64,000 nt of DNA from Thermoflexus hugenholtzii JAD2 (GTDB lineage: Bacteria; Chloroflexota; Chloroflexia; Chloroflexales; Roseiflexaceae), in assembly GCA_945881915.1 (NCBI GenBank), contig CAMCVW010000008.1, forward strand, positions 1-64,000, in the 5' to 3' direction. The notes beneath the pieces were generated by a model. It was not told the DNA's origin. It did not search any database and was given only the letters and a program-made list of their open reading frames with translations. Below are positions 1-64,000 of this stretch, piece after piece (the stretch's first letter is position 1; every line of letters starts with the position of its first letter). Position numbers and translations under genes: made by a program.

Positions 1-575
1 GTCATGTCTTCGCAGTGACCGAAGTACGGCACACCGAGCATTTTGACGTACTCAAACACATTGCGCATCACGGTGGGGTCGCTGACGGGCACGCCATCGT
101 CCGAAAAGCCGATTGCTCCGGCTGCCACTAATTCGCGCATTGGGCTGAGTTCTTTGCCGGCGCGCCCGATGGTCGCGGCTGCGATGGGCAAAACCTCGGC
201 GTAGTTGGCTTTTTCGGCAGCGCGTTTGATGAGATCGATGACGGCCACACTGTCGGCGGCGGGGCGGGTGTTGGGCATACAGGCAACTACAGTGAACCCG
301 CCGGCTGCTGCGGCACGTGTGCCGGTGGCAATGGTCTCTTTGTGTTCTTCGCCGGGTTCGCGCAGATGGACGTGCAGATCAATCAGTCCCGGGCTGATGA
401 TGCGCCCGCTGGCGTCGATGACCGTGGTGCCCGTGGCTGTACGCACGCCGGCATCTGCAGGGAGCTCACCCTGGTAGCGGGCGACGACGAGACCATTATC
501 GATGAGCAGGCTGCCCAGCTCACTCTGGCGTGTATCTGGGTCAAAAATACGACCATTGGTAATCAAAATCGGCAT
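1..575 (-). CDS. pyrC: Dihydroorotase, N-terminal part (runs off the window)
   Basis: Cyclises carbamoyl aspartate to dihydroorotate, the third step of UMP synthesis, in the cytosol. Reading the minus strand from an ATG at 573-575 gives 191 codons open to the window edge. The HxH zinc-binding motif is visible as [13 protein letters not shown] around residue 67, followed by the family's MPNTRP segment and, near the edge, a GHCED stretch that should hold the next metal histidine. An AGAGGAA ribosome site lies just upstream of the start. It is the last visible gene of the pyrR-pyrB-pyrC operon, 26 nt after pyrB, so it should share the PyrR attenuator. The C-terminal half is outside the window. 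Confidence 0.95.
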
Positions 576-601
576 CGTATGATTCCTCTCTGATGAATGA
601 A

Positions 602-2256
<1,655 letters not shown>

Positions 2257-2272
2257 TTAAAGGCTTGTGAGC

Positions 2273-2301
2273 ATACTACTCCGTCGGTCCATAAATGTCA
2301 A
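2273..2301 (-). promoter_or_regulatory. Sigma-70-type promoter of the pyr operon
   Basis: On the minus strand a perfect -35 TTGACA (2296-2301) and a -10 TAGTAT (2273-2278) are separated by 17 bp. The predicted start of transcription is near 2266, so the PyrR box is transcribed within the first 40 nt. Confidence 0.75.
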
Positions 2302-2448
2302 CTCAGTATACCCACAGAGGAGCACGATCACGCAGAGACACGGGGAGGCAGATTGTGCTTGTATTGGGATTCTGCGGGCGACGTATACATTGCCCATGTA
2401 TGATGTGACAGAGGAAGTCTCTGAGTGCCAGCATGGTAAAAACGCTAA
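2302..2448. other. Non-coding stretch with one copy of an interspersed repeat
   Basis: No credible gene. It contains GATCACGCAGAGACACGG at about 2327-2344, which recurs nearly exactly at 2902-2919 in the next intergenic region. Confidence 0.5.
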
Positions 2449-2468
2449 GGGCGAGGTATACCTCGCCC
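2449..2468 (-). terminator. Palindrome, probable terminator of the 2TM gene
   Basis: A perfect 20-bp palindrome (GGGCGAGGTA and its complement) lies 46 bp after the stop of the minus-strand 2TM gene. A run of five T residues follows a few bases later on that strand, so the U-tract is displaced. Confidence 0.45.
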
Positions 2469-2514
2469 GCCAAACGGAATAATCGACTACCCCTTCCCAC
2501 GCCCTGACGTGAGG

Positions 2515-2811
2515 CTATTTGCTCTTTTGGATGCGGTCAATCTCGGCGTCGATGTCGGCGTCGGTTATCTCGCGCGGTGGGGTGCCATAAGCCGCCCGCC
2601 ATTGAAAGAACGCACCAATCCCCATGCCGAACATCGGCCATACCGGCCAGAAGTAGGTCCGTGGCGTGGTGAAAAACCAGACGATTGTCAGGATTAATGA
2701 AACCCCAAACCAGATCGACAAGTATTGTTGGAACGCATGCTGGCGTTTGATGCGTTTGCGTATTTGCTCGCGATATGCGTCAGATTGCTCGTTGTGTGAG
2801 ATTTCTTCCAT
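2515..2811 (-). CDS. 2TM-domain membrane protein
   Basis: A 98-residue protein with a charged N-terminal helix rich in Arg, Lys and Gln (to about residue 27), two membrane segments (about 30-47 and 53-68) and an acidic C-terminal helix. This matches the small 2TM-domain family, found alone or fused to sensor proteins; its function is unknown. The ATG has an AAGGAG site 7 nt upstream, and an extended -10 element (TGCTATAAT) lies about 40 bp further upstream. It stands alone between repeat-rich non-coding regions. Confidence 0.75.
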   Translation of the reverse strand: MEEISHNEQSDAYREQIRKRIKRQHAFQQYLSIWFGVSLILTIVWFFTTPRTYFWPVWPMFGMGIGAFFQWRAAYGTPPREITDADIDAEIDRIQKSK

Positions 2812-2852
2812 GGCGGTCTCCTTTTGGTTATTGAGTGGGTTTGGATACTTCG

Positions 2853-2861
2853 ATTATAGCA
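2853..2861 (-). promoter_or_regulatory. Extended -10 promoter element for the 2TM gene
   Basis: The minus strand reads TGCTATAAT, an extended -10 box, about 40 bp before the ATG at 2811. No convincing -35 is seen, which is common for extended -10 promoters. Confidence 0.45.
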
Positions 2862-3191
2862 AACGATATAACGGTGTCTCGCCTGCCCCACAGATCAGCA
2901 CGATCACGCAGAGACACGGAGAAGCAGAGTATGTACACGCAAGGCTGGGTGCATGCCCCCCGCGTACGGGTTGGGTGGCGCCGCCACGCAAGGCCGGGAG
3001 CATGCCCCCGGCGTACGGGGTGTGGCGGCGCCCGTCTCTGCGTTCTCAATTCCTCTGCGACTCCGCGTGATCGCTCCCCTATAACGGCCCTTTCCTACGC
3101 GTTCTCAATTCTTCCACGCCTCCGCGTGATCGCTCCCTTCCCCCGTCAACTGATATCTGCTCACTGATTCCTGCTACCTTCGCGCTTTGAG

Positions 3192-4175
<984 letters not shown>

Positions 4176-4189
4176 CGACATCCTACATA

Positions 4190-4220
4190 CAGCGAGTCAC
4201 CCAGTGGCTCGCTGTTTTTT
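4190..4220 (+). terminator. Intrinsic terminator of mdh
   Basis: Hairpin with arms CAGCGAGTCA and TGGCTCGCTG followed by six T residues, beginning 15 bp after the mdh stop. Confidence 0.9.
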
Positions 4221-4234
4221 GTGGAGAACCGACC

Positions 4235-5140
4235 ATGATGCACCTCCTCGAGAACAACTTCTGGCAATTGGGCGTTTTGCCCAATAGTGGTGGCTCGATT
4301 GCGTATGCCCGGGTACAGCGTGCAGGCGCGTGGCATGATTTTTTTCGACCGACTCCCGAGGCAGACACCACCGATGCGCTCAAGACCGCGAGCTACCCGT
4401 TGATTCCCTGGTCAAATCGCATCAGAGCTGGCAAGATGACGTTCCAGGGTGTGACGTATCTCATGCGTGCAGATTGGCCTGACGGCACCGCCATTCATGG
4501 TGTGGTGCGCGAATATGCACTTGCCGTCGTCTCTGCGGATGAACACCATATCCGCATGACGTTCGATTCCCTGCAGCATGCTGCGGTGAATTTTCCTTTT
4601 GCATTCTCTGCTTGGATCGAATACCGACTCGAAGGCAACAACTTCACCACCCGCGTCGGAGTGGCGAACGCAGATACATCGCCCATGCCGGCAGGTTTTG
4701 GCACGCATCCATTTCTGATGCGCAGCCTGACAAGCCCGAGCGATGTGCTGTCACTCGAAATTCCGTGTAGTCACGCGTTCCCACTGGTGGATTGCATGCC
4801 GGTTGGCGCTCCAGTGCCGGTCGAACCACGGCTCGATTACCAGCAGATGCGCCCGTTGGGTAATGTTTTTGTCGATGATTGTCTGACGAATCGCACCCTG
4901 GGCAAACCCATCCGTTTTTTCTATCCCGAATCCAACACTCAGATCACGCATTGGATGGACCATCTGTATCGCAATGTGATTGTCTACATGCCGGTCGACT
5001 TCCCCTATATCGCCGTTGAACCTGTCACGAACACAAATGATGGCTTCAATATGTTGGCGCAGGGTATTGCCGACCATCATGTGTTTGTGTTGCAGCCAGG
5101 TGAAGCGCGCGAAGCGATGTGTGGATACATCCTAGAATAG
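4235..5140 (+). CDS. Aldose 1-epimerase family protein
   Basis: Galactose-mutarotase-like protein that would interconvert alpha and beta anomers of sugars or act on sugar phosphates. The 301-residue protein starts at the ATG at 4235 (or the adjacent one at 4238) after a GGAGA site. Family residues: WSNRIRAGKM near the N-terminus, the histidine in AIHGVVR, a second histidine in GFGTHPFL, and the catalytic glutamate in VEPVTNTNDGFN near the C-terminus. The order and spacing fit the GalM/YihR fold. It is followed after 23 nt by a phosphatase gene, probably in one operon. The true substrate cannot be read from the sequence. Confidence 0.85.
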   Translation: MMHLLENNFWQLGVLPNSGGSIAYARVQRAGAWHDFFRPTPEADTTDALKTASYPLIPWSNRIRAGKMTFQGVTYLMRADWPDGTAIHGVVREYALAVVSADEHHIRMTFDSLQHAAVNFPFAFSAWIEYRLEGNNFTTRVGVANADTSPMPAGFGTHPFLMRSLTSPSDVLSLEIPCSHAFPLVDCMPVGAPVPVEPRLDYQQMRPLGNVFVDDCLTNRTLGKPIRFFYPESNTQITHWMDHLYRNVIVYMPVDFPYIAVEPVTNTNDGFNMLAQGIADHHVFVLQPGEAREAMCGYILE

Positions 5141-5163
5141 TATTTTGGGAGCAGGTTTGTCAG

Positions 5164-5889
5164 ATGCACGAACGAGATGTGCTGCTGGATGGCATGGTAA
5201 ATGTGCGGGATCTGGGAGGATTCCGCACCAAAACCGGGCAGACCACACGCTACAGCGTGTTTCTGCGCGGGGATGCTCCATATCGAATTTCTGACAGTGC
5301 ACGGCACCGTGTTGTCGAGCAAGGGCTGCACACGGTCATCGACATGCGCTATGCACACGAAGTAGCACAACGCCCCAATCGATTTGCCGGGTACCCAGGT
5401 GTGGATTTTCATCATATTCCGCTGTATGTCGAAACGACGTACATGGGCATGATTCGCCAGTTTCGTGACCTCGGTAGCTGGTACTGCACCATTCTTGATC
5501 AGGGCGGGAACCCCATACGCGACGTTTTGCATGTGTTGGCGCGCGCAGAAGGTGTGTGCTTATTGCATTGCTATATCGGCAAGGACCGTACGGGTATATT
5601 GAGTGCTCTGCTGCTCAACGTGGTTGGGGTGTCGGAGGCGGACATCATCGCAGACTATCTGCAAAGCCAAGAGAATTTGCGGGCAATTCATGCCGAACTC
5701 GAGGGCGTTCGACCGTTTTTTGTGACCAAATCCCAATTCGAAAACATTGTTTCAGCCAAGCGAGAATTCATCACTGCACTGCTTGCGCATCTCTCTCAAC
5801 AATATTCGGATGCAGAAGGCTATATGCGCGCTATCGGTGTCCCCGAGGAAGATATCGCTACCCTCAGGCAAAAACTCATCGTGCCGTAA
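5164..5889 (+). CDS. Tyrosine-protein phosphatase (Y_phosphatase3 / MptpB-like)
   Basis: Cys-based phosphatase of the MptpB/IphP/LipA group, which removes phosphate from phosphotyrosine and sometimes lipid or sugar phosphates. The 241-residue protein has the N-terminal NVRDLGGF motif, the DMR segment, and the P-loop HCYIGKDRTG with nucleophile Cys136 and Arg142. The lysine after glycine in the loop is typical of this subgroup. The ATG at 5164 follows GGGAGCAGG. It has no signal peptide, so it is probably cytosolic. Co-transcription with the aldose epimerase hints at a carbohydrate link, but that is inference. Confidence 0.9.
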   Translation: MHERDVLLDGMVNVRDLGGFRTKTGQTTRYSVFLRGDAPYRISDSARHRVVEQGLHTVIDMRYAHEVAQRPNRFAGYPGVDFHHIPLYVETTYMGMIRQFRDLGSWYCTILDQGGNPIRDVLHVLARAEGVCLLHCYIGKDRTGILSALLLNVVGVSEADIIADYLQSQENLRAIHAELEGVRPFFVTKSQFENIVSAKREFITALLAHLSQQYSDAEGYMRAIGVPEEDIATLRQKLIVP

Positions 5890-5897
5890 ATTGACGA

Positions 5898-6533
5898 TTA
5901 CGCATTGCTGATGATTGGCACTTCGTGAATGTGGCTCCCATTGAGTGCGATGCGCAACACAAAATCTGCAACGTTCGCGCGTGAGGCGCGGACGTTGGTT
6001 TTTTTGTGGCGCATCTCGACGGAATAGCGACCATCAAACGGTTCGTCGGTGAGTTGATGTGTACACACGAGTGTCCAGTCAAATCGAGAGGCGCGGATGC
6101 CCGCACTGTACTGTTCACTGATGCGCATCCAACGGGCGTGAGACGGTGTCATGAACATGCGTCTCATCCCGGTAGAGACCACCCCTGCAAGACTCTCTGT
6201 GTCCAGAATCAATGATTCACCGATCGCAACAATGCGTTTAATGTGATTGCGTTCCATCGATTGCAGAATAGTGTGCAAGATATGCGCGTGGTTTTCTTCT
6301 GCGGCGGTCTTTGTCGGTGCAATGACCGTGATGACTGCTTCTGCTGCCTGTAATGCGCGTCCGACCTGAAATTCGTCGTTTGCATCGCCGACGACGACAC
6401 GCATCCGCTCGTGTGAGAGCGGTAGTTTATTGGGCTTTCGGACAAATGCCGTGACATCATGACCCAGTGCAATTGCAAGTCGCACCAAATGATTCCCCGT
6501 TCGTCCGCCTGCCCCAAAAATGACTATACGCAT
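5898..6533 (-). CDS. NAD(P)-binding protein, atypical SDR (NmrA / biliverdin-reductase-B-like)
   Basis: A 211-residue single Rossmann-fold protein. The nucleotide loop GAGGRTGNHLV is at residues 8-18 and an Arg-Lys pair after beta-2 (AFVRKPNK) suggests NADPH. The segment RIVAIGES replaces the usual active-site region and no YxxxK is evident, as in atypical SDRs that act as flavin or quinone reductases or as sensors. It converges with the phosphatase gene with only 8 nt between the stops. Substrate unknown. Confidence 0.8.
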   Translation of the reverse strand: MRIVIFGAGGRTGNHLVRLAIALGHDVTAFVRKPNKLPLSHERMRVVVGDANDEFQVGRALQAAEAVITVIAPTKTAAEENHAHILHTILQSMERNHIKRIVAIGESLILDTESLAGVVSTGMRRMFMTPSHARWMRISEQYSAGIRASRFDWTLVCTHQLTDEPFDGRYSVEMRHKKTNVRASRANVADFVLRIALNGSHIHEVPIISNA

Positions 6534-6741
6534 ATCACCTGAATCCCATGTTCTGCGAGCAAAATCGCAGAAGCGAACGGTTTCGAATCTGTTTGATTAC
6601 TTTGATGAACACATTATACCCGCCTTGTGGCAGGTTGCGTCATGAAATTGTAATACATACACGCCCATTCTCAGATGCGATGCATCACAATATCTATACA
6701 CACTATGACGCATTGTCCAACACCAAGAAGGAATGGACTCC

Positions 6742-7314
6742 ATGCCAAAGAAAAGCCCTGATGCAAAGACACAAAATCTCATTGCACGTACATGCGCAGA
6801 CTGTGGTATGCCGATTCGGCGTTCGCTCAGGAATTGCTCGTCCTGTGGTCGTCCACTGACGCAGCGGCAGTCAATTTTGCGGAGTATCTGGGCACTCCTG
6901 ACATTTTGGCTGACCGTTCTCGGTACCATCTATGTCCTGGTAGGTGTACTGCGGTTTGTTGCTCCCATAACCCTGCGAGTCACATGCACCGCACAGGTCG
7001 TCCCGCCACGACTCCTGTTGGTTCCGACTGCAACGTATACCGAGCTGTTGAGTTCAGGTGATTGCTCCGTCCCTCGGGGTTCCGTGATGTTGTTGACGAG
7101 TGTGCCAGAGTGGTTGGTTGCTGCAGCGCTGCGTGACGAAAAGGTGTGGTCCGGTCAGTTGTACCTCCGTGCAGAAGCAGTCACTGCCCCGCTGCGCTCC
7201 GCCATTCCTGCGAACGAGCGCGCAATCCAGACGACGTTGAGCTCTGCATGGCTGAGCGCTATCAGTGATTTGTGTGCGCCCACGTGGATCGCACGTTGGT
7301 GTATGGCGCGCTGA
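6742..7314 (+). CDS. Zinc-ribbon membrane protein (first of a tandem pair)
   Basis: Uncharacterised 190-residue protein. A compact zinc ribbon CADCGMPIRRSLRNCSSCG lies in the first 35 residues, followed by one strong membrane segment (about residues 53-75) and a C-terminal region of about 115 residues without recognised domain. The ribbon should face the cytosol. The ATG at 6742 follows AAGGA with good spacing; an in-frame ATG at 6733 overlaps that site. The next gene, starting 5 nt after this stop, has the same plan and equal order of elements, so the two look like a duplicated pair. Function unknown. Confidence 0.6.
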   Translation: MPKKSPDAKTQNLIARTCADCGMPIRRSLRNCSSCGRPLTQRQSILRSIWALLTFWLTVLGTIYVLVGVLRFVAPITLRVTCTAQVVPPRLLLVPTATYTELLSSGDCSVPRGSVMLLTSVPEWLVAAALRDEKVWSGQLYLRAEAVTAPLRSAIPANERAIQTTLSSAWLSAISDLCAPTWIARWCMAR

Positions 7315-7318
7315 CAAG

Positions 7319-7810
7319 ATGGCAAAACATAATTGGCAGACAACCGAACGCATGTGTATCTCTTGTGGGGCGGTGGTTCGCCGCGACATACAGCCCTGTG
7401 GTCGTTGTGGTGGTGCGCTCGAATGGAATGCCGTCGACTTCGTCATGACTGCAGTACGTGTGTTTGTCCGTGTCATTGCAGCGGCAGTACTTATACCGGT
7501 GTTGTTGTATCTCTTGGGTACCCTCAGCCCACTGCAGGTGGTCATCGAACGTGATGCAGCTGCGATGCGTGCCAACGGGGCCTGCGTTGTCGCTATGACT
7601 GCGGTAAAAACATTGATACAAATCCGGCCACAATGTCCGGTAGTCCATACTGCTATGCCGTTCCCCACGCAGGCACGGACAGTGCTGTTGGCATGGGATG
7701 CAGTACGCAGTGCCCCCTGGGCATTCGGCATCATGACAGTGTATGATGAGATATTCATGGCTGTCGACGCGTTCATTGTCTGGATAGCGGCGACTGTGAC
7801 CACAGAATAA
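7319..7810 (+). CDS. Zinc-ribbon membrane protein (second of a tandem pair)
   Basis: Uncharacterised 163-residue protein with an N-terminal zinc ribbon (CISCG, then CGRCG 14 residues later), one long membrane segment (about residues 41-67) and a C-terminal soluble part ending in a hydrophobic helix. It lies 4 nt downstream of its neighbour and shares its architecture but little obvious sequence outside the ribbon. The start at 7319 is chosen because it begins just before the ribbon; no strong ribosome site is seen, so it is probably translated by coupling. Confidence 0.55.
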   Translation: MAKHNWQTTERMCISCGAVVRRDIQPCGRCGGALEWNAVDFVMTAVRVFVRVIAAAVLIPVLLYLLGTLSPLQVVIERDAAAMRANGACVVAMTAVKTLIQIRPQCPVVHTAMPFPTQARTVLLAWDAVRSAPWAFGIMTVYDEIFMAVDAFIVWIAATVTTE

Positions 7811-7869
7811 TCATTCCCAACGCATCCTCGTCACAGCGGTCGTGGTGTTGGTATAGAACGGTTACCTCA

Positions 7870-8730
7870 TTGACCAATCCCATGCTCAATCCGCAACACG
7901 TGCGTGAGACACTGCGTAATCTCGATGTCCGTCCGACGCGAGGGATGGGCCAAAACTTCCTCATCGACAAAAATGCACTCGATACCATCGTAGGCGCAGC
8001 CCATCTCGATGACCAGTCCGTCGTCGTAGAAGTTGGGCCCGGATTGGGTGTTTTGACGTGGGAACTCGTGCATGTCGCCGGTTCGGTCACGGCCATCGAA
8101 CTCGATACCCGCTTGGCGAATCGCCTCGCACGGGTATATGCAGATGCCCCGCAGTTGACGTTGGTCAACCAAGATATATTGCAGACGGATATCGCTGCCC
8201 TCACGCAGCACCGGCCATACCAGGTCGTTGCCAACCTCCCCTATGCAATCACGTCGCCGGTGTTGCGCCACTTCCTCGAATCGGCCAATCCGCCGACATC
8301 AATGGTGGTGCTCGTCCAGCGTGAAGTCGCCCAACGCATCTGTGCGCAACCCGGTGATATGTCGATTTTGGCGCATGGGATTCAGGTGCGCGCGATTCCC
8401 GAACTCATCGCAGTCGTGCCACCAGAGTCTTTTTTCCCTGCGCCCGAAGTACACTCGGCGGTGATGCGCTTGACCCTGCGCGACAAACCGTTGATCGAGC
8501 CCGAGCGCGAGGCGAAGGTTTTTCGCATCCTCAAAGCAGGCTTTTTGCACGCCCGCAAACAATTGGGCAACAGTTTGTCTGGTGGGCTCGCCGCCCATGG
8601 CATCAAAATCGAACGCAGCGACGCCCAAGCAGCTTTGGTGGCTGCGGGGATTGACCCAGCCCGCCGCGCCGAGACGCTGTCGTTTGCGGAATGGATTGCA
8701 GTCACGGAAAAGTTAGATATCAGTTATTAG
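7870..8730 (+). CDS. rsmA: 16S rRNA dimethyladenosine transferase
   Basis: KsgA/RsmA dimethylates A1518 and A1519 of 16S rRNA during small-subunit maturation, using SAM. Motifs: the N-terminal GQNFL, SAM loop EVGPGLGVLT, acidic AIELD, and the catalytic NLPYAITSPV. The C-terminal helical domain carries FFPAPEVHSAV, typical of the family. Length with the TTG at 7870 is 286 residues; an ATG at 7882 would give 282, and the choice cannot be settled. It is monocistronic. Confidence 0.95.
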   Translation: MTNPMLNPQHVRETLRNLDVRPTRGMGQNFLIDKNALDTIVGAAHLDDQSVVVEVGPGLGVLTWELVHVAGSVTAIELDTRLANRLARVYADAPQLTLVNQDILQTDIAALTQHRPYQVVANLPYAITSPVLRHFLESANPPTSMVVLVQREVAQRICAQPGDMSILAHGIQVRAIPELIAVVPPESFFPAPEVHSAVMRLTLRDKPLIEPEREAKVFRILKAGFLHARKQLGNSLSGGLAAHGIKIERSDAQAALVAAGIDPARRAETLSFAEWIAVTEKLDISY

Positions 8731-8906
8731 GTATCAGTTATCAGTGCTGCGATAGTACAAGTCAGATGCGTGCGCCAAGCGCCGAATCTGACTCTTTGAA
8801 TTCTTATAGACAAGAAAAATCTGGAATCAAGAAAAAATGAAAACCTTCAGCAGACTTCGTTGATAGCAAATCTCCTCACTACTACCTACTCACTGATAAC
8901 TACTAA
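8731..8906. repeat. AT-rich spacer with short inverted repeats
   Basis: No gene. The left end has repeated TATCAGTTAT blocks and the right end has CACTGATAACTACT, roughly the inverse. Similar ACTGATA-CTCACTGAT text occurs at about 3150-3170. It lies between the convergent rsmA and GH95 genes. Confidence 0.4.
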
Positions 8907-11282
8907 TTACTCACTATCCAACAATTTCCATTCATAGTGGACGCCGGCTTTGAACGTGAAGGTATCGCCAGACACCACAACGCCGCGTGACGACACATCG
9001 CGGATATCGAACGGTGCGTGGACGACCACCGACTGTGTCGTCTCGCTGACGATGAAGGCCTCGACAAACGCCTCGTTCTTCCACTCGATGTCAATCGTGA
9101 TGCCGCCGCGCAGGCGGATGCCGGTGAGTTTGCCGGTGCGCCAGGCTTTGGGGATGGCGGGAAAGAGGGTGATGACACCGGCGTGGCTCTGCACGATCAT
9201 CTCGGCAATGGCGGCGGGTGAACCGAGGCTGCCGTCGATTTGGAATGGTGGATGTGACCCGAGCATGCTGGGGTAGGTCGAATCACGCAGCAAACGGTGT
9301 AGCACCGCCAGTGCTGCTTCGCCGTCGCCCAACCGTGCATAACACGCTGCCACCCAGGCAGCACTCCAACCGGTGTGGCCGCCGCCATGGGCCAAACGCA
9401 CTGCGAGGCTTTCGCGGGATGCTGCGGCCAGGTCGGGCGTGCCCCATGGTGTAATCTCGGCCGACGGGTAGAGCCCATACAGGTGCGAGATGTGTCGGTG
9501 CCCTGGTTCGGATTCGGCCGGTTGATGTCGCCACTCCTGCAGACGACCGTCAGCACCGATGATGGGTGCAGGCAAGCGCGGCAGGGCCGCGCGGATCTCG
9601 GCGAGCCATGGTTCGTCGAGCGCCAACCGCTCTGCCATGTCGAGGCAGGCCAGCCAGAGTGCGCGCGTCATGGCAATGTCAGCCTCGCTGCCGATCGACA
9701 CGCCGCAGGCTTGTCCATCTGCAGCCACAAACAGATTCTCGGGCGAGGTCGACGGACTGCTCTGCAGCGTGCCATCGGGTTGCGTTTGTAGCCAATCGAG
9801 GTGGAATTCTGCAGCGCCACGCAGCAACGGCAGCGCACGTTCACGTGCAAAGACGTCGTCATTGCTGAATAGGTATTCTTCGTAGACATGCAAACACAAC
9901 CACGCTGCCGAGTAAGGCCAGAGGAACCAGACGGCTTTGCCTTTGACGGCATTCGCTTGGGCCCAAATATCGGTGTTGTGGTGGGCAGTCCAACCGCGGC
10001 ATCCATACGCTGCAGCGGCGCGGGCGCCGTCGACGGCGAGATGCTCGATGAGGTCGGTCAGCGGGGCCTGGCACTCGCGTAGATTGGTGGTCAAGGCTGC
10101 CCAATAATTCATCTGGGTGTTGATGTTGATGGTGTAGTTGCTACTCCACGCCGGCCGCGGATTGTCATTCCAGATGCCCTGCAGATTGGCTGCTTGGGTG
10201 CCTGGTTGCGACGACGAAATCAACAAATAGCGGCCCATGTTGTAGAGCAATGCGAGCAATCCGACATCATCCGCAGGGGCATCCACCGGTGCATGCGAAG
10301 ACGCATGGCCGTGATAGCGCACGGTGGTATCGAGCGTGTCTTGGGCGTCGGCGTGCAGACGACGCAGGCGCTCGTCGGTGGGCAAATCACTACGGGCAGG
10401 CTTGATGACCAGCGCACTACGCCCATAGAGTGGGCTATACGCAGCGACGTGGCGGCGGTGCGCCCCCGTCCGCGTGAAGTGGCCTAACGATTGCCAGGCG
10501 CGATGTTTTTCGTCAGCAGTCGCAGGTTCCTGGAACGAAACGAAGCTCGTCGCCGCGCTCACAATAATCGTGCAGTGCGTGGCATCGGTGACGTGGACGC
10601 CGTCTTCGTCGGTTGTCAAAATGCCATCGTGCGAATCAATATGCGCCATGGTGCAACTGCGCATGCCTTCGCCCTCACCCGCATAAGGAGTGTCAGTATT
10701 GACATAACTGGGTTCGACATGCAACGGCGCTGCCCCCAGCAGGGTGATGGTACGCTTCGCGACGGTGTGCGTCTGGGTGTAGCGACTGGTCAGTCCGATA
10801 CTCAGTGACAACTCACCCGTGACATCGGCGTCGTAGTGAATCACCAGCACATCATCGGGAATACTGACGAACGAGCGGCGTAGATACGTCACGCCATTGC
10901 TCACAAAACGGGTCGAAGCGGTAGCCGTCGTCAAATCGAGGTCACGCACGTATTCTGTGACGGGATGGGTCAAGAGGGTCGTCAGCTGCAGTTCGGCCAA
11001 AGGCAAGTACGACTGGGTCCAGCGTTGTGTGAGGGTGGCTTCGGCGTGTTGTTCGGCGCCGTGCACATCGCCATTGGCCAGCATGGTGCGAATCTTGGCT
11101 ACGTCTGCCTGGCGGTCGGGGTGCACGCTATCTATCGGCGCTCCCGACCAAAACGTATCTTCGTTGAGCGCATAGCGCTCGTGCATCGCTTCGCCGTAGA
11201 CCATTGCGCCCAGACGGCCGTTGCCGATGGGTAATGCTTCTACCCAGTCTGTTGCGGGTTTTGTATACCAGAGTCGTTGCAT
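8907..11282 (-). CDS. Glycoside hydrolase family 95 (alpha-L-fucosidase / alpha-L-galactosidase)
   Basis: An inverting enzyme that would release terminal fucose or L-galactose. The 791-residue protein starts [29 protein letters not shown], the N-terminal beta domain signature, and has the (alpha/alpha)6 catalytic region with NINTQMNYW containing the N-x-N pair, HHNTDIW, DGRLQEW and [13 protein letters not shown], then FQIDGSLG with the family's conserved aspartate. There is no signal peptide, so unlike many GH95 enzymes it should act in the cytosol on imported oligosaccharides. No transporter is adjacent; it is followed upstream by gpmI in the same direction after 106 bp. Confidence 0.92.
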   Translation of the reverse strand: [791 protein letters not shown]

Positions 11283-11322
11283 CGTTGCCTCGCTGTGTTG
11301 GTGTGGTGTTGTGTGTGATTCG

Positions 11323-11331
11323 ATTATGCCA
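11323..11331 (-). promoter_or_regulatory. Possible extended -10 element for the GH95 gene
   Basis: The minus strand reads TGGCATAAT about 40 bp before the start. The following bases (CGAA) match those after the similar element at 2853. Confidence 0.3.
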
Positions 11332-11388
11332 CACGCCGGTCATCACTTGTGGTGACAACCAGCGTGTGTATGGCAGTGCGCACGTGTC

Positions 11389-12954
11389 TTATGCGTTGTG
11401 GGTAATCAGTGTAGTGCCGGTCATTTGTGGCGCACGGTCGAGTCCCAGCAGGTCCAACAGTGTCGGCGCGATGTCACTCAAGCGACCACCGCTGCGCAGC
11501 GTGACCGTCGCATAGGGTGAATCGGGAGCGGCCACCAGAACAACCGGTACTTGGTTGATGGTGTGTGCGGTGAATGGTCCGCCGGTCGCTTCGTCGATCA
11601 TGTATTCGGCGTTGCCGTGGTCGGCAGTAACGATGGCCACGCCGCCTTTGGCGACCACCGCTGCGACGAGCGCACCAGCGCATTGATCGACCGTCTCGAC
11701 GGCGGTGATGACCGCCGGAATGACGCCGGTGTGACCGACCATGTCGGGATTGGCGAAGTTGACGATGATGACGTCGTAGGTGTCAGCTGCGATAGCCTCG
11801 AGAATCCCGTCACGCAGTGCAGCAGCGCTCATTTCGGGCTGCAAATCGTAGGTGGCGACTTTGGGCGATGCCACCATAAAGCGCTGTTCGCCGGGGAACG
11901 GCACCTCGCGGCCGCCGTTGAAGTAGAACGTCACGTGCGGGTACTTCTCGGTTTCGGCGGCATGGAGTTGCGTCAAGCCGGCGTCCGAAATGACTTTGGC
12001 CAGCGGCACTTCCACATCGTCATTGGCAAATGCCACGACCACAGGCAGGTCTTTTTCGTACTCGGTCATACAGACGTAGTATATATTTCCCATAAATGGA
12101 CGTGCAAAGCCATCGAAGTCTGGCATCACAAACGCCCGGGTAATCTGTCGCATGCGGTCCGCGCGGAAGTTGAAGCCGATGATTGCATCACCCGCTTGGA
12201 TGGTCGCTGCGGGCCTGCCATCACTGTTGACGACTACTGCCGGTTTGATGAATTCATCAGTCACATCGGCTGCGTAGGCGCGTTGAATTGCGTCTGCGGC
12301 GTGTGCGACGTGTTCGCCGATACCAAACACCATCGCCTCGTAGGCCATGCGCGTGCGTTCCCAGCGTTTGTCACGATCCATGGCGTAGTAGCGACCGGTC
12401 ACCGATGCGATTTTGCCGATGCCGGTGCTGACAATCGCAGCTTCGAGCTCGGCCAAGAACGCAGCGCCACTGCGTGGCAGGGTGTCGCGTCCGTCCGTGA
12501 AGACGTGCAGGTAGACCTGTTTGACGCCGGCACGTTTGGCGAATTGGAGCAATGCCTTCTGATGGGCGATATGACTATGGACGCCGCCATTCCCCAGCAG
12601 CCCCATGATGTGGATGCTGCTGTTGTTGGTTTGTGCGTGCGCGACTGCGTTGAGGAATGCGTCGTTGTGGAAGAAGCTGCCGTCTTCGACGCAGCTGTCG
12701 ATGCGCGTGATATCTTGCATCACCACAAAGCCAGCGCCGAGGTTGAGGTGACCCACTTCGGAGTTGCCCATCTGGCCAGGCGGCAGGCCCACATGCTTTT
12801 CCGCGGCATAAATCAGGGTCGTCGGGCAGCTCGAGCGCCAGCGATCGAGATTCGGCGTGCGGGCCTGTTTGACGGCATTGCCGACAATGTCAGTGCGTTC
12901 ACCGAGGCCATCGAGGATGGTCAACAGGACAGGACGGGGGCGAACTGCAGCCAT
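11389..12954 (-). CDS. gpmI: 2,3-bisphosphoglycerate-independent phosphoglycerate mutase
   Basis: Interconverts 3- and 2-phosphoglycerate in glycolysis with two manganese ions. The 521-residue length is normal. The first metal aspartate is in TILDGLG (Asp15) and the phosphoserine nucleophile in QMGNSEVGHLNLGAG (Ser65). Later metal ligands are visible as DGRD, GRYYAMDRD, NFANPDMVGHTG and TADHGNAE. It lies 51 nt downstream of secA on the same strand and could be co-transcribed with it. An AAGGAGAATTC sequence gives the ribosome site. Confidence 0.96.
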   Translation of the reverse strand: MAAVRPRPVLLTILDGLGERTDIVGNAVKQARTPNLDRWRSSCPTTLIYAAEKHVGLPPGQMGNSEVGHLNLGAGFVVMQDITRIDSCVEDGSFFHNDAFLNAVAHAQTNNSSIHIMGLLGNGGVHSHIAHQKALLQFAKRAGVKQVYLHVFTDGRDTLPRSGAAFLAELEAAIVSTGIGKIASVTGRYYAMDRDKRWERTRMAYEAMVFGIGEHVAHAADAIQRAYAADVTDEFIKPAVVVNSDGRPAATIQAGDAIIGFNFRADRMRQITRAFVMPDFDGFARPFMGNIYYVCMTEYEKDLPVVVAFANDDVEVPLAKVISDAGLTQLHAAETEKYPHVTFYFNGGREVPFPGEQRFMVASPKVATYDLQPEMSAAALRDGILEAIAADTYDVIIVNFANPDMVGHTGVIPAVITAVETVDQCAGALVAAVVAKGGVAIVTADHGNAEYMIDEATGGPFTAHTINQVPVVLVAAPDSPYATVTLRSGGRLSDIAPTLLDLLGLDRAPQMTGTTLITHNA

Positions 12955-13005
12955 GGATGAATTCTCCTTCGTGGTATCGGCAGGTCCGATCCAGCGACGC
13001 TGTGC

Positions 13006-15876
<2,871 letters not shown>

Positions 15877-15926
15877 ACGAACTCCTTGCGTTGATGCGAG
15901 TCACGGTACACCGTGCATCAACGTGT

Positions 15927-15932
15927 AGTATA
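15927..15932 (-). promoter_or_regulatory. Possible -10 hexamer for secA
   Basis: Minus-strand TATACT about 50 bp before the secA start; a TTGCTA lies 14 bp upstream, shorter than the ideal spacing. Confidence 0.3.
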
Positions 15933-16110
15933 GCACAGACACTCTGTAGCAATGCCTCTGCATATGCGCACGTGATACACTATGCAGTCATTCTGCCGTA
16001 CAATACTGGGATGTCTGTACGGGTCCATTGACTGTTGTGATGCGGGACGCACAGCGCTTCTGCGACGGCGTGTGACGATTCACTCGCAGATGGAAGAGAC
16101 GAAGGACACC

Positions 16111-17361
16111 ATGAACGCGCACACACCATCAACCTGGGTCGCCCGATTTTGGATATTCTGGATGAGCCAGACCGTTGCCCGCCTCGGCAGCGCGTTTTCG
16201 GGTTTTGCGCTCATCTGGTGGGTCGCCAAGACCTATGGGACCGCCACGTCGCTCGCCACGGGCACCCTCGTCACCATGTTGCCAAGCATCCTGCTCGGGC
16301 CAATCATCGGTACCCTGGTCGATCGTTTACCCCGCAAAACCGTCATCCTCTGCGCCAATCTGGTCTATGCCGTGGCAGCGGCGTCGTTGTTTGCCTTGTC
16401 CGAGGCAGGGATGTTGTCGCTCTGGCACCTGTATGTGGTGATGTTTGTGAATGCACTAGCCGGTCAATTCCATTTTTTGTCGGTGAGCTCGGCGACGACA
16501 CTCTTGGTGCCGGCAGAGCACCTGCAACGCATCGCCGGCGTTTCGCAACTCCGTGAAGGTGCGGTGGCGGTGTTTGCCCCACCTGCTGGAGCACTCTTGC
16601 TCGAGTTGATTGGGTTGAATGGCGTCCTGTTTATCGAGATTGTGACCGCCATCACCGCACTCGCGTTGATAGCCAGCATCCGCATTCCTGACCCGCCGGC
16701 ACAACCGGCAGACACCGCCCACGAAGGGGTGTTTACTGCGGTGCGCAGTGGTTTTGCCTATGTCGTTGCCTGGCCCGGGTTACTGGCCTTGATGGGGATG
16801 GCGATGGTGCTGAATTTGTTTTTCAACCCGGCGTTTTCGTTGCTGCCGTTGCTGGTCAAAAGCTACTTCGGTGGCGGTGTGCAGCAACTGGCATGGATGG
16901 AGACGAGCTTCGGTATTGGTATGATATCGGGTTCGCTGTTGCTGGGCGTGTGGGGTGGATTCACGCGCAAGCTGTACACGTTGTTGGCCGGTGTCAGCGC
17001 AATGGGCGTGGGAATTTTGATTCTCGGGGTGCTGCCGAATAGTGGCATCTGGTACGCAATTGCGGCCATGGCGATGGTGGGCGTGGCGCAGCCGTTGACG
17101 CAGGCGCCGTTGCTGGCCATTATTCAGGGGTCGGTCAACCTCGAGATGCAAGGCCGAGTAATGGGCTTTTTGGGGACCGCTGCGGGTATCATATCGCCGA
17201 TTGGATTGCTGATGGCCGGTCCGGTGTCGGACTGGTTGGGCATACAAATCTGGTATGTGGTGGCAGGAGTGGTGGCGCTCATTGCCGTGCCCGTGGGGTT
17301 GGCGTTGCCGGCGTTACGGGATTTGGATGATGGAAAAGCCGCCCCGGGTACAGTCCGCTAG
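16111..17361 (+). CDS. MFS transporter, MFS_3 / EntS-like exporter
   Basis: A 416-residue polytopic membrane protein of the major facilitator superfamily, with about 12 predicted helices. The first helix motif FWMSQTVARLGSAFSGFALIWW and the loop GTLVDRLPRKTVI between helices 2 and 3 (the MFS A-motif) match the transmembrane-effector/EntS group that exports siderophores, macrolides or other small molecules. The ATG at 16111 is chosen for the GAAGGA site; in-frame starts further up precede it. Substrate unknown. It ends at a strong terminator shared with the convergent GNAT gene. Confidence 0.85.
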   Translation: MNAHTPSTWVARFWIFWMSQTVARLGSAFSGFALIWWVAKTYGTATSLATGTLVTMLPSILLGPIIGTLVDRLPRKTVILCANLVYAVAAASLFALSEAGMLSLWHLYVVMFVNALAGQFHFLSVSSATTLLVPAEHLQRIAGVSQLREGAVAVFAPPAGALLLELIGLNGVLFIEIVTAITALALIASIRIPDPPAQPADTAHEGVFTAVRSGFAYVVAWPGLLALMGMAMVLNLFFNPAFSLLPLLVKSYFGGGVQQLAWMETSFGIGMISGSLLLGVWGGFTRKLYTLLAGVSAMGVGILILGVLPNSGIWYAIAAMAMVGVAQPLTQAPLLAIIQGSVNLEMQGRVMGFLGTAAGIISPIGLLMAGPVSDWLGIQIWYVVAGVVALIAVPVGLALPALRDLDDGKAAPGTVR

Positions 17362-17457
17362 CCGAAATGTCCTGCGGGGCGGTACCGTCTGTGGGCACCG
17401 GCGGACGCACGTCACACGACGGTCACCTGCAATCCTGTAGGCAGCGCCAGCTCCTCG

Positions 17458-17497
17458 GTCAGTCCCGCGGACCGTCGTCCGCGGGACTGACGGTTTT
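17458..17497 (+). terminator. Intrinsic terminator of the MFS gene
   Basis: Inverted repeat with perfect 14-bp arms (GTCAGTCCCGCGGA) and a 6-nt loop, followed by GGTTTT. It overlaps the last codons of the convergent GNAT gene. Confidence 0.85.
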
Positions 17498-18013
17498 CTC
17501 CAGATACGTCCGATCCGGATGGGCGGTCGACATGCTGGGGATGAAGCCCGCAGTAAGTGCAAACGTCATCGACTCGTTGAGCTGCGTATACATGGCAGTG
17601 CGCAAGACGCTGGCCTGATGCGTCCGAGCGAAGTCGCTGGCTTTGCTGATGCACCAGCTGCCTACGCCGCGCCTGCGGAACGAAGGCATCACCACGAAGT
17701 CACTCAGATAGACTGCAGGCAGTGCATCGTCGTCAAAGACGCCGCTGGTCACCCAATGGGGGGCAATTCTCGACAGCGTGAAGGTCGCCACACTGACGCC
17801 CATATATTGCACCAACATGATTTGGGTAGCGGTCGTCTGACGCTCGAGTTGGCGCGTGGTCGTGGCAATCCCCCACATCCCGAGCCCATGGGTCAGCCGA
17901 AACTCCGTGGCGCATTCTTCGAGCAAGGTCTGCACATTCGTCAATTCGGTCAGACGCGCGCGGTGGAGCGTGATATTGGCATAATTCAAAATCGTATCGG
18001 TTTTGCGTGTCAT
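17459..18013 (-). CDS. GNAT family N-acetyltransferase
   Basis: A 184-residue acetyl-CoA-dependent acetyltransferase. The diagnostic acetyl-CoA loop is RRRGVGSW after a beta-4 strand VYLSDFVVMPSF. The C-terminal beta-5/alpha-4 region (LRTAMYTQLNESMTFALTAGFIPS) also fits. The ATG at 18013 has GGAG upstream; a TTG 21 nt further up is possible. The last nine codons lie within the terminator of the convergent MFS gene, so the C-terminal tail SPADDGPRD is probably unconstrained. Substrate cannot be predicted. Confidence 0.8.
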   Translation of the reverse strand: MTRKTDTILNYANITLHRARLTELTNVQTLLEECATEFRLTHGLGMWGIATTTRQLERQTTATQIMLVQYMGVSVATFTLSRIAPHWVTSGVFDDDALPAVYLSDFVVMPSFRRRGVGSWCISKASDFARTHQASVLRTAMYTQLNESMTFALTAGFIPSMSTAHPDRTYLEKTVSPADDGPRD

Positions 18014-18160
18014 AGCAGACCAAACTCCGGCCAATAAGGTGAATACTACTACTCACCATCGTATCATATACACTCCATTCGCGTCGACAGACTGCACGTG
18101 CGCATTTGGTGCCGAACCTGCGGTAAAATAGGCATACCAATGCGATGAGAGAGAATACCA

Positions 18161-20368
18161 ATGGCACAACAGATGCGTTCCTGGGTGAGTGTCTGGCTGG
18201 TCGTCTGCATCAGTGTCATTGTGGCCACGGTGGTCATGGCGGGAGTGATGGACGGTACACCCCGGCTCGTCCCCGTGCAGTCCAGTGATATGCATCTGTA
18301 TGGTGACTTCTATGCGCGGGAGGGCGACCTGCGTTGGGCGCCTGCCACAACACATATGCGCCTCCCGGTTGTCCGCGATGCGCTCCACATCGTCACGCTG
18401 ACGCTCCAAAACGGCTATCCGGCAGGCAGCACTGCACCGTTGGTCACCGTCAATGCCGGTCGACAGGGGACGGCACGCTGGAGCATCCCCGCCGGTGCCC
18501 CACGCTCGTATCGACTGCTGACACTGCCCCACGGCCAATGGCGTTGGGATCGCAGTATCGACCTGACGAGTACGGTGCAGACTATCGGCATAGATGGCCG
18601 TAGATTGGGGTTCGTATTCGGCGGGGCAATCATCGCGCCGACCTCACGCGCTGCTATCGGTGCGTATGGGTACGCAGTTGCAGTGTTCGTCCTTGCGGCC
18701 ACTGCGCTGTATATGTTCGCCTTGCTGTGTGGTGCACGTACGGTGACGGCAGCCGGCAGCGCCCTCGGACTGACGTTTTTGACATTGCTGCTGGTCTGGC
18801 ACGCCCCGCTGGCGACGTGGCCCTACCTGTGGTGGTTCGTGGCTGGACTGTGGGTTGCCCTAGCGGCGGTGTTGGTGGCCTGGTTGAGTGGGTTGATAAC
18901 CGCCGACGGACGGGTGCGCGGCGCCGATTTGCCCGTCTGGTTTGCATTGGCGTGGTGGGCAATTCCATTCGTCCAACAGGTGCTCAGTGCCGACAACGTC
19001 TATATCCGGTTATACGATTACGAATCCTGGATGGGCTGGCTCGGATTGGTCTTGTTGGGCGGCAGCATTGCAGTACGCCGGTTTTTGCGGGGTGACGGGG
19101 CGTTGGACACGTATCTGCGCTGGCTCCCGCTGATTGCCATGGTGGTGCTGTCGGTGGCTTTTCAGGCGAGTGTGTTCGAGCGTATTTTTCGCTACGGCAG
19201 CGGCGACTTCAGCATCTGGGTCGATGCAGCCAAACGTTGGGTAGATACCGGTCAGCTCTATCTGGTGGCAAATGTGGCAGACAACCCATTTGCCGGCTAC
19301 AAGCGGCCGCCGTTCTATATCATGCTGTTTACGCCGTTTGTCGGCCGTGATCCCGTGCAGATTCTGAACGGATTCCGCGTGCTCAATGTCGGCCTGTACC
19401 TGGCCACAATACTGGTCTGGGTGCGCATGTTGCATCCTATGCTGGTCGCCAAACGTTGGCAGGGTGTGCTGTGGTGGCTGGCAGTGCTGGTGCTCCTCTC
19501 CAACATGCAGCCCCTCTACGAAACGATTACCTACGGGCAGACGGATGTGATTTTGTTGTTCTGCATGACACTGATTCTGTGGGCATTGCGCAGCGACCGA
19601 CCCGGTTGGGCCGGGGTCGTGGTGGCCTTGTTGACCTCACTCAAAATCTACCCGATTCTGTTTTTGGCATTCTTTGTGGCCAAGCGCCATTGGTGGGGGC
19701 TGGCGGGTTTTGTGCTGGGGATGCTGCTGTGGAACGGAATCGCGGTGGTCGTGATGGGGTGGGACCTGCACTGGATGTACCTGACGAAGGTCGTAGGGAA
19801 TGTGGGCGGTACGACTGCCTGGATCGAAAACCAGACCATCGCTGGATTTTTGACGCGCTTCTACGACTCCCCGCTCGTCATGAATCGCTTTGCCATCCCG
19901 GGCGTCGCACGCATCGCATCTGTCCTTTCGATGGGCGTATCGGCTGGGGTCTGTCTGTTGGCGCTGCGCGACGCCCCAGCACAGTCGAGTACCTACGCCA
20001 TCCAATACGGACTCTTTGTGCTGTTGATGGTGTTGGCGATTCCCGTAGCCTGGATGCACTACTTCACATTGCTGGTTCTGGTCTACTGGATTGTCGTATG
20101 GCACTACGCCGATACGACCCTGTCGCTGCGGCGCGCCGGTGCATATGCGCTGAGTTTTGGGTTTGTAGCCTATGGCAATTACCGCAGCTTCAACTACCCC
20201 GACGACTTCGGCGCGGTCACCCTCTTGTTGGGCTCGTATAAACTCTACGCAATTCTGCTGTTGCTCGTGCTGCTGACCAGCGAAGTCCTGCGCAGTCGGA
20301 CGTGCTGGGCGAGTGCCTGGTTGGCGCTGCTCCAGCAGCTGCGCCGACGGCTACACCCTGCCGAGTAG
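18161..20368 (+). CDS. Polytopic membrane glycosyltransferase, GT87 / DUF2029 type
   Basis: A 735-residue membrane protein. After one N-terminal helix (about 8-28) comes an extracellular beta domain of about 130 residues (starting near DMHLYGDFYAREGDLRW), then many membrane helices. The C-terminal half resembles polyprenol-phosphate-dependent mannosyl/arabinosyl transferases of the GT87 family: an acidic motif SGDFSIWVDAAKRW after a helix, YKRPPFY, and the TYGQTDVILL and LTSLKIYPILF segments. It would transfer a sugar from a lipid carrier outside the cytoplasmic membrane. A TAAAAT box precedes the start. Its end overlaps the convergent methyltransferase gene by 18 bp. Confidence 0.75.
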   Translation: MAQQMRSWVSVWLVVCISVIVATVVMAGVMDGTPRLVPVQSSDMHLYGDFYAREGDLRWAPATTHMRLPVVRDALHIVTLTLQNGYPAGSTAPLVTVNAGRQGTARWSIPAGAPRSYRLLTLPHGQWRWDRSIDLTSTVQTIGIDGRRLGFVFGGAIIAPTSRAAIGAYGYAVAVFVLAATALYMFALLCGARTVTAAGSALGLTFLTLLLVWHAPLATWPYLWWFVAGLWVALAAVLVAWLSGLITADGRVRGADLPVWFALAWWAIPFVQQVLSADNVYIRLYDYESWMGWLGLVLLGGSIAVRRFLRGDGALDTYLRWLPLIAMVVLSVAFQASVFERIFRYGSGDFSIWVDAAKRWVDTGQLYLVANVADNPFAGYKRPPFYIMLFTPFVGRDPVQILNGFRVLNVGLYLATILVWVRMLHPMLVAKRWQGVLWWLAVLVLLSNMQPLYETITYGQTDVILLFCMTLILWALRSDRPGWAGVVVALLTSLKIYPILFLAFFVAKRHWWGLAGFVLGMLLWNGIAVVVMGWDLHWMYLTKVVGNVGGTTAWIENQTIAGFLTRFYDSPLVMNRFAIPGVARIASVLSMGVSAGVCLLALRDAPAQSSTYAIQYGLFVLLMVLAIPVAWMHYFTLLVLVYWIVVWHYADTTLSLRRAGAYALSFGFVAYGNYRSFNYPDDFGAVTLLLGSYKLYAILLLLVLLTSEVLRSRTCWASAWLALLQQLRRRLHPAE

Positions 20369-21106
20369 CACCGTCAGATCAAACGAAAAAGTCACGGTCG
20401 CATCGGCTGCCTGCCCCCAGGCAGCCGCAATTGCATCTGCGCGTGCAGCCACAGGATCTGCATGCCCGGCTTTGCGATAGCGTTGCACCCCCGACCACGT
20501 GCTGAGGTAGCCGCGCAGGCGCTCTTGGGTAAAGGCTGCGGTCATCGCGGGTGGAGTATAGGCGATACGTTGGTACGGGAATGGCAAGGTCGCATAGTGA
20601 TTGTCAACGTGGACGCGATCGGCGGGCCAGTGGGCGGCTGTTTCGGCATATAAATTATCAATGATGGCGGTCAGTGGCGGTGTGGCGTGCAACAGTGCAT
20701 AGGTCCAGACCGCGACGACGCCACCGGGTTTGCAGATGCGGCGTACCTCACGGTGGAACGCATCGACATCGAACCAGTGCATTGCTTGCGCCACGCATAC
20801 CACATCGACGCTTGCTCCCGACAGACAGGTCTGCTCAGCCCGCGCGACATAGGGCGACACATTGGAGAGCGCTGGCATGGCCTGTATCTGGCTGAGGGCT
20901 AGGTCGCTGGCATAGACTCGCCGGCAGGCTGCTGCCAACGGTATGGTCGCCTGACCGTTCCCCGCGGCGACGTCGAGGGCCGTAATCGAAGGCCCACCGG
21001 CCAGCGCGACGATGTCGCTGATGAGTGCGGCAGGGTACGTCGGACGGAAGGCTGCGTATTGATTGGCGACCGCCGCGAAGTGGTTTTGTTGGGCGCGCAG
21101 GGTCAT
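20351..21106 (-). CDS. Class I SAM-dependent methyltransferase
   Basis: A 251-residue Methyltransf_11-type enzyme. SAM motif I is ALDVAAGNGQAT, the acidic loop is VYASDLALSQ, and motif IV region is VDVVCVAQAMHWFD, closely like trans-aconitate/UbiE-like methyltransferases. GGAG lies 8-11 nt before the ATG at 21106. The gene starts 4 nt after the ACT-domain gene, so both form one transcript. Acceptor unknown. Confidence 0.85.
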   Translation of the reverse strand: MTLRAQQNHFAAVANQYAAFRPTYPAALISDIVALAGGPSITALDVAAGNGQATIPLAAACRRVYASDLALSQIQAMPALSNVSPYVARAEQTCLSGASVDVVCVAQAMHWFDVDAFHREVRRICKPGGVVAVWTYALLHATPPLTAIIDNLYAETAAHWPADRVHVDNHYATLPFPYQRIAYTPPAMTAAFTQERLRGYLSTWSGVQRYRKAGHADPVAARADAIAAAWGQAADATVTFSFDLTVLLGRV

Positions 21107-21110
21107 GGCG

Positions 21111-21485
21111 TCACTCCTCGATGGAATGGCCGGCGGCGCGGATGGCCGCGCAGGCGACGGCATAGCGAGCTTGGGGCACGAGGATGTAGTCTGTGTTGTA
21201 CGTCGCCAAGGTGAAAATAGGCACCTGCGCCTGTGCCAGCGGCACGGCGATTTGCACCATGATGCCGGTCAACGTCAAATCGAAGGGACCGACGAATTGC
21301 AGGCACCACCAATCTGGGTCGACCGTGGCACCTGCGGGAACAGCCGTGGTCGGGCAGACACCAGACAACTCCGTTGTGCTGCGGAGTACGGCGGCAAAGA
21401 CGTCGCTCGGCAGCGCAGGGACGGCAGCGGTGACGGGGAGTTGCCAGATGGCGTAGCTGGCGGGCAGGCGTTTGAGGGTGAGCAT
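21111..21485 (-). CDS. ACT-domain protein (CASTOR-like ACT_7)
   Basis: A 124-residue protein made of tandem ACT-like folds. The C-terminal FTLATYNTDYILV segment is the hallmark of the group that includes bacterial amino-acid-sensing homologues of CASTOR. Likely a cytosolic small-ligand sensor; the ligand is unknown. The ATG at 21485 lies only 7 nt after the T-run of the leuS terminator with no clear ribosome site, so the start (ATG or a TTG at 21494) is uncertain. It leads the two-gene unit with the methyltransferase. Confidence 0.75.
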   Translation of the reverse strand: MLTLKRLPASYAIWQLPVTAAVPALPSDVFAAVLRSTTELSGVCPTTAVPAGATVDPDWWCLQFVGPFDLTLTGIMVQIAVPLAQAQVPIFTLATYNTDYILVPQARYAVACAAIRAAGHSIEE

Positions 21486-21492
21486 GATTGGC

Positions 21493-21523
21493 AAAACGGG
21501 CTGATTCGCATGCGAATCAGCCC
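21493..21523 (-). terminator. Terminator of leuS
   Basis: A perfect 26-bp palindrome (GGGCTGATTCGCA and its complement, 21498-21523) followed on the minus strand by GTTTTG, 25 bp after the leuS stop. Confidence 0.8.
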
Positions 21524-21547
21524 GTCCTTTCTCTCGTTCACAACGAG

Positions 21548-24199
21548 TTAGACGACGAAGTTGACCAATTTACCGGGGATGACCACGACTTTTTTGATGG
21601 GCGCACTGCCGATGAGCTCTTGGATGCGGGCGTTGCCGCGGGCCCATTCCTCCAGCTGTGTGGCGTCGGCAGCAGCAGGGACGAGGATGCGCCCGCGCAC
21701 TTTGCTGTTGACCTGGAGGACGACCTCGACCTCACTGACGAGCAGGGCCGATTCATCAAACGACGGCCAACCGGCGTCGTAGACGCTGCCCGTGCCCCCG
21801 AAGGCGGCGAACAGTTCTTCGGACAAATGCGGTGCAAACGGACTGAGCAACCGGCTAAAGACGTGGGCTACCTCGTAGTAGACCGGGCCGACAGGGTGTT
21901 CGTTGCGGTAGCGCTGCGCCTCGTTGAGGAGCTCCATCATGGCCGCGATGGCGGTGTTGAAGCGGAATGAATCGGTATCGGCCGAGATTTTCTTGATGGC
22001 GAAGTGGAGCGCGCGCCACAGATCTTTTTCGTGATCGGCGACGTCTGCCGTGCGCACACTGCCCATGCGGTGCGCACTGACGGACGCGGACTCGGTCATG
22101 AACAATGCCATGATGCGGTTCAGGAATCGCTGGGCGCCGGCGACGCCTTCATCGGTCCATTCCATGCTGTTTTCGGGCGGGGCAGCAAACAACACCACGA
22201 TGCGGGCCACGTCTGAGCCATACTGGCGGACAAAGGGACCGACCGGGATGCCGTTGCCGGCGCTCTTCGACATGGTCACGGGACCGCTGACGGCCTGCCA
22301 TCCACGGGCATCGCCCTCGAGCGTGTAGCCGTGTGGCTTGAGCGCGAGTTTGGCTGCGTCGATGCTCAGCGCGCCTGCCGGCAAGTCGTGTTTGCGGCGC
22401 AGGTCTTCGGTGAATGTGACCTGCTGCGCGTCGCCGACGAGGTCGGTGCGTACGCGGCGCTGTACCATGCCTTGGGTGAACAATGCCTTGAATGGTTCAT
22501 CCTCGGGGACCAGGCCCTCGTCATAGAGGACTTTGGTGATGAAGCGTGAGTAGAGTAAGTGCAAGATGGCGTGTTCGATGCCACCGATGTACTGGTGAAC
22601 GGGCATCCAGCGGGCGATGGCGTCAGCGCCGAAGATTTCTTTGTCGTTCTGAGCATCGGCATAGCGTAGGAAGTACCAGGACGAATCAACAAATGTATCC
22701 ATCGTATCGGTGTCGCGCCGGGCGGGCTTGCCGCTGACGGGGTCTGTCGTGTTGACCCATGCGGTGGCGGTAGCCAATGGGGATTTGCCCTTGGGCAGGT
22801 AGTCTTCGACCTCGGGCAATTCGACCGGCAAGCGCGGATCGGGCACCATCGTGCCGTCCTCCAGGTAGAGCATCGGGATGGGCGCGCCCCAGTACCGCTG
22901 CCGCGAAATGAGCCAGTCACGCAGGCGGTAGGTAATCGTACCTTTGCCCTTCTGGTTGCCGACCAACCAGGCGATAGCGGCTTTGACACTCTGCCCGTCG
23001 CCTTTGCCTGCGGGGATGCCATCGAGTGGGCCGGAGTTCACCATGAAGCCATCGCCGGGCATCGATTCGGTCATCGTTTTGCCATCGAGGTGCATGCCTT
23101 CTGGTTGCACGACGACGATAATGTCGAGCCCAAAGTGGCGTGCAAAATCAAAGTCGCGCTGGTCGTGCGCAGGTACGGCCATGATGGCACCGGTGCCGTA
23201 GCCCATCAGGACATAATCAGCGATCCAGATAGGAATCTGGGCGCCGTTGACTGGATTGGTAGCGTATGCACCCAAGAAGACGCCGGTTTTGTCACGCGAC
23301 GTGCTGGCACGGTCTATTTCTTTGGTGAGTTTGGCTTTGTTGATGTAGGCGATTACTTCGGCCTGCTTGTCGGAGCTGGTCAATGGGCTGACCAATGGGT
23401 GCTCGGGGGCCAGCACCATGAAGGTGGCGCCCCACAGCGTGTCGGGACGGGTGGTAAAGACCACCAAATCGCCTGCTTTGGAGCCGAACACGACTTCGGC
23501 GCCTTCGCTCTTGCCGATCCAGTTGCGCTGCATGGTTTTGACCTGTTCGGGCCAATCGGTCAATTTGTCGAGGTCTTGGAGCAAGCGCTCGGCATAGTCG
23601 GTGATTTTGAAGAACCACTGCTCGAGCTCGCGTTTTTCGACTTTTGCACCACTTCGCCAGCTACGGCCTTCGGCATCGACCTGTTCGTTGGCCAGTACGG
23701 TCTGATCGATGGGGTCCCAGTTGACCAGTGATTTGGAGCGATAGGCCAGACCGCGTTTGTAGAGGAGTTGGAACAACCACTGCGTCCAGCGATAGTAATC
23801 GGGCGCACAGGTGGCCAGTTCGCGGCTCCAGTCATACATGATGCCGGCGATGGCCAGTGAGCCTTTGGATTCTTGGATATTGCTGTAGGTCCAATCAGAA
23901 GGCTTGATGCCCTTCTTGATGGCAGCGTTTTCGGCAGGCAGTCCAAATGCGTCCCAGCCAAACGGATGCATGACGTCGTACCCGCGCGATACGTAGAAGC
24001 GCGTCAGGACGTCGCCGATGACGTAGTTTTTGAGGTGGCCGATGTGCAGGTCACCACTCGGGTAGGGGAACATTTCGAGAATATATCGCGGGGGAGCGTT
24101 CGGGCGTCGACCAGCGGTAAAAGTGCCTTCTTTGAGCCAGAATTCACGCCACTTTGGTTCAATCGACGGATCAAAACGATCGCGTTTGCTGTCCGACAT
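21548..24199 (-). CDS. leuS: Leucyl-tRNA synthetase
   Basis: Charges tRNA-Leu. The 883-residue class I synthetase has the HIGH motif in [16 protein letters not shown], the CP1 editing domain with the [12 protein letters not shown] and [15 protein letters not shown] segments, and the KMSKS-equivalent [10 protein letters not shown]. The catalytic DSSWYFLRY and C-terminal VQVNSKVRG-like NSKVRGRI are also present. The ATG at 24199 follows GCAGGAG and begins MSDSKRDRF; an in-frame ATG 15 nt upstream overlaps that site. No T-box leader is visible in the 69-bp spacer. Confidence 0.97.
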
Positions 24200-24268
24200 G
24201 CACCGCTCCTGCATCAGGTATCACTCTGGTGGCACGCCTGAGACGTACCGAGTGGAGATTTGTCCCCA

Positions 24269-24667
24269 TTATACCCCGGGCGTCACACCAGTGTGGGTCT
24301 GCCGGAACGACAGGATGACGCCGCCAATCGGGAGGATGAGTGGGAGCCAGAGGTACCCTGATCCGAAGTGCGACCAGGCACTGGCATACGGCATGGGTGC
24401 GTATGATTCACCCATACTCACCAGCATGATTCCGACGATCTCCACCCACAGTCCGTACCGGACCCGGCGGATGTCACCCTTCCAGGCCCAGTAGGTAATA
24501 ACCAGGTAGATGAGTCCGGCAACCAGCGATAGGTGCGTAGGAAGGGCAACCGTTGGACGATTGATGTATTGCGAGATGGCTCGACTGAGGACTGCCACTG
24601 CCCAAAATCCATAGAGTGCCACAAATCCAGGATAGCGCAGCGGGTGTGGTCTGGTGGGCTGTTCCAT
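24269..24667 (-). CDS. Small four-helix membrane protein, unknown function
   Basis: A 132-residue protein with four predicted membrane helices (about 13-33, 44-63, 72-86 and 103-120) separated by short loops. I do not recognise a family. It lies upstream of leuS on the same strand with a 69-bp gap. The hydrophobicity pattern and a GGAG sequence before the ATG support it as a real gene. Confidence 0.6.
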   Translation of the reverse strand: MEQPTRPHPLRYPGFVALYGFWAVAVLSRAISQYINRPTVALPTHLSLVAGLIYLVITYWAWKGDIRRVRYGLWVEIVGIMLVSMGESYAPMPYASAWSHFGSGYLWLPLILPIGGVILSFRQTHTGVTPGV

Positions 24668-24766
24668 AGTGCTCCAGAATCATGTACACTCGTATTGAAC
24701 GATGGAGTGTAGTACCGCGTATCATACACCGTGATGTACGCGTTACACGAGTGAGTGGGTAGGGCT

Positions 24767-27109
24767 ATGGCGCAATCGCCATTTTTATATACCATTGGAA
24801 CGGGCAAACTCAAGAAACACGCAGTCTGCGCCAAAGGGGTACTGCTTGACTTAGCATCCCGGCGCGGCATTGCGGTGCCGCGCAGTGTGGTGTTGCTGGA
24901 TACTGCTGCGAACTATGCCGAGGACCACGACATGATGGCGACGCACAACGCTGTCCTGGTTCCGCGCGACATGCATGCCTTCATCGATACCTTTCAGCTT
25001 TTTCACTCGCTGACCGAACTCGGCTCCAAGATTGCCGTACGCACGCTCTTTAGCACCCAGGCTGGTGCGCCGTTGCAGATGCACGCAGCAGCTGCGACAC
25101 GCTTGCGCATCGATCGCCGCGACCCGAGCGCATTGGCAACGTCGATCTGTACCGTCTGGTCTGCGGCACGACGCTACCCGCGTGTGACCCGGCGCGACCT
25201 CTTGTTGATGACGATGGTCGATGCCCAGCATGCAGGTGTGGCAGTACTCGACAGCGACTTCGAAGATGATTTTATCAATTACCTGCCCAGTACGGCAGAA
25301 CAATTGACCAGTGGGCAGACCGATAGTCTGCATCTGCAGTTGCCGCGCGTTGCTCCTGGTGAACCAGTAACGGCGCCGCTGCCGTTTACGCAACGGTTGC
25401 AGATGCTCCTCCAAAAAATCCGCATTGTCTTTGGAGATACCCGTTGGGTGGTGGAATGGGCAGACGACGGTCAGGAATGTTGGCTCATCGAGTTACGGCA
25501 TGTGGTTGCTCCGGTGCGGCGCAGTGAGCGCTTCGGTGCGCTAGATATCCGTGACCACATGCCCGAGTTACCGTCGTACTTCAGTGCTGCGCTGTATGCG
25601 GGTGTGAGCAGCGATGTGTTTGCGGTTTTCAAAAACAAAGATGGATCTTTGAGTGACGAACGGCGGTTCATAGAATTATTTGCGGGGCGCGTGCGTATCA
25701 ATTACGGTTTGCTAGCCGACATCTCGAGACGCTGGGGGGTACCGGGCACCTTGTTGGCAGATTTGAATGACGCGCTACTGGTGTCTATCCCAAGCCAACC
25801 TGACCGATTGCGGCGGTTCTGGTGGCGCGCTTTGTGGCTCATCTGGGAGTCAATGACCGCACCACGGCGCATGCGCCAACGACTGGCAATGCTGCTCGAA
25901 CGTTCCCGCAAACATCACGGCGACATCGACGAGCTCATCGATGTGCTGCACCAAGCGACCGTTCTTTCACTCCAGGGCTTTTATGTGACTGCACGTATCA
26001 TCGGTCCGCTCGAATCGTGGATGCGCCGCCGCCGGGTCTACGCAGAATGGAGCGTCCGCTACCAATCATTCCAGCGGATGGTGCTCGCTGATCTGATTCC
26101 GCTGCGTCGTTTTGTGGACCTCCGCCGCGAATTCATCGATGACATTAGAGCGAGTCGCATGCCCAGTGACCCGGTGTTTGTCGGTATGTGGGAGGAATTG
26201 ATGTCTCGGTATGGGCATCGTGGGGCTACCGAATACGACATCGCCACACCTCGCTATCGCGAGCACCCCGAACCATTTTTGCAACGATTGCTCTCTGACA
26301 GCACCGCGATTCCCACGGCGCGGCACACACTGCGTGGACTGGCTGCATGGCCGGTGTGGTTGGTATTGCAGCAGGCAATGAACAGCCGTGAAGCTATCCG
26401 CTCGGATTATCTGAGAATTCTCGAACGCACGCGCAAGGTCATTCTGCAGTATGCCGACCGCATTGTGGCCGCCGGCGATTTGCCCTCCCAAGAGGTCGTC
26501 TGGATGGTCAGCCCGGCAGAATTGGTGCGAGTGTCGCATGGATGGCGCATGCCTGCCGAAATGCTCGAAGCGCGCCTGACCTTACGCGCCTATTATTCGC
26601 ACCTACAGGTGCCGAGTGCGTTGCAACGCTTCGACGACCCAATGCGTTGGCGCGCTGATGGTGCGCCACTGCGGGTCGTGCTGGAAGGACGGAGCATCAA
26701 TGACGGGTCGGTCGTCGGTGTCGTATGGCGTCCGACATACAACGCTGCGTCGCTTCCGCCAGGGTTCGACCGTGCCAATGTCGTTTTGGTGCTCCGCTCG
26801 TTCGACGCACAATGGATTGCCATAGCTCAGCATTGTGCCGGTATCATCATCGAATTGGGAGCAGAATTGTCGCATCCCGCCACCATTCTGCGTACTTTGG
26901 GCATCCCGACGATTATCGCGGTGCGGAGCGCCTATGATTCATTACCCACCGGCACCGAAGTGACGCTGGTGGCAGGCTCTGGCTACGTCGAGGTCGTTCA
27001 GAAGTCCCCTGTGGGGCTGCTGATCGATGGGAATGCGCTCCCACTGCCCGACTTCGGTGCCACCCAAGGACTCATCCTGAGCGAGATTACTGCGAGATTC
27101 CGCCGATGA
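24767..27109 (+). CDS. Phosphoenolpyruvate-synthase-like protein (PEP-utilising family)
   Basis: A 780-residue protein with the order ATP-grasp domain, helical middle, phosphohistidine domain seen in PEP synthase and rifampicin phosphotransferase. The N-terminal region (IAVRTLFSTQAG, MTMVDAQHAGVA) parallels the PEP-synthase segments AVRSS and QxMVxAxxAGVAF, but the ATP-contacting residues are altered. The C-terminal swivel domain has ELGAELSHPATILRTLGIPTI, keeping the histidine of the canonical GGxxSHAAI motif. It lacks a PEP/pyruvate barrel, so the acceptor may differ. The ATG at 24767 follows GGGTAGGG. Its stop overlaps the acyltransferase start by 4 nt, so the two are co-translated. No known function. 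Confidence 0.65.
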   Translation: MAQSPFLYTIGTGKLKKHAVCAKGVLLDLASRRGIAVPRSVVLLDTAANYAEDHDMMATHNAVLVPRDMHAFIDTFQLFHSLTELGSKIAVRTLFSTQAGAPLQMHAAAATRLRIDRRDPSALATSICTVWSAARRYPRVTRRDLLLMTMVDAQHAGVAVLDSDFEDDFINYLPSTAEQLTSGQTDSLHLQLPRVAPGEPVTAPLPFTQRLQMLLQKIRIVFGDTRWVVEWADDGQECWLIELRHVVAPVRRSERFGALDIRDHMPELPSYFSAALYAGVSSDVFAVFKNKDGSLSDERRFIELFAGRVRINYGLLADISRRWGVPGTLLADLNDALLVSIPSQPDRLRRFWWRALWLIWESMTAPRRMRQRLAMLLERSRKHHGDIDELIDVLHQATVLSLQGFYVTARIIGPLESWMRRRRVYAEWSVRYQSFQRMVLADLIPLRRFVDLRREFIDDIRASRMPSDPVFVGMWEELMSRYGHRGATEYDIATPRYREHPEPFLQRLLSDSTAIPTARHTLRGLAAWPVWLVLQQAMNSREAIRSDYLRILERTRKVILQYADRIVAAGDLPSQEVVWMVSPAELVRVSHGWRMPAEMLEARLTLRAYYSHLQVPSALQRFDDPMRWRADGAPLRVVLEGRSINDGSVVGVVWRPTYNAASLPPGFDRANVVLVLRSFDAQWIAIAQHCAGIIIELGAELSHPATILRTLGIPTIIAVRSAYDSLPTGTEVTLVAGSGYVEVVQKSPVGLLIDGNALPLPDFGATQGLILSEITARFRR

Positions 27110-28880
27110 AGCGCCACTGGTACTGGTTTGTCAGTGCACTTGTGCTGTTGGTGGTGTGGTGTGCCCCGCTCCCCATTCGCGTCGACATCGGCCGCTTCGA
27201 CAGTGCAGTGGTCTCTGATTTTTATCCCGTGGAATATGGTGCTGGCACCTCGTTCCGTTGGTCACAGCCGCAGGCTACCCTGCACCTCTCGGGTGTGGGC
27301 AGTGGCCCTGCCACCCTGCAGCTGATGCTGAGTGCTGCGGTCCAGCAACCGGTTGGCGTGACTGTGGCAGGCTCTTCCGCACAACTCATGGTCGAGCCCG
27401 GATTCCGCCTCGTCGACATCCCGATCAACATTCCGGTCACCAGTTCGGGGCAGGTTGATGTGCACATCGCGACGTCCGCACCGTACAACGATGGTCGGCG
27501 GACGCTCGGAATCGCTATCGACGACGTACGCATCATCCCGAATGGGTGGCATGTGCCGCCATTGCCGGGCTGGCTGCTGAGTGTCGCGGTGGTGTTCTTG
27601 GGTACGATTGTGACGCGTACGCGCCGCGTTGCACCTGCGTTGCGCTGCACAGCCATGACACTGCTGGTTTTTGGACTGCTGTTGCTCCGCCGCGGTGATG
27701 CGCAGAGTATATTGACAGTGACAGCTCTGACCGTTGTGCTGAGTCTCGCTGTCGGCTATGCGCAGTGGTGGAGCCCGCGTCGGCGCTTCTCCATCACGGT
27801 GCTTGTGAGTGTTTGGGTATTGATGATGGTCTGGTGGTACGGCGCGCCCGTCTGGCAGCCCCTCTGGCAAACCGCCGTACTCAGCGGAAGCGTGGCGCTA
27901 TTTCGCCTGCGGAGATACATGTGGCACGAAGTACGCCCGTACCGGCATTGGGTCGCGATGGTGCTGCTGGCACTGATTGCCAGTCAAGGATGGCAGCTTG
28001 CACTCGGCGCTGCAATAGTGGTGTGCGTCTGGATGCGCGGTCCGAGTGCAGACCCAGCCCGCAACCGGGCGAGTGCCCTGGTTTTTGGCGCCTATAGTAT
28101 CGTCCCCACCATCGATGCATGGCTGTCCGGCCGGGGCATTCGACGATCCGCTGCACACGAACAATCACGGTCGGTGGGCCTCGACTATTTGCGTGGGTTA
28201 GTGGTGTTGTTTGTTTTGTTGGCGCACACGCCCACCGTGGCAGTCTATGGCAATGAATGGATCGTGACCATCGTCCACTGGCTCGTCAAATTCGCCGTCG
28301 AAGCATTTTTTGTGTTGAGTGGCTGGCTGATTGGTGATTTGATTATCACCGATTTGCATACCTGGAAGGAGCCGCGTGCGTTCGCGCTCTTCCTTCATCG
28401 GCGTTGGGCGCGTACCTTGCCCATCTATTGGCTCGTGCTTGCGCTCGTGGTGCTCGCTGGCTGGAGTGGCGCAACCATACAGTCGATGCAAGCTTATGTG
28501 GTATTTGTGCAAAACATCTGGCAAATTCACCCACCCGACTTCCTGATCGCCTGGAGTCTTTGCATAGAAGAATGGTTTTATCCCATTGCTGCCTTGTTGT
28601 TGAGTATCATTGCCCTGCGCCAACGGCCCGAGCGGGCGTTGCTGCTGACGTTGACTCTGCTTATCGGAGTGCATTACTACCCGGTGCGCCAGACCATACG
28701 GGGCCTGTTTGGAGTGGTGGGCTCTAGTCTCGTGCAGGATGTCATCGTGACGGTGCTCTTCTACGCAGGGTCTTTTTGGTTGGCCAGTCGCTGGCATCGC
28801 GAGCTCGAGCAACCGATGATGCGCCTGCGCCTCGCCGTTGAGACACACAAAACCCGTTGCCGTGAGGCAACGGGTCTGAT

Positions 28881-28902
<22 letters not shown>
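27106..28902 (+). CDS. Membrane acyltransferase (acyltransferase 3 / OafA-like) with extracellular N-terminal domain
   Basis: A 598-residue protein. A first helix (8-24) is followed by a beta-rich extracellular segment of about 130 residues, several helices, then an acyltransferase-3 domain from about residue 356: SVGLDYLRGLVVLFVLLAHTP, FAVEAFFVLSGWLIG, FLHRRWARTLPIYW and AWSLCIEEWFYP. Such enzymes O-acylate surface glycans. The domain is only about 240 residues and lacks the usual later helices with a SYGLYLWH motif, so it may carry an internal deletion. The final 17 codons run through a terminator and into the antisense of a tRNA gene. Co-translated with the PEP-synthase-like protein. Confidence 0.75.
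28849..28875 (-). terminator. Terminator of the tRNA-Met gene
   Basis: Perfect 10-bp stem (ACCCGTTGCC) with a GTGA/TCAC loop followed on the minus strand by TTTT. It lies 6 bp after the tRNA 3' end and within the plus-strand acyltransferase reading frame. Confidence 0.8.
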
Positions 28903-28956
<54 letters not shown>

Positions 28957-28974
28957 ATCGAAGCAACGTTGTGA

Positions 28975-29004
28975 AGTATAGCAGTTCTGACTGGGCATTG
29001 TCAA
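28975..29004 (-). promoter_or_regulatory. Sigma-70-type promoter of the tRNA gene
   Basis: Minus-strand TTGACA (28999-29004) and TATACT (28975-28980) spaced by 18 bp, ending 18 bp before the tRNA 5' end. Confidence 0.8.
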
Positions 29005-29038
29005 ACCGAGAATTGGATTCGAGACAGAGGAATTCTGC

Positions 29039-29788
29039 ATGCAGCGTGTATTACTTCACCATCTCTTTTGGGCCAATCGCATCAAATATCTGACCATTGC
29101 CGTCGTCATTGTCGCCATCGGACTGGCACGACTGGGTGTCTGGCAATATAGCCGGCATCTCGAGCGGGCGGCCATCAACCAACAAATCAACCGTTCGCTC
29201 GCCATGCAACCGCTGGCACTGGCAGAATTGTTGCTGTTGCCAGAGGCAGAGCGTGAATACCGCCCCATCACACTGAACGGACAATACGAACAATCACAAG
29301 TGCTCTGGCGTAATCGCGTCCACAAAGGCGGCACTGGTTACCACATTCTCAGTGTGCTGCGCAGTGCCGATGGGTCAGCAGTGCTCGTCAATCGCGGCTG
29401 GATTCCCTACAATGATGGTGTCGCTGAGGGTTGGCAAGCAAAATATCCCGTCCCCAATGGGCCACAGCGCGTTGACGTCATCTGGCGTGTCGACCAAGAA
29501 GTTCGCTCCAACACACCCGAAACGAACCCCACTAAATGGTTCACCATCGACACGACCGCCATCGGGGCGGCGTTGGGTATGCCGCTCGTGGCAGGCTTTG
29601 CCCAGATTCAACCCGAAAACACAGACCAACAACCCGATAGTCTGCCATACCCTGCATTGACGAGTGATATGGGCATGGGATCACACCTCGGATATACCGT
29701 TCAGTGGTATGCATTTGCATTGATTTTATTGATTGGCTACAGTGTGGTACGTATGCGGAGGGTTCGCGCTGGAACCACAAAAAAATGA
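29039..29788 (+). CDS. SURF1 family cytochrome oxidase assembly protein
   Basis: Helps insert haem into the catalytic subunit of haem-copper oxidases; located in the cytoplasmic membrane with a large external domain. The 249-residue protein has two terminal helices (about 16-36 and 222-239). The conserved LGVWQYSRHLERAA after the first helix, VNRGWIPY in the middle and HLGYTVQWYAFALILLIGY at the second helix are the family signatures. A GAGGAA site precedes the ATG. No oxidase subunit genes are nearby, so it is separated from its usual partners. Confidence 0.92.
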   Translation: MQRVLLHHLFWANRIKYLTIAVVIVAIGLARLGVWQYSRHLERAAINQQINRSLAMQPLALAELLLLPEAEREYRPITLNGQYEQSQVLWRNRVHKGGTGYHILSVLRSADGSAVLVNRGWIPYNDGVAEGWQAKYPVPNGPQRVDVIWRVDQEVRSNTPETNPTKWFTIDTTAIGAALGMPLVAGFAQIQPENTDQQPDSLPYPALTSDMGMGSHLGYTVQWYAFALILLIGYSVVRMRRVRAGTTKK

Positions 29789-29871
29789 TCAATCCTCAGG
29801 GATTGCTTACCAAATGTTCATAATTGATGAAATTGCTATTTGATATTATTGAAGTGCTGAAAGGATTATGT

Positions 29872-31311
29872 ATGCGCATTACCTATTCTATCGTTATCAT
29901 TGGCTTCATCTTTACTTCGTTGTTTGTCCATGTAACTCCTACAGAGGCAGATTCACGCCTTAAGTGTACCATCACCGGTACATCTGGTAATGACGTATTG
30001 ACCGGGACAAACGGCAACGACATTATCTGTGGACTGGGCGGCAACGATACCCTCAATGGGCTCGGTGGCAACGACATCCTCATCGGTGGTGCAGGGAATG
30101 ACGTACTGTCGGGCGGTAACGGCAAAGATATCCTCCACGGGAACGATGGCAAAGACACTCTCCTGGGTGCTGATGGGAACGACACACTCGCAGGCGGATC
30201 CGGTGGGGATAGCGTACAACCCGGGAGCGGCAAAAATCAGTGTCTCGAGGATCGTGCCGACCGCGTAGTAGGCAAATGTACCCGCGATGTCGCCAAACCA
30301 ACCATCACCCGATCCCGTTCTACTGAAGCAACGTTCAATGCTGGCGACCGACTCGTGTTGACGGTGAATATTGCAGACGAATCAAGCGTCGAATCTACCA
30401 CAGCATACGTGATACCACCGTCTGGTGTTGCGATGAATTGGTGCCCGAAGGCATTGACGCTTATCAATGGCGACATGTTTCGTGGCACATATGCATGGGA
30501 ATGTGACACGGCACGCAACGCCGAAGGTGGACGGTATGTGTTGCGTATCGATGCGCAGGATTCATTAGGCAACACTATCCGTAGCTTCGCTGTTCCATTT
30601 ACGGTTATTGCCTACGACAGGATAAACGACGGTGCTGGTCCAGTATTCACGTGGGATAACTCAATCGAACGCGTTTTCCTCGCAGGGACCACTGCTGATA
30701 TTCGTTGGCAAGTCACAGAACCTTCCGGTTTTGAGACTATTTATGCCATGATCGGCGGTCCCAATGGCTGGTCGAACTGGTGTAATGGTCACATCGCAGA
30801 TCAGATCGACGGAGATCGGTTTGGTGGGACATTCGGGTATCGTTGCCAAATTCCTGCTAATGCACCCAACACGACATACACGCTCTTTGTGTGGGGGACG
30901 GATGTGTTCGGGAACGCGACGTACCTTGGAACAGAGCAAATTCCGTTTGAAGTAACGGGTGGGAGTGATGACACCCAAGGGCCGCTGTTTGATACCGTGC
31001 GGTTTGAGCAGTCCGATGATTCACGGACGATTCGTGTGCAGTGGCGATTGACCGATGCAACCGGAGTCGAGGGGAGTGGCGTCTACGTCGCAGCGGAAAA
31101 CGGCAATTTTGTCGATTTCTTGGGGAATCCGTTTGCGAGCTTTGCATTTGCGACCCGGATAGATGGCTCTGCACAAGATGGAATCTATGAGCAAATTGTC
31201 ACCATGAGCGAGGGTGCACCAGCGGGTCGCTATGTTGTATGGCTGGGCAATCGAGATCTGCTCGACAATGGTGGATGGTACCCAACAGAGGTGACGTTTT
31301 TCGTGCGATGA
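29872..31311 (+). CDS. Secreted RTX-repeat calcium-binding protein (paralogue 1)
   Basis: A 479-residue secreted protein. A Sec signal peptide (about residues 1-26, VTPTEA cleavage) is followed by about 10 glycine-aspartate nonapeptides of the GGxGNDxLx type (about 36-125), which form a calcium-binding beta roll. The rest holds three Ig-like segments of about 100 residues starting near KPTITRSRS, GAGPVFTW and QGPLFDTV. Cysteines sit at both ends of the roll (KCTITG, IICG, NQCLED, GKCTRD). The start follows AAAGGA; an earlier in-frame ATG lacks a signal peptide. Unlike type I-secreted RTX toxins it has an N-terminal signal. Function unknown; see paralogues at 37483, 39663 and 41154. Confidence 0.88.
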   Translation: MRITYSIVIIGFIFTSLFVHVTPTEADSRLKCTITGTSGNDVLTGTNGNDIICGLGGNDTLNGLGGNDILIGGAGNDVLSGGNGKDILHGNDGKDTLLGADGNDTLAGGSGGDSVQPGSGKNQCLEDRADRVVGKCTRDVAKPTITRSRSTEATFNAGDRLVLTVNIADESSVESTTAYVIPPSGVAMNWCPKALTLINGDMFRGTYAWECDTARNAEGGRYVLRIDAQDSLGNTIRSFAVPFTVIAYDRINDGAGPVFTWDNSIERVFLAGTTADIRWQVTEPSGFETIYAMIGGPNGWSNWCNGHIADQIDGDRFGGTFGYRCQIPANAPNTTYTLFVWGTDVFGNATYLGTEQIPFEVTGGSDDTQGPLFDTVRFEQSDDSRTIRVQWRLTDATGVEGSGVYVAAENGNFVDFLGNPFASFAFATRIDGSAQDGIYEQIVTMSEGAPAGRYVVWLGNRDLLDNGGWYPTEVTFFVR

Positions 31312-31321
31312 ATAAAAACAG

Positions 31322-31361
31322 ACCGGGGGGTTGTTCATCAAGAACAACCCCCCGGTTTTTT
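31322..31361. terminator. Terminator between RTX protein 1 and apt (bidirectional)
   Basis: A 15-bp perfect stem (ACCGGGGGGTTGTTC) with a 5-nt loop, followed by six T residues on the plus strand and preceded by A residues that would give a weaker U-tract for the convergent apt transcript. Confidence 0.9.
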
Positions 31362-31372
31362 GATGCACAAAA

Positions 31373-31891
31373 CTAATAGGTGATTTGTGTGTATATCTGC
31401 CGCGAACCGAGTTTGCTGCGACCGGCCAAGAATGCTAATTCGATGAGGAAGGCCGATTCGACCACTACCCCACCAGCGCGTTCGACCAGCTCACACGCTG
31501 CGGCTATGGTGCCACCGGTGGCCAGCAGGTCGTCAATGACGACGACCCGTGCACCGGGCTTGAAGGCGTCTTTGTGGATTTCGAGGGTGGCAGTGCCGTA
31601 CTCGAGTGCGTATTCGACCTGATAGGTGTCGGCCGGTAATTTGCCCACTTTACGCACAGGCACGAGGCCGATTCCCAGGGCATAGGCGAGCGGTGCGCCA
31701 AAGATGAATCCGCGTGATTCAATGGCCACAACTGCATCGATGTGCATGGTGCGGTAGCGCTCCACAAACACATCTATGGCTTGATGGAGGGCAGGACCAT
31801 TGCGGAGGAGCGTGGTGATGTCTTTGAATTGAATCCCGGGGATGGGGAAGTCTGGGATGTTCCGAATATGCACTTCGAGTGGTGACGTCAT
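31373..31891 (-). CDS. apt: Adenine phosphoribosyltransferase
   Basis: Salvages adenine to AMP with PRPP. The 172-residue length is standard. The family start IPDFPIPGIQFKDIT and the PRPP loop VVIDDLLATGGT are intact, and the substrate hood ESRGFIFGAPLAY is present. It overlaps the upstream solute-binding-protein gene by 4 nt, so it closes a four-gene minus-strand run beginning with fabF. Confidence 0.97.
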   Translation of the reverse strand: MTSPLEVHIRNIPDFPIPGIQFKDITTLLRNGPALHQAIDVFVERYRTMHIDAVVAIESRGFIFGAPLAYALGIGLVPVRKVGKLPADTYQVEYALEYGTATLEIHKDAFKPGARVVVIDDLLATGGTIAAACELVERAGGVVVESAFLIELAFLAGRSKLGSRQIYTQITY

Positions 31892-33147
31892 GGTTGTAGC
31901 GATCCTTCGACTAGGCTGCGGAGTTGCGAATCGGCATTGGTGACTGCTTCTGCGGGGGTAACCACCCCCGCCAATACCTGCTGTACCGCCGTTTGCAAGA
32001 CACGCTGTACATCATACCGCAGCAATACCGGCGCGGGAGCAACTGCACTGCTCGCAGCTTGATGAATCGCCGCGACTGCCGGGAGATTGTTTGTATCGAC
32101 GGTGCGATTGGCAGGCTGTATGCCGTTTGCGGCTAATACTGCTTGTCGTTCGGTACTGAGCAACGCGTCGACGATGGCTTGGGCGGCACGCACTTCGTGT
32201 GCAGCCAACCGTTTGTTGAGTACGAGCGCGGTACTCTGCAGAAAAGGAGCCGGTGCCGCATCGGCGCTGAGGTCACGGGGTAACGGAACAATGACGAGCG
32301 CTTCACCCCACACCCGTTGGTACGTAGAGCGTTGGGCAGACGAGTCGATGACCATGGCGACTTGCCCGGCGCCGATGGTCCGTTCGGTGCTGAAGATCCC
32401 ATTGAGCCGTGTCAGCAGATCGGGGTCACTGTTGAGCAATGCCAACCATGTCAACCATCGTTCGGCACCGACACGCCCGCTGGTACCGATGACGATGCGA
32501 TTTTGTTCGTCAACGACGGCGCCACCAAAACCCGTCAAATAGCCACTGAACGTATCGAATGTGATATCCGCGCCCAGCCCCCAATCCGGATGGTTGTGCA
32601 GCGAGCGCGCCATGACGAGCAGGTCGTCGATGGTCTGTGGTGCTTGCAGAATGGATTTGCTGTTATAGAACAATACAGGCAGCGCATAGGTGAGGGGAAC
32701 ACCATACCAGCCGGATGTGCCCGCTGCGTCGGTATAGCGGGTCGTGTCGCGCACTGCTTGGGCAATCGCATCGCGGCGTGGGGCCGCAACGACGGCATCG
32801 AGGTTTAGCGAAAGCCCCCGTTCGGCGAGGATCAGCGCTTGGCTGTTGTTCACAATTACGAGGTGCGGACCTGTGCCGCTCGACCAGGCTGCGCTGACGT
32901 CTTCGAGCATGCTACTCAACGGCATGCGCTGCACCACCACGGTGAACCCGTTGGCGGTTGCGATTGACTGGAGCATGTCGGTATAGAGATATTCTTCGCT
33001 GCTACCGAAGGCGTGCCAGACAACAATGGTTGTTGGAGTGACAGGTGCGACTGGCGTCGCGGTGGCAGCAGGTTGTGGTGCGGTGCCGGCACAGGCAGAC
33101 AGCAGCAGTGCACACGCCCAGATGAGCCACCAGCGACGCAGTTGCAT
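31888..33147 (-). CDS. Extracellular solute-binding lipoprotein (carbohydrate ABC type, family 1)
   Basis: A 419-residue lipoprotein: signal peptide with lipobox LLSACAG (Cys19) then a Pro/Thr/Ala linker and the binding-protein fold starting TTIVVWHAFGSSEE. GVPLTYALPVLFYN is the hinge-region signature of sugar-binding family 1. The protein would capture a sugar or glycerol-phosphate derivative outside the membrane. No permease or ATPase is adjacent, so its transporter partners must be elsewhere. Position between asparaginase and apt is unusual. Confidence 0.85.
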   Translation of the reverse strand: MQLRRWWLIWACALLLSACAGTAPQPAATATPVAPVTPTTIVVWHAFGSSEEYLYTDMLQSIATANGFTVVVQRMPLSSMLEDVSAAWSSGTGPHLVIVNNSQALILAERGLSLNLDAVVAAPRRDAIAQAVRDTTRYTDAAGTSGWYGVPLTYALPVLFYNSKSILQAPQTIDDLLVMARSLHNHPDWGLGADITFDTFSGYLTGFGGAVVDEQNRIVIGTSGRVGAERWLTWLALLNSDPDLLTRLNGIFSTERTIGAGQVAMVIDSSAQRSTYQRVWGEALVIVPLPRDLSADAAPAPFLQSTALVLNKRLAAHEVRAAQAIVDALLSTERQAVLAANGIQPANRTVDTNNLPAVAAIHQAASSAVAPAPVLLRYDVQRVLQTAVQQVLAGVVTPAEAVTNADSQLRSLVEGSLQP

Positions 33148-33150
33148 GAG

Positions 33151-34080
33151 CTATACCTCGAATCGAGCGCGTGGGATGAGGGCCGGGGCGTCCATGCTGT
33201 CGGTGATGTAGGCGTAGTCGGCGGTTGGGTTCGTGCTCATGGCAAAGTGGCGACCTTGGGCATCCATGGCGACCATGTTCATGTTGACTTTGTCCTTGGG
33301 CATGCCCAGGGCGCGCATGTCTTCGAATGCAGCACGGACTGCTTCTTCGACGCTCATGCCGAAGCGCATGTTCATGACTGTGGTACGTGCCAAGCTGGTG
33401 CGGATGGCAATCTCGCCCAGGCCGGTGCAGGCCGCACCGCCGTAGCGATTGTCGCAGTAATTACCGGCGCCGATGATGGGCGAATCGCCCAAGCGGCCGG
33501 GGTACTTCCACGCCCAGCCACTGGTGGTGACGGACGAGGCCATATCGCCGTGGCCGTCGATGGCGATGAAGTTGACCGTGCCGGCGACCTTTTGGGGGTC
33601 GGTGGCCAAGGCACTGGCTTGGCTGATGAGCGCTTTGATGTTGGCGAGACCGTCGTTTGCCCATTCAGGGCCAAACTTGCCGGCCAGACCGTCCTTCCAC
33701 GTCTTTTCGGCTTCGGGGCTGAGGAGATTCTCGGCCGTGTAGCCTTTTTCTTTGGCGAACATCTCGGCACCTTCACCGACCAACATGACGTGGTGGAGTT
33801 CTTCCATCACTTTGCGGGCGACACTGATGGGATGGCGGTAGCCCTTGATGGCGCCGACGCAGCCGGCCCGCAGGAACTTGCCGTCCATGATGGATGCGTC
33901 GAGTTCGACGACGCCCAATACGTTCGGATAACCGCCGTAGCCGACAGAATTGTCGAGCGGGTTGTCTTCGACGGGCCAGCAACACGATTCGACTGCCTCG
34001 ATGGCAGTGCCGCCTTTTTTGAGGATGTCCATGCCCTGCTTGAGCCCGATGTCCCCATTTGCACTTGCGATGATAATCAC
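33151..34080 (-). CDS. N4-(beta-N-acetylglucosaminyl)-L-asparaginase / isoaspartyl peptidase family
   Basis: Ntn-hydrolase that splits the N-glycan to asparagine bond or cleaves isoaspartyl peptides. The 309-residue protein would self-cleave before the threonine in the VAGTVNFIAID segment, making alpha and beta chains of similar size. ESCCWPVEDNP and SVGYGGYPN near the N-terminus and GRLGDSPIIGAGNYCDN after the nucleophile follow the glycosylasparaginase pattern. No signal peptide is present. It lies 27 nt after fabF and 3 nt before the binding-protein gene. Confidence 0.9.
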   Translation of the reverse strand: MIIIASANGDIGLKQGMDILKKGGTAIEAVESCCWPVEDNPLDNSVGYGGYPNVLGVVELDASIMDGKFLRAGCVGAIKGYRHPISVARKVMEELHHVMLVGEGAEMFAKEKGYTAENLLSPEAEKTWKDGLAGKFGPEWANDGLANIKALISQASALATDPQKVAGTVNFIAIDGHGDMASSVTTSGWAWKYPGRLGDSPIIGAGNYCDNRYGGAACTGLGEIAIRTSLARTTVMNMRFGMSVEEAVRAAFEDMRALGMPKDKVNMNMVAMDAQGRHFAMSTNPTADYAYITDSMDAPALIPRARFEV

Positions 34081-34107
34081 GTCTCGATCCTCTCTGATGT
34101 GACGAGT

Positions 34108-35361
34108 CTATGCTTGATACTGGGCAAACAGCACGACTGCGTTTTGCCCACCAAAGCCAAAAGCATTCACCATTACCGTCCGGACGCGGGTCGCGCGCGC
34201 GGCATTGGGGACGTAGTCCAGGTCGCAGGCGGGGTCTGGCGTCGCCAGACCCATCGTGGGTGGCACAATCTGGTGCTGGATGCTTTTGATGGCAGCGACT
34301 GCTGCCAGCGCGCCTGCTGCCCCAGCCGTGTGGCCCAACATCGATTTGATACCGCTGACGGCGATATGCGGGGCGTGTGCACCGAACGCCGTGTGAATCG
34401 CCGCGGTCTCGGCGCTGTCGTTCATGCTGGTGGCGGTGGCGTGTGCACTGATGTGGTCGATGTCGCCGGGCTGGAGCTCGGCGTCTTCCATGGCGCGGGT
34501 CATCGCCAACGCAGCGTACGTGCCACCGGGTGCAGGGGCGGTCAGATGAAATGCGTCTTCGGTGGCACCAAAGCCGACAATCTCGGCATAGATACGCGCT
34601 CCGCGAGCCAGCGCGTGATCGAGCTGCTCGAGGATGACTACGCCGCATCCTTCGCCGCCGGCAGTGCCTTTGCGGTTGAGGTCAAATGGTTTGACTGCCC
34701 TGCTCGGGTCGTCGCCGGCCGGCGCAATGGCCCCGATGACGCCGAAGGCCATCGAGTTCAGTGCGGTCACCCCGGCGTCGCTGCCGCCTGCCACGGTGAT
34801 GATTGCATCGCCGCGTTGGACCATCCGGAAGGCTTCGCCAATAGCATACGTCCCCGTTGCACAGGCCATCACGGGCGTGGTGTTTGGACCGTGCAAATCG
34901 TGCGCAATGGCCACGTGACACGAGCCCATGTTGTAGATAAACGTCGGCAGGTAGAGGGCGTCGACGCGTTTGTGCTGCCGTGCCTCAAAGCTAAGGGTCT
35001 GTAATTCTGTCTCGGCAGTGCCTCCGAGTGACGTGCCGATGACGACGCCGACGCGGGTACGGTCGATGGACTCCATGTCGAGCCCGCTGTCGCGCAGGGC
35101 TTCACCGGCTGCTGCTAGTGCAAACTGAGCGAATCTGGCGGTGCGTTTGGCAGTTTTGGGGTCCATGTATTGCAAGGGGTCGAAGTCTTTGACTTCGGCA
35201 GTTATCTGGTAGGGAATGTCGGTGTGGTCGTAACGCGTCGCATAGGCAACGCCGGAGCGACCGCTCAGCAGACCTTCCCAAAACGACGCGACGTCATTCC
35301 CGATGGGGCTGAGGGCACCCAGACCTGTCACGACGACGCGGTGTTGGATATGACGCGGCAT
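34108..35361 (-). CDS. fabF: 3-oxoacyl-ACP synthase II
   Basis: Condensing enzyme of type II fatty acid elongation. The 417-residue thiolase-fold protein has the nucleophile Cys167 in VMACATGTYAIGEA and the two histidines in SAHATATSMND and KSMLGHTAGAAG. The final GFGGQNAVVLF is the usual C-terminus. Length and motifs match FabF rather than FabB or FabH. It heads the fabF-asparaginase-binding protein-apt run; no acpP or fabG is adjacent. Confidence 0.95.
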   Translation of the reverse strand: MPRHIQHRVVVTGLGALSPIGNDVASFWEGLLSGRSGVAYATRYDHTDIPYQITAEVKDFDPLQYMDPKTAKRTARFAQFALAAAGEALRDSGLDMESIDRTRVGVVIGTSLGGTAETELQTLSFEARQHKRVDALYLPTFIYNMGSCHVAIAHDLHGPNTTPVMACATGTYAIGEAFRMVQRGDAIITVAGGSDAGVTALNSMAFGVIGAIAPAGDDPSRAVKPFDLNRKGTAGGEGCGVVILEQLDHALARGARIYAEIVGFGATEDAFHLTAPAPGGTYAALAMTRAMEDAELQPGDIDHISAHATATSMNDSAETAAIHTAFGAHAPHIAVSGIKSMLGHTAGAAGALAAVAAIKSIQHQIVPPTMGLATPDPACDLDYVPNAARATRVRTVMVNAFGFGGQNAVVLFAQYQA

Positions 35362-35573
35362 AGACGCACCTATAAATCAATGAATGTATCGCTATTGTAT
35401 ATGAATGCCGGTGCGTCGCTGCCAGTCACACGCAGGGAATGTCGCGCTGCGACAGATGTATCCCAGCAATGTGCGGAACCTGGGTCACCAGCGTCGGTCA
35501 CAAACAGTTGTGAGCTGGAGCGAAACACGTTGGTCAGCGCACTCCCTTTTCTCATATGACGGGTGAAAAATGC
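35362..35573. other. Non-coding spacer
   Basis: Between HPF and fabF, both on the minus strand. It should hold the fabF promoter; no open frame here looks real and no repeat was seen. Confidence 0.4.
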
Positions 35574-35606
35574 AAAACACCCCGACGGCATCCGCCACCG
35601 GGGTGT
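35574..35606 (-). terminator. Terminator of hpf
   Basis: Stem ACACCCCG/CGGGGTGT with an imperfect inner part, followed on the minus strand by TTTTGC, 12 bp after the hpf stop. Confidence 0.75.
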
Positions 35607-35617
35607 GGAATACGTAC

Positions 35618-36142
35618 TTAGGCGGTGATGAAGACGGCGTGGCGACCGTCAGCGCGCCGGTAGATGACGCGCACCTGGAGCACGTAACCGCGGTAGACAA
35701 AAAATGCATGACCGAGGAGCTCCATCTGCTCGAGGGCTTCTTCGTCGTCCATCGGTTTGATGTGGAATGCCTTGGTGCGCACGATGGCCGGCTCTGCAGC
35801 GGGGTACGAATCGGCGACTGTGGCGGCACTGGGAGTGGCAGCGTGGCGTTGGGCATTGCGCCAGTGGCGACCTTTGTAGCGTTCTATCTGTGTGCGCACG
35901 GCGTTCATTGCGGCATCGAGGGCGTACATCAGTTCAGTGGCTTTTTCTTCGGCACGGAGTAAAATCCCGTGCTCGCCGGTGACGGTCAATTGCACGCGGT
36001 GGTGTTTGTCCTTTTGGCTGACGTCGACGGTGACGGTCCGAATGGGGGTCAGGTAGCGGCTGATGACGGCGAGTTTTTGTTCGATGTGAGTGCGGGTCTC
36101 GGGGCTGAGGTGACCGTGTTGGGTGCGAACAACGAATTCCAT
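35618..36142 (-). CDS. hpf: Ribosome hibernation promoting factor, long form
   Basis: Binds the 30S decoding region and dimerises 70S ribosomes in stationary phase. The 174-residue protein has the N-terminal HPF/RaiA domain (EFVVRTQHGHLSPE to about residue 100) and the C-terminal dimerisation domain (KAFHIKPMDDEEALEQMELLGHAFFVYR). The long form is usual outside gammaproteobacteria. The ATG at 36142 has GGGAGG upstream; earlier in-frame starts read through a non-coding leader. Confidence 0.95.
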   Translation of the reverse strand: MEFVVRTQHGHLSPETRTHIEQKLAVISRYLTPIRTVTVDVSQKDKHHRVQLTVTGEHGILLRAEEKATELMYALDAAMNAVRTQIERYKGRHWRNAQRHAATPSAATVADSYPAAEPAIVRTKAFHIKPMDDEEALEQMELLGHAFFVYRGYVLQVRVIYRRADGRHAVFITA

Positions 36143-36320
36143 AACGCCTCCCAATTGCATGATGTGTACCCGGGGGTGGGTACTGGGCAGCCAGGGGGGC
36201 CACCCAAACCTTGCGGTTGCCGCCATACGAGCACCGGTGCAGGGCAAATACAATCACCAACTGCAGAGGAATGGATGAACGGACGCTGAACGCTCTCTCA
36301 TCAAGGGGAATGGTACGCTT

Positions 36321-36329
36321 TGTTATACT
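36321..36329 (+). promoter_or_regulatory. Extended -10 promoter element for lplA
   Basis: TGTTATACT, a TG-n-TATACT element, 27 bp before the lplA start. Confidence 0.5.
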
Positions 36330-36355
36330 AGCCAAGACGAATAGAGGAGGGTCTG

Positions 36356-37354
36356 ATGCGCTATCTCGACAATCACGATGTGACCGACGCAATCCAGAAT
36401 TTGGCCCTCGAAGAATATGCCATCCGCAATCTGCTGGGTGACGAAGATCTGTTGTACTTCTATATCAACGCTTCGGCCATCATCGTCGGGCGCAACCAAA
36501 ACACCAGTGAAGAAATCGCCAGCGACGTCGTGGCGGCCAAGGGCATCCAGGTGGTGCGACGCGTGTCGGGCGGCGGAGCGGTCTATCACGACAAGGGCAA
36601 CCTCAACTTCAGCTTCATGACGCGCCAAGTCAACGAGCGCTTCAACCGCTACGACACATTTAACGGTCCCGTTTTGGCGGTGTTGCACGATTTGGGCATC
36701 CCTGCCGAATTGAGTGGTCGCAATGATATTTTGGTTGAAGGCCGCAAAATCTCAGGCAACGCACAATTCGCCGCCTCGGACCGGATGCTCAGCCACGGCA
36801 CGTTGCTGGTCGACTCGGACCTCGATGCCGTCACGGCGGCACTGCGGCCCAAACCGGGCAAGGTCGAGTCCAAAGGTGTGAAGTCCATCCGGAGCCGTGT
36901 GGCCAATATCAACGAATTCCTGAGCACCCCCATCACCGCAATCGAACTGCGCGAACGTATCATCGCCAAAATCTACGGCACGACAGACCGATCTGCCATC
37001 CCATCGGTGCAGTTGAGTGTCGCCGACCTGCAGGGCGTGGCTGCCATGCGCACCACCCGTTACGATAACTGGGAGTGGAACTACGGGCGCAACCCGGCGG
37101 CCAATGTGCAGCGCAGCCAGCGCTTCCCCGCGGGTGAGGTCGATGTACGGCTGGATATTCAGAACAATCACATCGCTGCTGCAGCCATCTACGGCGACTT
37201 CATGGGACAACGCGATGTAGCTGAGTTGGCGCAGCTACTGGTGGGCGTCGAGTATAGCGGCCCGGCAATCGCACAGGCGTTGCAGGGGATCGATGTGGGG
37301 GTGTATGTAGCGAATCTCACCACCGCCGAGGTGTTGACGCTGCTTGCCCCATAA
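36356..37354 (+). CDS. lplA: Lipoate-protein ligase A
   Basis: Attaches free lipoate, through lipoyl-AMP, to E2 and GcvH domains. The 332-residue protein carries the full LplA catalytic domain with VVRRVSGGGAVYHDKGNLN (residues 66-84), the NDILVEGRKISGNAQ segment with the catalytic lysine, and a C-terminal accessory domain of about 90 residues (from YDNWEWNYGRNP), so it is the bidomain, self-sufficient type. AGAGGAGG precedes the start. Single-gene unit followed by an RTX gene. Confidence 0.95.
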   Translation: MRYLDNHDVTDAIQNLALEEYAIRNLLGDEDLLYFYINASAIIVGRNQNTSEEIASDVVAAKGIQVVRRVSGGGAVYHDKGNLNFSFMTRQVNERFNRYDTFNGPVLAVLHDLGIPAELSGRNDILVEGRKISGNAQFAASDRMLSHGTLLVDSDLDAVTAALRPKPGKVESKGVKSIRSRVANINEFLSTPITAIELRERIIAKIYGTTDRSAIPSVQLSVADLQGVAAMRTTRYDNWEWNYGRNPAANVQRSQRFPAGEVDVRLDIQNNHIAAAAIYGDFMGQRDVAELAQLLVGVEYSGPAIAQALQGIDVGVYVANLTTAEVLTLLAP

Positions 37355-37390
37355 CCGCGTCAAAATGAGAGAAAACTGGTCATTATTCAT

Positions 37391-37482
37391 AAAACATTTA
37401 TGTACGAACTCCCGTTGCGTGGTACTATTGAAGTGTATAGATTATTCAGTGGTATTGCCTTCACCGTGAAAGCGAACGATAG
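37391..37482 (+). repeat. Upstream module shared by RTX genes 2 and 3 (copy 1)
   Basis: From AAACATTTATGTACG to the RTX2 start, this segment matches 39568-39662 with scattered changes. Conserved blocks are TATGTACG, TTG(C/T)GTGGTA and TGTATAGATT, the latter two spaced like a -35/-10 pair with a short 15-bp spacer, so the block probably contains the promoter. Confidence 0.6.
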
Positions 37483-38745
37483 ATGCGGAAAAAAATTGTT
37501 GGAATATTCATTTTCGCTGTGTTGAGCATCGGGTTGTTCCCCACTGCTACGCAGGCAGAGGGTCGCACCCGTCCGTCAGCCCCGCGCGAGATACCACTCC
37601 CATGCACGATTCGCGGTAGCGCTCGCAATGATGTCTTGCGTGGGACCGCGGGTAACGACGTGATTTGTGGATTTGCAGGGGCAGACACAATCAATGGGAA
37701 CGGCGGCAACGATGTGATATATGCCGGTGACGGCAACGACATCATTGACGGTGGCGTAGGGAACGATAGCATTCATGGTGGCAACGGTAGTGATCGCATT
37801 ACCGGAGGCACCGGGAACGACGATCTGAACGGTGACACGGGCAACGATACGCTCAACGGGGGCATTGGCAATGATGTGCTCAACGGCAACACGGGTTCCG
37901 ATCAGCTCAATGCGGGTGTGGGTGATGACTCCCTGAGCGGTGGCAGTGAGCGCGATGTGTTGCAGCCGGGCACTGGCGATGACCAGTGTGCCACTGATGC
38001 AACGGACGTCACCGTTGGAAAATGCAGCAGAGACACTACTGCACCGGTTTTTGCACCGATGGTGTTGTCAACGAGCGTCAATGCCGGCGACACCTTGAAC
38101 ATCGAATATGTACTCACCGATGATTCGCCGATTGACATGTCATGGGGCTTTGTCGGCGGTAACTCAGGGTGGGTAACCGAGTGGTGCGGCTTCCCAGTAA
38201 TGGCGACTGCTCTTACTCAATCAACGACAGCTGAACCCGGCCAAATCAGTTCGCGGTTCCGTATTTCGTGCCCCGTTCCAGCAGATGCGCCGAATGGGGA
38301 GTACCTTGTCGATTTGCATGCGCTCGATGTGTTTGGGAATTATGCAGCCGGACAGCGTGTCATTGTCACCGTCGCAAATGGATCGACTGATGCAAGTGCA
38401 CCGACCGTCTCTGCGATTACGTTCTCGAGCCCATCGGTGTCACTTGCGGAGCAATTCACCGTGACGTTGCGACTCGACGACGCGACGGGGATTGCCGGAT
38501 CGTACGTTTACCTGGCGCACAACGGGTATCGTTTTGGAGATGCGTCAGGGCGCGGGCATATAGTATACAATGCGCCGCTGCTCGAACCAATAGCCGTTGA
38601 CACGGGAGCGGCGCAGCAGCACACGCAATTGATCGAGTTTGTACCTACAGCACCAGCGGGTATCTACACGGTGTGGGTGAGTGTACGCGACACCATCGGG
38701 AATCGTGCATTCTTCAAAACGAGCACCACAATCGAATTGCGGTAG
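37483..38745 (+). CDS. Secreted RTX-repeat calcium-binding protein (paralogue 2)
   Basis: A 420-residue protein: signal peptide (about 1-26, ATQAEG), then about 14 RTX nonapeptides (about 45-165), then two Ig-like segments starting APVFAPMV and APTVSAIT. Cysteines flank the repeat roll (PCTIRG, VICG, DDQCAT, GKCSRD) and a further pair lies in the first Ig-like segment (EWCGF, ISCPVP), suggesting disulfides. The ending TVWVSVRDTIGNR is shared with the other copies. No anchor or C-terminal type I signal is present, so free release after Sec export is likely. It follows lplA and ends at a strong terminator. Confidence 0.88.
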   Translation: MRKKIVGIFIFAVLSIGLFPTATQAEGRTRPSAPREIPLPCTIRGSARNDVLRGTAGNDVICGFAGADTINGNGGNDVIYAGDGNDIIDGGVGNDSIHGGNGSDRITGGTGNDDLNGDTGNDTLNGGIGNDVLNGNTGSDQLNAGVGDDSLSGGSERDVLQPGTGDDQCATDATDVTVGKCSRDTTAPVFAPMVLSTSVNAGDTLNIEYVLTDDSPIDMSWGFVGGNSGWVTEWCGFPVMATALTQSTTAEPGQISSRFRISCPVPADAPNGEYLVDLHALDVFGNYAAGQRVIVTVANGSTDASAPTVSAITFSSPSVSLAEQFTVTLRLDDATGIAGSYVYLAHNGYRFGDASGRGHIVYNAPLLEPIAVDTGAAQQHTQLIEFVPTAPAGIYTVWVSVRDTIGNRAFFKTSTTIELR

Positions 38746-38820
38746 ATTTTCGTCCTCAAATTTCGGTACCTGGTAAACACAGAGCGAAATAAGTTGAGCA
38801 GACGACACTGATAGACAATG

Positions 38821-38863
38821 AACCACCCACTACCTCATGTTGAGTGAGGCGTGGGTGGTTTTT
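38821..38863 (+). terminator. Terminator of RTX gene 2
   Basis: Arms AACCACCCAC and GTGGGTGGTT with inner CTCA/TGAG pairing, followed by TTTTT. Confidence 0.85.
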
Positions 38864-38907
38864 CTAATGTATGTCCGCGTGAATCATGATTGGGAAGGAA
38901 CCTTCAC

Positions 38908-39342
38908 ATGAGCATGCGTACGAGTATCACGTGGCTACGGATAGCATGTGTCGTGACCATTTTTATCGGTGTCATTTGTGCATTAGCCAGCTATCCGGCG
39001 ACCGCGAGTGCCTGGCTCTTCTTGTTTGATCTGCTCTCGTGGCCGTTGAATGGTGATCCTGCGTTCTTTGCTGCAGACACCCGAGCAGTCAACGCGGTGT
39101 TAGGTGGGACAATGGTCGGCTGGGGAGTCCTGATGTACCTGCTTGCAACGCCAGAACTCATGTCGCATAATCCCGCGCTGCCGCGCATGCTGTTGGTGGC
39201 GTTGGTAGCGTGGTTTGGAGTCGATAGCGTCGGTTCGTTGCTGGCCGAGCTCCCTGGCAATATCGTGTTGAATGTTGCATTCATGGGGCTTTTTGTGCCG
39301 CCGCTCGTTGCGATACAGCGGCGTCTGCGGGATGGGGCGTAG
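38908..39342 (+). CDS. Four-helix membrane protein, unknown function
   Basis: A 144-residue integral membrane protein with four predicted helices (about 9-28, 54-81, 92-110 and 115-130). The stretch FLFDLLSWPLNGDPAFF and the glycine-rich VLGGTMVGWGVLMY look conserved-type but I cannot name a family with confidence. GGAAGGAA precedes the ATG at 38908. It sits directly ahead of the VOC remnant, whose start lies 1 nt after this stop, so the two were probably one operon. Confidence 0.65.
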   Translation: MSMRTSITWLRIACVVTIFIGVICALASYPATASAWLFLFDLLSWPLNGDPAFFAADTRAVNAVLGGTMVGWGVLMYLLATPELMSHNPALPRMLLVALVAWFGVDSVGSLLAELPGNIVLNVAFMGLFVPPLVAIQRRLRDGA

Positions 39343-39343
39343 C

Positions 39344-39567
39344 GTGGGAAAATCAGACCACTATTGGAATCCCATGGTGCCAGAATTTACGGTCACGAGC
39401 GTCGCTGCATCATTGTTGTTTTATGTTTGTATCTGAAAATCGGTCATGCGCAACTGATGCTAGAGGAATATCACGAGACCGGCTGGAACGTCGTTTCTTT
39501 GGATCGTCCGTATGGGCGTGGTGTGAATCTTCAGACAGAAGTACCCGATGTACCCACGCTGGCGCAG
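39344..39567 (+). pseudogene. VOC (glyoxalase/bleomycin resistance) gene remnant
   Basis: The first frame from GTG 39344 reads VGKSDHYWNPMVPEF and continues to FYVCI then stops; a second frame resumes with HAQLMLEEYHETGWN, DRPYGRGVNLQTEVPDV. Together these match the VOC gene at 43308 (EYWNAMVP, QAQLMLEAWHVDGW, PPFGRGINLQIEVTDV), with about 22 codons lost between the two parts plus a frameshift. The C-terminal third is missing: the match stops at about 39567, exactly where sequence homologous to the RTX2 upstream region begins. It is therefore truncated by an RTX gene duplication. Confidence 0.75.
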
Positions 39568-39662
39568 ATTAATAAACACTTATGTACGGACGGGCAGTTG
39601 TGTGGTAGGTTTGAATTGTATAGATTTTTTGTATGTGTGTATACTGCGAAAGCGATTGATAA
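39568..39662 (+). repeat. Upstream module shared by RTX genes 2 and 3 (copy 2)
   Basis: Homologous to 37391-37482 up to the RTX start codon (TATGTACGGAC, TGTGTGGTA, TTGTATAGATT, GCGAAAGCGA). The left edge replaces the end of a VOC gene. Confidence 0.6.
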
Positions 39663-40919
39663 ATGGTAAAAAACTTTGTTGGAATATTTATTGTTGTCGC
39701 ATTGAGCATAGGGTTGGCTCCTGGTGCAACTAGCGCAGAGGCCCGCACAAGCCCGCCAGCACCGACCGAAGCAAAGCTTCAATGCACGATTCGTGGCAGT
39801 GCCCGCAACGATGTTTTGCGTGGAACTGCAGGTAAAGACGTGATCTGTGGATTTGCAGGGGCAAACACGATCTACGGGAACGGCGGCAACGATGTCATTT
39901 ATGGCGGTGACGGCAACGACATGATCGATGCCGGTGTCGGCAATGATGTCGTTGACGGTGGAAATGGTAACGATCGCATAATTGGTGGGAATGGTAATGA
40001 TACGCTCGCCGGGGGAGCCGGCAACGACGTTATCGAAGCTGGTGCAGGGGATGATGACATCAAAGGGAATGCGGGGAGTGATCAGCTCAATGCTGGTGAC
40101 GGTGATGATACGCTGACTGGTGGGAGTGATCGTGATCGTCTGCAACCAGGACGTGGTGACAATCGCTGTGCTAACGATGCTAGCGATATCACTGTCGGTC
40201 TGTGTCTGCCTGATACTAAGTCCCCCGTGTTTGCGCCCATGGTGTTGACGCGGAGCGTGAATGCGGGCGAAACGGCAACATTCGAGTGGGTTGTTGATGA
40301 TGAATCACCAACACAATCTTGGTTAGCAATTAGTGGTTCGACAGGCTGGGTTACTGAGTGGTGTGGATTATTACCTTATGCCACTGCAGTAAGTCAGGTC
40401 TCTCCCGCGGGCACTCCACTGACAATCACTACCTTCCGGGTAAATTGTACGATTCCAAACTATGCCGTCAATGGTGAATACTCTGTGGAATTGAATGCGG
40501 TCGATGTTTTTGGCAATTATGCGACACCTCAACGAATTGTGTTGATGGTCAACTCAGGTTCTAACGATACCACGCCACCAGAGTTTTCCCAACTCCGCGC
40601 CTCTGCATCTGTAGTTGATCGCAATGACGACCTCACCTTTTCGTGGCTTGTCGACGACGAGACGGGGATTAGTGGTACGGTGGTGTGGTTGGTCTATAAC
40701 GATAGCTTTGGAACGGACGAGGGTCCCTATTTTGCCTATACGCCTTCATCTGAGGGCGTCGTTACCCGCACAGAGCGTGGAGTGAGCGTACAGTACACGC
40801 AAAAAGTTGGCTGGAATGCGCATGCTCCTGCAGGCACATATACAGTGTGGGTGTGGGTCCGCGATACGCCGGGGAACCGTGATTTTGTGAAGACGAATGT
40901 AACTATTACGCTCAGGTAA
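39663..40919 (+). CDS. Secreted RTX-repeat calcium-binding protein (paralogue 3)
   Basis: A 418-residue protein with a signal peptide (about 1-25, ATSAEA), about 14 RTX nonapeptides and two Ig-like segments (SPVFAPMV and PPEFSQLR). Its N-terminus (NFVGIFIVVALSIGLAPGA) is close to that of paralogue 2 and its repeat DNA is nearly identical over long runs to paralogue 4 (from about 39930 and 41420), so it looks chimeric or recently exchanged with both. The flanking cysteines (QCTIRG, VICG, NRCAND, GLCLPD) are kept. No separate terminator is obvious after it. Confidence 0.88.
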   Translation: MVKNFVGIFIVVALSIGLAPGATSAEARTSPPAPTEAKLQCTIRGSARNDVLRGTAGKDVICGFAGANTIYGNGGNDVIYGGDGNDMIDAGVGNDVVDGGNGNDRIIGGNGNDTLAGGAGNDVIEAGAGDDDIKGNAGSDQLNAGDGDDTLTGGSDRDRLQPGRGDNRCANDASDITVGLCLPDTKSPVFAPMVLTRSVNAGETATFEWVVDDESPTQSWLAISGSTGWVTEWCGLLPYATAVSQVSPAGTPLTITTFRVNCTIPNYAVNGEYSVELNAVDVFGNYATPQRIVLMVNSGSNDTTPPEFSQLRASASVVDRNDDLTFSWLVDDETGISGTVVWLVYNDSFGTDEGPYFAYTPSSEGVVTRTERGVSVQYTQKVGWNAHAPAGTYTVWVWVRDTPGNRDFVKTNVTITLR

Positions 40920-41153
40920 TGCTATTCAATACGAGACATCGTATTGCAATCAAAACCGAGCAGTAGCGTAGATTTTGTACGCGAAGATTTTTTGTAGCCA
41001 CACAATTTTCAGATTGATATAGGATTGGAACGGTGTTTCCGACACATTTCATGGTGATAGGTGTTTGGCGGTATTTAGCTTGGGTTGCATGTTGGCGGGT
41101 GTGATATATCAGCATGTGTGTCATTACGTTCGATTAACGCGCGGAGGGCAAAG
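40920..41153. other. Spacer between RTX genes 3 and 4
   Basis: No gene seen. AT-rich; the upstream module of RTX2/3 is not recognisable here, so paralogue 4 has a different leader. Confidence 0.4.
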
Positions 41154-42437
41154 ATGAAATACCGGTTGTTGATATTAGCCTTAATGATGCTGTTCTTTTG
41201 GCCGCGCGTAGATACTGTGCGAGGATCTGCGTCCACACTATCGGTTGCATCACAACCGGTCCCAAATTGTACGATTCGTGGCACATCCCGTAATGACATG
41301 CTGCGTGGGACATTGCGTGATGATGTAATCTGTGGTTTGGCAGGGAATGACACAATTATTGGTGGGGGTGGCAACGATGTTATCGTGGCTGGAGAAGGCA
41401 ACGATATTATCGATGCCGGTGTCGGCAATGATCGCGTCGACGGTGGGAATGGTAACGACCGCATTATTGGTGGGAATGGTAATGACATGCTCGCCGGAGG
41501 GGCGGGCAACGACGTCATTGACAGTGGCGCTGGTGATGACGTCCTTAATGGAAATGCAGGAAGCGACCAGCTCATTGCGGGTGAGGGTGATGATGCACTG
41601 ACTGGTGGGAGTAATCGCGATCGTCTACAACCAGGACGCGGTGACAATCGCTGTGCGATAGATGCCATTGACACCACTATCGGTCGGTGTCTGCCTGATA
41701 CTACAGCCCCCGTCTTTGCGCCCATGGCATTGACGCGGAGCGTCAATGCGGGCGAGACGACCACATTCGAGTGGGTCGTTGACGATGCCTCACCGATGAG
41801 CACGTGGTTGCGTGTGATTGGGGGGCCGTTGGGCTGGGTGGAATGGTGTGGGTATGACGTGTTTGGTAGCCCTGTGACACAAACCAATCCCCCATCAAAC
41901 CTACCCTCCAGCACAATGTTTGGTGTGACGTGTACCGTTCCGACGAATGCCGTCGGTGGCGAATATAGTGTAGAAATCAATGCCATCGATGCATTTAATA
42001 ATGTGGCTGCGACCCAACGAATTGTCCTGACAGTGAATAATGACATAGTCGACACAGACGCTCCCGTTGTATCAGAAGTGCGTGTATCAACACCGGTGAT
42101 GAATCGGTTGACCAATATGCTACTGGTATCGTTTCGGGTTGATGATGCTTACATAATTGAAGATGCGCAGGCCTTTCTCCGCGATAGTACGGGCTCATTT
42201 CCACCCGATAACCAAAATTGGTTCATAACCAGCTCTACACGCACCATACAGTATCTACCTGTTGAATCCGGTGCCGCCCAAGCACATATGCAGCCAATCA
42301 TTCTCAATGCAAATACTGGTTTCCCTATTCCTGTTGGTACATACACAGTTTGGATTGCAGTGCGTGATATGCTTGGAAACAACAAGTTTATCAAGACGGA
42401 TGTCACTGTGGAATACCAAGACGTCGATACTGACTGA
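41154..42437 (+). CDS. Secreted RTX-repeat calcium-binding protein (paralogue 4)
   Basis: A 427-residue protein with a signal peptide (MKYRLLILALMMLFFWP), about 14 RTX nonapeptides (about 44-170) and two Ig-like segments (APVFAPMA, APVVSEVR). It differs from paralogues 2 and 3 in the signal peptide and second Ig-like part but matches paralogue 3 closely across the repeats. Cysteines flanking the roll are conserved (NCTIRG, VICG, NRCAID, GRCLPD). GGAGGG precedes the ATG at 41154; an earlier in-frame ATG lies before this site. It ends VTVEYQDVDTD, slightly longer than its relatives. Confidence 0.88.
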   Translation: MKYRLLILALMMLFFWPRVDTVRGSASTLSVASQPVPNCTIRGTSRNDMLRGTLRDDVICGLAGNDTIIGGGGNDVIVAGEGNDIIDAGVGNDRVDGGNGNDRIIGGNGNDMLAGGAGNDVIDSGAGDDVLNGNAGSDQLIAGEGDDALTGGSNRDRLQPGRGDNRCAIDAIDTTIGRCLPDTTAPVFAPMALTRSVNAGETTTFEWVVDDASPMSTWLRVIGGPLGWVEWCGYDVFGSPVTQTNPPSNLPSSTMFGVTCTVPTNAVGGEYSVEINAIDAFNNVAATQRIVLTVNNDIVDTDAPVVSEVRVSTPVMNRLTNMLLVSFRVDDAYIIEDAQAFLRDSTGSFPPDNQNWFITSSTRTIQYLPVESGAAQAHMQPIILNANTGFPIPVGTYTVWIAVRDMLGNNKFIKTDVTVEYQDVDTD

Positions 42438-42467
42438 TTCAAATCTGCAGGAATCATAGCAATACAC

Positions 42468-42503
42468 ACCACAAGGGCAAAATACTGAGCCCTTGTGGTT
42501 TAT
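42468..42503 (+). terminator. Terminator of RTX gene 4
   Basis: Perfect 11-bp stem (ACCACAAGGGC) with a 10-nt loop, followed by TTATG; the U-tract is weak. Confidence 0.65.
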
Positions 42504-42523
42504 GTTAGAAATGAGAATCACCC

Positions 42524-43270
42524 ATGACTGTCGACACACCCACAAATCAGCTGCCCGTTACCTGGATAATTGGGGCTACGGGTGGCATTGGTGCGGTACT
42601 TGCCCGTCGCTTCGCACCACGACCCAGCTCGCACTTTCGGCACGTAATGAGGCGCCACTGACTGTCTTGGCGAGTGAGTTAGGGTCGCAGGCATGTACCG
42701 TAGATGTACCCCAACCAGAATCCATTCAACAAGCGTTAACAAGCCTACTCCGCACCCACGGCCATATCGATGCGGTGGTGCTAGCGGTGGGGAGTATCTT
42801 ACTCAAAAGTGCCTATCGTACCTCACTTGATGAGTGGCATACTGTCATCACCCAAAACTTGCACGCCGCCTTTATGTGGTGCGTGCGGTAACCGATAAAT
42901 GCAACGCCAACCGGATGGCGGCTCCATCCTACTCTTTTCTACTGCGGCTGCCCAAATCGGTTTTGCCAATCATGAGGCGATTGCAGCGGCCAAAGCAGGG
43001 GTCGAGGGATTGGCCCGTGCCACCGCTGCCAGCTATGCCCCCCGCAATATTCGTGTCAACGTGATTGCTCCGGGGCTGGTCGATACCCAACTGGCACGCC
43101 CAATTACCGCCAACGCTGCGGCGCTTGAAGCGTCTCGTCAGATGCATCCCCTCGGCCGTATCGGGGTGGCGGATGATGTCGCACATATCGCCGAAGCTGT
43201 CCTGACATCCACATGGATGACCGGTCAGGTGGTGGTGGTTGATGGTGGCTTGGCTGGCATCAAAAAATAA
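42524..43270 (+). pseudogene. Short-chain dehydrogenase/reductase gene with three frameshifts
   Basis: Starting at ATG 42524 the frame encodes the SDR nucleotide loop WIIGATGGIGAVLARR. The family sequence then continues in other frames: QLALSARNEAPLTVL and HIDAVVLAVG, then a short VVRAVTDK piece, then LLFSTAAAQIG, the C-terminal NIRVNVIAPGLVDT and VVVDGG. Three single-base losses explain the shifts, near 42611-42624, 42881-42888 and 42896-42900. No intact YxxxK is seen: the active-site tyrosine position reads NHEAIAAAK. Either a decaying gene or a patch of poor base calling. Confidence 0.8.
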
Positions 43271-43307
43271 CCGAGGAGTTCCGCTGGTTGTACGGAGGTG
43301 GTGCTAA

Positions 43308-43750
43308 ATGGCAGATGAATACTGGAATGCCATGGTTCCCAGTTAACGGTACGCGATGTAGCTGTATCGCTGGCGTTTTATCGGCTATTGGGGTTTACGG
43401 TGCGATTTCAGCGGAGTGAGCCAGATTTTCTCTATCTCACACGTGGTCAGGCGCAACTCATGCTCGAAGCATGGCACGTCGATGGCTGGCAAACTGCACC
43501 GCTCGCGCCGCCATTTGGGCGTGGTATCAACTTACAAATTGAAGTAACCGATGTGGGGGCCGTGGTGGCCGTGTGTCAGCAACACGGGATCGCGTTGTTT
43601 CGCCCGCTGACAGAGCGCTGGTATGCCACGCAGCCCGGTATTGCCGAAGGGCAACGGGAGTTTTTGGTGCAGCATCCCGACGGATATCTGCTTCGCTTCC
43701 AAGAATATCTCGGACAGCGACCAAACACGCTTGATATTCCGTCGGCGTAA
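43308..43750 (+). pseudogene. VOC family protein (glyoxalase/bleomycin resistance) with one frameshift
   Basis: From ATG 43308, preceded by GGAGGTGG, the frame reads MADEYWNAMVPS and stops. One base missing near 43340 (GTTCCC then AGTTAACG) would restore VPELTVRDVAVSLAFYRLLGF and the rest of a complete protein of about 147 residues, which includes QAQLMLEAWHVDGW, GINLQIEV and EFLVQHPDGYLLRF with a metal-ligand glutamate region. Related to the remnant at 39344. An internal ATG at 43388 would give 120 residues without the first strand, unlikely to fold normally. Confidence 0.8.
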
Positions 43751-43772
43751 CTCCCATTGCCCATGATGATGC

Positions 43773-45380
43773 TTAGCGCTGATACGTGCGTTTGTTGTTA
43801 CTCAATTGGGTGACCGTTTTGGATGGTTCTTTGGGAAATAGTTCTACGGATAAGCTGCCATCGCTGTTGACTTGGAGTGCCACACTCCCCCAAGATTGTC
43901 CGAGCTCCAACGTATAGCCGATGGGTAAGGGCACCATTTGATTTGTAGGACTCCACGGTTTACCAGTGCTGTCTAGTGTTCCACCGTCAGCCAGCCCATA
44001 AACAACGATGCCATCGCTACTAGTGAGTTGATCAGGTGTTTTTTGCCCCGTTGCAATCACCAAATAGGCCTGACGTGGATCACCAGCAGCATCGTCCCAC
44101 CAGCCTGATGAAAAGACCCACTTGCGAGCGTCGACTTGGTGTGGTGCAATTGCAAGATGCCCGGCAGAGTAGAACTTTTTGTCGCTAACCTGTCCTCCGC
44201 GAATAGGTGCAGTTGCATTGGAATATGTCTCGATGGCATGGCCGCTGTAGCCTAACGTCCCTGCCAGGTACCAATTCCCACTTGCACTATCTGGCACATC
44301 GTAGTCGATTTTGCCCCAACGTGGATTACTCGTGCGTTGCATGGCATTTGCCAATGCGGTTGCAATCTCTGGTGCAAAAAAGCGACTTGGATCGGCTGTG
44401 TATGGCTTCCAGGTTTCATAATAAATATACGACAGCGGATTGGCCATGCCAGTGAGCCAATTATCACTGGCCCACACGTTGAAGTCGAGGGGATTATCGC
44501 GTTGCTGACCAAATTCTTCGCCTGCTTTGATGGGCTGTGCAAGTTGTACATATGACTGATTCGCCACTTGTGCGGCAACACTTGACAATACTCCCGTCAA
44601 GCGGTTAACGACCATGTAGACTGTGTAGACACCACAACCGTGATTAATGATTACTCGGTGTGAGGTCGGACTCCCCAACGAACCGACTTCGACAATGGTG
44701 CCATCTGCAGGTGCCGTGATGGGTAGATAGTCAGCGTCTGTGCGTTCATTCTGCGCTTTTTGGAGTGCTTTGATGCCAATATACGCATGATCAATTGGAG
44801 TGACATGATCATAAATCATTGCACCATACGGAATCGACGCATCGAGTTGATCGACAGGGAGAAACGAGTGAGTGAATGTAATCGTACTCGCGGGACAGGT
44901 TGCTGCTGGTTGGCGCATTGCGACATCGAGCCCTGGGTACCATGTGGGCTTGCTCCCATCAGTAGGAATAGGGAGATCACCGGGTACAGGGTAGCCCCAT
45001 TTACCGTTTTTGCAGACATATAACTCATTCACGAAAGTTGTGCTGCCGGGTGTGTCACATGCGGTGCCCACTTGGGCAATCACTGTTGGTGTATTTGGTG
45101 TATTTGGTGTATTTGGTGTTGGATTGGTGGGTTGGGTAGTAGACGCTACCTGCCACGAGAGCTCCCCCGCGCTATTGAGCATACAAATCGCTTCGCCACC
45201 ATTGATGGTGGTACGGGCATCGGCACTGTCACACGGTCCATCTTTTTGCGGCACATTGGTTGACCCCGTACTTGATCCAGCCCCATCATTTTGCAGCACA
45301 TTGCTTGACCCCGTACTTGATCCACATGCCACGGTAAACAGACTGAGGCAGATACAGATAATTACGACACGCACATACAT
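43773..45380 (-). CDS. Lipoprotein with M23-like beta domain
   Basis: A 535-residue lipoprotein. The signal peptide ends in a lipobox (FTVACGSS, Cys19). Next come a 15-residue duplication (SSTGSSNVLQNDGAG and SSTGSTNVPQKDGPC), a TPN tract and then a large external region. The segment ITAPADGTIVEVGSLG with HRVIINHGCGVYTVYMV resembles the core strands of M23 peptidases and related beta domains, but the metal HxH motif (normally HLxxxxV then HLH) is not evident, so it is probably not an active M23 enzyme. The ATG at 45380 follows AAAGGA. Function unknown. Confidence 0.7.
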   Translation of the reverse strand: MYVRVVIICICLSLFTVACGSSTGSSNVLQNDGAGSSTGSTNVPQKDGPCDSADARTTINGGEAICMLNSAGELSWQVASTTQPTNPTPNTPNTPNTPTVIAQVGTACDTPGSTTFVNELYVCKNGKWGYPVPGDLPIPTDGSKPTWYPGLDVAMRQPAATCPASTITFTHSFLPVDQLDASIPYGAMIYDHVTPIDHAYIGIKALQKAQNERTDADYLPITAPADGTIVEVGSLGSPTSHRVIINHGCGVYTVYMVVNRLTGVLSSVAAQVANQSYVQLAQPIKAGEEFGQQRDNPLDFNVWASDNWLTGMANPLSYIYYETWKPYTADPSRFFAPEIATALANAMQRTSNPRWGKIDYDVPDSASGNWYLAGTLGYSGHAIETYSNATAPIRGGQVSDKKFYSAGHLAIAPHQVDARKWVFSSGWWDDAAGDPRQAYLVIATGQKTPDQLTSSDGIVVYGLADGGTLDSTGKPWSPTNQMVPLPIGYTLELGQSWGSVALQVNSDGSLSVELFPKEPSKTVTQLSNNKRTYQR

Positions 45381-46272
45381 CACGATGTCCTTTCAAGATG
45401 TACCGTATAAAAAATGTAACATAATCAATAAGATAATCAATATTGTGCCATTATACCATCGCTTTTGTGTGATAACAATAATTATTGAAAGCAAAACCTA
45501 CGCCAATCAATGCCACTTGTTGATAGTTCGGCGGTGCATTTATCCGCCCAAGTGTGGAAGTTGTCCGATTAATGTTTTATTTTTGTTGTGCAGCTTCGTC
45601 GGAAGTAGATTTAAGCCATCCGTTTGTGTTGGTGCGCTCGCGAGCGCAGTCGTTACTTTCCGCTAGTGTATTTCCAGAGTACCAGGTGCGGAGTCGCTCA
45701 CTTTCCACGTCATTCTATGACCACAGTTGTGGAATTTCCTATCGCGCGCACCCCCCGCCGCATACCTATGCAGTGGCATGCCTCGCGAGATTCCACGCTG
45801 CGGTTGCCATCGCAACCGGCATGGAACGACGCTAGGGGTGGGGTAGGGCGCGCATCCATGCGGATGCGCGCCCTGTTCCCAATTCTGATAGGCAAGATTT
45901 TTTGCACAGTCACCGCCACCTGACACACATACACCCAACCCAATAATGGAACGGGGGAGTTGTGGGAATACTACTTTTTTGATGAACAGATTGTTGACGG
46001 CGAAGGTCAAAACAAACCAAATACCCATCTACAGCACGAATTCGAGAATGAGGCCGTGTCATTCGCCCACACACGCGATGACGACTTCCATGCTCAGCAA
46101 CGAACTCCCACCACAGCGTTTTCTTGCTTACACAATCCACAGATCGCGGCAACATAGGCAACCGCTGGAGCTCTATTCTATTGACGAATAGAGCCACAGA
46201 TTGTGTCAATCGTTGTTGTGGCATACCGGAAGAGCATATGATGCGAGAGTGCCATAATAACGCGTGGTTCTT
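45381..46272. other. Long region without a recognised gene
   Basis: About 890 bp with no convincing coding frame on either strand and no homology recognised by eye. It contains a strong inverted repeat at 45846-45875 (GGGCGCGCATCC arms), an imperfect CTCTATTC/GAATAGAG stem at about 46171-46193 enclosed by ACACAATC (46130) and GATTGTGT (46198), and AT-rich ends. It could hold a structured RNA or a decayed gene. Confidence 0.4.
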
Positions 46273-46281
46273 TGCTATAAT
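46273..46281 (+). promoter_or_regulatory. Extended -10 promoter element for the Asp-box protein gene
   Basis: TGCTATAAT, followed by CGCA, 36 bp before the start codon. The same TGCTATAATCG text occurs upstream of the 2TM gene. Confidence 0.5.
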
Positions 46282-46316
46282 CGCAACAGTCACATAGCCA
46301 GAAAATGAGGTGTCTC

Positions 46317-49300
46317 ATGACCGAACAGTTTAATGGACTGTTGCAATGGCGTTGTATCGGACCGTTCCGTGGTGGTCGCGTCGTGACCGTCGCCGGTGAC
46401 CCAAAAGACAATAATGTTTTTTACTTTGGAGCCTGTGCTGGTGGTGTGTGGAAGACCACCGACGCCGGTCAATACTGGTTCAACGTCTCGGATGGTTTCT
46501 TCAAGACCTCGTCGGTCGGTGCCGTCGCCGTATCTGAGTCTGACCCCAATGTGGTCTGGGCCGGAATGGGCGAAGCCACCATCCGCATCGACGTTTCGCA
46601 CGGGGACGGCGTCTACCGCTCGACCGATGCCGGTGCGACGTGGAAGCACATGGGCTTGGCAGATACCCGCCACATCGCCAAAGTGCGCATCCACCCCACC
46701 AATCCCAACATCGTCTGGGTCGCTGCCTTTGGCCATGCGTTTGGTCCCAATAGCGAACGCGGCGTCTACAAAACTACTGACGGTGGCGAAACCTGGAAAA
46801 AAGTCCTCTACCGCGATGAAAACTCTGGTGCCATCGATTTGACCGTCGATGCAAATAACCCACGCATCCTGTATGCAACGACCTGGGAAGCACACCGCAA
46901 ATTCTGGGATATTTCATCTGGCGGTGCTGGTTCAGCAGTCTATCGCTCCAAAGACGGCGGCGACAGCTGGGAAGACATCAGCGCAAAGCCTGGTCTGCCC
47001 ACTGGCACACTGGGCAAAATGGGTATCACTGCGTCGCCTGCCCAGCCGGGTCGTGTGTGGTGTCTGATACAGCACGCCGATGCAGCCGGCATGTACCGAT
47101 CCGATGACTACGGCGAGACCTGGGTCCATGCTGCAGCGAATGACTTGCTCATCTCACGCGCATGGTATTACACCCATGTGCATGCCGACACCCAAGACCC
47201 CGATACCGTGTACGTCAATTGTCTGTCATTGTGGAAGTCGACCGACGCCGGAGTCACGTACACCCAAATCGATACTCCACACGGTGACAACCACGACTTG
47301 TGGATTTCGCCGGTGTACAACAAACGCATGATCCAGGGCAACGACGGTGGCGCAAACATCAGCTTCAACACTGGCGGTACCTGGACCAGCATTTACAATC
47401 AGCCCACATCGCAGTACTACCACATCGGTGTCGACAACCGCACCCCGTACCGCGTCTACGGCACACAGCAGGACAACAGTTCGTTGGCCGTACCGAGCCG
47501 TTCGGCCAGTTCATCCATCCCGTGGAGCGCGGTCAAAATCGCCGGAACCGGTGAATCGGGCTATATCGTGGTCGACCCGAAGGACGACAACATCGTCTAC
47601 GTCGGCGCAATCGGTTCGTCGTCGGGCGGCGGCAATTGTCTGCAGCGTTACGACGAACGCACCCAGCAGATCCGCTTGGTGACCACATGGCCCGAGTCGA
47701 TGACCGGTGAAGGCGCAGTGAAGCACAAATACCGCTTCGCTTGGACCTACCCCATCGTCTTTTCGCCACACGATGCAAATACCCTCTACTGTGCCGGGAA
47801 TGTGGTCTTCAAGACGACCAACGAAGGCCAGAGTTGGACGCCGATTAGCCCCGATTTGACGCGGAACGACCCATCCAAATTGCAGATCACCGGTGGTCCC
47901 ATCGACCGCGACTCGGTCGGTGCAGAGGTCTATTGCACGGTCTTTTCGTTCACCGAGTCACCACACCGTGCCGGCGAATTGTGGGCTGGGTCGGATGATG
48001 GCCTCATCAACGTCTCACGCGATCATGGCAAAACCTGGACCAATGTGACGCCCAAGGACATGCCCGAATGGGCAATGGTGACGTCCATCGAAGTCTCGTC
48101 GCACGACGCCAACACCATCACCTTCTCGGCAGCGCGCCACAAGCACGACGACTACGCCCCATACATCTATCGCTCGACCGACAGTGGCAAAACGTGGGCC
48201 AAAGTCACCGCTGGCATCGATGCCGATCACTTCGTGCGCATCGTCCGCGAAGACCCCGTCCGCAAGGATTTGCTCTTTGCCGGTACCGAAACAAACCTCT
48301 ACGTTTCGTTCGACGGCGGCAACGCCTGGGAATTATTCCAGCTCAACTTGCCCGTCTGCCCTATCTATGACCTCATCATCAAAAACGACGATTTGGTTGC
48401 CGGTACGCATGGACGTGCGATGTGGATCCTGGATGACATCACCCCATTGCGTCAGTACAATCCCGCCAACCAGAACGCCGCTGCACATCTGTTTGCCCCA
48501 CGCCCATCCGAGCGCATCTTGGCTGCCTTGTTCGAAGACGAAGACGGTGCAGGTGCTCCTGGCAAAAACTACATGGCCGGCTTGGGCGATGTCTGTGCAC
48601 ATACTGCCAAAATCAACGACGAAGGGTTCGTCGAGCGTACCTTCCTCGATTCAGGGATTAATCCACCACGTGGTGTAATCATTACCTATTGGCTCAAGGA
48701 CGTGCCCGCAGAGCCAATCCATTTGGCGTTCTACGATGCCGCGGGGACGCTCATCAATGAGTATTACAGCCGACCTGCCGGCACCAAAGTCGAAAAGTCG
48801 GACGACAAACACGACCTTCCGCGTGCCCGTGCAAAGCAAGGTTGGAATCGCTTCATCTGGGATATGCGAGTCAAACCGTTGGCCAAAATCATTGGCAACG
48901 ACCCCGTATCAGGTGCAGTCGTCTATGGACCCAAGGTCTCCCCAGGGACGTATACGGTCAAACTGACGGTCGCCGGCAAAACCCACACCCAAGCGTTGAC
49001 CATCGTCAAGGACGCATTTGCAGATGCGAGCCAAGCCGATATGGATGCACAGTTCACCATGCTGATGCGAATTTACCATCGGATGGGTGATACCGTGGCA
49101 GCCATCAACCAGATGCGTGATCTGCGCGCCCAACTCGACGGCATGCAGAAGCGCCTTGCACGCAATCCACAGCACGCCGAACTCGCCAAGGAAGCAGCCG
49201 CTCTTCGTGATCGTGTGCTCGAAGTAGAAAAGCAACTGCAGGTTCCAGACCTCAAACCAGGTTGGCCCGGCACGATGAACCACGGTACCAAGTTACTCGC

Positions 49301-49493
49301 CAAACTCGGCGGTATCAACGATGCCATCTCGGTGGGTAATTATCGTCCGACAGACCAGGCTGTCGAAGTATTCAACTCCCTCGGTGAAGACATCGACGAA
49401 GTCTTTGGCACGATGCGCGGACTGACAACCGGAGAAATCAGTGCATTCGCCAAGAAAGTCTCTGCAGCGGGCGTCGGCAACGTTATCGTCTAG
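46317..49493 (+). CDS. Asp-box (BNR/sortilin-like) beta-propeller protein
   Basis: A 1058-residue protein annotated in relatives as WD40/YVTN/BNR-like or glycosyl hydrolase. At least ten Asp-box motifs are visible, for example KTTDAGQYW, RSTDAGATW, KTTDGGETW, RSKDGGDSW, RSDDYGETW, KTTNEGQSW, VSRDHGKTW and RSTDSGKTW, implying two propellers over about residues 1-700. The remaining part has a beta domain with GWNRFIWDMR and SPGTYTVKLTV, then a helical C-terminus. Related proteins usually carry a signal peptide; none is present here, so this one should be cytosolic. GAGGTG lies 5 nt before the chosen ATG. No catalytic function can be assigned. Confidence 0.8.
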   Translation: MTEQFNGLLQWRCIGPFRGGRVVTVAGDPKDNNVFYFGACAGGVWKTTDAGQYWFNVSDGFFKTSSVGAVAVSESDPNVVWAGMGEATIRIDVSHGDGVYRSTDAGATWKHMGLADTRHIAKVRIHPTNPNIVWVAAFGHAFGPNSERGVYKTTDGGETWKKVLYRDENSGAIDLTVDANNPRILYATTWEAHRKFWDISSGGAGSAVYRSKDGGDSWEDISAKPGLPTGTLGKMGITASPAQPGRVWCLIQHADAAGMYRSDDYGETWVHAAANDLLISRAWYYTHVHADTQDPDTVYVNCLSLWKSTDAGVTYTQIDTPHGDNHDLWISPVYNKRMIQGNDGGANISFNTGGTWTSIYNQPTSQYYHIGVDNRTPYRVYGTQQDNSSLAVPSRSASSSIPWSAVKIAGTGESGYIVVDPKDDNIVYVGAIGSSSGGGNCLQRYDERTQQIRLVTTWPESMTGEGAVKHKYRFAWTYPIVFSPHDANTLYCAGNVVFKTTNEGQSWTPISPDLTRNDPSKLQITGGPIDRDSVGAEVYCTVFSFTESPHRAGELWAGSDDGLINVSRDHGKTWTNVTPKDMPEWAMVTSIEVSSHDANTITFSAARHKHDDYAPYIYRSTDSGKTWAKVTAGIDADHFVRIVREDPVRKDLLFAGTETNLYVSFDGGNAWELFQLNLPVCPIYDLIIKNDDLVAGTHGRAMWILDDITPLRQYNPANQNAAAHLFAPRPSERILAALFEDEDGAGAPGKNYMAGLGDVCAHTAKINDEGFVERTFLDSGINPPRGVIITYWLKDVPAEPIHLAFYDAAGTLINEYYSRPAGTKVEKSDDKHDLPRARAKQGWNRFIWDMRVKPLAKIIGNDPVSGAVVYGPKVSPGTYTVKLTVAGKTHTQALTIVKDAFADASQADMDAQFTMLMRIYHRMGDTVAAINQMRDLRAQLDGMQKRLARNPQHAELAKEAAALRDRVLEVEKQLQVPDLKPGWPGTMNHGTKLLAKLGGINDAISVGNYRPTDQAVEVFNSLGEDIDEVFGTMRGLTTGEISAFAKKVSAAGVGNVIV

Positions 49494-49520
49494 GTACCTT
49501 TAGTCCAAATCAGCGAACCA

Positions 49521-49652
49521 ATCGATAGCCCCACGGCATGCCGTGGGGCTATCGATGTTTCATGCCGTGGGGCTATCGATGTTTTTATGACGTGGGGCTA
49601 TCGATGTTTTCGTGCCGTGGGGCTATCGATGTTTTTGCCGTGGGGCGATGCG
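49521..49652 (+). terminator. Terminator with tandemly repeated 3' arm and U-tract
   Basis: The left arm GATAGCCCCACGGCAT (49524-49539) pairs with TGCCGTGGGGCTATC. That right arm and its T-run are then repeated in tandem: units of 24-26 bp start at 49537, 49561, 49587 and 49611, each ending in GATGTTT or longer, with a partial fifth copy at 49637. The first hairpin is a normal terminator for the Asp-box gene. Confidence 0.75.
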
Positions 49653-49658
49653 ATTTGA

Positions 49659-50105
49659 TTACCCGCGCCCAAGGCTGATCTGCCGTTCGCACCACTGATA
49701 GAGTGAATCGTAGTACGAAAAGCCTTCGACAATAATCTGATTGTCATCATCTGGGTAGCGCCACCCAAGGCCATCACACAGCGCACGCAGACCGGCACCC
49801 TCCGGGCGCTGGTGCGGGCTGGTTTTGACATCTGCTGTCCCGACAATCTGTCCGAGTAACACCAATGCAAGATTGTTGGTCAGATTTGATTTGCGAAGGA
49901 GTACTTCGAATGACGAATCGAGTCCTTCACGAGCGTAGTCACTCCCATCGATGTGAAACAAGATTGCACCGCGACGCAGTGCCTCGCTGGGCATATCGGG
50001 TACATCGCAAAAAATAAACTGTGGTTGATGATCGACATAACGAGCGATGAGCCACGCACAGCCGATACGACCCACTTTGAGACCGGATTTTGTCATCCAC
50101 TTCAT
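49659..50105 (-). CDS. ChrB C-terminal-domain protein (chromate-resistance type)
   Basis: A 148-residue protein matching the ChrB C-terminal domain: MKWMTKSGLKVGRIGCAWLIARYVD parallels the family's W-T-R-x-x-P-x-x-D-R-I-A-C-P-W-L-I-x-R-F-I-D, then FHIDGSDYAREGLDSSFEVLLRK. The family's aspartate before RIxC is glycine here. ChrB regulates or supports chromate efflux in proteobacteria; stand-alone short forms are of unknown role. No chrA transporter is adjacent. It is divergent from ccmA; the ATG at 50105 has GGAAAGG upstream. Confidence 0.75.
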   Translation of the reverse strand: MKWMTKSGLKVGRIGCAWLIARYVDHQPQFIFCDVPDMPSEALRRGAILFHIDGSDYAREGLDSSFEVLLRKSNLTNNLALVLLGQIVGTADVKTSPHQRPEGAGLRALCDGLGWRYPDDDNQIIVEGFSYYDSLYQWCERQISLGRG

Positions 50106-50175
50106 TCGGTAGCCTTTCCGCCGCAGTGTGTGGTCGTGCGCAGACCCGAAGGAGTGCTGCGACACATATGGTATG

Positions 50176-50184
50176 TGTGATAAT
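50176..50184 (+). promoter_or_regulatory. Possible extended -10 element for the ccm cluster
   Basis: TGTGATAAT lies 36 bp before the chosen ccmA start. Confidence 0.35.
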
Positions 50185-50220
50185 AGACCAAGAATCGTCG
50201 GCATTGAGGGTATGACCCGC

Positions 50221-50844
50221 ATGGATGCGATCGAACTGACACAGATTAGTATAGATTATGGTGCACGAAGCGTCATGGCGAACCTCACGGTGCGACTCAA
50301 TCGTGGGAACGTGATGGTCGTCACCGGTCAGAACGGCAGCGGCAAGAGTTCGCTGCTGCGCGTGGTGTGTGGATTGCAACGCCCTTCTGCTGGTCAAGTG
50401 CGATTTATTGCGGGTGACCAAGCGGTCGCTCCTGCCGAAGCGCGTCAGCAGATTGGTTGGATGGCTCCCGATTTGATGCTGTACCGTGAACTGACGGGGC
50501 TCGAAAATTTGCGTTTCTTTGCAGACGTACGTGGATTAGGCATTCCCGATGCGGAGCTCAATGCACTATTGGAGCGGGTTGGTCTCTACGGGCGCGGGGC
50601 AGACGTGGTTGCGACGTACTCATCGGGGATGACGCATCGACTGCGGTACGCTTATGCATTGCTGCACCGACCTACGGTCTTGCTCCTCGATGAGCCGAGT
50701 GTGATGCTCGACCAGCGAGGTCATGAGCTACTCGAGGCAGTGGTAGCGCAGCAACGCATGATTGGGCTGACAATTATTGCAACCAATGACCCACGTGAAC
50801 AGCGTTTTGCAGATGTATTGATTCGTCTTGAAGGTTCAGCATGA
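50221..50844 (+). CDS. ccmA: Haem exporter ATP-binding protein CcmA
   Basis: ATPase of the CcmAB(C) complex, which drives release of holo-CcmE from CcmC during c-type cytochrome maturation. The 207-residue protein has Walker A TGQNGSGKSS, a Q-loop region, Walker B VLLLDEPS and a degenerate signature YSSGM in place of LSGGQ, as is common in CcmA. The ATG at 50221 has GAGGGT upstream; an ATG at 50212 abuts that site. Overlaps ccmB by 4 nt. Confidence 0.88.
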   Translation: MDAIELTQISIDYGARSVMANLTVRLNRGNVMVVTGQNGSGKSSLLRVVCGLQRPSAGQVRFIAGDQAVAPAEARQQIGWMAPDLMLYRELTGLENLRFFADVRGLGIPDAELNALLERVGLYGRGADVVATYSSGMTHRLRYAYALLHRPTVLLLDEPSVMLDQRGHELLEAVVAQQRMIGLTIIATNDPREQRFADVLIRLEGSA

Positions 50845-51527
50845 GTAAATCGTTGCTGTGGCGCGCCACCAAAGCAGTTTTTGTGCGTGAATTGCGCAGT
50901 GAATTCCGTAGCCGGCAAGCGCTCAATGCGGTGGCGTTGTTTGCGGTGTGTAGTATCGTCGCGGTGAGTCTGGGACTCGGCCCACTGAATCGTTCTGCAG
51001 AATTGCCTCTCGTTCATGCTGCATTACTCTGGATTGTCTTGCTTTTTGCCGCATTCACCGCATTGGCGCGTGTCTTTGTCGTCGAAGAAGAACAACGCAC
51101 TGCAGCGGCATTGCGCCTCGCAGCCCCACCACACGCCGTCTATTTGGGGAAGTTACTGTTTAACCTCCTACTGCTTTGTGCACTGACAGTATTGGTCGCG
51201 GTCCTCGCAATTGTCCTGTTGCGCATGCAGGTCAGATCGCCTGGTCCGTTTGTGGTACTGTTGGTGACGGGCGCACTTGGGCTCGTCGCAGGTACCACAC
51301 TCATTGCTGCGATGATTGCACGGGCCGCGTCGCGCGGTGCGTTGTTTGCCGTTTTGTCGTTCCCCATATTGATTCCAATGTTAGTCACTGCGGTACGTGG
51401 GACTGCGTTGGCCCTTTCGGGTACGGGCTGGGACCGTTGCATGGCTCCCATTCAGACGCTCATCGCCTATGCGGTCGCAATGTTTGTGACGTCGCTGTTT
51501 CTCTTTGCGTACGTATGGGAAGACTAG
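50841..51527 (+). CDS. ccmB: Haem exporter membrane subunit CcmB
   Basis: Integral membrane partner of CcmA. The 228-residue protein has six predicted helices. The N-terminal cytosolic stretch AVFVRELRSEFRSRQALNAV and the loop FVVEEEQRTAAALRLAAP after helix 2 are conserved features of CcmB. It overlaps ccmA (ATGA). A 148-bp gap without a gene follows before ccmC, holding a TATGAT at about 51637 that may serve as a second promoter. Confidence 0.9.
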   Translation: MSKSLLWRATKAVFVRELRSEFRSRQALNAVALFAVCSIVAVSLGLGPLNRSAELPLVHAALLWIVLLFAAFTALARVFVVEEEQRTAAALRLAAPPHAVYLGKLLFNLLLLCALTVLVAVLAIVLLRMQVRSPGPFVVLLVTGALGLVAGTTLIAAMIARAASRGALFAVLSFPILIPMLVTAVRGTALALSGTGWDRCMAPIQTLIAYAVAMFVTSLFLFAYVWED

Positions 51528-51675
51528 GTTTTCGACATATCGTACGAAAAAAATGAGTAAATGTGGAGGATGTGTTGTGCGTACATTGGCATTGCAAAGC
51601 GATTTCCTCATGATTTGCTCATATCGTATTGATGCCGTATGATTTGCCCAACGGTCAATACAAAGGGGATGTCGC

Positions 51676-52638
51676 ATGGGTGAACGACTTGCAATGACTG
51701 CCAAGATTTCACTTGGGCTCGCAATGTCAGGGATTATCTACGCCATGTTCTTGGTCGTCCCGCAGTATGTAGGCCTCGGTGAAGCAGGGCGCATCATCAT
51801 CGTCCATGTACCGACTGCGTGGGTCACTTCGGCAGCATTTGCCGTATCGGCAGTATTCAGTATTCTCTATCTGCGTTCACGATCAGGGTTGCACGACGCA
51901 TCAGCAGTTGCAGCAGCCGAAGTCGGAACGCTGTTTTGTTTGTTTGCCACCGTTACAGGTGCGATTTTTGCACAAGTCGTGTGGGGAACGTTTTGGAACT
52001 GGGACCCGCGTGAGACCTCGATTCTGGTCCTTTTGCTTATCTACGCAGCCTACTTCGCGCTGCGGTCGTCGGTCGATGATGTGCCTCGGAAGAGGCGACT
52101 GGCGGCGGTGTATAACATTTTTGCATGCGTCACCATGCCGTTTCTGATGTTTGTCGCACCACGGATTGCAGATAGCACGCTCCATCCAAATTGTGCATTC
52201 TTGCAAGGAAGCAAATGTGAAGGAATCAGCCTCGACCTCAACGGCGCCAAAATCGGTCAACTCGGTGATGTCGTTGTTGAACTCAAAGCAGTACAAAAAC
52301 AAGGTGATATGACGAGTGCCACGGTCGAGGTTCGTATGCCCGGGCTCACAGACACTGCCGATCTCATCCCTACATTCGATAATGCAGGGCAACCTGCAGA
52401 TCGGCCAGAATTCCCTGGTCAATCCTTCCGGATGATTCTCATCGAGGCAGACGTACCGGCTGGCACCGCACGAGTCAATATACAAGCACCAGGGACGGGT
52501 TTGTTGAGTAATCAGCGTACGCTTTGGGTCTTTATGGCCAGTAATCTGACCTTTGGATTTTTGGCACTCTGGCTCTATCGGATTCGCGCCACGATTTTGC
52601 ACGTAACGTCACTCGTACAGACAACGGAGGCACTCTAG
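51676..52638 (+). CDS. ccmC: Cytochrome c biogenesis haem-handling protein CcmC, with inserted external domain
   Basis: Presents haem to CcmE. The 320-residue protein has the six-helix CcmC core: His44 in IIVHVPTAWV and His170 in STLHP are the axial ligand positions, and the WWD motif VVWGTFWNWDPRET (101-114) lies between helices 3 and 4. About 100 residues (172-281) are inserted between His170 and the last helix, giving a soluble beta-rich domain with two cysteines (NCAF, KCEG) on the outer face. E. coli CcmC has no such domain. Followed directly by ccmD. Confidence 0.92.
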   Translation: MGERLAMTAKISLGLAMSGIIYAMFLVVPQYVGLGEAGRIIIVHVPTAWVTSAAFAVSAVFSILYLRSRSGLHDASAVAAAEVGTLFCLFATVTGAIFAQVVWGTFWNWDPRETSILVLLLIYAAYFALRSSVDDVPRKRRLAAVYNIFACVTMPFLMFVAPRIADSTLHPNCAFLQGSKCEGISLDLNGAKIGQLGDVVVELKAVQKQGDMTSATVEVRMPGLTDTADLIPTFDNAGQPADRPEFPGQSFRMILIEADVPAGTARVNIQAPGTGLLSNQRTLWVFMASNLTFGFLALWLYRIRATILHVTSLVQTTEAL

Positions 52639-52842
52639 ATGCAAGTAGTACTCGATGCAGGTGTGGCAATTTATATCGCAATGTCCGTTGCTCTGGTCGT
52701 ATGGTTAGGTGTTTTCGTCTATCTGTTGCGCATTGATGCCGAAGCAAAAGAACTCAAACGGTTGGTATTGGCTGCACGCCTACAATCACCGACACTGTCA
52801 TCTGAGGTGCAGGTTGAATACCGCACACCGAGCGCGAATTAG
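52639..52842 (+). CDS. CcmD-like small membrane protein
   Basis: A 67-residue protein with one helix (about 9-31) and a charged cytosolic tail beginning RIDAEAKELKRL. Size, topology and position between ccmC and ccmE fit CcmD, the subunit that stabilises the CcmABCD-E complex. It starts immediately after the ccmC stop. Confidence 0.75.
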   Translation: MQVVLDAGVAIYIAMSVALVVWLGVFVYLLRIDAEAKELKRLVLAARLQSPTLSSEVQVEYRTPSAN

Positions 52843-52851
52843 GAGCATATC

Positions 52852-53283
52852 ATGTCCTCAACGACCCTCCAACCTGCCTCACGCGGTGGTCTCAAGCCAC
52901 TCCACATCATCGGTATTGCAATTGTTGTGCTCTCGATTGTGCTCGGTTATTATGGTCTGAGCGCCTCAATGCGCCCGTACACCACACAAATCAGCGAAGC
53001 GACCAATAGCGCGCAAGGCGTACAGTTAGCAGGATTCTTGGGCAGCACCGGAGAATACAACGAAGCGGGGAAGTTCACGTTCTTGCTCCAGGATTCCACC
53101 GGCAAAAAAATCAAAATCATTTCGAGTGAGCCGAAACCGTCCAACTTCGAACAGGCAGTCAGCATCGTGGCAATTGGGCATTATGATGCAAAAAGTGGTG
53201 ACTTCATCGCTGAGAGTCTGCTTGTCAAATGCCCGTCGAAATACCAAGAACAGATGAAGTCAGAGACCAAAGTCCAGAACTAG
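52852..53283 (+). CDS. ccmE: Haem chaperone CcmE, cysteine (CxxxY) type
   Basis: Membrane-anchored OB-fold protein that carries haem from CcmC to CcmF. The 143-residue protein has one N-terminal helix (about 17-38), the beta barrel with VQLAGFLGS and FLLQDSTGKKIKI, and ends AESLLVKCPSKYQEQ. The haem-binding residue is Cys127 followed by Tyr131 (CxxxY) where E. coli has HxxxY. Such cysteine-type CcmE proteins are known in some deltaproteobacteria, archaea and others and bind haem covalently through cysteine. Confidence 0.92.
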   Translation: MSSTTLQPASRGGLKPLHIIGIAIVVLSIVLGYYGLSASMRPYTTQISEATNSAQGVQLAGFLGSTGEYNEAGKFTFLLQDSTGKKIKIISSEPKPSNFEQAVSIVAIGHYDAKSGDFIAESLLVKCPSKYQEQMKSETKVQN

Positions 53284-53298
53284 AATAGCGAGCCACCT

Positions 53299-55668
53299 AT
53301 GACGGTCTATTTCTTTGGTACATTGTTAATCGTTGCAACCATCGCGATGGCAGCAATGGCGACCATCAGTTATGTGCTCGTACCATTTGGTCGACCAAAC
53401 GCACTCCCATATGCTCGTTGGGGTACGCGACTGACATTGGTGGGTGTACTTGCCGTCGTAGTACTGCTGAATTATCTGTTTGTTGCGCAACGGTATGACG
53501 TCGAATACGTCTACAACTACAGTTCAAATGAACTCGAATCGTATTTCAGAGTGGCGGCCGTCTGGGCAGGCCAACCTGGGTCATTTGTTATTTGGGCATT
53601 GTGGGGCATCATCGGAGCGCAATTCCTGGTACGACGAACACGCCACAACGAACCATACGTCTTGAGCGTGGTGATGATGATCCAAACTGCGCTGCTCATT
53701 TTCATGCTCATCCGTAATCCCTTTATCTTGCACATCACTGCCGATGGCCTGCCGCCGGTCGATGGCAAAGGCCTCAATCCAACGCTGCACAACATATGGA
53801 TGCTCATCCATCCACCGATTCTGTTTGTCGGCTTTGCGCTGATGGCGATTCCATACGGATACGTCATTGCGGGACTTTGGCGTCGTGATTACGACGGCTG
53901 GGTAAAGTATGCGTTGCCATGGGCTACCGCTTCTTGGGCGACACTCGGTTTGGCGTTGTTGTTGGGTGGGTATTGGGCCTACGAGACGCTCGGCTGGGGT
54001 GGCTTCTGGGGCTGGGACCCGGTCGAAAACTCTGCATTGGTGCCATGGTTGACCGTGGCAGCACTCATCCACGGTATGTTGGTGCAACGGGCAAACGGTT
54101 CTCTGCGACGTATGAATGCATTGATGGCAGTGGCGACCTATTCGCTGGTCTTCTATTCGACATTTTTGACGCGAAGCGGTGTATTGTCATCTTTTTCGGT
54201 CCATTCGTTCGTCGAAGAAGGCCTCAAGTGGATCATGATTACCTTTCTGTTGATTATCATTGTGCTTGGCATGTCTGTGGTGTTGTGGCGCTGGCGCGAC
54301 ATCCCGCAACTCCCACTCTCCGAAAAGCTCTTATCACGCGACAGCTTTTTTAGTCTGATGATTCTGGTGATGTTGTTGATGGCAGGCATTGTGGCGTTGG
54401 GTACATCCATGCCGGTTATTTCGTCTATTCCAGGTGTCGGGACGTCACTGCAAAGCTTCTTTGGATCGTTGTTTACCTTGGATGACGGAACCACGTACAG
54501 CCCTGGAGCGCAGCCATTCGAAGACGGTCGATTTGGGCTGATTGGAAGCTTCTATAGCACCACCGTGCCGCCGCTTGGTCTCATTTTGGCAATTCTGATG
54601 GTGATTGGGCCTCTGCTTGGGCAACGGGACAGTAACGCTGGTGCATTACTACGCACCATCCGGATTCCTGGAATCATTGCATTTGTGGTAACTGCAATTG
54701 CAGTGGTGCTTGGTGCGCGGAGCGTTTTCGTGGCGCTATACATTGGTATCGCGACGTTTGCCGTCGGGACGAACATTGTCATGATTGTGCGTACCCTCAA
54801 AGCGGGTTGGCTGCGCATCGGCGGGTATCTGGCGCATGTGGGAATAATGATTTTCGTGGTGGGAGCCATTGCGTCTTCGTGGTATGCCAGCCCCGAAACC
54901 CGTGTGTTGATCCCTGAGGGTCAGACCATGTCGGTATACGGATACGATATTGCGTTCAACGGCTGGCGCATGGATGCCACTGGTCACGGGGTGCTCGACA
55001 TGGATGTGACGCACGGTGGTCGTGTGACTCCTGCTGCGCCGATGCTCTACTTCAACGCACGCATGGGTGCGACGATGGCCACTCCGTCGGTTCGCAGTGA
55101 AGTGTACGAAGACATGTACATCTCGCCAGTCGAATATCAACCACCATTCGATCGCAACATCGCAGATTTGAACGAAGGCCAGACCAAGGAAATTGGACCG
55201 TACGAGATTACCTTTAATGGATTTATGGTGCCAACCGATAAGACGACCGACAAGGCCGATATCTCTGCCCAATTGCGGATTGTCTACGAAGGAAAATCCT
55301 ACGATATCACCCCAGGTATCGTGATATTGGCCAACGAGACTGACCCCAATAAAGCAGTACAAGAAATGCCTGTCGATTTGCCAGGTGGTCATACCGCTTC
55401 AATGGCTGCATTTGATCCCAATCAAAAACGGGTCATCATCCGTGTCGGCGGATTGCAGCTACCAGTAGATCCTGCCCGTGCAGTGATTACCGTATCTGTC
55501 AAGCCTGGCATTGTGTTTGTCTGGTCAGGCATCATCATCGCGGTTATTGGTGGGGTCATCGCGGTCATTCGGCGACAATATGAGGCAGGGCAACTCAGTG
55601 TTCCGTCGCTGAAAGGTGCTTTATCTTGGCTGGCATTCTGGCGACGAAAAGATCCAGTGACCGCATAG
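53299..55668 (+). CDS. ccmF: Cytochrome c haem lyase subunit CcmF
   Basis: Attaches haem from CcmE to apocytochrome CxxCH motifs. The 789-residue protein has about 15 helices. The WWD motif WGGFWGWDPVENSAL (233-247) is flanked by histidines (LHNIWMLIHPP at 163-172, and AALIHGML), and a third and fourth ligand pair lie later. A large external domain of about 230 residues sits before the final helix, as in other CcmF proteins. No separate ccmH gene follows, so the apocytochrome thioreduction role probably falls to the CcmG-like protein two genes later. Confidence 0.95.
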   Translation: MTVYFFGTLLIVATIAMAAMATISYVLVPFGRPNALPYARWGTRLTLVGVLAVVVLLNYLFVAQRYDVEYVYNYSSNELESYFRVAAVWAGQPGSFVIWALWGIIGAQFLVRRTRHNEPYVLSVVMMIQTALLIFMLIRNPFILHITADGLPPVDGKGLNPTLHNIWMLIHPPILFVGFALMAIPYGYVIAGLWRRDYDGWVKYALPWATASWATLGLALLLGGYWAYETLGWGGFWGWDPVENSALVPWLTVAALIHGMLVQRANGSLRRMNALMAVATYSLVFYSTFLTRSGVLSSFSVHSFVEEGLKWIMITFLLIIIVLGMSVVLWRWRDIPQLPLSEKLLSRDSFFSLMILVMLLMAGIVALGTSMPVISSIPGVGTSLQSFFGSLFTLDDGTTYSPGAQPFEDGRFGLIGSFYSTTVPPLGLILAILMVIGPLLGQRDSNAGALLRTIRIPGIIAFVVTAIAVVLGARSVFVALYIGIATFAVGTNIVMIVRTLKAGWLRIGGYLAHVGIMIFVVGAIASSWYASPETRVLIPEGQTMSVYGYDIAFNGWRMDATGHGVLDMDVTHGGRVTPAAPMLYFNARMGATMATPSVRSEVYEDMYISPVEYQPPFDRNIADLNEGQTKEIGPYEITFNGFMVPTDKTTDKADISAQLRIVYEGKSYDITPGIVILANETDPNKAVQEMPVDLPGGHTASMAAFDPNQKRVIIRVGGLQLPVDPARAVITVSVKPGIVFVWSGIIIAVIGGVIAVIRRQYEAGQLSVPSLKGALSWLAFWRRKDPVTA

Positions 55669-55698
55669 CGTACTGCGCACGCACATAAAAGGGATGAC

Positions 55699-56694
55699 AT
55701 GGTCGATTATTATGCAGTCCTACAGCTCCGACATGATGCAGATAGCGCTGCAATAGAGGAATCATATACACGTTTGAGCAATGCATACAACCCAGCGTTG
55801 TTGAGCGGTGTATCGGATGAACTACGTGCACTCGCAGAACAACGCCTCTTTGAACTCGGCCAAGCACGGGCGATTCTGGCAGATCCAACCCTGCGGGCAG
55901 CGTATGACGCAGGCCTCGAGCACGTTGTGACAAAGGCATTACCAACGGCAGAACCGAGTTTTGATTATGCGCCGCTACCAGCGGCAAGTGCCCGCGAACG
56001 TATTCCGGGATTTGTGACTGAGCCGGTGCGTGACGCACGTATGGCGGATTCACGTTCCCGCAATCTCCCGATGATTGTTGCAATCGTGCTTCCTATACTT
56101 ATCGTGTTGATTGCCTTTGTGCTGACCGATGGTGGTACCAAAGTCGCGCCCTCAAACGATACTCCACCCGTAGAGACTGCAGGGAGCCAAATCGATCAGT
56201 TTGAGGCCGCCATTGCGACAGCAAAACTTGCAACCGATTCCGATCCGAGCAGTGTTTCGGCATGGATTGAGTATGGCAATATGCTCTACAACAGTGTGCA
56301 AATTGTCCGTGAATTGCAGCCGAATAGCGCTGTGTATAACGAACGCCTCAATCGTTGGCAGATGTCTGCATTCGCATACGAAAAAGCCATGACGCTCGAG
56401 CCAGGGAATGTGGTCGTGGCGGCAGATCATGGAGCTGCACTGTGCTTCTATGGGAACGGGGTCGGTGACAAGAAGAGTTCCAACGCCGGATTGCAGCAGA
56501 TTCGTTCCGTACGTGATTCGATACCGACAACTGACCGGTCACGGGTGCTCATGAATCTGGCATATTGCCTTGCCGAAAACACTCCACCCCAGGTCGAGGA
56601 TGCAACTAAAGTCTGGCAGTCAGTCATCGATGCAGAGCCCAAAGATTCCCCCATTGCCATTCAGGCTGCGCAATTGATAGCCAGATATCGCTGA
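55699..56694 (+). CDS. J-like domain, membrane helix and TPR protein (CcmI-like)
   Basis: A 331-residue protein. Residues 1-70 read as a J-like helical domain (DYYAVLQLRHDADSAAIEESY, then LGQARAILADPTLRAAYD), but the HPD tripeptide is replaced by NPA (31-33), so it should not stimulate Hsp70. One membrane helix lies at about 118-140 and is followed by an external TPR-type region (AWIEYGNMLYN, AFAYEKAMTLEPGN, AALCFYGNG). The outside TPR part and the position after ccmF recall CcmI, which chaperones apocytochrome c. The combination with a cytosolic J-like domain is unusual. Next gene starts 24 nt later with the same J-like-plus-helix start. Confidence 0.75.
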   Translation: MVDYYAVLQLRHDADSAAIEESYTRLSNAYNPALLSGVSDELRALAEQRLFELGQARAILADPTLRAAYDAGLEHVVTKALPTAEPSFDYAPLPAASARERIPGFVTEPVRDARMADSRSRNLPMIVAIVLPILIVLIAFVLTDGGTKVAPSNDTPPVETAGSQIDQFEAAIATAKLATDSDPSSVSAWIEYGNMLYNSVQIVRELQPNSAVYNERLNRWQMSAFAYEKAMTLEPGNVVVAADHGAALCFYGNGVGDKKSSNAGLQQIRSVRDSIPTTDRSRVLMNLAYCLAENTPPQVEDATKVWQSVIDAEPKDSPIAIQAAQLIARYR

Positions 56695-56718
56695 TCGTAG
56701 TAGTCGACACGAGGATAC

Positions 56719-57543
56719 ATGGCACAAAATTATTATGAGCAGCTCGGCATTCCGATGGATGCCGACGATACCGCGATTCGTGCAGGATGTGAACGCATCA
56801 GTGCACGCTTCCGCGCGGATTGGCTGAATGATCCGGGTGGCACCGTCGGCGACAGTGCAATGAAGCGGATTCGCGAATTTGAAGCGCTGCGTGATCTGCT
56901 CCTTGACTCTGTCCAACGTACGGAATACGACCGTTTGTTGGGCGTCCGACTGCTCCCGGTGACGGCCAGCGGGCGTACGAGTGCAGTGAGCCGAGAAGTG
57001 TGGATGATCGTGTTGGGTGGCTTCATTGGGTTGGTGATTGTGTGTATCGTGTGGATTGTTAGTGCACGCTTAGCAATGCCAACGATGCCTGCCGCTGCCG
57101 AGACAAACCGACCAGCACCAAATTTCGCGTTACAAACAATCGACGGAAAAACACTGCGTTTAAATGATTTACGTGGTAAAATTGTACTAGTAAACTTTTG
57201 GGGCACATGGTGTGTCCCTTGCAAAGCAGAAACCCCGGCGTTAGAGGCTGCATATACGCAGCTCAAAGACAGCGGTGTTGAGTTTGTCGGGGTCAATCTT
57301 CGCAACCAAGAGGAACTCGGCGCTGCGGGTGATGCAGCGGTGAAGGCATTCGTGGCGACGTATGGCGTGACGTACCCAATCGTCTACGACACAGACGGCG
57401 AAGTTGCCCGGGCATACCAGATATCACCCATACCAGTGAGTTATTTCATTGATGCGCAAGGCAACATACGGTACGTGTACGTTGGAGAACTCAAGACTTC
57501 TGATGTCTTGGAGTTAGCACGACGGTTGCACGATACCCCATAA
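56719..57543 (+). CDS. J-like domain fused to membrane-anchored thioredoxin (CcmG/ResA-like)
   Basis: A 274-residue protein. Residues 1-75 form a J-like domain (NYYEQLGIPMDADDTAIRAG, then FEALRDLLLDSVQRTEYDR) with RAD (32-34) at the HPD position. A membrane helix follows (about 94-116), then an external TlpA/ResA-type thioredoxin from about 130 with FWGTWCVPCKAE, active cysteines 165 and 168, and the cis-proline PIPVSYFID. The thioredoxin should keep apocytochrome CxxCH cysteines reduced. DNA at 57115-57215, the start of the thioredoxin part, is clearly more AT-rich than its surroundings. Confidence 0.85.
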   Translation: MAQNYYEQLGIPMDADDTAIRAGCERISARFRADWLNDPGGTVGDSAMKRIREFEALRDLLLDSVQRTEYDRLLGVRLLPVTASGRTSAVSREVWMIVLGGFIGLVIVCIVWIVSARLAMPTMPAAAETNRPAPNFALQTIDGKTLRLNDLRGKIVLVNFWGTWCVPCKAETPALEAAYTQLKDSGVEFVGVNLRNQEELGAAGDAAVKAFVATYGVTYPIVYDTDGEVARAYQISPIPVSYFIDAQGNIRYVYVGELKTSDVLELARRLHDTP

Positions 57544-57553
57544 GTGAGGTTTC

Positions 57554-58243
57554 ATGACTAGCCTACACAACATCATGGTCGTTGACGACGAACCAGGTCT
57601 ACGCAAGTTGCTCAACTTGTTGTTCTCAAATGCGGGATACCGGGTACACGAAGTGTCGAGTGGCGCAGAATGTCTCCAGAAAATCAATGAAATTCACCCT
57701 GACTTAATTGTTTTGGATGTCATGATGCCCGAAATGGACGGACGCGAGGTCTGTCAGCGTATTCGTGCCGAAGGCAACCATGTTCCAGTTTTGATGTTGA
57801 CCGCTCGGACTCAGGCGCGTGATGTGGTAATGGGGCTTGATTGTGGCGCTGACGACTACCTTGCCAAACCATTCGACATGGACGAGTTGCTTGCCCGTGT
57901 GCGGGCACTCCTTCGTCGGGCCCAGGGCAGCCAACGCACGCGCGTCGTTGGTATGGGCGAAATCACTATCGACATTCAGACGCGTGTGGTCAAAGTCAAA
58001 GGCGGAATCGTTGAACTGACCCCGACCGAATATGCATTATTGGCTGTCTTGGCCGAACACGCCGGCACGGTCGTCCGACATGATACACTACTAGAATCAG
58101 TCTGGGGTCCGAATTCACAGCACGATCAAGACTACCTGAAAGTCTATATGTGGTATCTGCGCCGCAAAATCGAACCCAAAGCAGGCCGTAATCCACGGCT
58201 GTTGTTGACGGAGTGGGGCGTCGGCTATCGCATGGTGCAGTAA
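57554..58243 (+). CDS. OmpR/PhoB-family response regulator
   Basis: A 229-residue two-domain transcription factor. The receiver has the acidic pair DDE (11-13), phospho-acceptor Asp55 in LIVLDVMMPEMDG, Thr in MLTART and Lys in LAKPFD. The winged-helix domain (from about 130) has LTPTEYALLAVLAEHAG and DYLKVYMWYLRRKIE. No histidine kinase gene is adjacent, so its partner lies elsewhere. It starts 10 nt after the CcmG-like gene and may be co-transcribed with the ccm cluster. Confidence 0.92.
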   Translation: MTSLHNIMVVDDEPGLRKLLNLLFSNAGYRVHEVSSGAECLQKINEIHPDLIVLDVMMPEMDGREVCQRIRAEGNHVPVLMLTARTQARDVVMGLDCGADDYLAKPFDMDELLARVRALLRRAQGSQRTRVVGMGEITIDIQTRVVKVKGGIVELTPTEYALLAVLAEHAGTVVRHDTLLESVWGPNSQHDQDYLKVYMWYLRRKIEPKAGRNPRLLLTEWGVGYRMVQ

Positions 58244-58258
58244 GCAAAAGAGGATGCG

Positions 58259-59395
58259 ATGATCGAGATCGGTTCACCGATGCGGGTTGTAGTCAAGCTC
58301 GGTACCAATGTCCTCACCGCCGGTTCGACGCGTCTGCATCGCCCACGTATGGTAGATTTTGTGCGCCAGGTAGCAGGGCTCAGAGCCCTGGGGCACGAGG
58401 TCATTTTGGTCACGTCCGGCGCAGTTGCTGCCGGGCGTGAATGTTTGTCTCTGCAATCACGTTCCCGAGATGTGGCCGAAAAACAAATGTTGGCTGCGGT
58501 TGGTCAGTCGTTCATTATGCATCTGTACCAACAGATGTTTGAACTGTACTCTGTTCCTGTCGGTCAGACGCTCCTCACCAAAGCCGATATCGGTGATCGT
58601 CATCGCTACCTCAATGCACGAAACACGCTCCTCACGTGCTTTGCTCATGGTGTGGTGCCCATTATCAATGAAAACGACGCAGTTGCGGTCGATGAGATAA
58701 AAGTCGGCGATAACGATAATCTCTCTGCACTCGTCGCAAATCTGGTTGATGCGCAATTGTTACTCATCCTGACTGATATCGATGGTCTGTACACTGCCGA
58801 CCCACGCAGTGATGCATCAGCAACGCTCATCAGTACTGTTGATCAGATTACGCCGGCAATCTATGCCCTTGCGGGTGGAACGGGAAGCGTGCGCGGTACT
58901 GGTGGGATGATCACCAAAATCCAAGCAGCAGATTTGGCAACGCAGAGCGGTATCGACGTAGTGATTGCGCCCGGCGCACTCCCGAACGTCATCGAGCGCG
59001 TTGTGGCTGGGGAACGCATCGGCACACGGTTCCCTGCCCGCGTCAATCACCGTGAGGGGCGCAAGCGTTGGATTTTGGCCGAGACAGTGCGCGAGGGCAA
59101 AATCATCATCGATGCGGGTGCCGCCCGGGCGATGTTGTCAGGAGGCAAAAGCCTTTTGCCTGCGGGGATTGTGGCGGTCGAAGGTGATTTCGAGCGTGGT
59201 CAGACCGTACGCATTTTTCTCAACACGAGTGAGGTGGCACGAGGATTATCGTTGTATCATGCTGCAGACGTGCGTCGGATTATGGGCCAAAAATCGACTG
59301 CCATAGCTGACATTCTCGGCTACGAATACGGCAATGCGGTGGTCCATCGCGATGATATGATAGTGGTAGCACCTGATGAAGCGAGTACCCCATGA
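58259..59395 (+). CDS. proB: Glutamate 5-kinase
   Basis: First step of proline synthesis: phosphorylates glutamate. The 378-residue protein has an amino-acid-kinase domain (VVVKLGTNVLT, VTSGAVAAGRE, NENDAVAVDEIKVGDNDNLSALVA, GTGSVRGTGGMITKIQAA) and a C-terminal PUA domain from about residue 285. The PUA-bearing form is commonly feedback-inhibited by proline. Overlaps proA by 4 nt. Confidence 0.96.
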   Translation: MIEIGSPMRVVVKLGTNVLTAGSTRLHRPRMVDFVRQVAGLRALGHEVILVTSGAVAAGRECLSLQSRSRDVAEKQMLAAVGQSFIMHLYQQMFELYSVPVGQTLLTKADIGDRHRYLNARNTLLTCFAHGVVPIINENDAVAVDEIKVGDNDNLSALVANLVDAQLLLILTDIDGLYTADPRSDASATLISTVDQITPAIYALAGGTGSVRGTGGMITKIQAADLATQSGIDVVIAPGALPNVIERVVAGERIGTRFPARVNHREGRKRWILAETVREGKIIIDAGAARAMLSGGKSLLPAGIVAVEGDFERGQTVRIFLNTSEVARGLSLYHAADVRRIMGQKSTAIADILGYEYGNAVVHRDDMIVVAPDEASTP

Positions 59396-60669
59396 CGCCT
59401 ACTGATATTTTGCAAATGGCACAACGAGCACGTCGTGCAGCGCGTCATATCGCCAATACGAGTACCGCGGAGCGAAATGCCGTGCTGGCGCGTATCGTCG
59501 TTTTATTGAACGATCCCCATCATGCCCAGATGATTTTGACCGCCAACGCCCTAGACATCGCGAACGGGCATGCTGCTGGATTGCGTCCTGCACTCATCGA
59601 CCGGATGATGCTCACCCCGCAACGACTTGCCGCAATTGCCAACGACATCGACACCGTTATTCTTTTGCCTGATCCGGTCGGAGATGTATTTGAGCGTGGC
59701 ATACTTCCCAATGCACTGGAATGGTACAAAGTGCGAGTTCCCATCGGCGTTGTGGCTGTGGTCTACGAGGCACGGCCGAATGTGACGTTCGATGTTGCAG
59801 CGTTGTGTCTCAAATCAGGGAATGCTGCCATCCTGCGTGGCGGCAAAGAGATAAGTCAGTCCTGTGCAGCCATTGTGACGTTGCTGCAGCAAGCGCTGTC
59901 TGACTGCGGGCTGACAGCTGATGTACTCCAGGCTATCACCGATCCTGATCGGGGGCTGCTCGAGCAACTCCTCAAACTCGACACATATGTCGATGTGGTT
60001 ATTCCACGTGGTGGCGCTGCTCTGCACCGCTTTTGCGTCGAAAAAGCCACTATGCCGGTCATCGTAGGTGGTATTGGTATTGTGCATGCATATATTGATC
60101 ACTCTGCAAATCCGACGTATGTGACCGACATTGTGGTCAACGGACGCGTGCAACGGCCGAGCGTCTGCAATTCCTTGGATGTGTTGTTATTCGAACGCGC
60201 GGGAGCCACCAAGATGGTGCCGCTAGCAGCCCGTGCGTTACTCGAACAGTCTGTCGAGTTGCGTTGCGATGCAGAGGTGCTGACATTGTTGGCGAAAGAG
60301 GGCATCGCTGATCGTCGCATTGTCGCGCTCGGTGACGCAGACTACGACACCGAGTACATGGCTCTGATTGCCACATTACACATTGTTGATGGACTCGAAG
60401 CAGCGCTGGACCACATCGCTGACCACGGCGGGCACACGGAGGTCATCATTAGTGAGCAGACCGAGGCTATCGCCACGTTTGTGCGACAGGTCGATTCCAC
60501 CGCGGTCATGGTCAATGCATCCACGCGCTTCAACGATGGTGGTCAATTAGGCCTCGGTGCCGAGATTGCCATCAGCACGCAGAAGCTGCACGTGCGCGGT
60601 CCAATGGGGCTCCGTGAACTGACCACCTACAAGTGGGTCGTGACCGGCACCGGGCAGGTACGTACCTAG
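59392..60669 (+). CDS. proA: Gamma-glutamyl phosphate reductase
   Basis: Reduces glutamyl phosphate to glutamate semialdehyde, pairing with ProB. The 425-residue aldehyde-dehydrogenase-fold protein has VPIGVVAVVYEARPNVTFD, the NAD(P) contact LRGGKEISQS, IPRGG, and the catalytic cysteine in QRPSVCNSLD. DGGQLGLGAEIAISTQKLHVRGP near the C-terminus is typical. Its stop overlaps the convergent pyrD-like gene by 4 nt. Confidence 0.96.
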   Translation: MTPTDILQMAQRARRAARHIANTSTAERNAVLARIVVLLNDPHHAQMILTANALDIANGHAAGLRPALIDRMMLTPQRLAAIANDIDTVILLPDPVGDVFERGILPNALEWYKVRVPIGVVAVVYEARPNVTFDVAALCLKSGNAAILRGGKEISQSCAAIVTLLQQALSDCGLTADVLQAITDPDRGLLEQLLKLDTYVDVVIPRGGAALHRFCVEKATMPVIVGGIGIVHAYIDHSANPTYVTDIVVNGRVQRPSVCNSLDVLLFERAGATKMVPLAARALLEQSVELRCDAEVLTLLAKEGIADRRIVALGDADYDTEYMALIATLHIVDGLEAALDHIADHGGHTEVIISEQTEAIATFVRQVDSTAVMVNASTRFNDGGQLGLGAEIAISTQKLHVRGPMGLRELTTYKWVVTGTGQVRT

Positions 60670-61442
60670 GCGTCGGCGAGGACCATCCGTTGGATGCAGC
60701 CAGGGTCGCGCATCAACCAGCTGCCGAGCTGTACCGTCTGTGCACCGGCACTCAGGCACGCCCGTGCGGTTGCGGCATCGTGGATGCCACCACATGCGCT
60801 CAACGGAATCGACGTTTCTGCCCCAAGACAGTGCACCAGATGCAGGGTCACCGCAGCAAACGTCGGACTGAGGAGACGACCCGTTGTCACTGCGATTGGT
60901 GCGGCAATGGTGAGTCCATCGACGCCGTTCGCTTGACAGAGCTGTGCAATCGGCACTAATGATTGGGCGTCTGCGAAGGGGAGCTTGACGGTGAGAGGCA
61001 TATCACAGCGGGCACGGATTTTCTCGAGGAGGGCCGCGAACGGGGCATGTATGCTGGGGATATTGAGCTCGAATCCGGCGATTCCTTCGACCTGGTTCAG
61101 CTCGCGGACGCATTGCATCACATCGGAGTCTTCACAGGTCAGTGATACAATCACCGGGATGTCCCACGTCGCCCATACTCCGGTACAACGCCGTCCGACC
61201 CAATCGAGACCAGGATCATGCCATGGTTCGGCGTAGATAATCCCCGCTCGGTGTTCATAGAGTCGGTTCGGACCGTCTGGCGAACGTCCGCCGGCGGTGA
61301 TAGTCGGGGTGATGAGTGCTGCAGGAGACACTGCAGCGACCATAGCAGCAGAGTGTATACCGAAGCCCAAACTGCCGGCAGCAGCAATGTATGGATGCGG
61401 AAGTGCAATGGCATAGGGATTCAGCGGCGCGTAATCGACCAT
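60666..61442 (-). CDS. Dihydroorotate-dehydrogenase-like protein with altered active site
   Basis: A 258-residue TIM-barrel protein similar to PyrD class 1 in strand order: NPYAIALPHPYIAAAGSLGFG at the start, FELNIPS where PyrD has LNxSCPN, TVKLP, GVDGLTI, and SACGGIHDAATARACLSAGAQTVQLGS at the phosphate/FMN end. Several catalytic features are missing: the lysine after VK-x-TT, the NxxGLQNPG loop, the base cysteine of NxSCPN and the asparagine of the INT segment. It is about 50 residues shorter than normal. It may be a pseudoenzyme or act on another substrate; a true pyrD may exist elsewhere. Confidence 0.7.
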   Translation of the reverse strand: MVDYAPLNPYAIALPHPYIAAAGSLGFGIHSAAMVAAVSPAALITPTITAGGRSPDGPNRLYEHRAGIIYAEPWHDPGLDWVGRRCTGVWATWDIPVIVSLTCEDSDVMQCVRELNQVEGIAGFELNIPSIHAPFAALLEKIRARCDMPLTVKLPFADAQSLVPIAQLCQANGVDGLTIAAPIAVTTGRLLSPTFAAVTLHLVHCLGAETSIPLSACGGIHDAATARACLSAGAQTVQLGSWLMRDPGCIQRMVLADA

Positions 61443-61474
61443 AGCAACTCAATCAAGTAGAAGGAATAGACACT

Positions 61475-62512
61475 ATGCCTACAGTATACCGTGTGCTCAT
61501 CGTTGGATTGGGGACCGCAGGTCGCGGGTTCGCGCAGATTGTTCATGAGCAGGGTGCACGTATCGCCCGACAGACCGGTGCCGAGATTCGTATTGTTGGT
61601 GTAGTTACCGGCAGTCGCGGCAGTGCATATGATGCAAACGGTTTGGATTTGGGTGCGGTATTGGCAACCACCAAGGTATCGACATTGCCGTCTGCGGTCG
61701 CTGACGATGCGCTCACCATGATTGCCACGCGTATGGCAGATGTGATGGTCGAGCTGACTCCCACCAATCTGCAGAGCGGTGAACCTGCCACGAGCCACAT
61801 ACAGGCTGCCTTGGAGCGCGGTATGCACGTCATCACTGCCAATAAAGGTCCTGCTGCCCTGCATCTCAAGCAGTTACGCGCACTGGCAATACGTAAGGGC
61901 TTGTTTTTGGGGATTGAAGGCACTGTTATGGCGGGCACACCGTCGTTGCGTCTGGGGTGGAGCAGTCTCGCAGGTACTGATATCACCCGTGTACGCGGAA
62001 TTGTCAACGGCACGACAAACTATATTTTGACGCAAATGGAGCAAGGTCTGGACTACGCGGCAGCGTTAGCCGATGCGCAGAAAATCGGATACGCTGAAGC
62101 AGATCCGACGGGAGACGTCGAAGGTCATGACGCAGCAGGGAAGGCTGCGATTTTGGCAAATGTGTTAATGGATGCAGGGTTACGACCTGCCGACGTGGCC
62201 ACCACAGGCATCACCGAAATCACCGCTGCAGACGTTGCCGCAGCACAGGCTGCCGGAGAGCGTTGGAAGCTGATTGCAGAAGTTAGTCGTGGACCAGAAG
62301 GCATCACGGCTTCTGTCCAACCGATGCGTCTGCCAATCAGCCATCCGTTGGCTGGTGTTTCTGGCGGGACCAATGCACTGACGTATAGTACAGACTTCGT
62401 CAATGATGTGACGATTATTGGTCCTGGGGCGGGGGCAATGTCGACGGGATTTGCGGTTGTTGGGGATTTGCTTGCGATGCACCGCGGCGAGCGCGAACGC
62501 GCCAATACATAG
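61475..62512 (+). CDS. hom: Homoserine dehydrogenase
   Basis: Reduces aspartate semialdehyde to homoserine for threonine and methionine synthesis. The 345-residue protein has the Rossmann loop VGLGTAGRGFA, ITANKGPAALH with the catalytic-site lysine, the signature GIVNGTTNYILTQM and GYAEADPTGDVEGHDAAGK. There is no C-terminal ACT domain, so feedback control through that module is absent. A GAAGGAA site precedes the ATG. The last 98 bp overlap a convergent small gene. Confidence 0.95.
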   Translation: MPTVYRVLIVGLGTAGRGFAQIVHEQGARIARQTGAEIRIVGVVTGSRGSAYDANGLDLGAVLATTKVSTLPSAVADDALTMIATRMADVMVELTPTNLQSGEPATSHIQAALERGMHVITANKGPAALHLKQLRALAIRKGLFLGIEGTVMAGTPSLRLGWSSLAGTDITRVRGIVNGTTNYILTQMEQGLDYAAALADAQKIGYAEADPTGDVEGHDAAGKAAILANVLMDAGLRPADVATTGITEITAADVAAAQAAGERWKLIAEVSRGPEGITASVQPMRLPISHPLAGVSGGTNALTYSTDFVNDVTIIGPGAGAMSTGFAVVGDLLAMHRGERERANT

Positions 62513-62666
62513 CCCCCGTCAACGCCAGGGCAATACCAGGGATGACCGGCCAGGCAATGCTGAGGTGATAGCGAGCACCGAGCGCGTAGAATATCCCGCT
62601 GCTCAGGAGCATACTAAACATGAACATCGTCGCGAGTAACTCAAAGGTGCTTGTTTTATTGGTCAT
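62415..62666 (-). CDS. Small two-helix membrane protein
   Basis: An 83-residue protein with two predicted helices (about 9-29 and 37-54) and a Pro/Gln-rich tail. The ATG at 62666 has GGAG upstream. The tail, from about residue 53 on, is encoded opposite the end of hom (98-bp overlap), so its composition may be a by-product. Function unknown. Confidence 0.5.
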   Translation of the reverse strand: MTNKTSTFELLATMFMFSMLLSSGIFYALGARYHLSIAWPVIPGIALALTGAMYWRVRARRGASQANPQQPQIPSTLPPPQDQ

Positions 62667-62737
62667 ATGAACTCCATCCGTACGCTGCAATTGGCGTCGT
62701 ACGGGTATATTATACGCGTTTGAGGTGGCTTTTGGAT

Positions 62738-63643
62738 TTGCAGACGACGCCGTTCGAGTCGCACATGCTCCGTGATGCGCAGACATTTGTCGGTCGTTGG
62801 AGTGAACTTCAACACCTCATACATGCCATTGATCAGCGTCGTCCAGTGATTGTCATTGCGCCACCACAGAGTGGACGTTCTTCGTTGTTATTCCATGCCG
62901 TTGCCGCCGGGGCGGTTTTGCTCGATTATGACGAATTACCAGCTTTTTACCTCGATATGGCCGAATTCCCTGACGTTGCAGCGGTTGCGTGTACCATTGC
63001 AGAAGCATTTGCTCCGCCAGGTACACCCTGGCAACTAGCGATTCTGCGGACGGGTACGGCTCCGTTGCTTGCGTTAGACAACATCGATGCGCCTCAATTT
63101 GCGGAATCACGTCTTGACTGGCAAGCGCAGCTCGCAACAGAGGTACGCGCGGGACGTCTACGCATCATCGCCGCCGCAGAACATCCCGACGCAGTGGTGC
63201 CTGACTGGCAGCGTGTCGATCTTGCGCCGGTCGGGCAATCATTTCTGCGGGAGTATTTGGATGTCACTCTGCCCGACGGCCCGCATCCGAGCCGTGCCGA
63301 CCAACAGTTCATCGTGAACGCGTGCCATGGTCACCTTGGAACGCTCATTCTCCTACTGACGCTATGGTATCGTTCCCTCAAGCAGCCAGACTTCGACTGG
63401 CGAACGGTGGCTGTACACCTTTCGGGCGAGAATTCACCCCCTCTGACCGTTCCTGCACTCCCCGCTGCCGCATCTGCTCATGTGGGAGATATGCCGACCG
63501 GTGGGGAATTACTGCGACCCGTGAATGATGCAGTAGTATCATCCAAACACGCACAGCACACAGGGTTGGTGGGGATGAGTGGCTGGGTGATTCTGGTTGC
63601 CTTGGTCGTCGTGTGCTTCCTGTGGTATTGGGGGAGTAGGTAG
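62738..63643 (+). CDS. P-loop NTPase-like protein with C-terminal membrane anchor
   Basis: A protein of about 300 residues beginning with an AAA/NACHT-type entry DAQTFVGRWSELQHLIHAID. The P-loop reads PPQSGRSSLL, with arginine in place of the catalytic lysine, and the Walker B-like strand is PLLALDNID. A single helix at the extreme C-terminus (VILVALVVVCFLWYW) suggests a tail-anchored protein. GAGGTGG at 62722 favours the TTG at 62738; the ATG at 62765 lacks a ribosome site. ATP hydrolysis is doubtful. It sits directly before the queuosine mannosyltransferase with no gap. Function unknown. Confidence 0.65.
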   Translation: MQTTPFESHMLRDAQTFVGRWSELQHLIHAIDQRRPVIVIAPPQSGRSSLLFHAVAAGAVLLDYDELPAFYLDMAEFPDVAAVACTIAEAFAPPGTPWQLAILRTGTAPLLALDNIDAPQFAESRLDWQAQLATEVRAGRLRIIAAAEHPDAVVPDWQRVDLAPVGQSFLREYLDVTLPDGPHPSRADQQFIVNACHGHLGTLILLLTLWYRSLKQPDFDWRTVAVHLSGENSPPLTVPALPAAASAHVGDMPTGGELLRPVNDAVVSSKHAQHTGLVGMSGWVILVALVVVCFLWYWGSR

Positions 63644-64000
63644 ATGCGTGTACTCTGGCTTGATGCATTCCATGCGGGGTCACATCGCTCTGTGGCAAGC
63701 GGATACGCCGCACAGAGTCAGCATGACGTCACTGTACTCGGCATGAACGCGGCAGGCGGCTGGCGGTGGCGGATGCGCGGTGCGGCGATTACCTTCGGCC
63801 TGCAAATCACGGAACGATGGGGGAAGCAGCCATTGCGCGAGCTTTTTGACGTCATCGTGTTGACCGATATGCTCGACTGTGCGACGTGGCTCGGCCTCAA
63901 TCGAGAACGTGTGGCTGGGGTTCGAACAGTGCTCTATATGCACGAAAACCAGCTCGTCTACCCGCTTCCCGAGGGTCGTCAACGCGACGTGACCTGGGCA
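63644..64000 (+). CDS. tRNA-queuosine alpha-mannosyltransferase, N-terminal part (runs off the window)
   Basis: The first 119 residues match the DUF3524 N-terminal domain of QTMAN: MRVLWLDAFHAGSHRSVASG, then DVIVLTDMLD and RTVLYMHENQLVYPL. The family, first characterised in animals and also found widely in bacteria, adds mannose to queuosine at position 34 of tRNA-Asp. The ATG starts directly after the stop of the previous gene, with GGGGGAGTAGG as ribosome site inside its end. The GT4-type C-terminal domain lies outside the window. Confidence 0.88.
   Translation, partial: MRVLWLDAFHAGSHRSVASGYAAQSQHDVTVLGMNAAGGWRWRMRGAAITFGLQITERWGKQPLRELFDVIVLTDMLDCATWLGLNRERVAGVRTVLYMHENQLVYPLPEGRQRDVTWA

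Follow-up and report, generated by a model that had tools for sequence, protein, structure and literature searches.

HPD-less J-like domains on the CcmI-like and CcmG-like proteins of a System I*-type cytochrome maturation operon in Chloroflexales

Introduction

The cytochrome maturation (ccm) operon of Chloroflexales encodes, directly downstream of ccmF, two membrane proteins whose N-termini have the J fold but, unlike Hsp40/DnaJ co-chaperones, lack both the HPD motif and a basic helix II. One of them (J-TPR) continues into a CcmI-like TPR domain and the other (J-Trx) into a CcmG-like thioredoxin. A System I* machine with HPD-less J-like domains on these two subunits is undescribed in the literature searched, where a query on J domains in the Ccm system of Chloroflexus gave nothing relevant. 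The reading favored here, at roughly even confidence, is that the J-like domains are Hsp70-independent docking modules that gather J-TPR and J-Trx at CcmF.

System I*, with its cysteine-type CcmE and often without CcmH, is known from Desulfovibrio, archaea, and some Chloroflexi; the cysteine-type CcmE of some Chloroflexi is recorded in the System I* review of Stevens et al. 2011 (PMC3601427). According to that review, bioinformatic analysis had revealed nothing in System I* that would compensate (PMC3601427). The present arrangement bears on the presentation and reduction of apocytochromes in System I* machines that have no CcmH, as a conserved, selected, and lineage-wide feature sits on exactly those two subunits. 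Chloroflexus and Roseiflexus are, moreover, culturable.

Results

The ccm operon

The window, meaning the whole stretch of 64,000 nucleotides that was analyzed, carries the operon on its forward strand. The gene for the haem exporter ATPase, ccmA (50221..50844), is assigned from its conserved operon position and a TIGR01189 score of 125 bits, just below the cut-off of 131.6. It is followed by ccmB (50841..51527; Pfam CcmB, 73.6 bits) and ccmC (51676..52638; TIGR01191, 110 bits; Cytochrom_C_asm, 95 bits). The next gene, ccmE (52852..53283; Pfam CcmE, 42.4 bits), encodes a System I*-type haem chaperone of the cysteine type. Its motif, checked in the window and in relatives, is KCPSKYQ, with cysteine in place of the haem-binding histidine. 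The haem lyase/synthetase core is encoded by ccmF (53299..55668; Cytochrom_C_asm, 83 bits; CcmF_C, 49.7 bits). The J-TPR gene (55699..56694, 331 amino acids) begins 30 bases further on, and 24 bases separate it from the J-Trx gene (56719..57543, 274 amino acids). CcmH (PF03918) was detected in 0 of 60 genomes, while the control genomes were positive. An Rfam search of the ccm operon returned no element, and a CcdA/DsbD_TM-type gene lies elsewhere in the source genome.

Architecture of the two proteins

The original prediction described two consecutive genes after ccmF that share the order J-like domain, one membrane helix, and external domain, the latter being a TPR region in one protein and a thioredoxin with WCVPC in the other. 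Coordinates and build are both confirmed. In J-TPR, the J-like domain spans residues 2–71 (55702..55911). Residues 3–70 match Pfam DnaJ with 35.1 bits against a cut-off of 27.8, and the full-length model places helices at 4–7, 16–29, 40–61, and 63–70 in a J topology with a pLDDT of about 90. The model then passes through a disordered linker and a transmembrane helix into a confident TPR array. The single helix, at residues of about 121–143 (56059..56127), is supported by the model (123–143) and by hydrophobic sequence, and is not a CcmI-type pair. The external TPR domain, residues of about 158–331 (56170..56691), matches TPR_CcmH_CycH weakly (19.7 bits, E=8e-4, against a cut-off of 42) and is assigned TPR folds by Foldseek.

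The linker of J-TPR contains a motif at residues 89–105 (55963..56013), predicted to be cytosolic, that reads DYAPLPAASARERIPGF here and has the order consensus DYRPLPPAxxxERPxxF. Its D, P, L, A, E, and R are invariant among 41 sequences, and a loose form of the motif occurs in 69 of 70 TPR proteins. Herpetosiphon-type TPR proteins without a J domain still have the motif, near the protein start. As a DNA pattern, it is found in 46 of 60 genomes, mostly as a single match inside the TPR gene, along with scattered other matches. Because the motif is poorly ordered in the model, it reads as a putative short linear motif for binding that does not depend on the J domain. The linker motif, the CPSKY-type CcmE, and the undetected CcmH go beyond the original prediction.

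The J-like domain of J-Trx, residues 3–73 (56725..56937), is the weaker match of the two and scores only 12.7 bits against Pfam DnaJ, below the cut-off. A phmmer search of solved structures nevertheless aligns residues 3–72 to the E. coli J domain (E=2.7e-4). An AlphaFold2 model of residues 1–81 has helices at 5–8, 17–37, 42–62, and 64–78 with a mean pLDDT of 91.8, and the top Foldseek matches in the PDB are J domains with a probability of 1.00 and a best E-value of 7.6e-3; that the E-values never pass 1e-3 is expected for so short a chain. The expectation of J-like N-termini is thereby upheld by structure prediction. A hydrophobic stretch at residues of about 95–116 (57001..57066) forms the single transmembrane helix of J-Trx, and the external thioredoxin domain with WCVPC (57097..57540) scores 111 bits for AhpC-TSA and 137 bits for the NCBIfam ResA model, which is below the ResA cut-off of 170. 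An ActJ assignment was rejected, since its NCBIfam score of 42 bits is well under the cut-off of 150 and shows only remote similarity to a short J protein.

An excess of lysine and arginine lies on the N-terminal side of the transmembrane helix in 63 of 74 J-TPR homologues and in 63 of 70 J-Trx homologues. The J domains are therefore predicted to be inside, with the TPR and thioredoxin domains outside.

Loss of the HPD motif

At the HPD position, J-TPR has NPA (residues 31–33) and J-Trx has RAD (residues 32–34), the exact triads named in the original prediction. Across the order, HPD is absent from the motif position in all 110 ccm J domains collected (62 from TPR proteins and 48 from thioredoxins), and the histidine of HPD is never found there either; the commonest triads are DPA, APE, NPE, and RAD. 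An apparent HPD in the thioredoxin J domain of genome G032 (SHPDKRR) sits in helix IV, outside the motif position. The mean net charge of helix II is about +0.5 to +0.6 in the ccm J domains versus +4 in E. coli DnaJ. All 49 J domains gathered outside the ccm operon, from other phyla and other families, have HPD. A canonical DnaK cycle is thus unlikely, as had been supposed.

In a tree of J domains, the ccm J-like domains are parted from the canonical ones by a branch with 100/98 support. The TPR and thioredoxin J domains are largely, not cleanly, apart in the same tree, where 81 columns put the order of events beyond resolution. The pattern fits a single HPD-less ancestor that may have been duplicated.

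Distribution, gains, and losses

The TPR profile matches 75 of 82 Chloroflexales genomes searched, and the gene order ccmA-B-C-E-F-(J)TPR-(J)Trx is kept in all four sampled families of the order. Named carriers are Chloroflexus islandicus (L103), Candidatus Oscillochloris fontis (L092), Candidatus Chloroploca asiatica (L101), and a Roseiflexus sp. (L079). The J-TPR and J-Trx genes are on different contigs in two genomes, G352 and G353. Recurrence through the order means that the arrangement is not due to chance, and it agrees with the suggestion of a lineage-specific cytochrome maturation module. Among the best-scoring places listed from 301 and 400 genomes of the phylum, no full-length J-TPR or J-Trx occurs outside the order; the matches listed there span the J domain only or the external domain only. 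The ccm clusters of other orders in the class have no J domain, and several have a TlpA-like gene nearby. Two entries titled Singulisphaera sp. (L072) and Candidatus Gracilibacteria (L108) hold clear Chloroflexales J-TPR genes, and their titles are probably wrong or their bins mixed.

The J domains that score highly in other parts of the phylum belong to other proteins that join a J domain to membrane helices, mostly J-TM-zincin fusions, and are not members since they keep HPD. The J-TM-metallopeptidase fusion family of other Chloroflexota is an observation in its own right. Its proteins combine membrane helices with a WHPD-containing J domain and a C-terminal region that is zincin-like (HELAHHFGIDHDEMPxW), and are encoded at L180:7610-8689, L181:1307-2395, L182:2774-3850, L183:1476-2888, L184:5602-6708, L185:6250-7356, and L186:6044-7087. 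A further protein from a member of the class (L187:6603-7625) has a canonical-HPD J domain, a transmembrane helix, and an external domain of unassigned type.

Gains and losses were mapped onto a tree built from the external domains of 67 genomes with both genes. The J domain of the TPR protein undergoes a single change of state, being lost in Herpetosiphon-type genomes. That of the thioredoxin undergoes seven changes over three states (intact, decayed, and none): it is gone from Roseiflexus, genus g10 of family f2, genera g20 and g202 of family f4, and Herpetosiphon-type genomes, and is shrunken in f2 genus g14 and two other f3 genomes. Where the genes are readable, both J domains are present in 42 cases, a J-TPR accompanies a J-less thioredoxin in 8 and a decayed thioredoxin J domain in 5, and neither protein has a J domain in 6. 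A J-thioredoxin alongside a J-less TPR protein was found in 0 cases where both genes are readable. The J-TPR domain therefore does not need the J-Trx domain. The J-Trx domain possibly depends on the J-TPR domain, a pattern that comes from few independent events. Several apparent exceptions were set aside: J-less TPR genes in G332, G335, G339, G341, G342, and G046 are at contig ends or frame breaks, the J-less thioredoxin of G055 is a probable frame break, and in G014, G015, and G340, which have ccmF and no J-TPR, a contig edge is at or near the 3′ side of ccmF.

Selection on the J-like domains

The ratio pN/pS, pooled over 17 pairs of related genomes, is 0.134 for the J domain of the TPR protein versus 0.117 for its TPR domain, and 0.163 for the J domain of the thioredoxin versus 0.117 for its thioredoxin domain. 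Linkers and transmembrane helices have values of 0.30–0.33. The low ratios indicate that selection maintains the J-like domains, with the constraint on that of J-TPR close to the constraint on the external domain. Across 18 genera, the divergence values of the J domains of J-TPR and J-Trx correlate with a raw rho of 0.76, which falls to a partial rho of 0.36 (p 0.14) when corrected for the external domains; this is not significant and is not counted as support for coupling.

A second ccmF with a second J-thioredoxin

Four genomes from several genera in three families of the order (G017, G022, G035, and G349) contain a second, divergent ccmF and, immediately downstream, another HPD-less J-TM-thioredoxin, with WCPPC (L258:1096-4377, L268:4898-8283, L269:5174-8307, and L270:952-4109). 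No TPR gene was recognized in the flanking sequence examined in the four genomes. The second J-thioredoxin also occurs in G016, and G349 has another copy. The presence of a J-thioredoxin beside ccmF at two separate loci links this build to CcmF. A second ccmF without an adjoining J-thioredoxin was seen in G026 and G038 (L256:8186-10600 and L257:6896-9277).

Discussion

A docking role for the J-like domains is suggested by HPD-less J-like domains elsewhere that bind proteins, such as plastid CJD1, which binds ARC6 by yeast two-hybrid (PMC3196505), and by CcmI of Rhodobacter capsulatus, whose cytoplasmic segment is a leucine zipper and which acts together with CcmF and CcmH in one complex (PMC3884852). 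Outside the membrane, the TPR domain would play the part of CcmI and bind the apocytochrome, and the thioredoxin that of CcmG, reducing the CXXCH of the apocytochrome. Inside, the J-TPR domain together with the linker motif would be the conserved main anchor, and the J-Trx domain an accessory and more dispensable dock on the same site, which may be CcmF or the J-TPR domain. The cytosolic pairing would in this way do part of the job of the CcmH/CcmI assembly elsewhere. If this reading is true, the two proteins would show, in bacteria, J-like domains that serve without Hsp70 as assembly modules of a membrane complex. The cytosolic location, the binding partner, and the role in assembly are all inferred. 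Weighing against docking is the fact that the J domains are dispensable, given that Herpetosiphon-type genomes lack both and that the thioredoxin has lost its own or let it decay several times.

A more far-reaching proposal, offered as a tentative one, is that CcmH has been replaced in Chloroflexales, with the J-like domains and DYRPLPPA clamping the TPR protein and the reductant to the inner face of CcmF, and with the second ccmF and its J-thioredoxin as a cytochrome-specific copy. On this view, a J fold would have become an assembly clamp for the haem-attachment machine, placed on the opposite side of the membrane from the chemistry that it organizes. Since about one-third of bacteria with a cysteine-type CcmE have CcmH (PMC3601427), the loss of CcmH and the J domains need not be connected.

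The nearest rival, which is rather unlikely, holds that the main function of the domains is a specific heterodimer of J-TPR and J-Trx, like that of Tim14/Pam18 with Tim16/Pam16. The genes are neighbors, their HPD-less J domains look paralogous, the J-Trx domain never occurs apart from J-TPR where both genes are readable, and there is a known precedent for pairing of J and J-like domains in the binding of Tim14 by Tim16 (PMC3196505). These points are met by well-conserved J-TPR domains beside J-less thioredoxins in Roseiflexus and other lineages, by a second J-Trx that adjoins a second ccmF whose examined flanks hold no recognized TPR gene, and by the lack of a significant correlation between the domain divergences after correction. 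The original suggestion that the two domains bind each other therefore survives in part: the other J domain stays a possible partner, while mutual binding fails as the whole story. It is less probable still that the J-like domain is a cytosolic holdase or tether that, close to CcmF, captures apocytochrome precursors or the Sec machinery ahead of translocation. Its predicted cytosolic site beside the haem lyase would suit such a role, and the plastid HPD-less J-like membrane protein CPP1 is described as chaperone-like for one enzyme (PMC10423991). However, no client-binding surface was identified, no finding of this analysis connects the domain with Sec, and precursors arrive unfolded through Sec and are recognized outside by the TPR domain.

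Recruitment of DnaK to the membrane by a non-canonical motif would be in keeping with the J fold and with the proline of HPD, which is often kept (DPA, APE, NPE). The histidine that never appears and the missing basic patch of helix II make this very unlikely, as does the behavior of HPD-less CJD1, which showed no Hsp70 binding and could not stand in for DnaJ in E. coli (PMC3196505). Least credible of all is that the domains are functionless relics persisting in fusion genes. Loss or decay in several lineages is what relics would lead one to expect, but both domains are under strong purifying selection and that of J-TPR is kept in all lineages of the order but one.

Comparison with known systems

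The operon resembles System I* in having ccmABC, ccmE, and ccmF together, a CcmE of the CPSKY type, and no detected CcmH. It differs in its dedicated TPR and thioredoxin genes, both with predicted cytosolic J-like domains. J-TPR is like CcmI of R. capsulatus (PMC3884852) in its membrane-anchored external TPR domain, and CcmI is found in the haem-ligation complex with CcmF. CcmI, however, has two transmembrane helices with a short cytoplasmic region between them, whereas J-TPR has one helix preceded by a full J-like domain and the linker motif. J-Trx shares with CcmG, ResA, and TlpA the single transmembrane helix, the external thioredoxin fold, WCxPC, and a place in the ccm operon, and adds an N-terminal J-like domain of about 75 residues that is absent from the class outgroups examined.

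Tim16/Pam16, CJD1, ARC6, and CPP1 likewise combine a J fold, no HPD, and a membrane setting (PMC3196505, PMC10423991). They serve organelle and plant import, division, and pigment synthesis, and none is described in these sources as fused to a TPR or thioredoxin domain of the Ccm pathway. ERdj5 (3apq), a Foldseek match, also joins a J domain to thioredoxin modules. ERdj5 is an Hsp70 partner of the ER lumen with its J and thioredoxin modules in one compartment, whereas J-Trx is without HPD and is predicted to have its J-like domain on one side of the membrane and its thioredoxin domain on the other.
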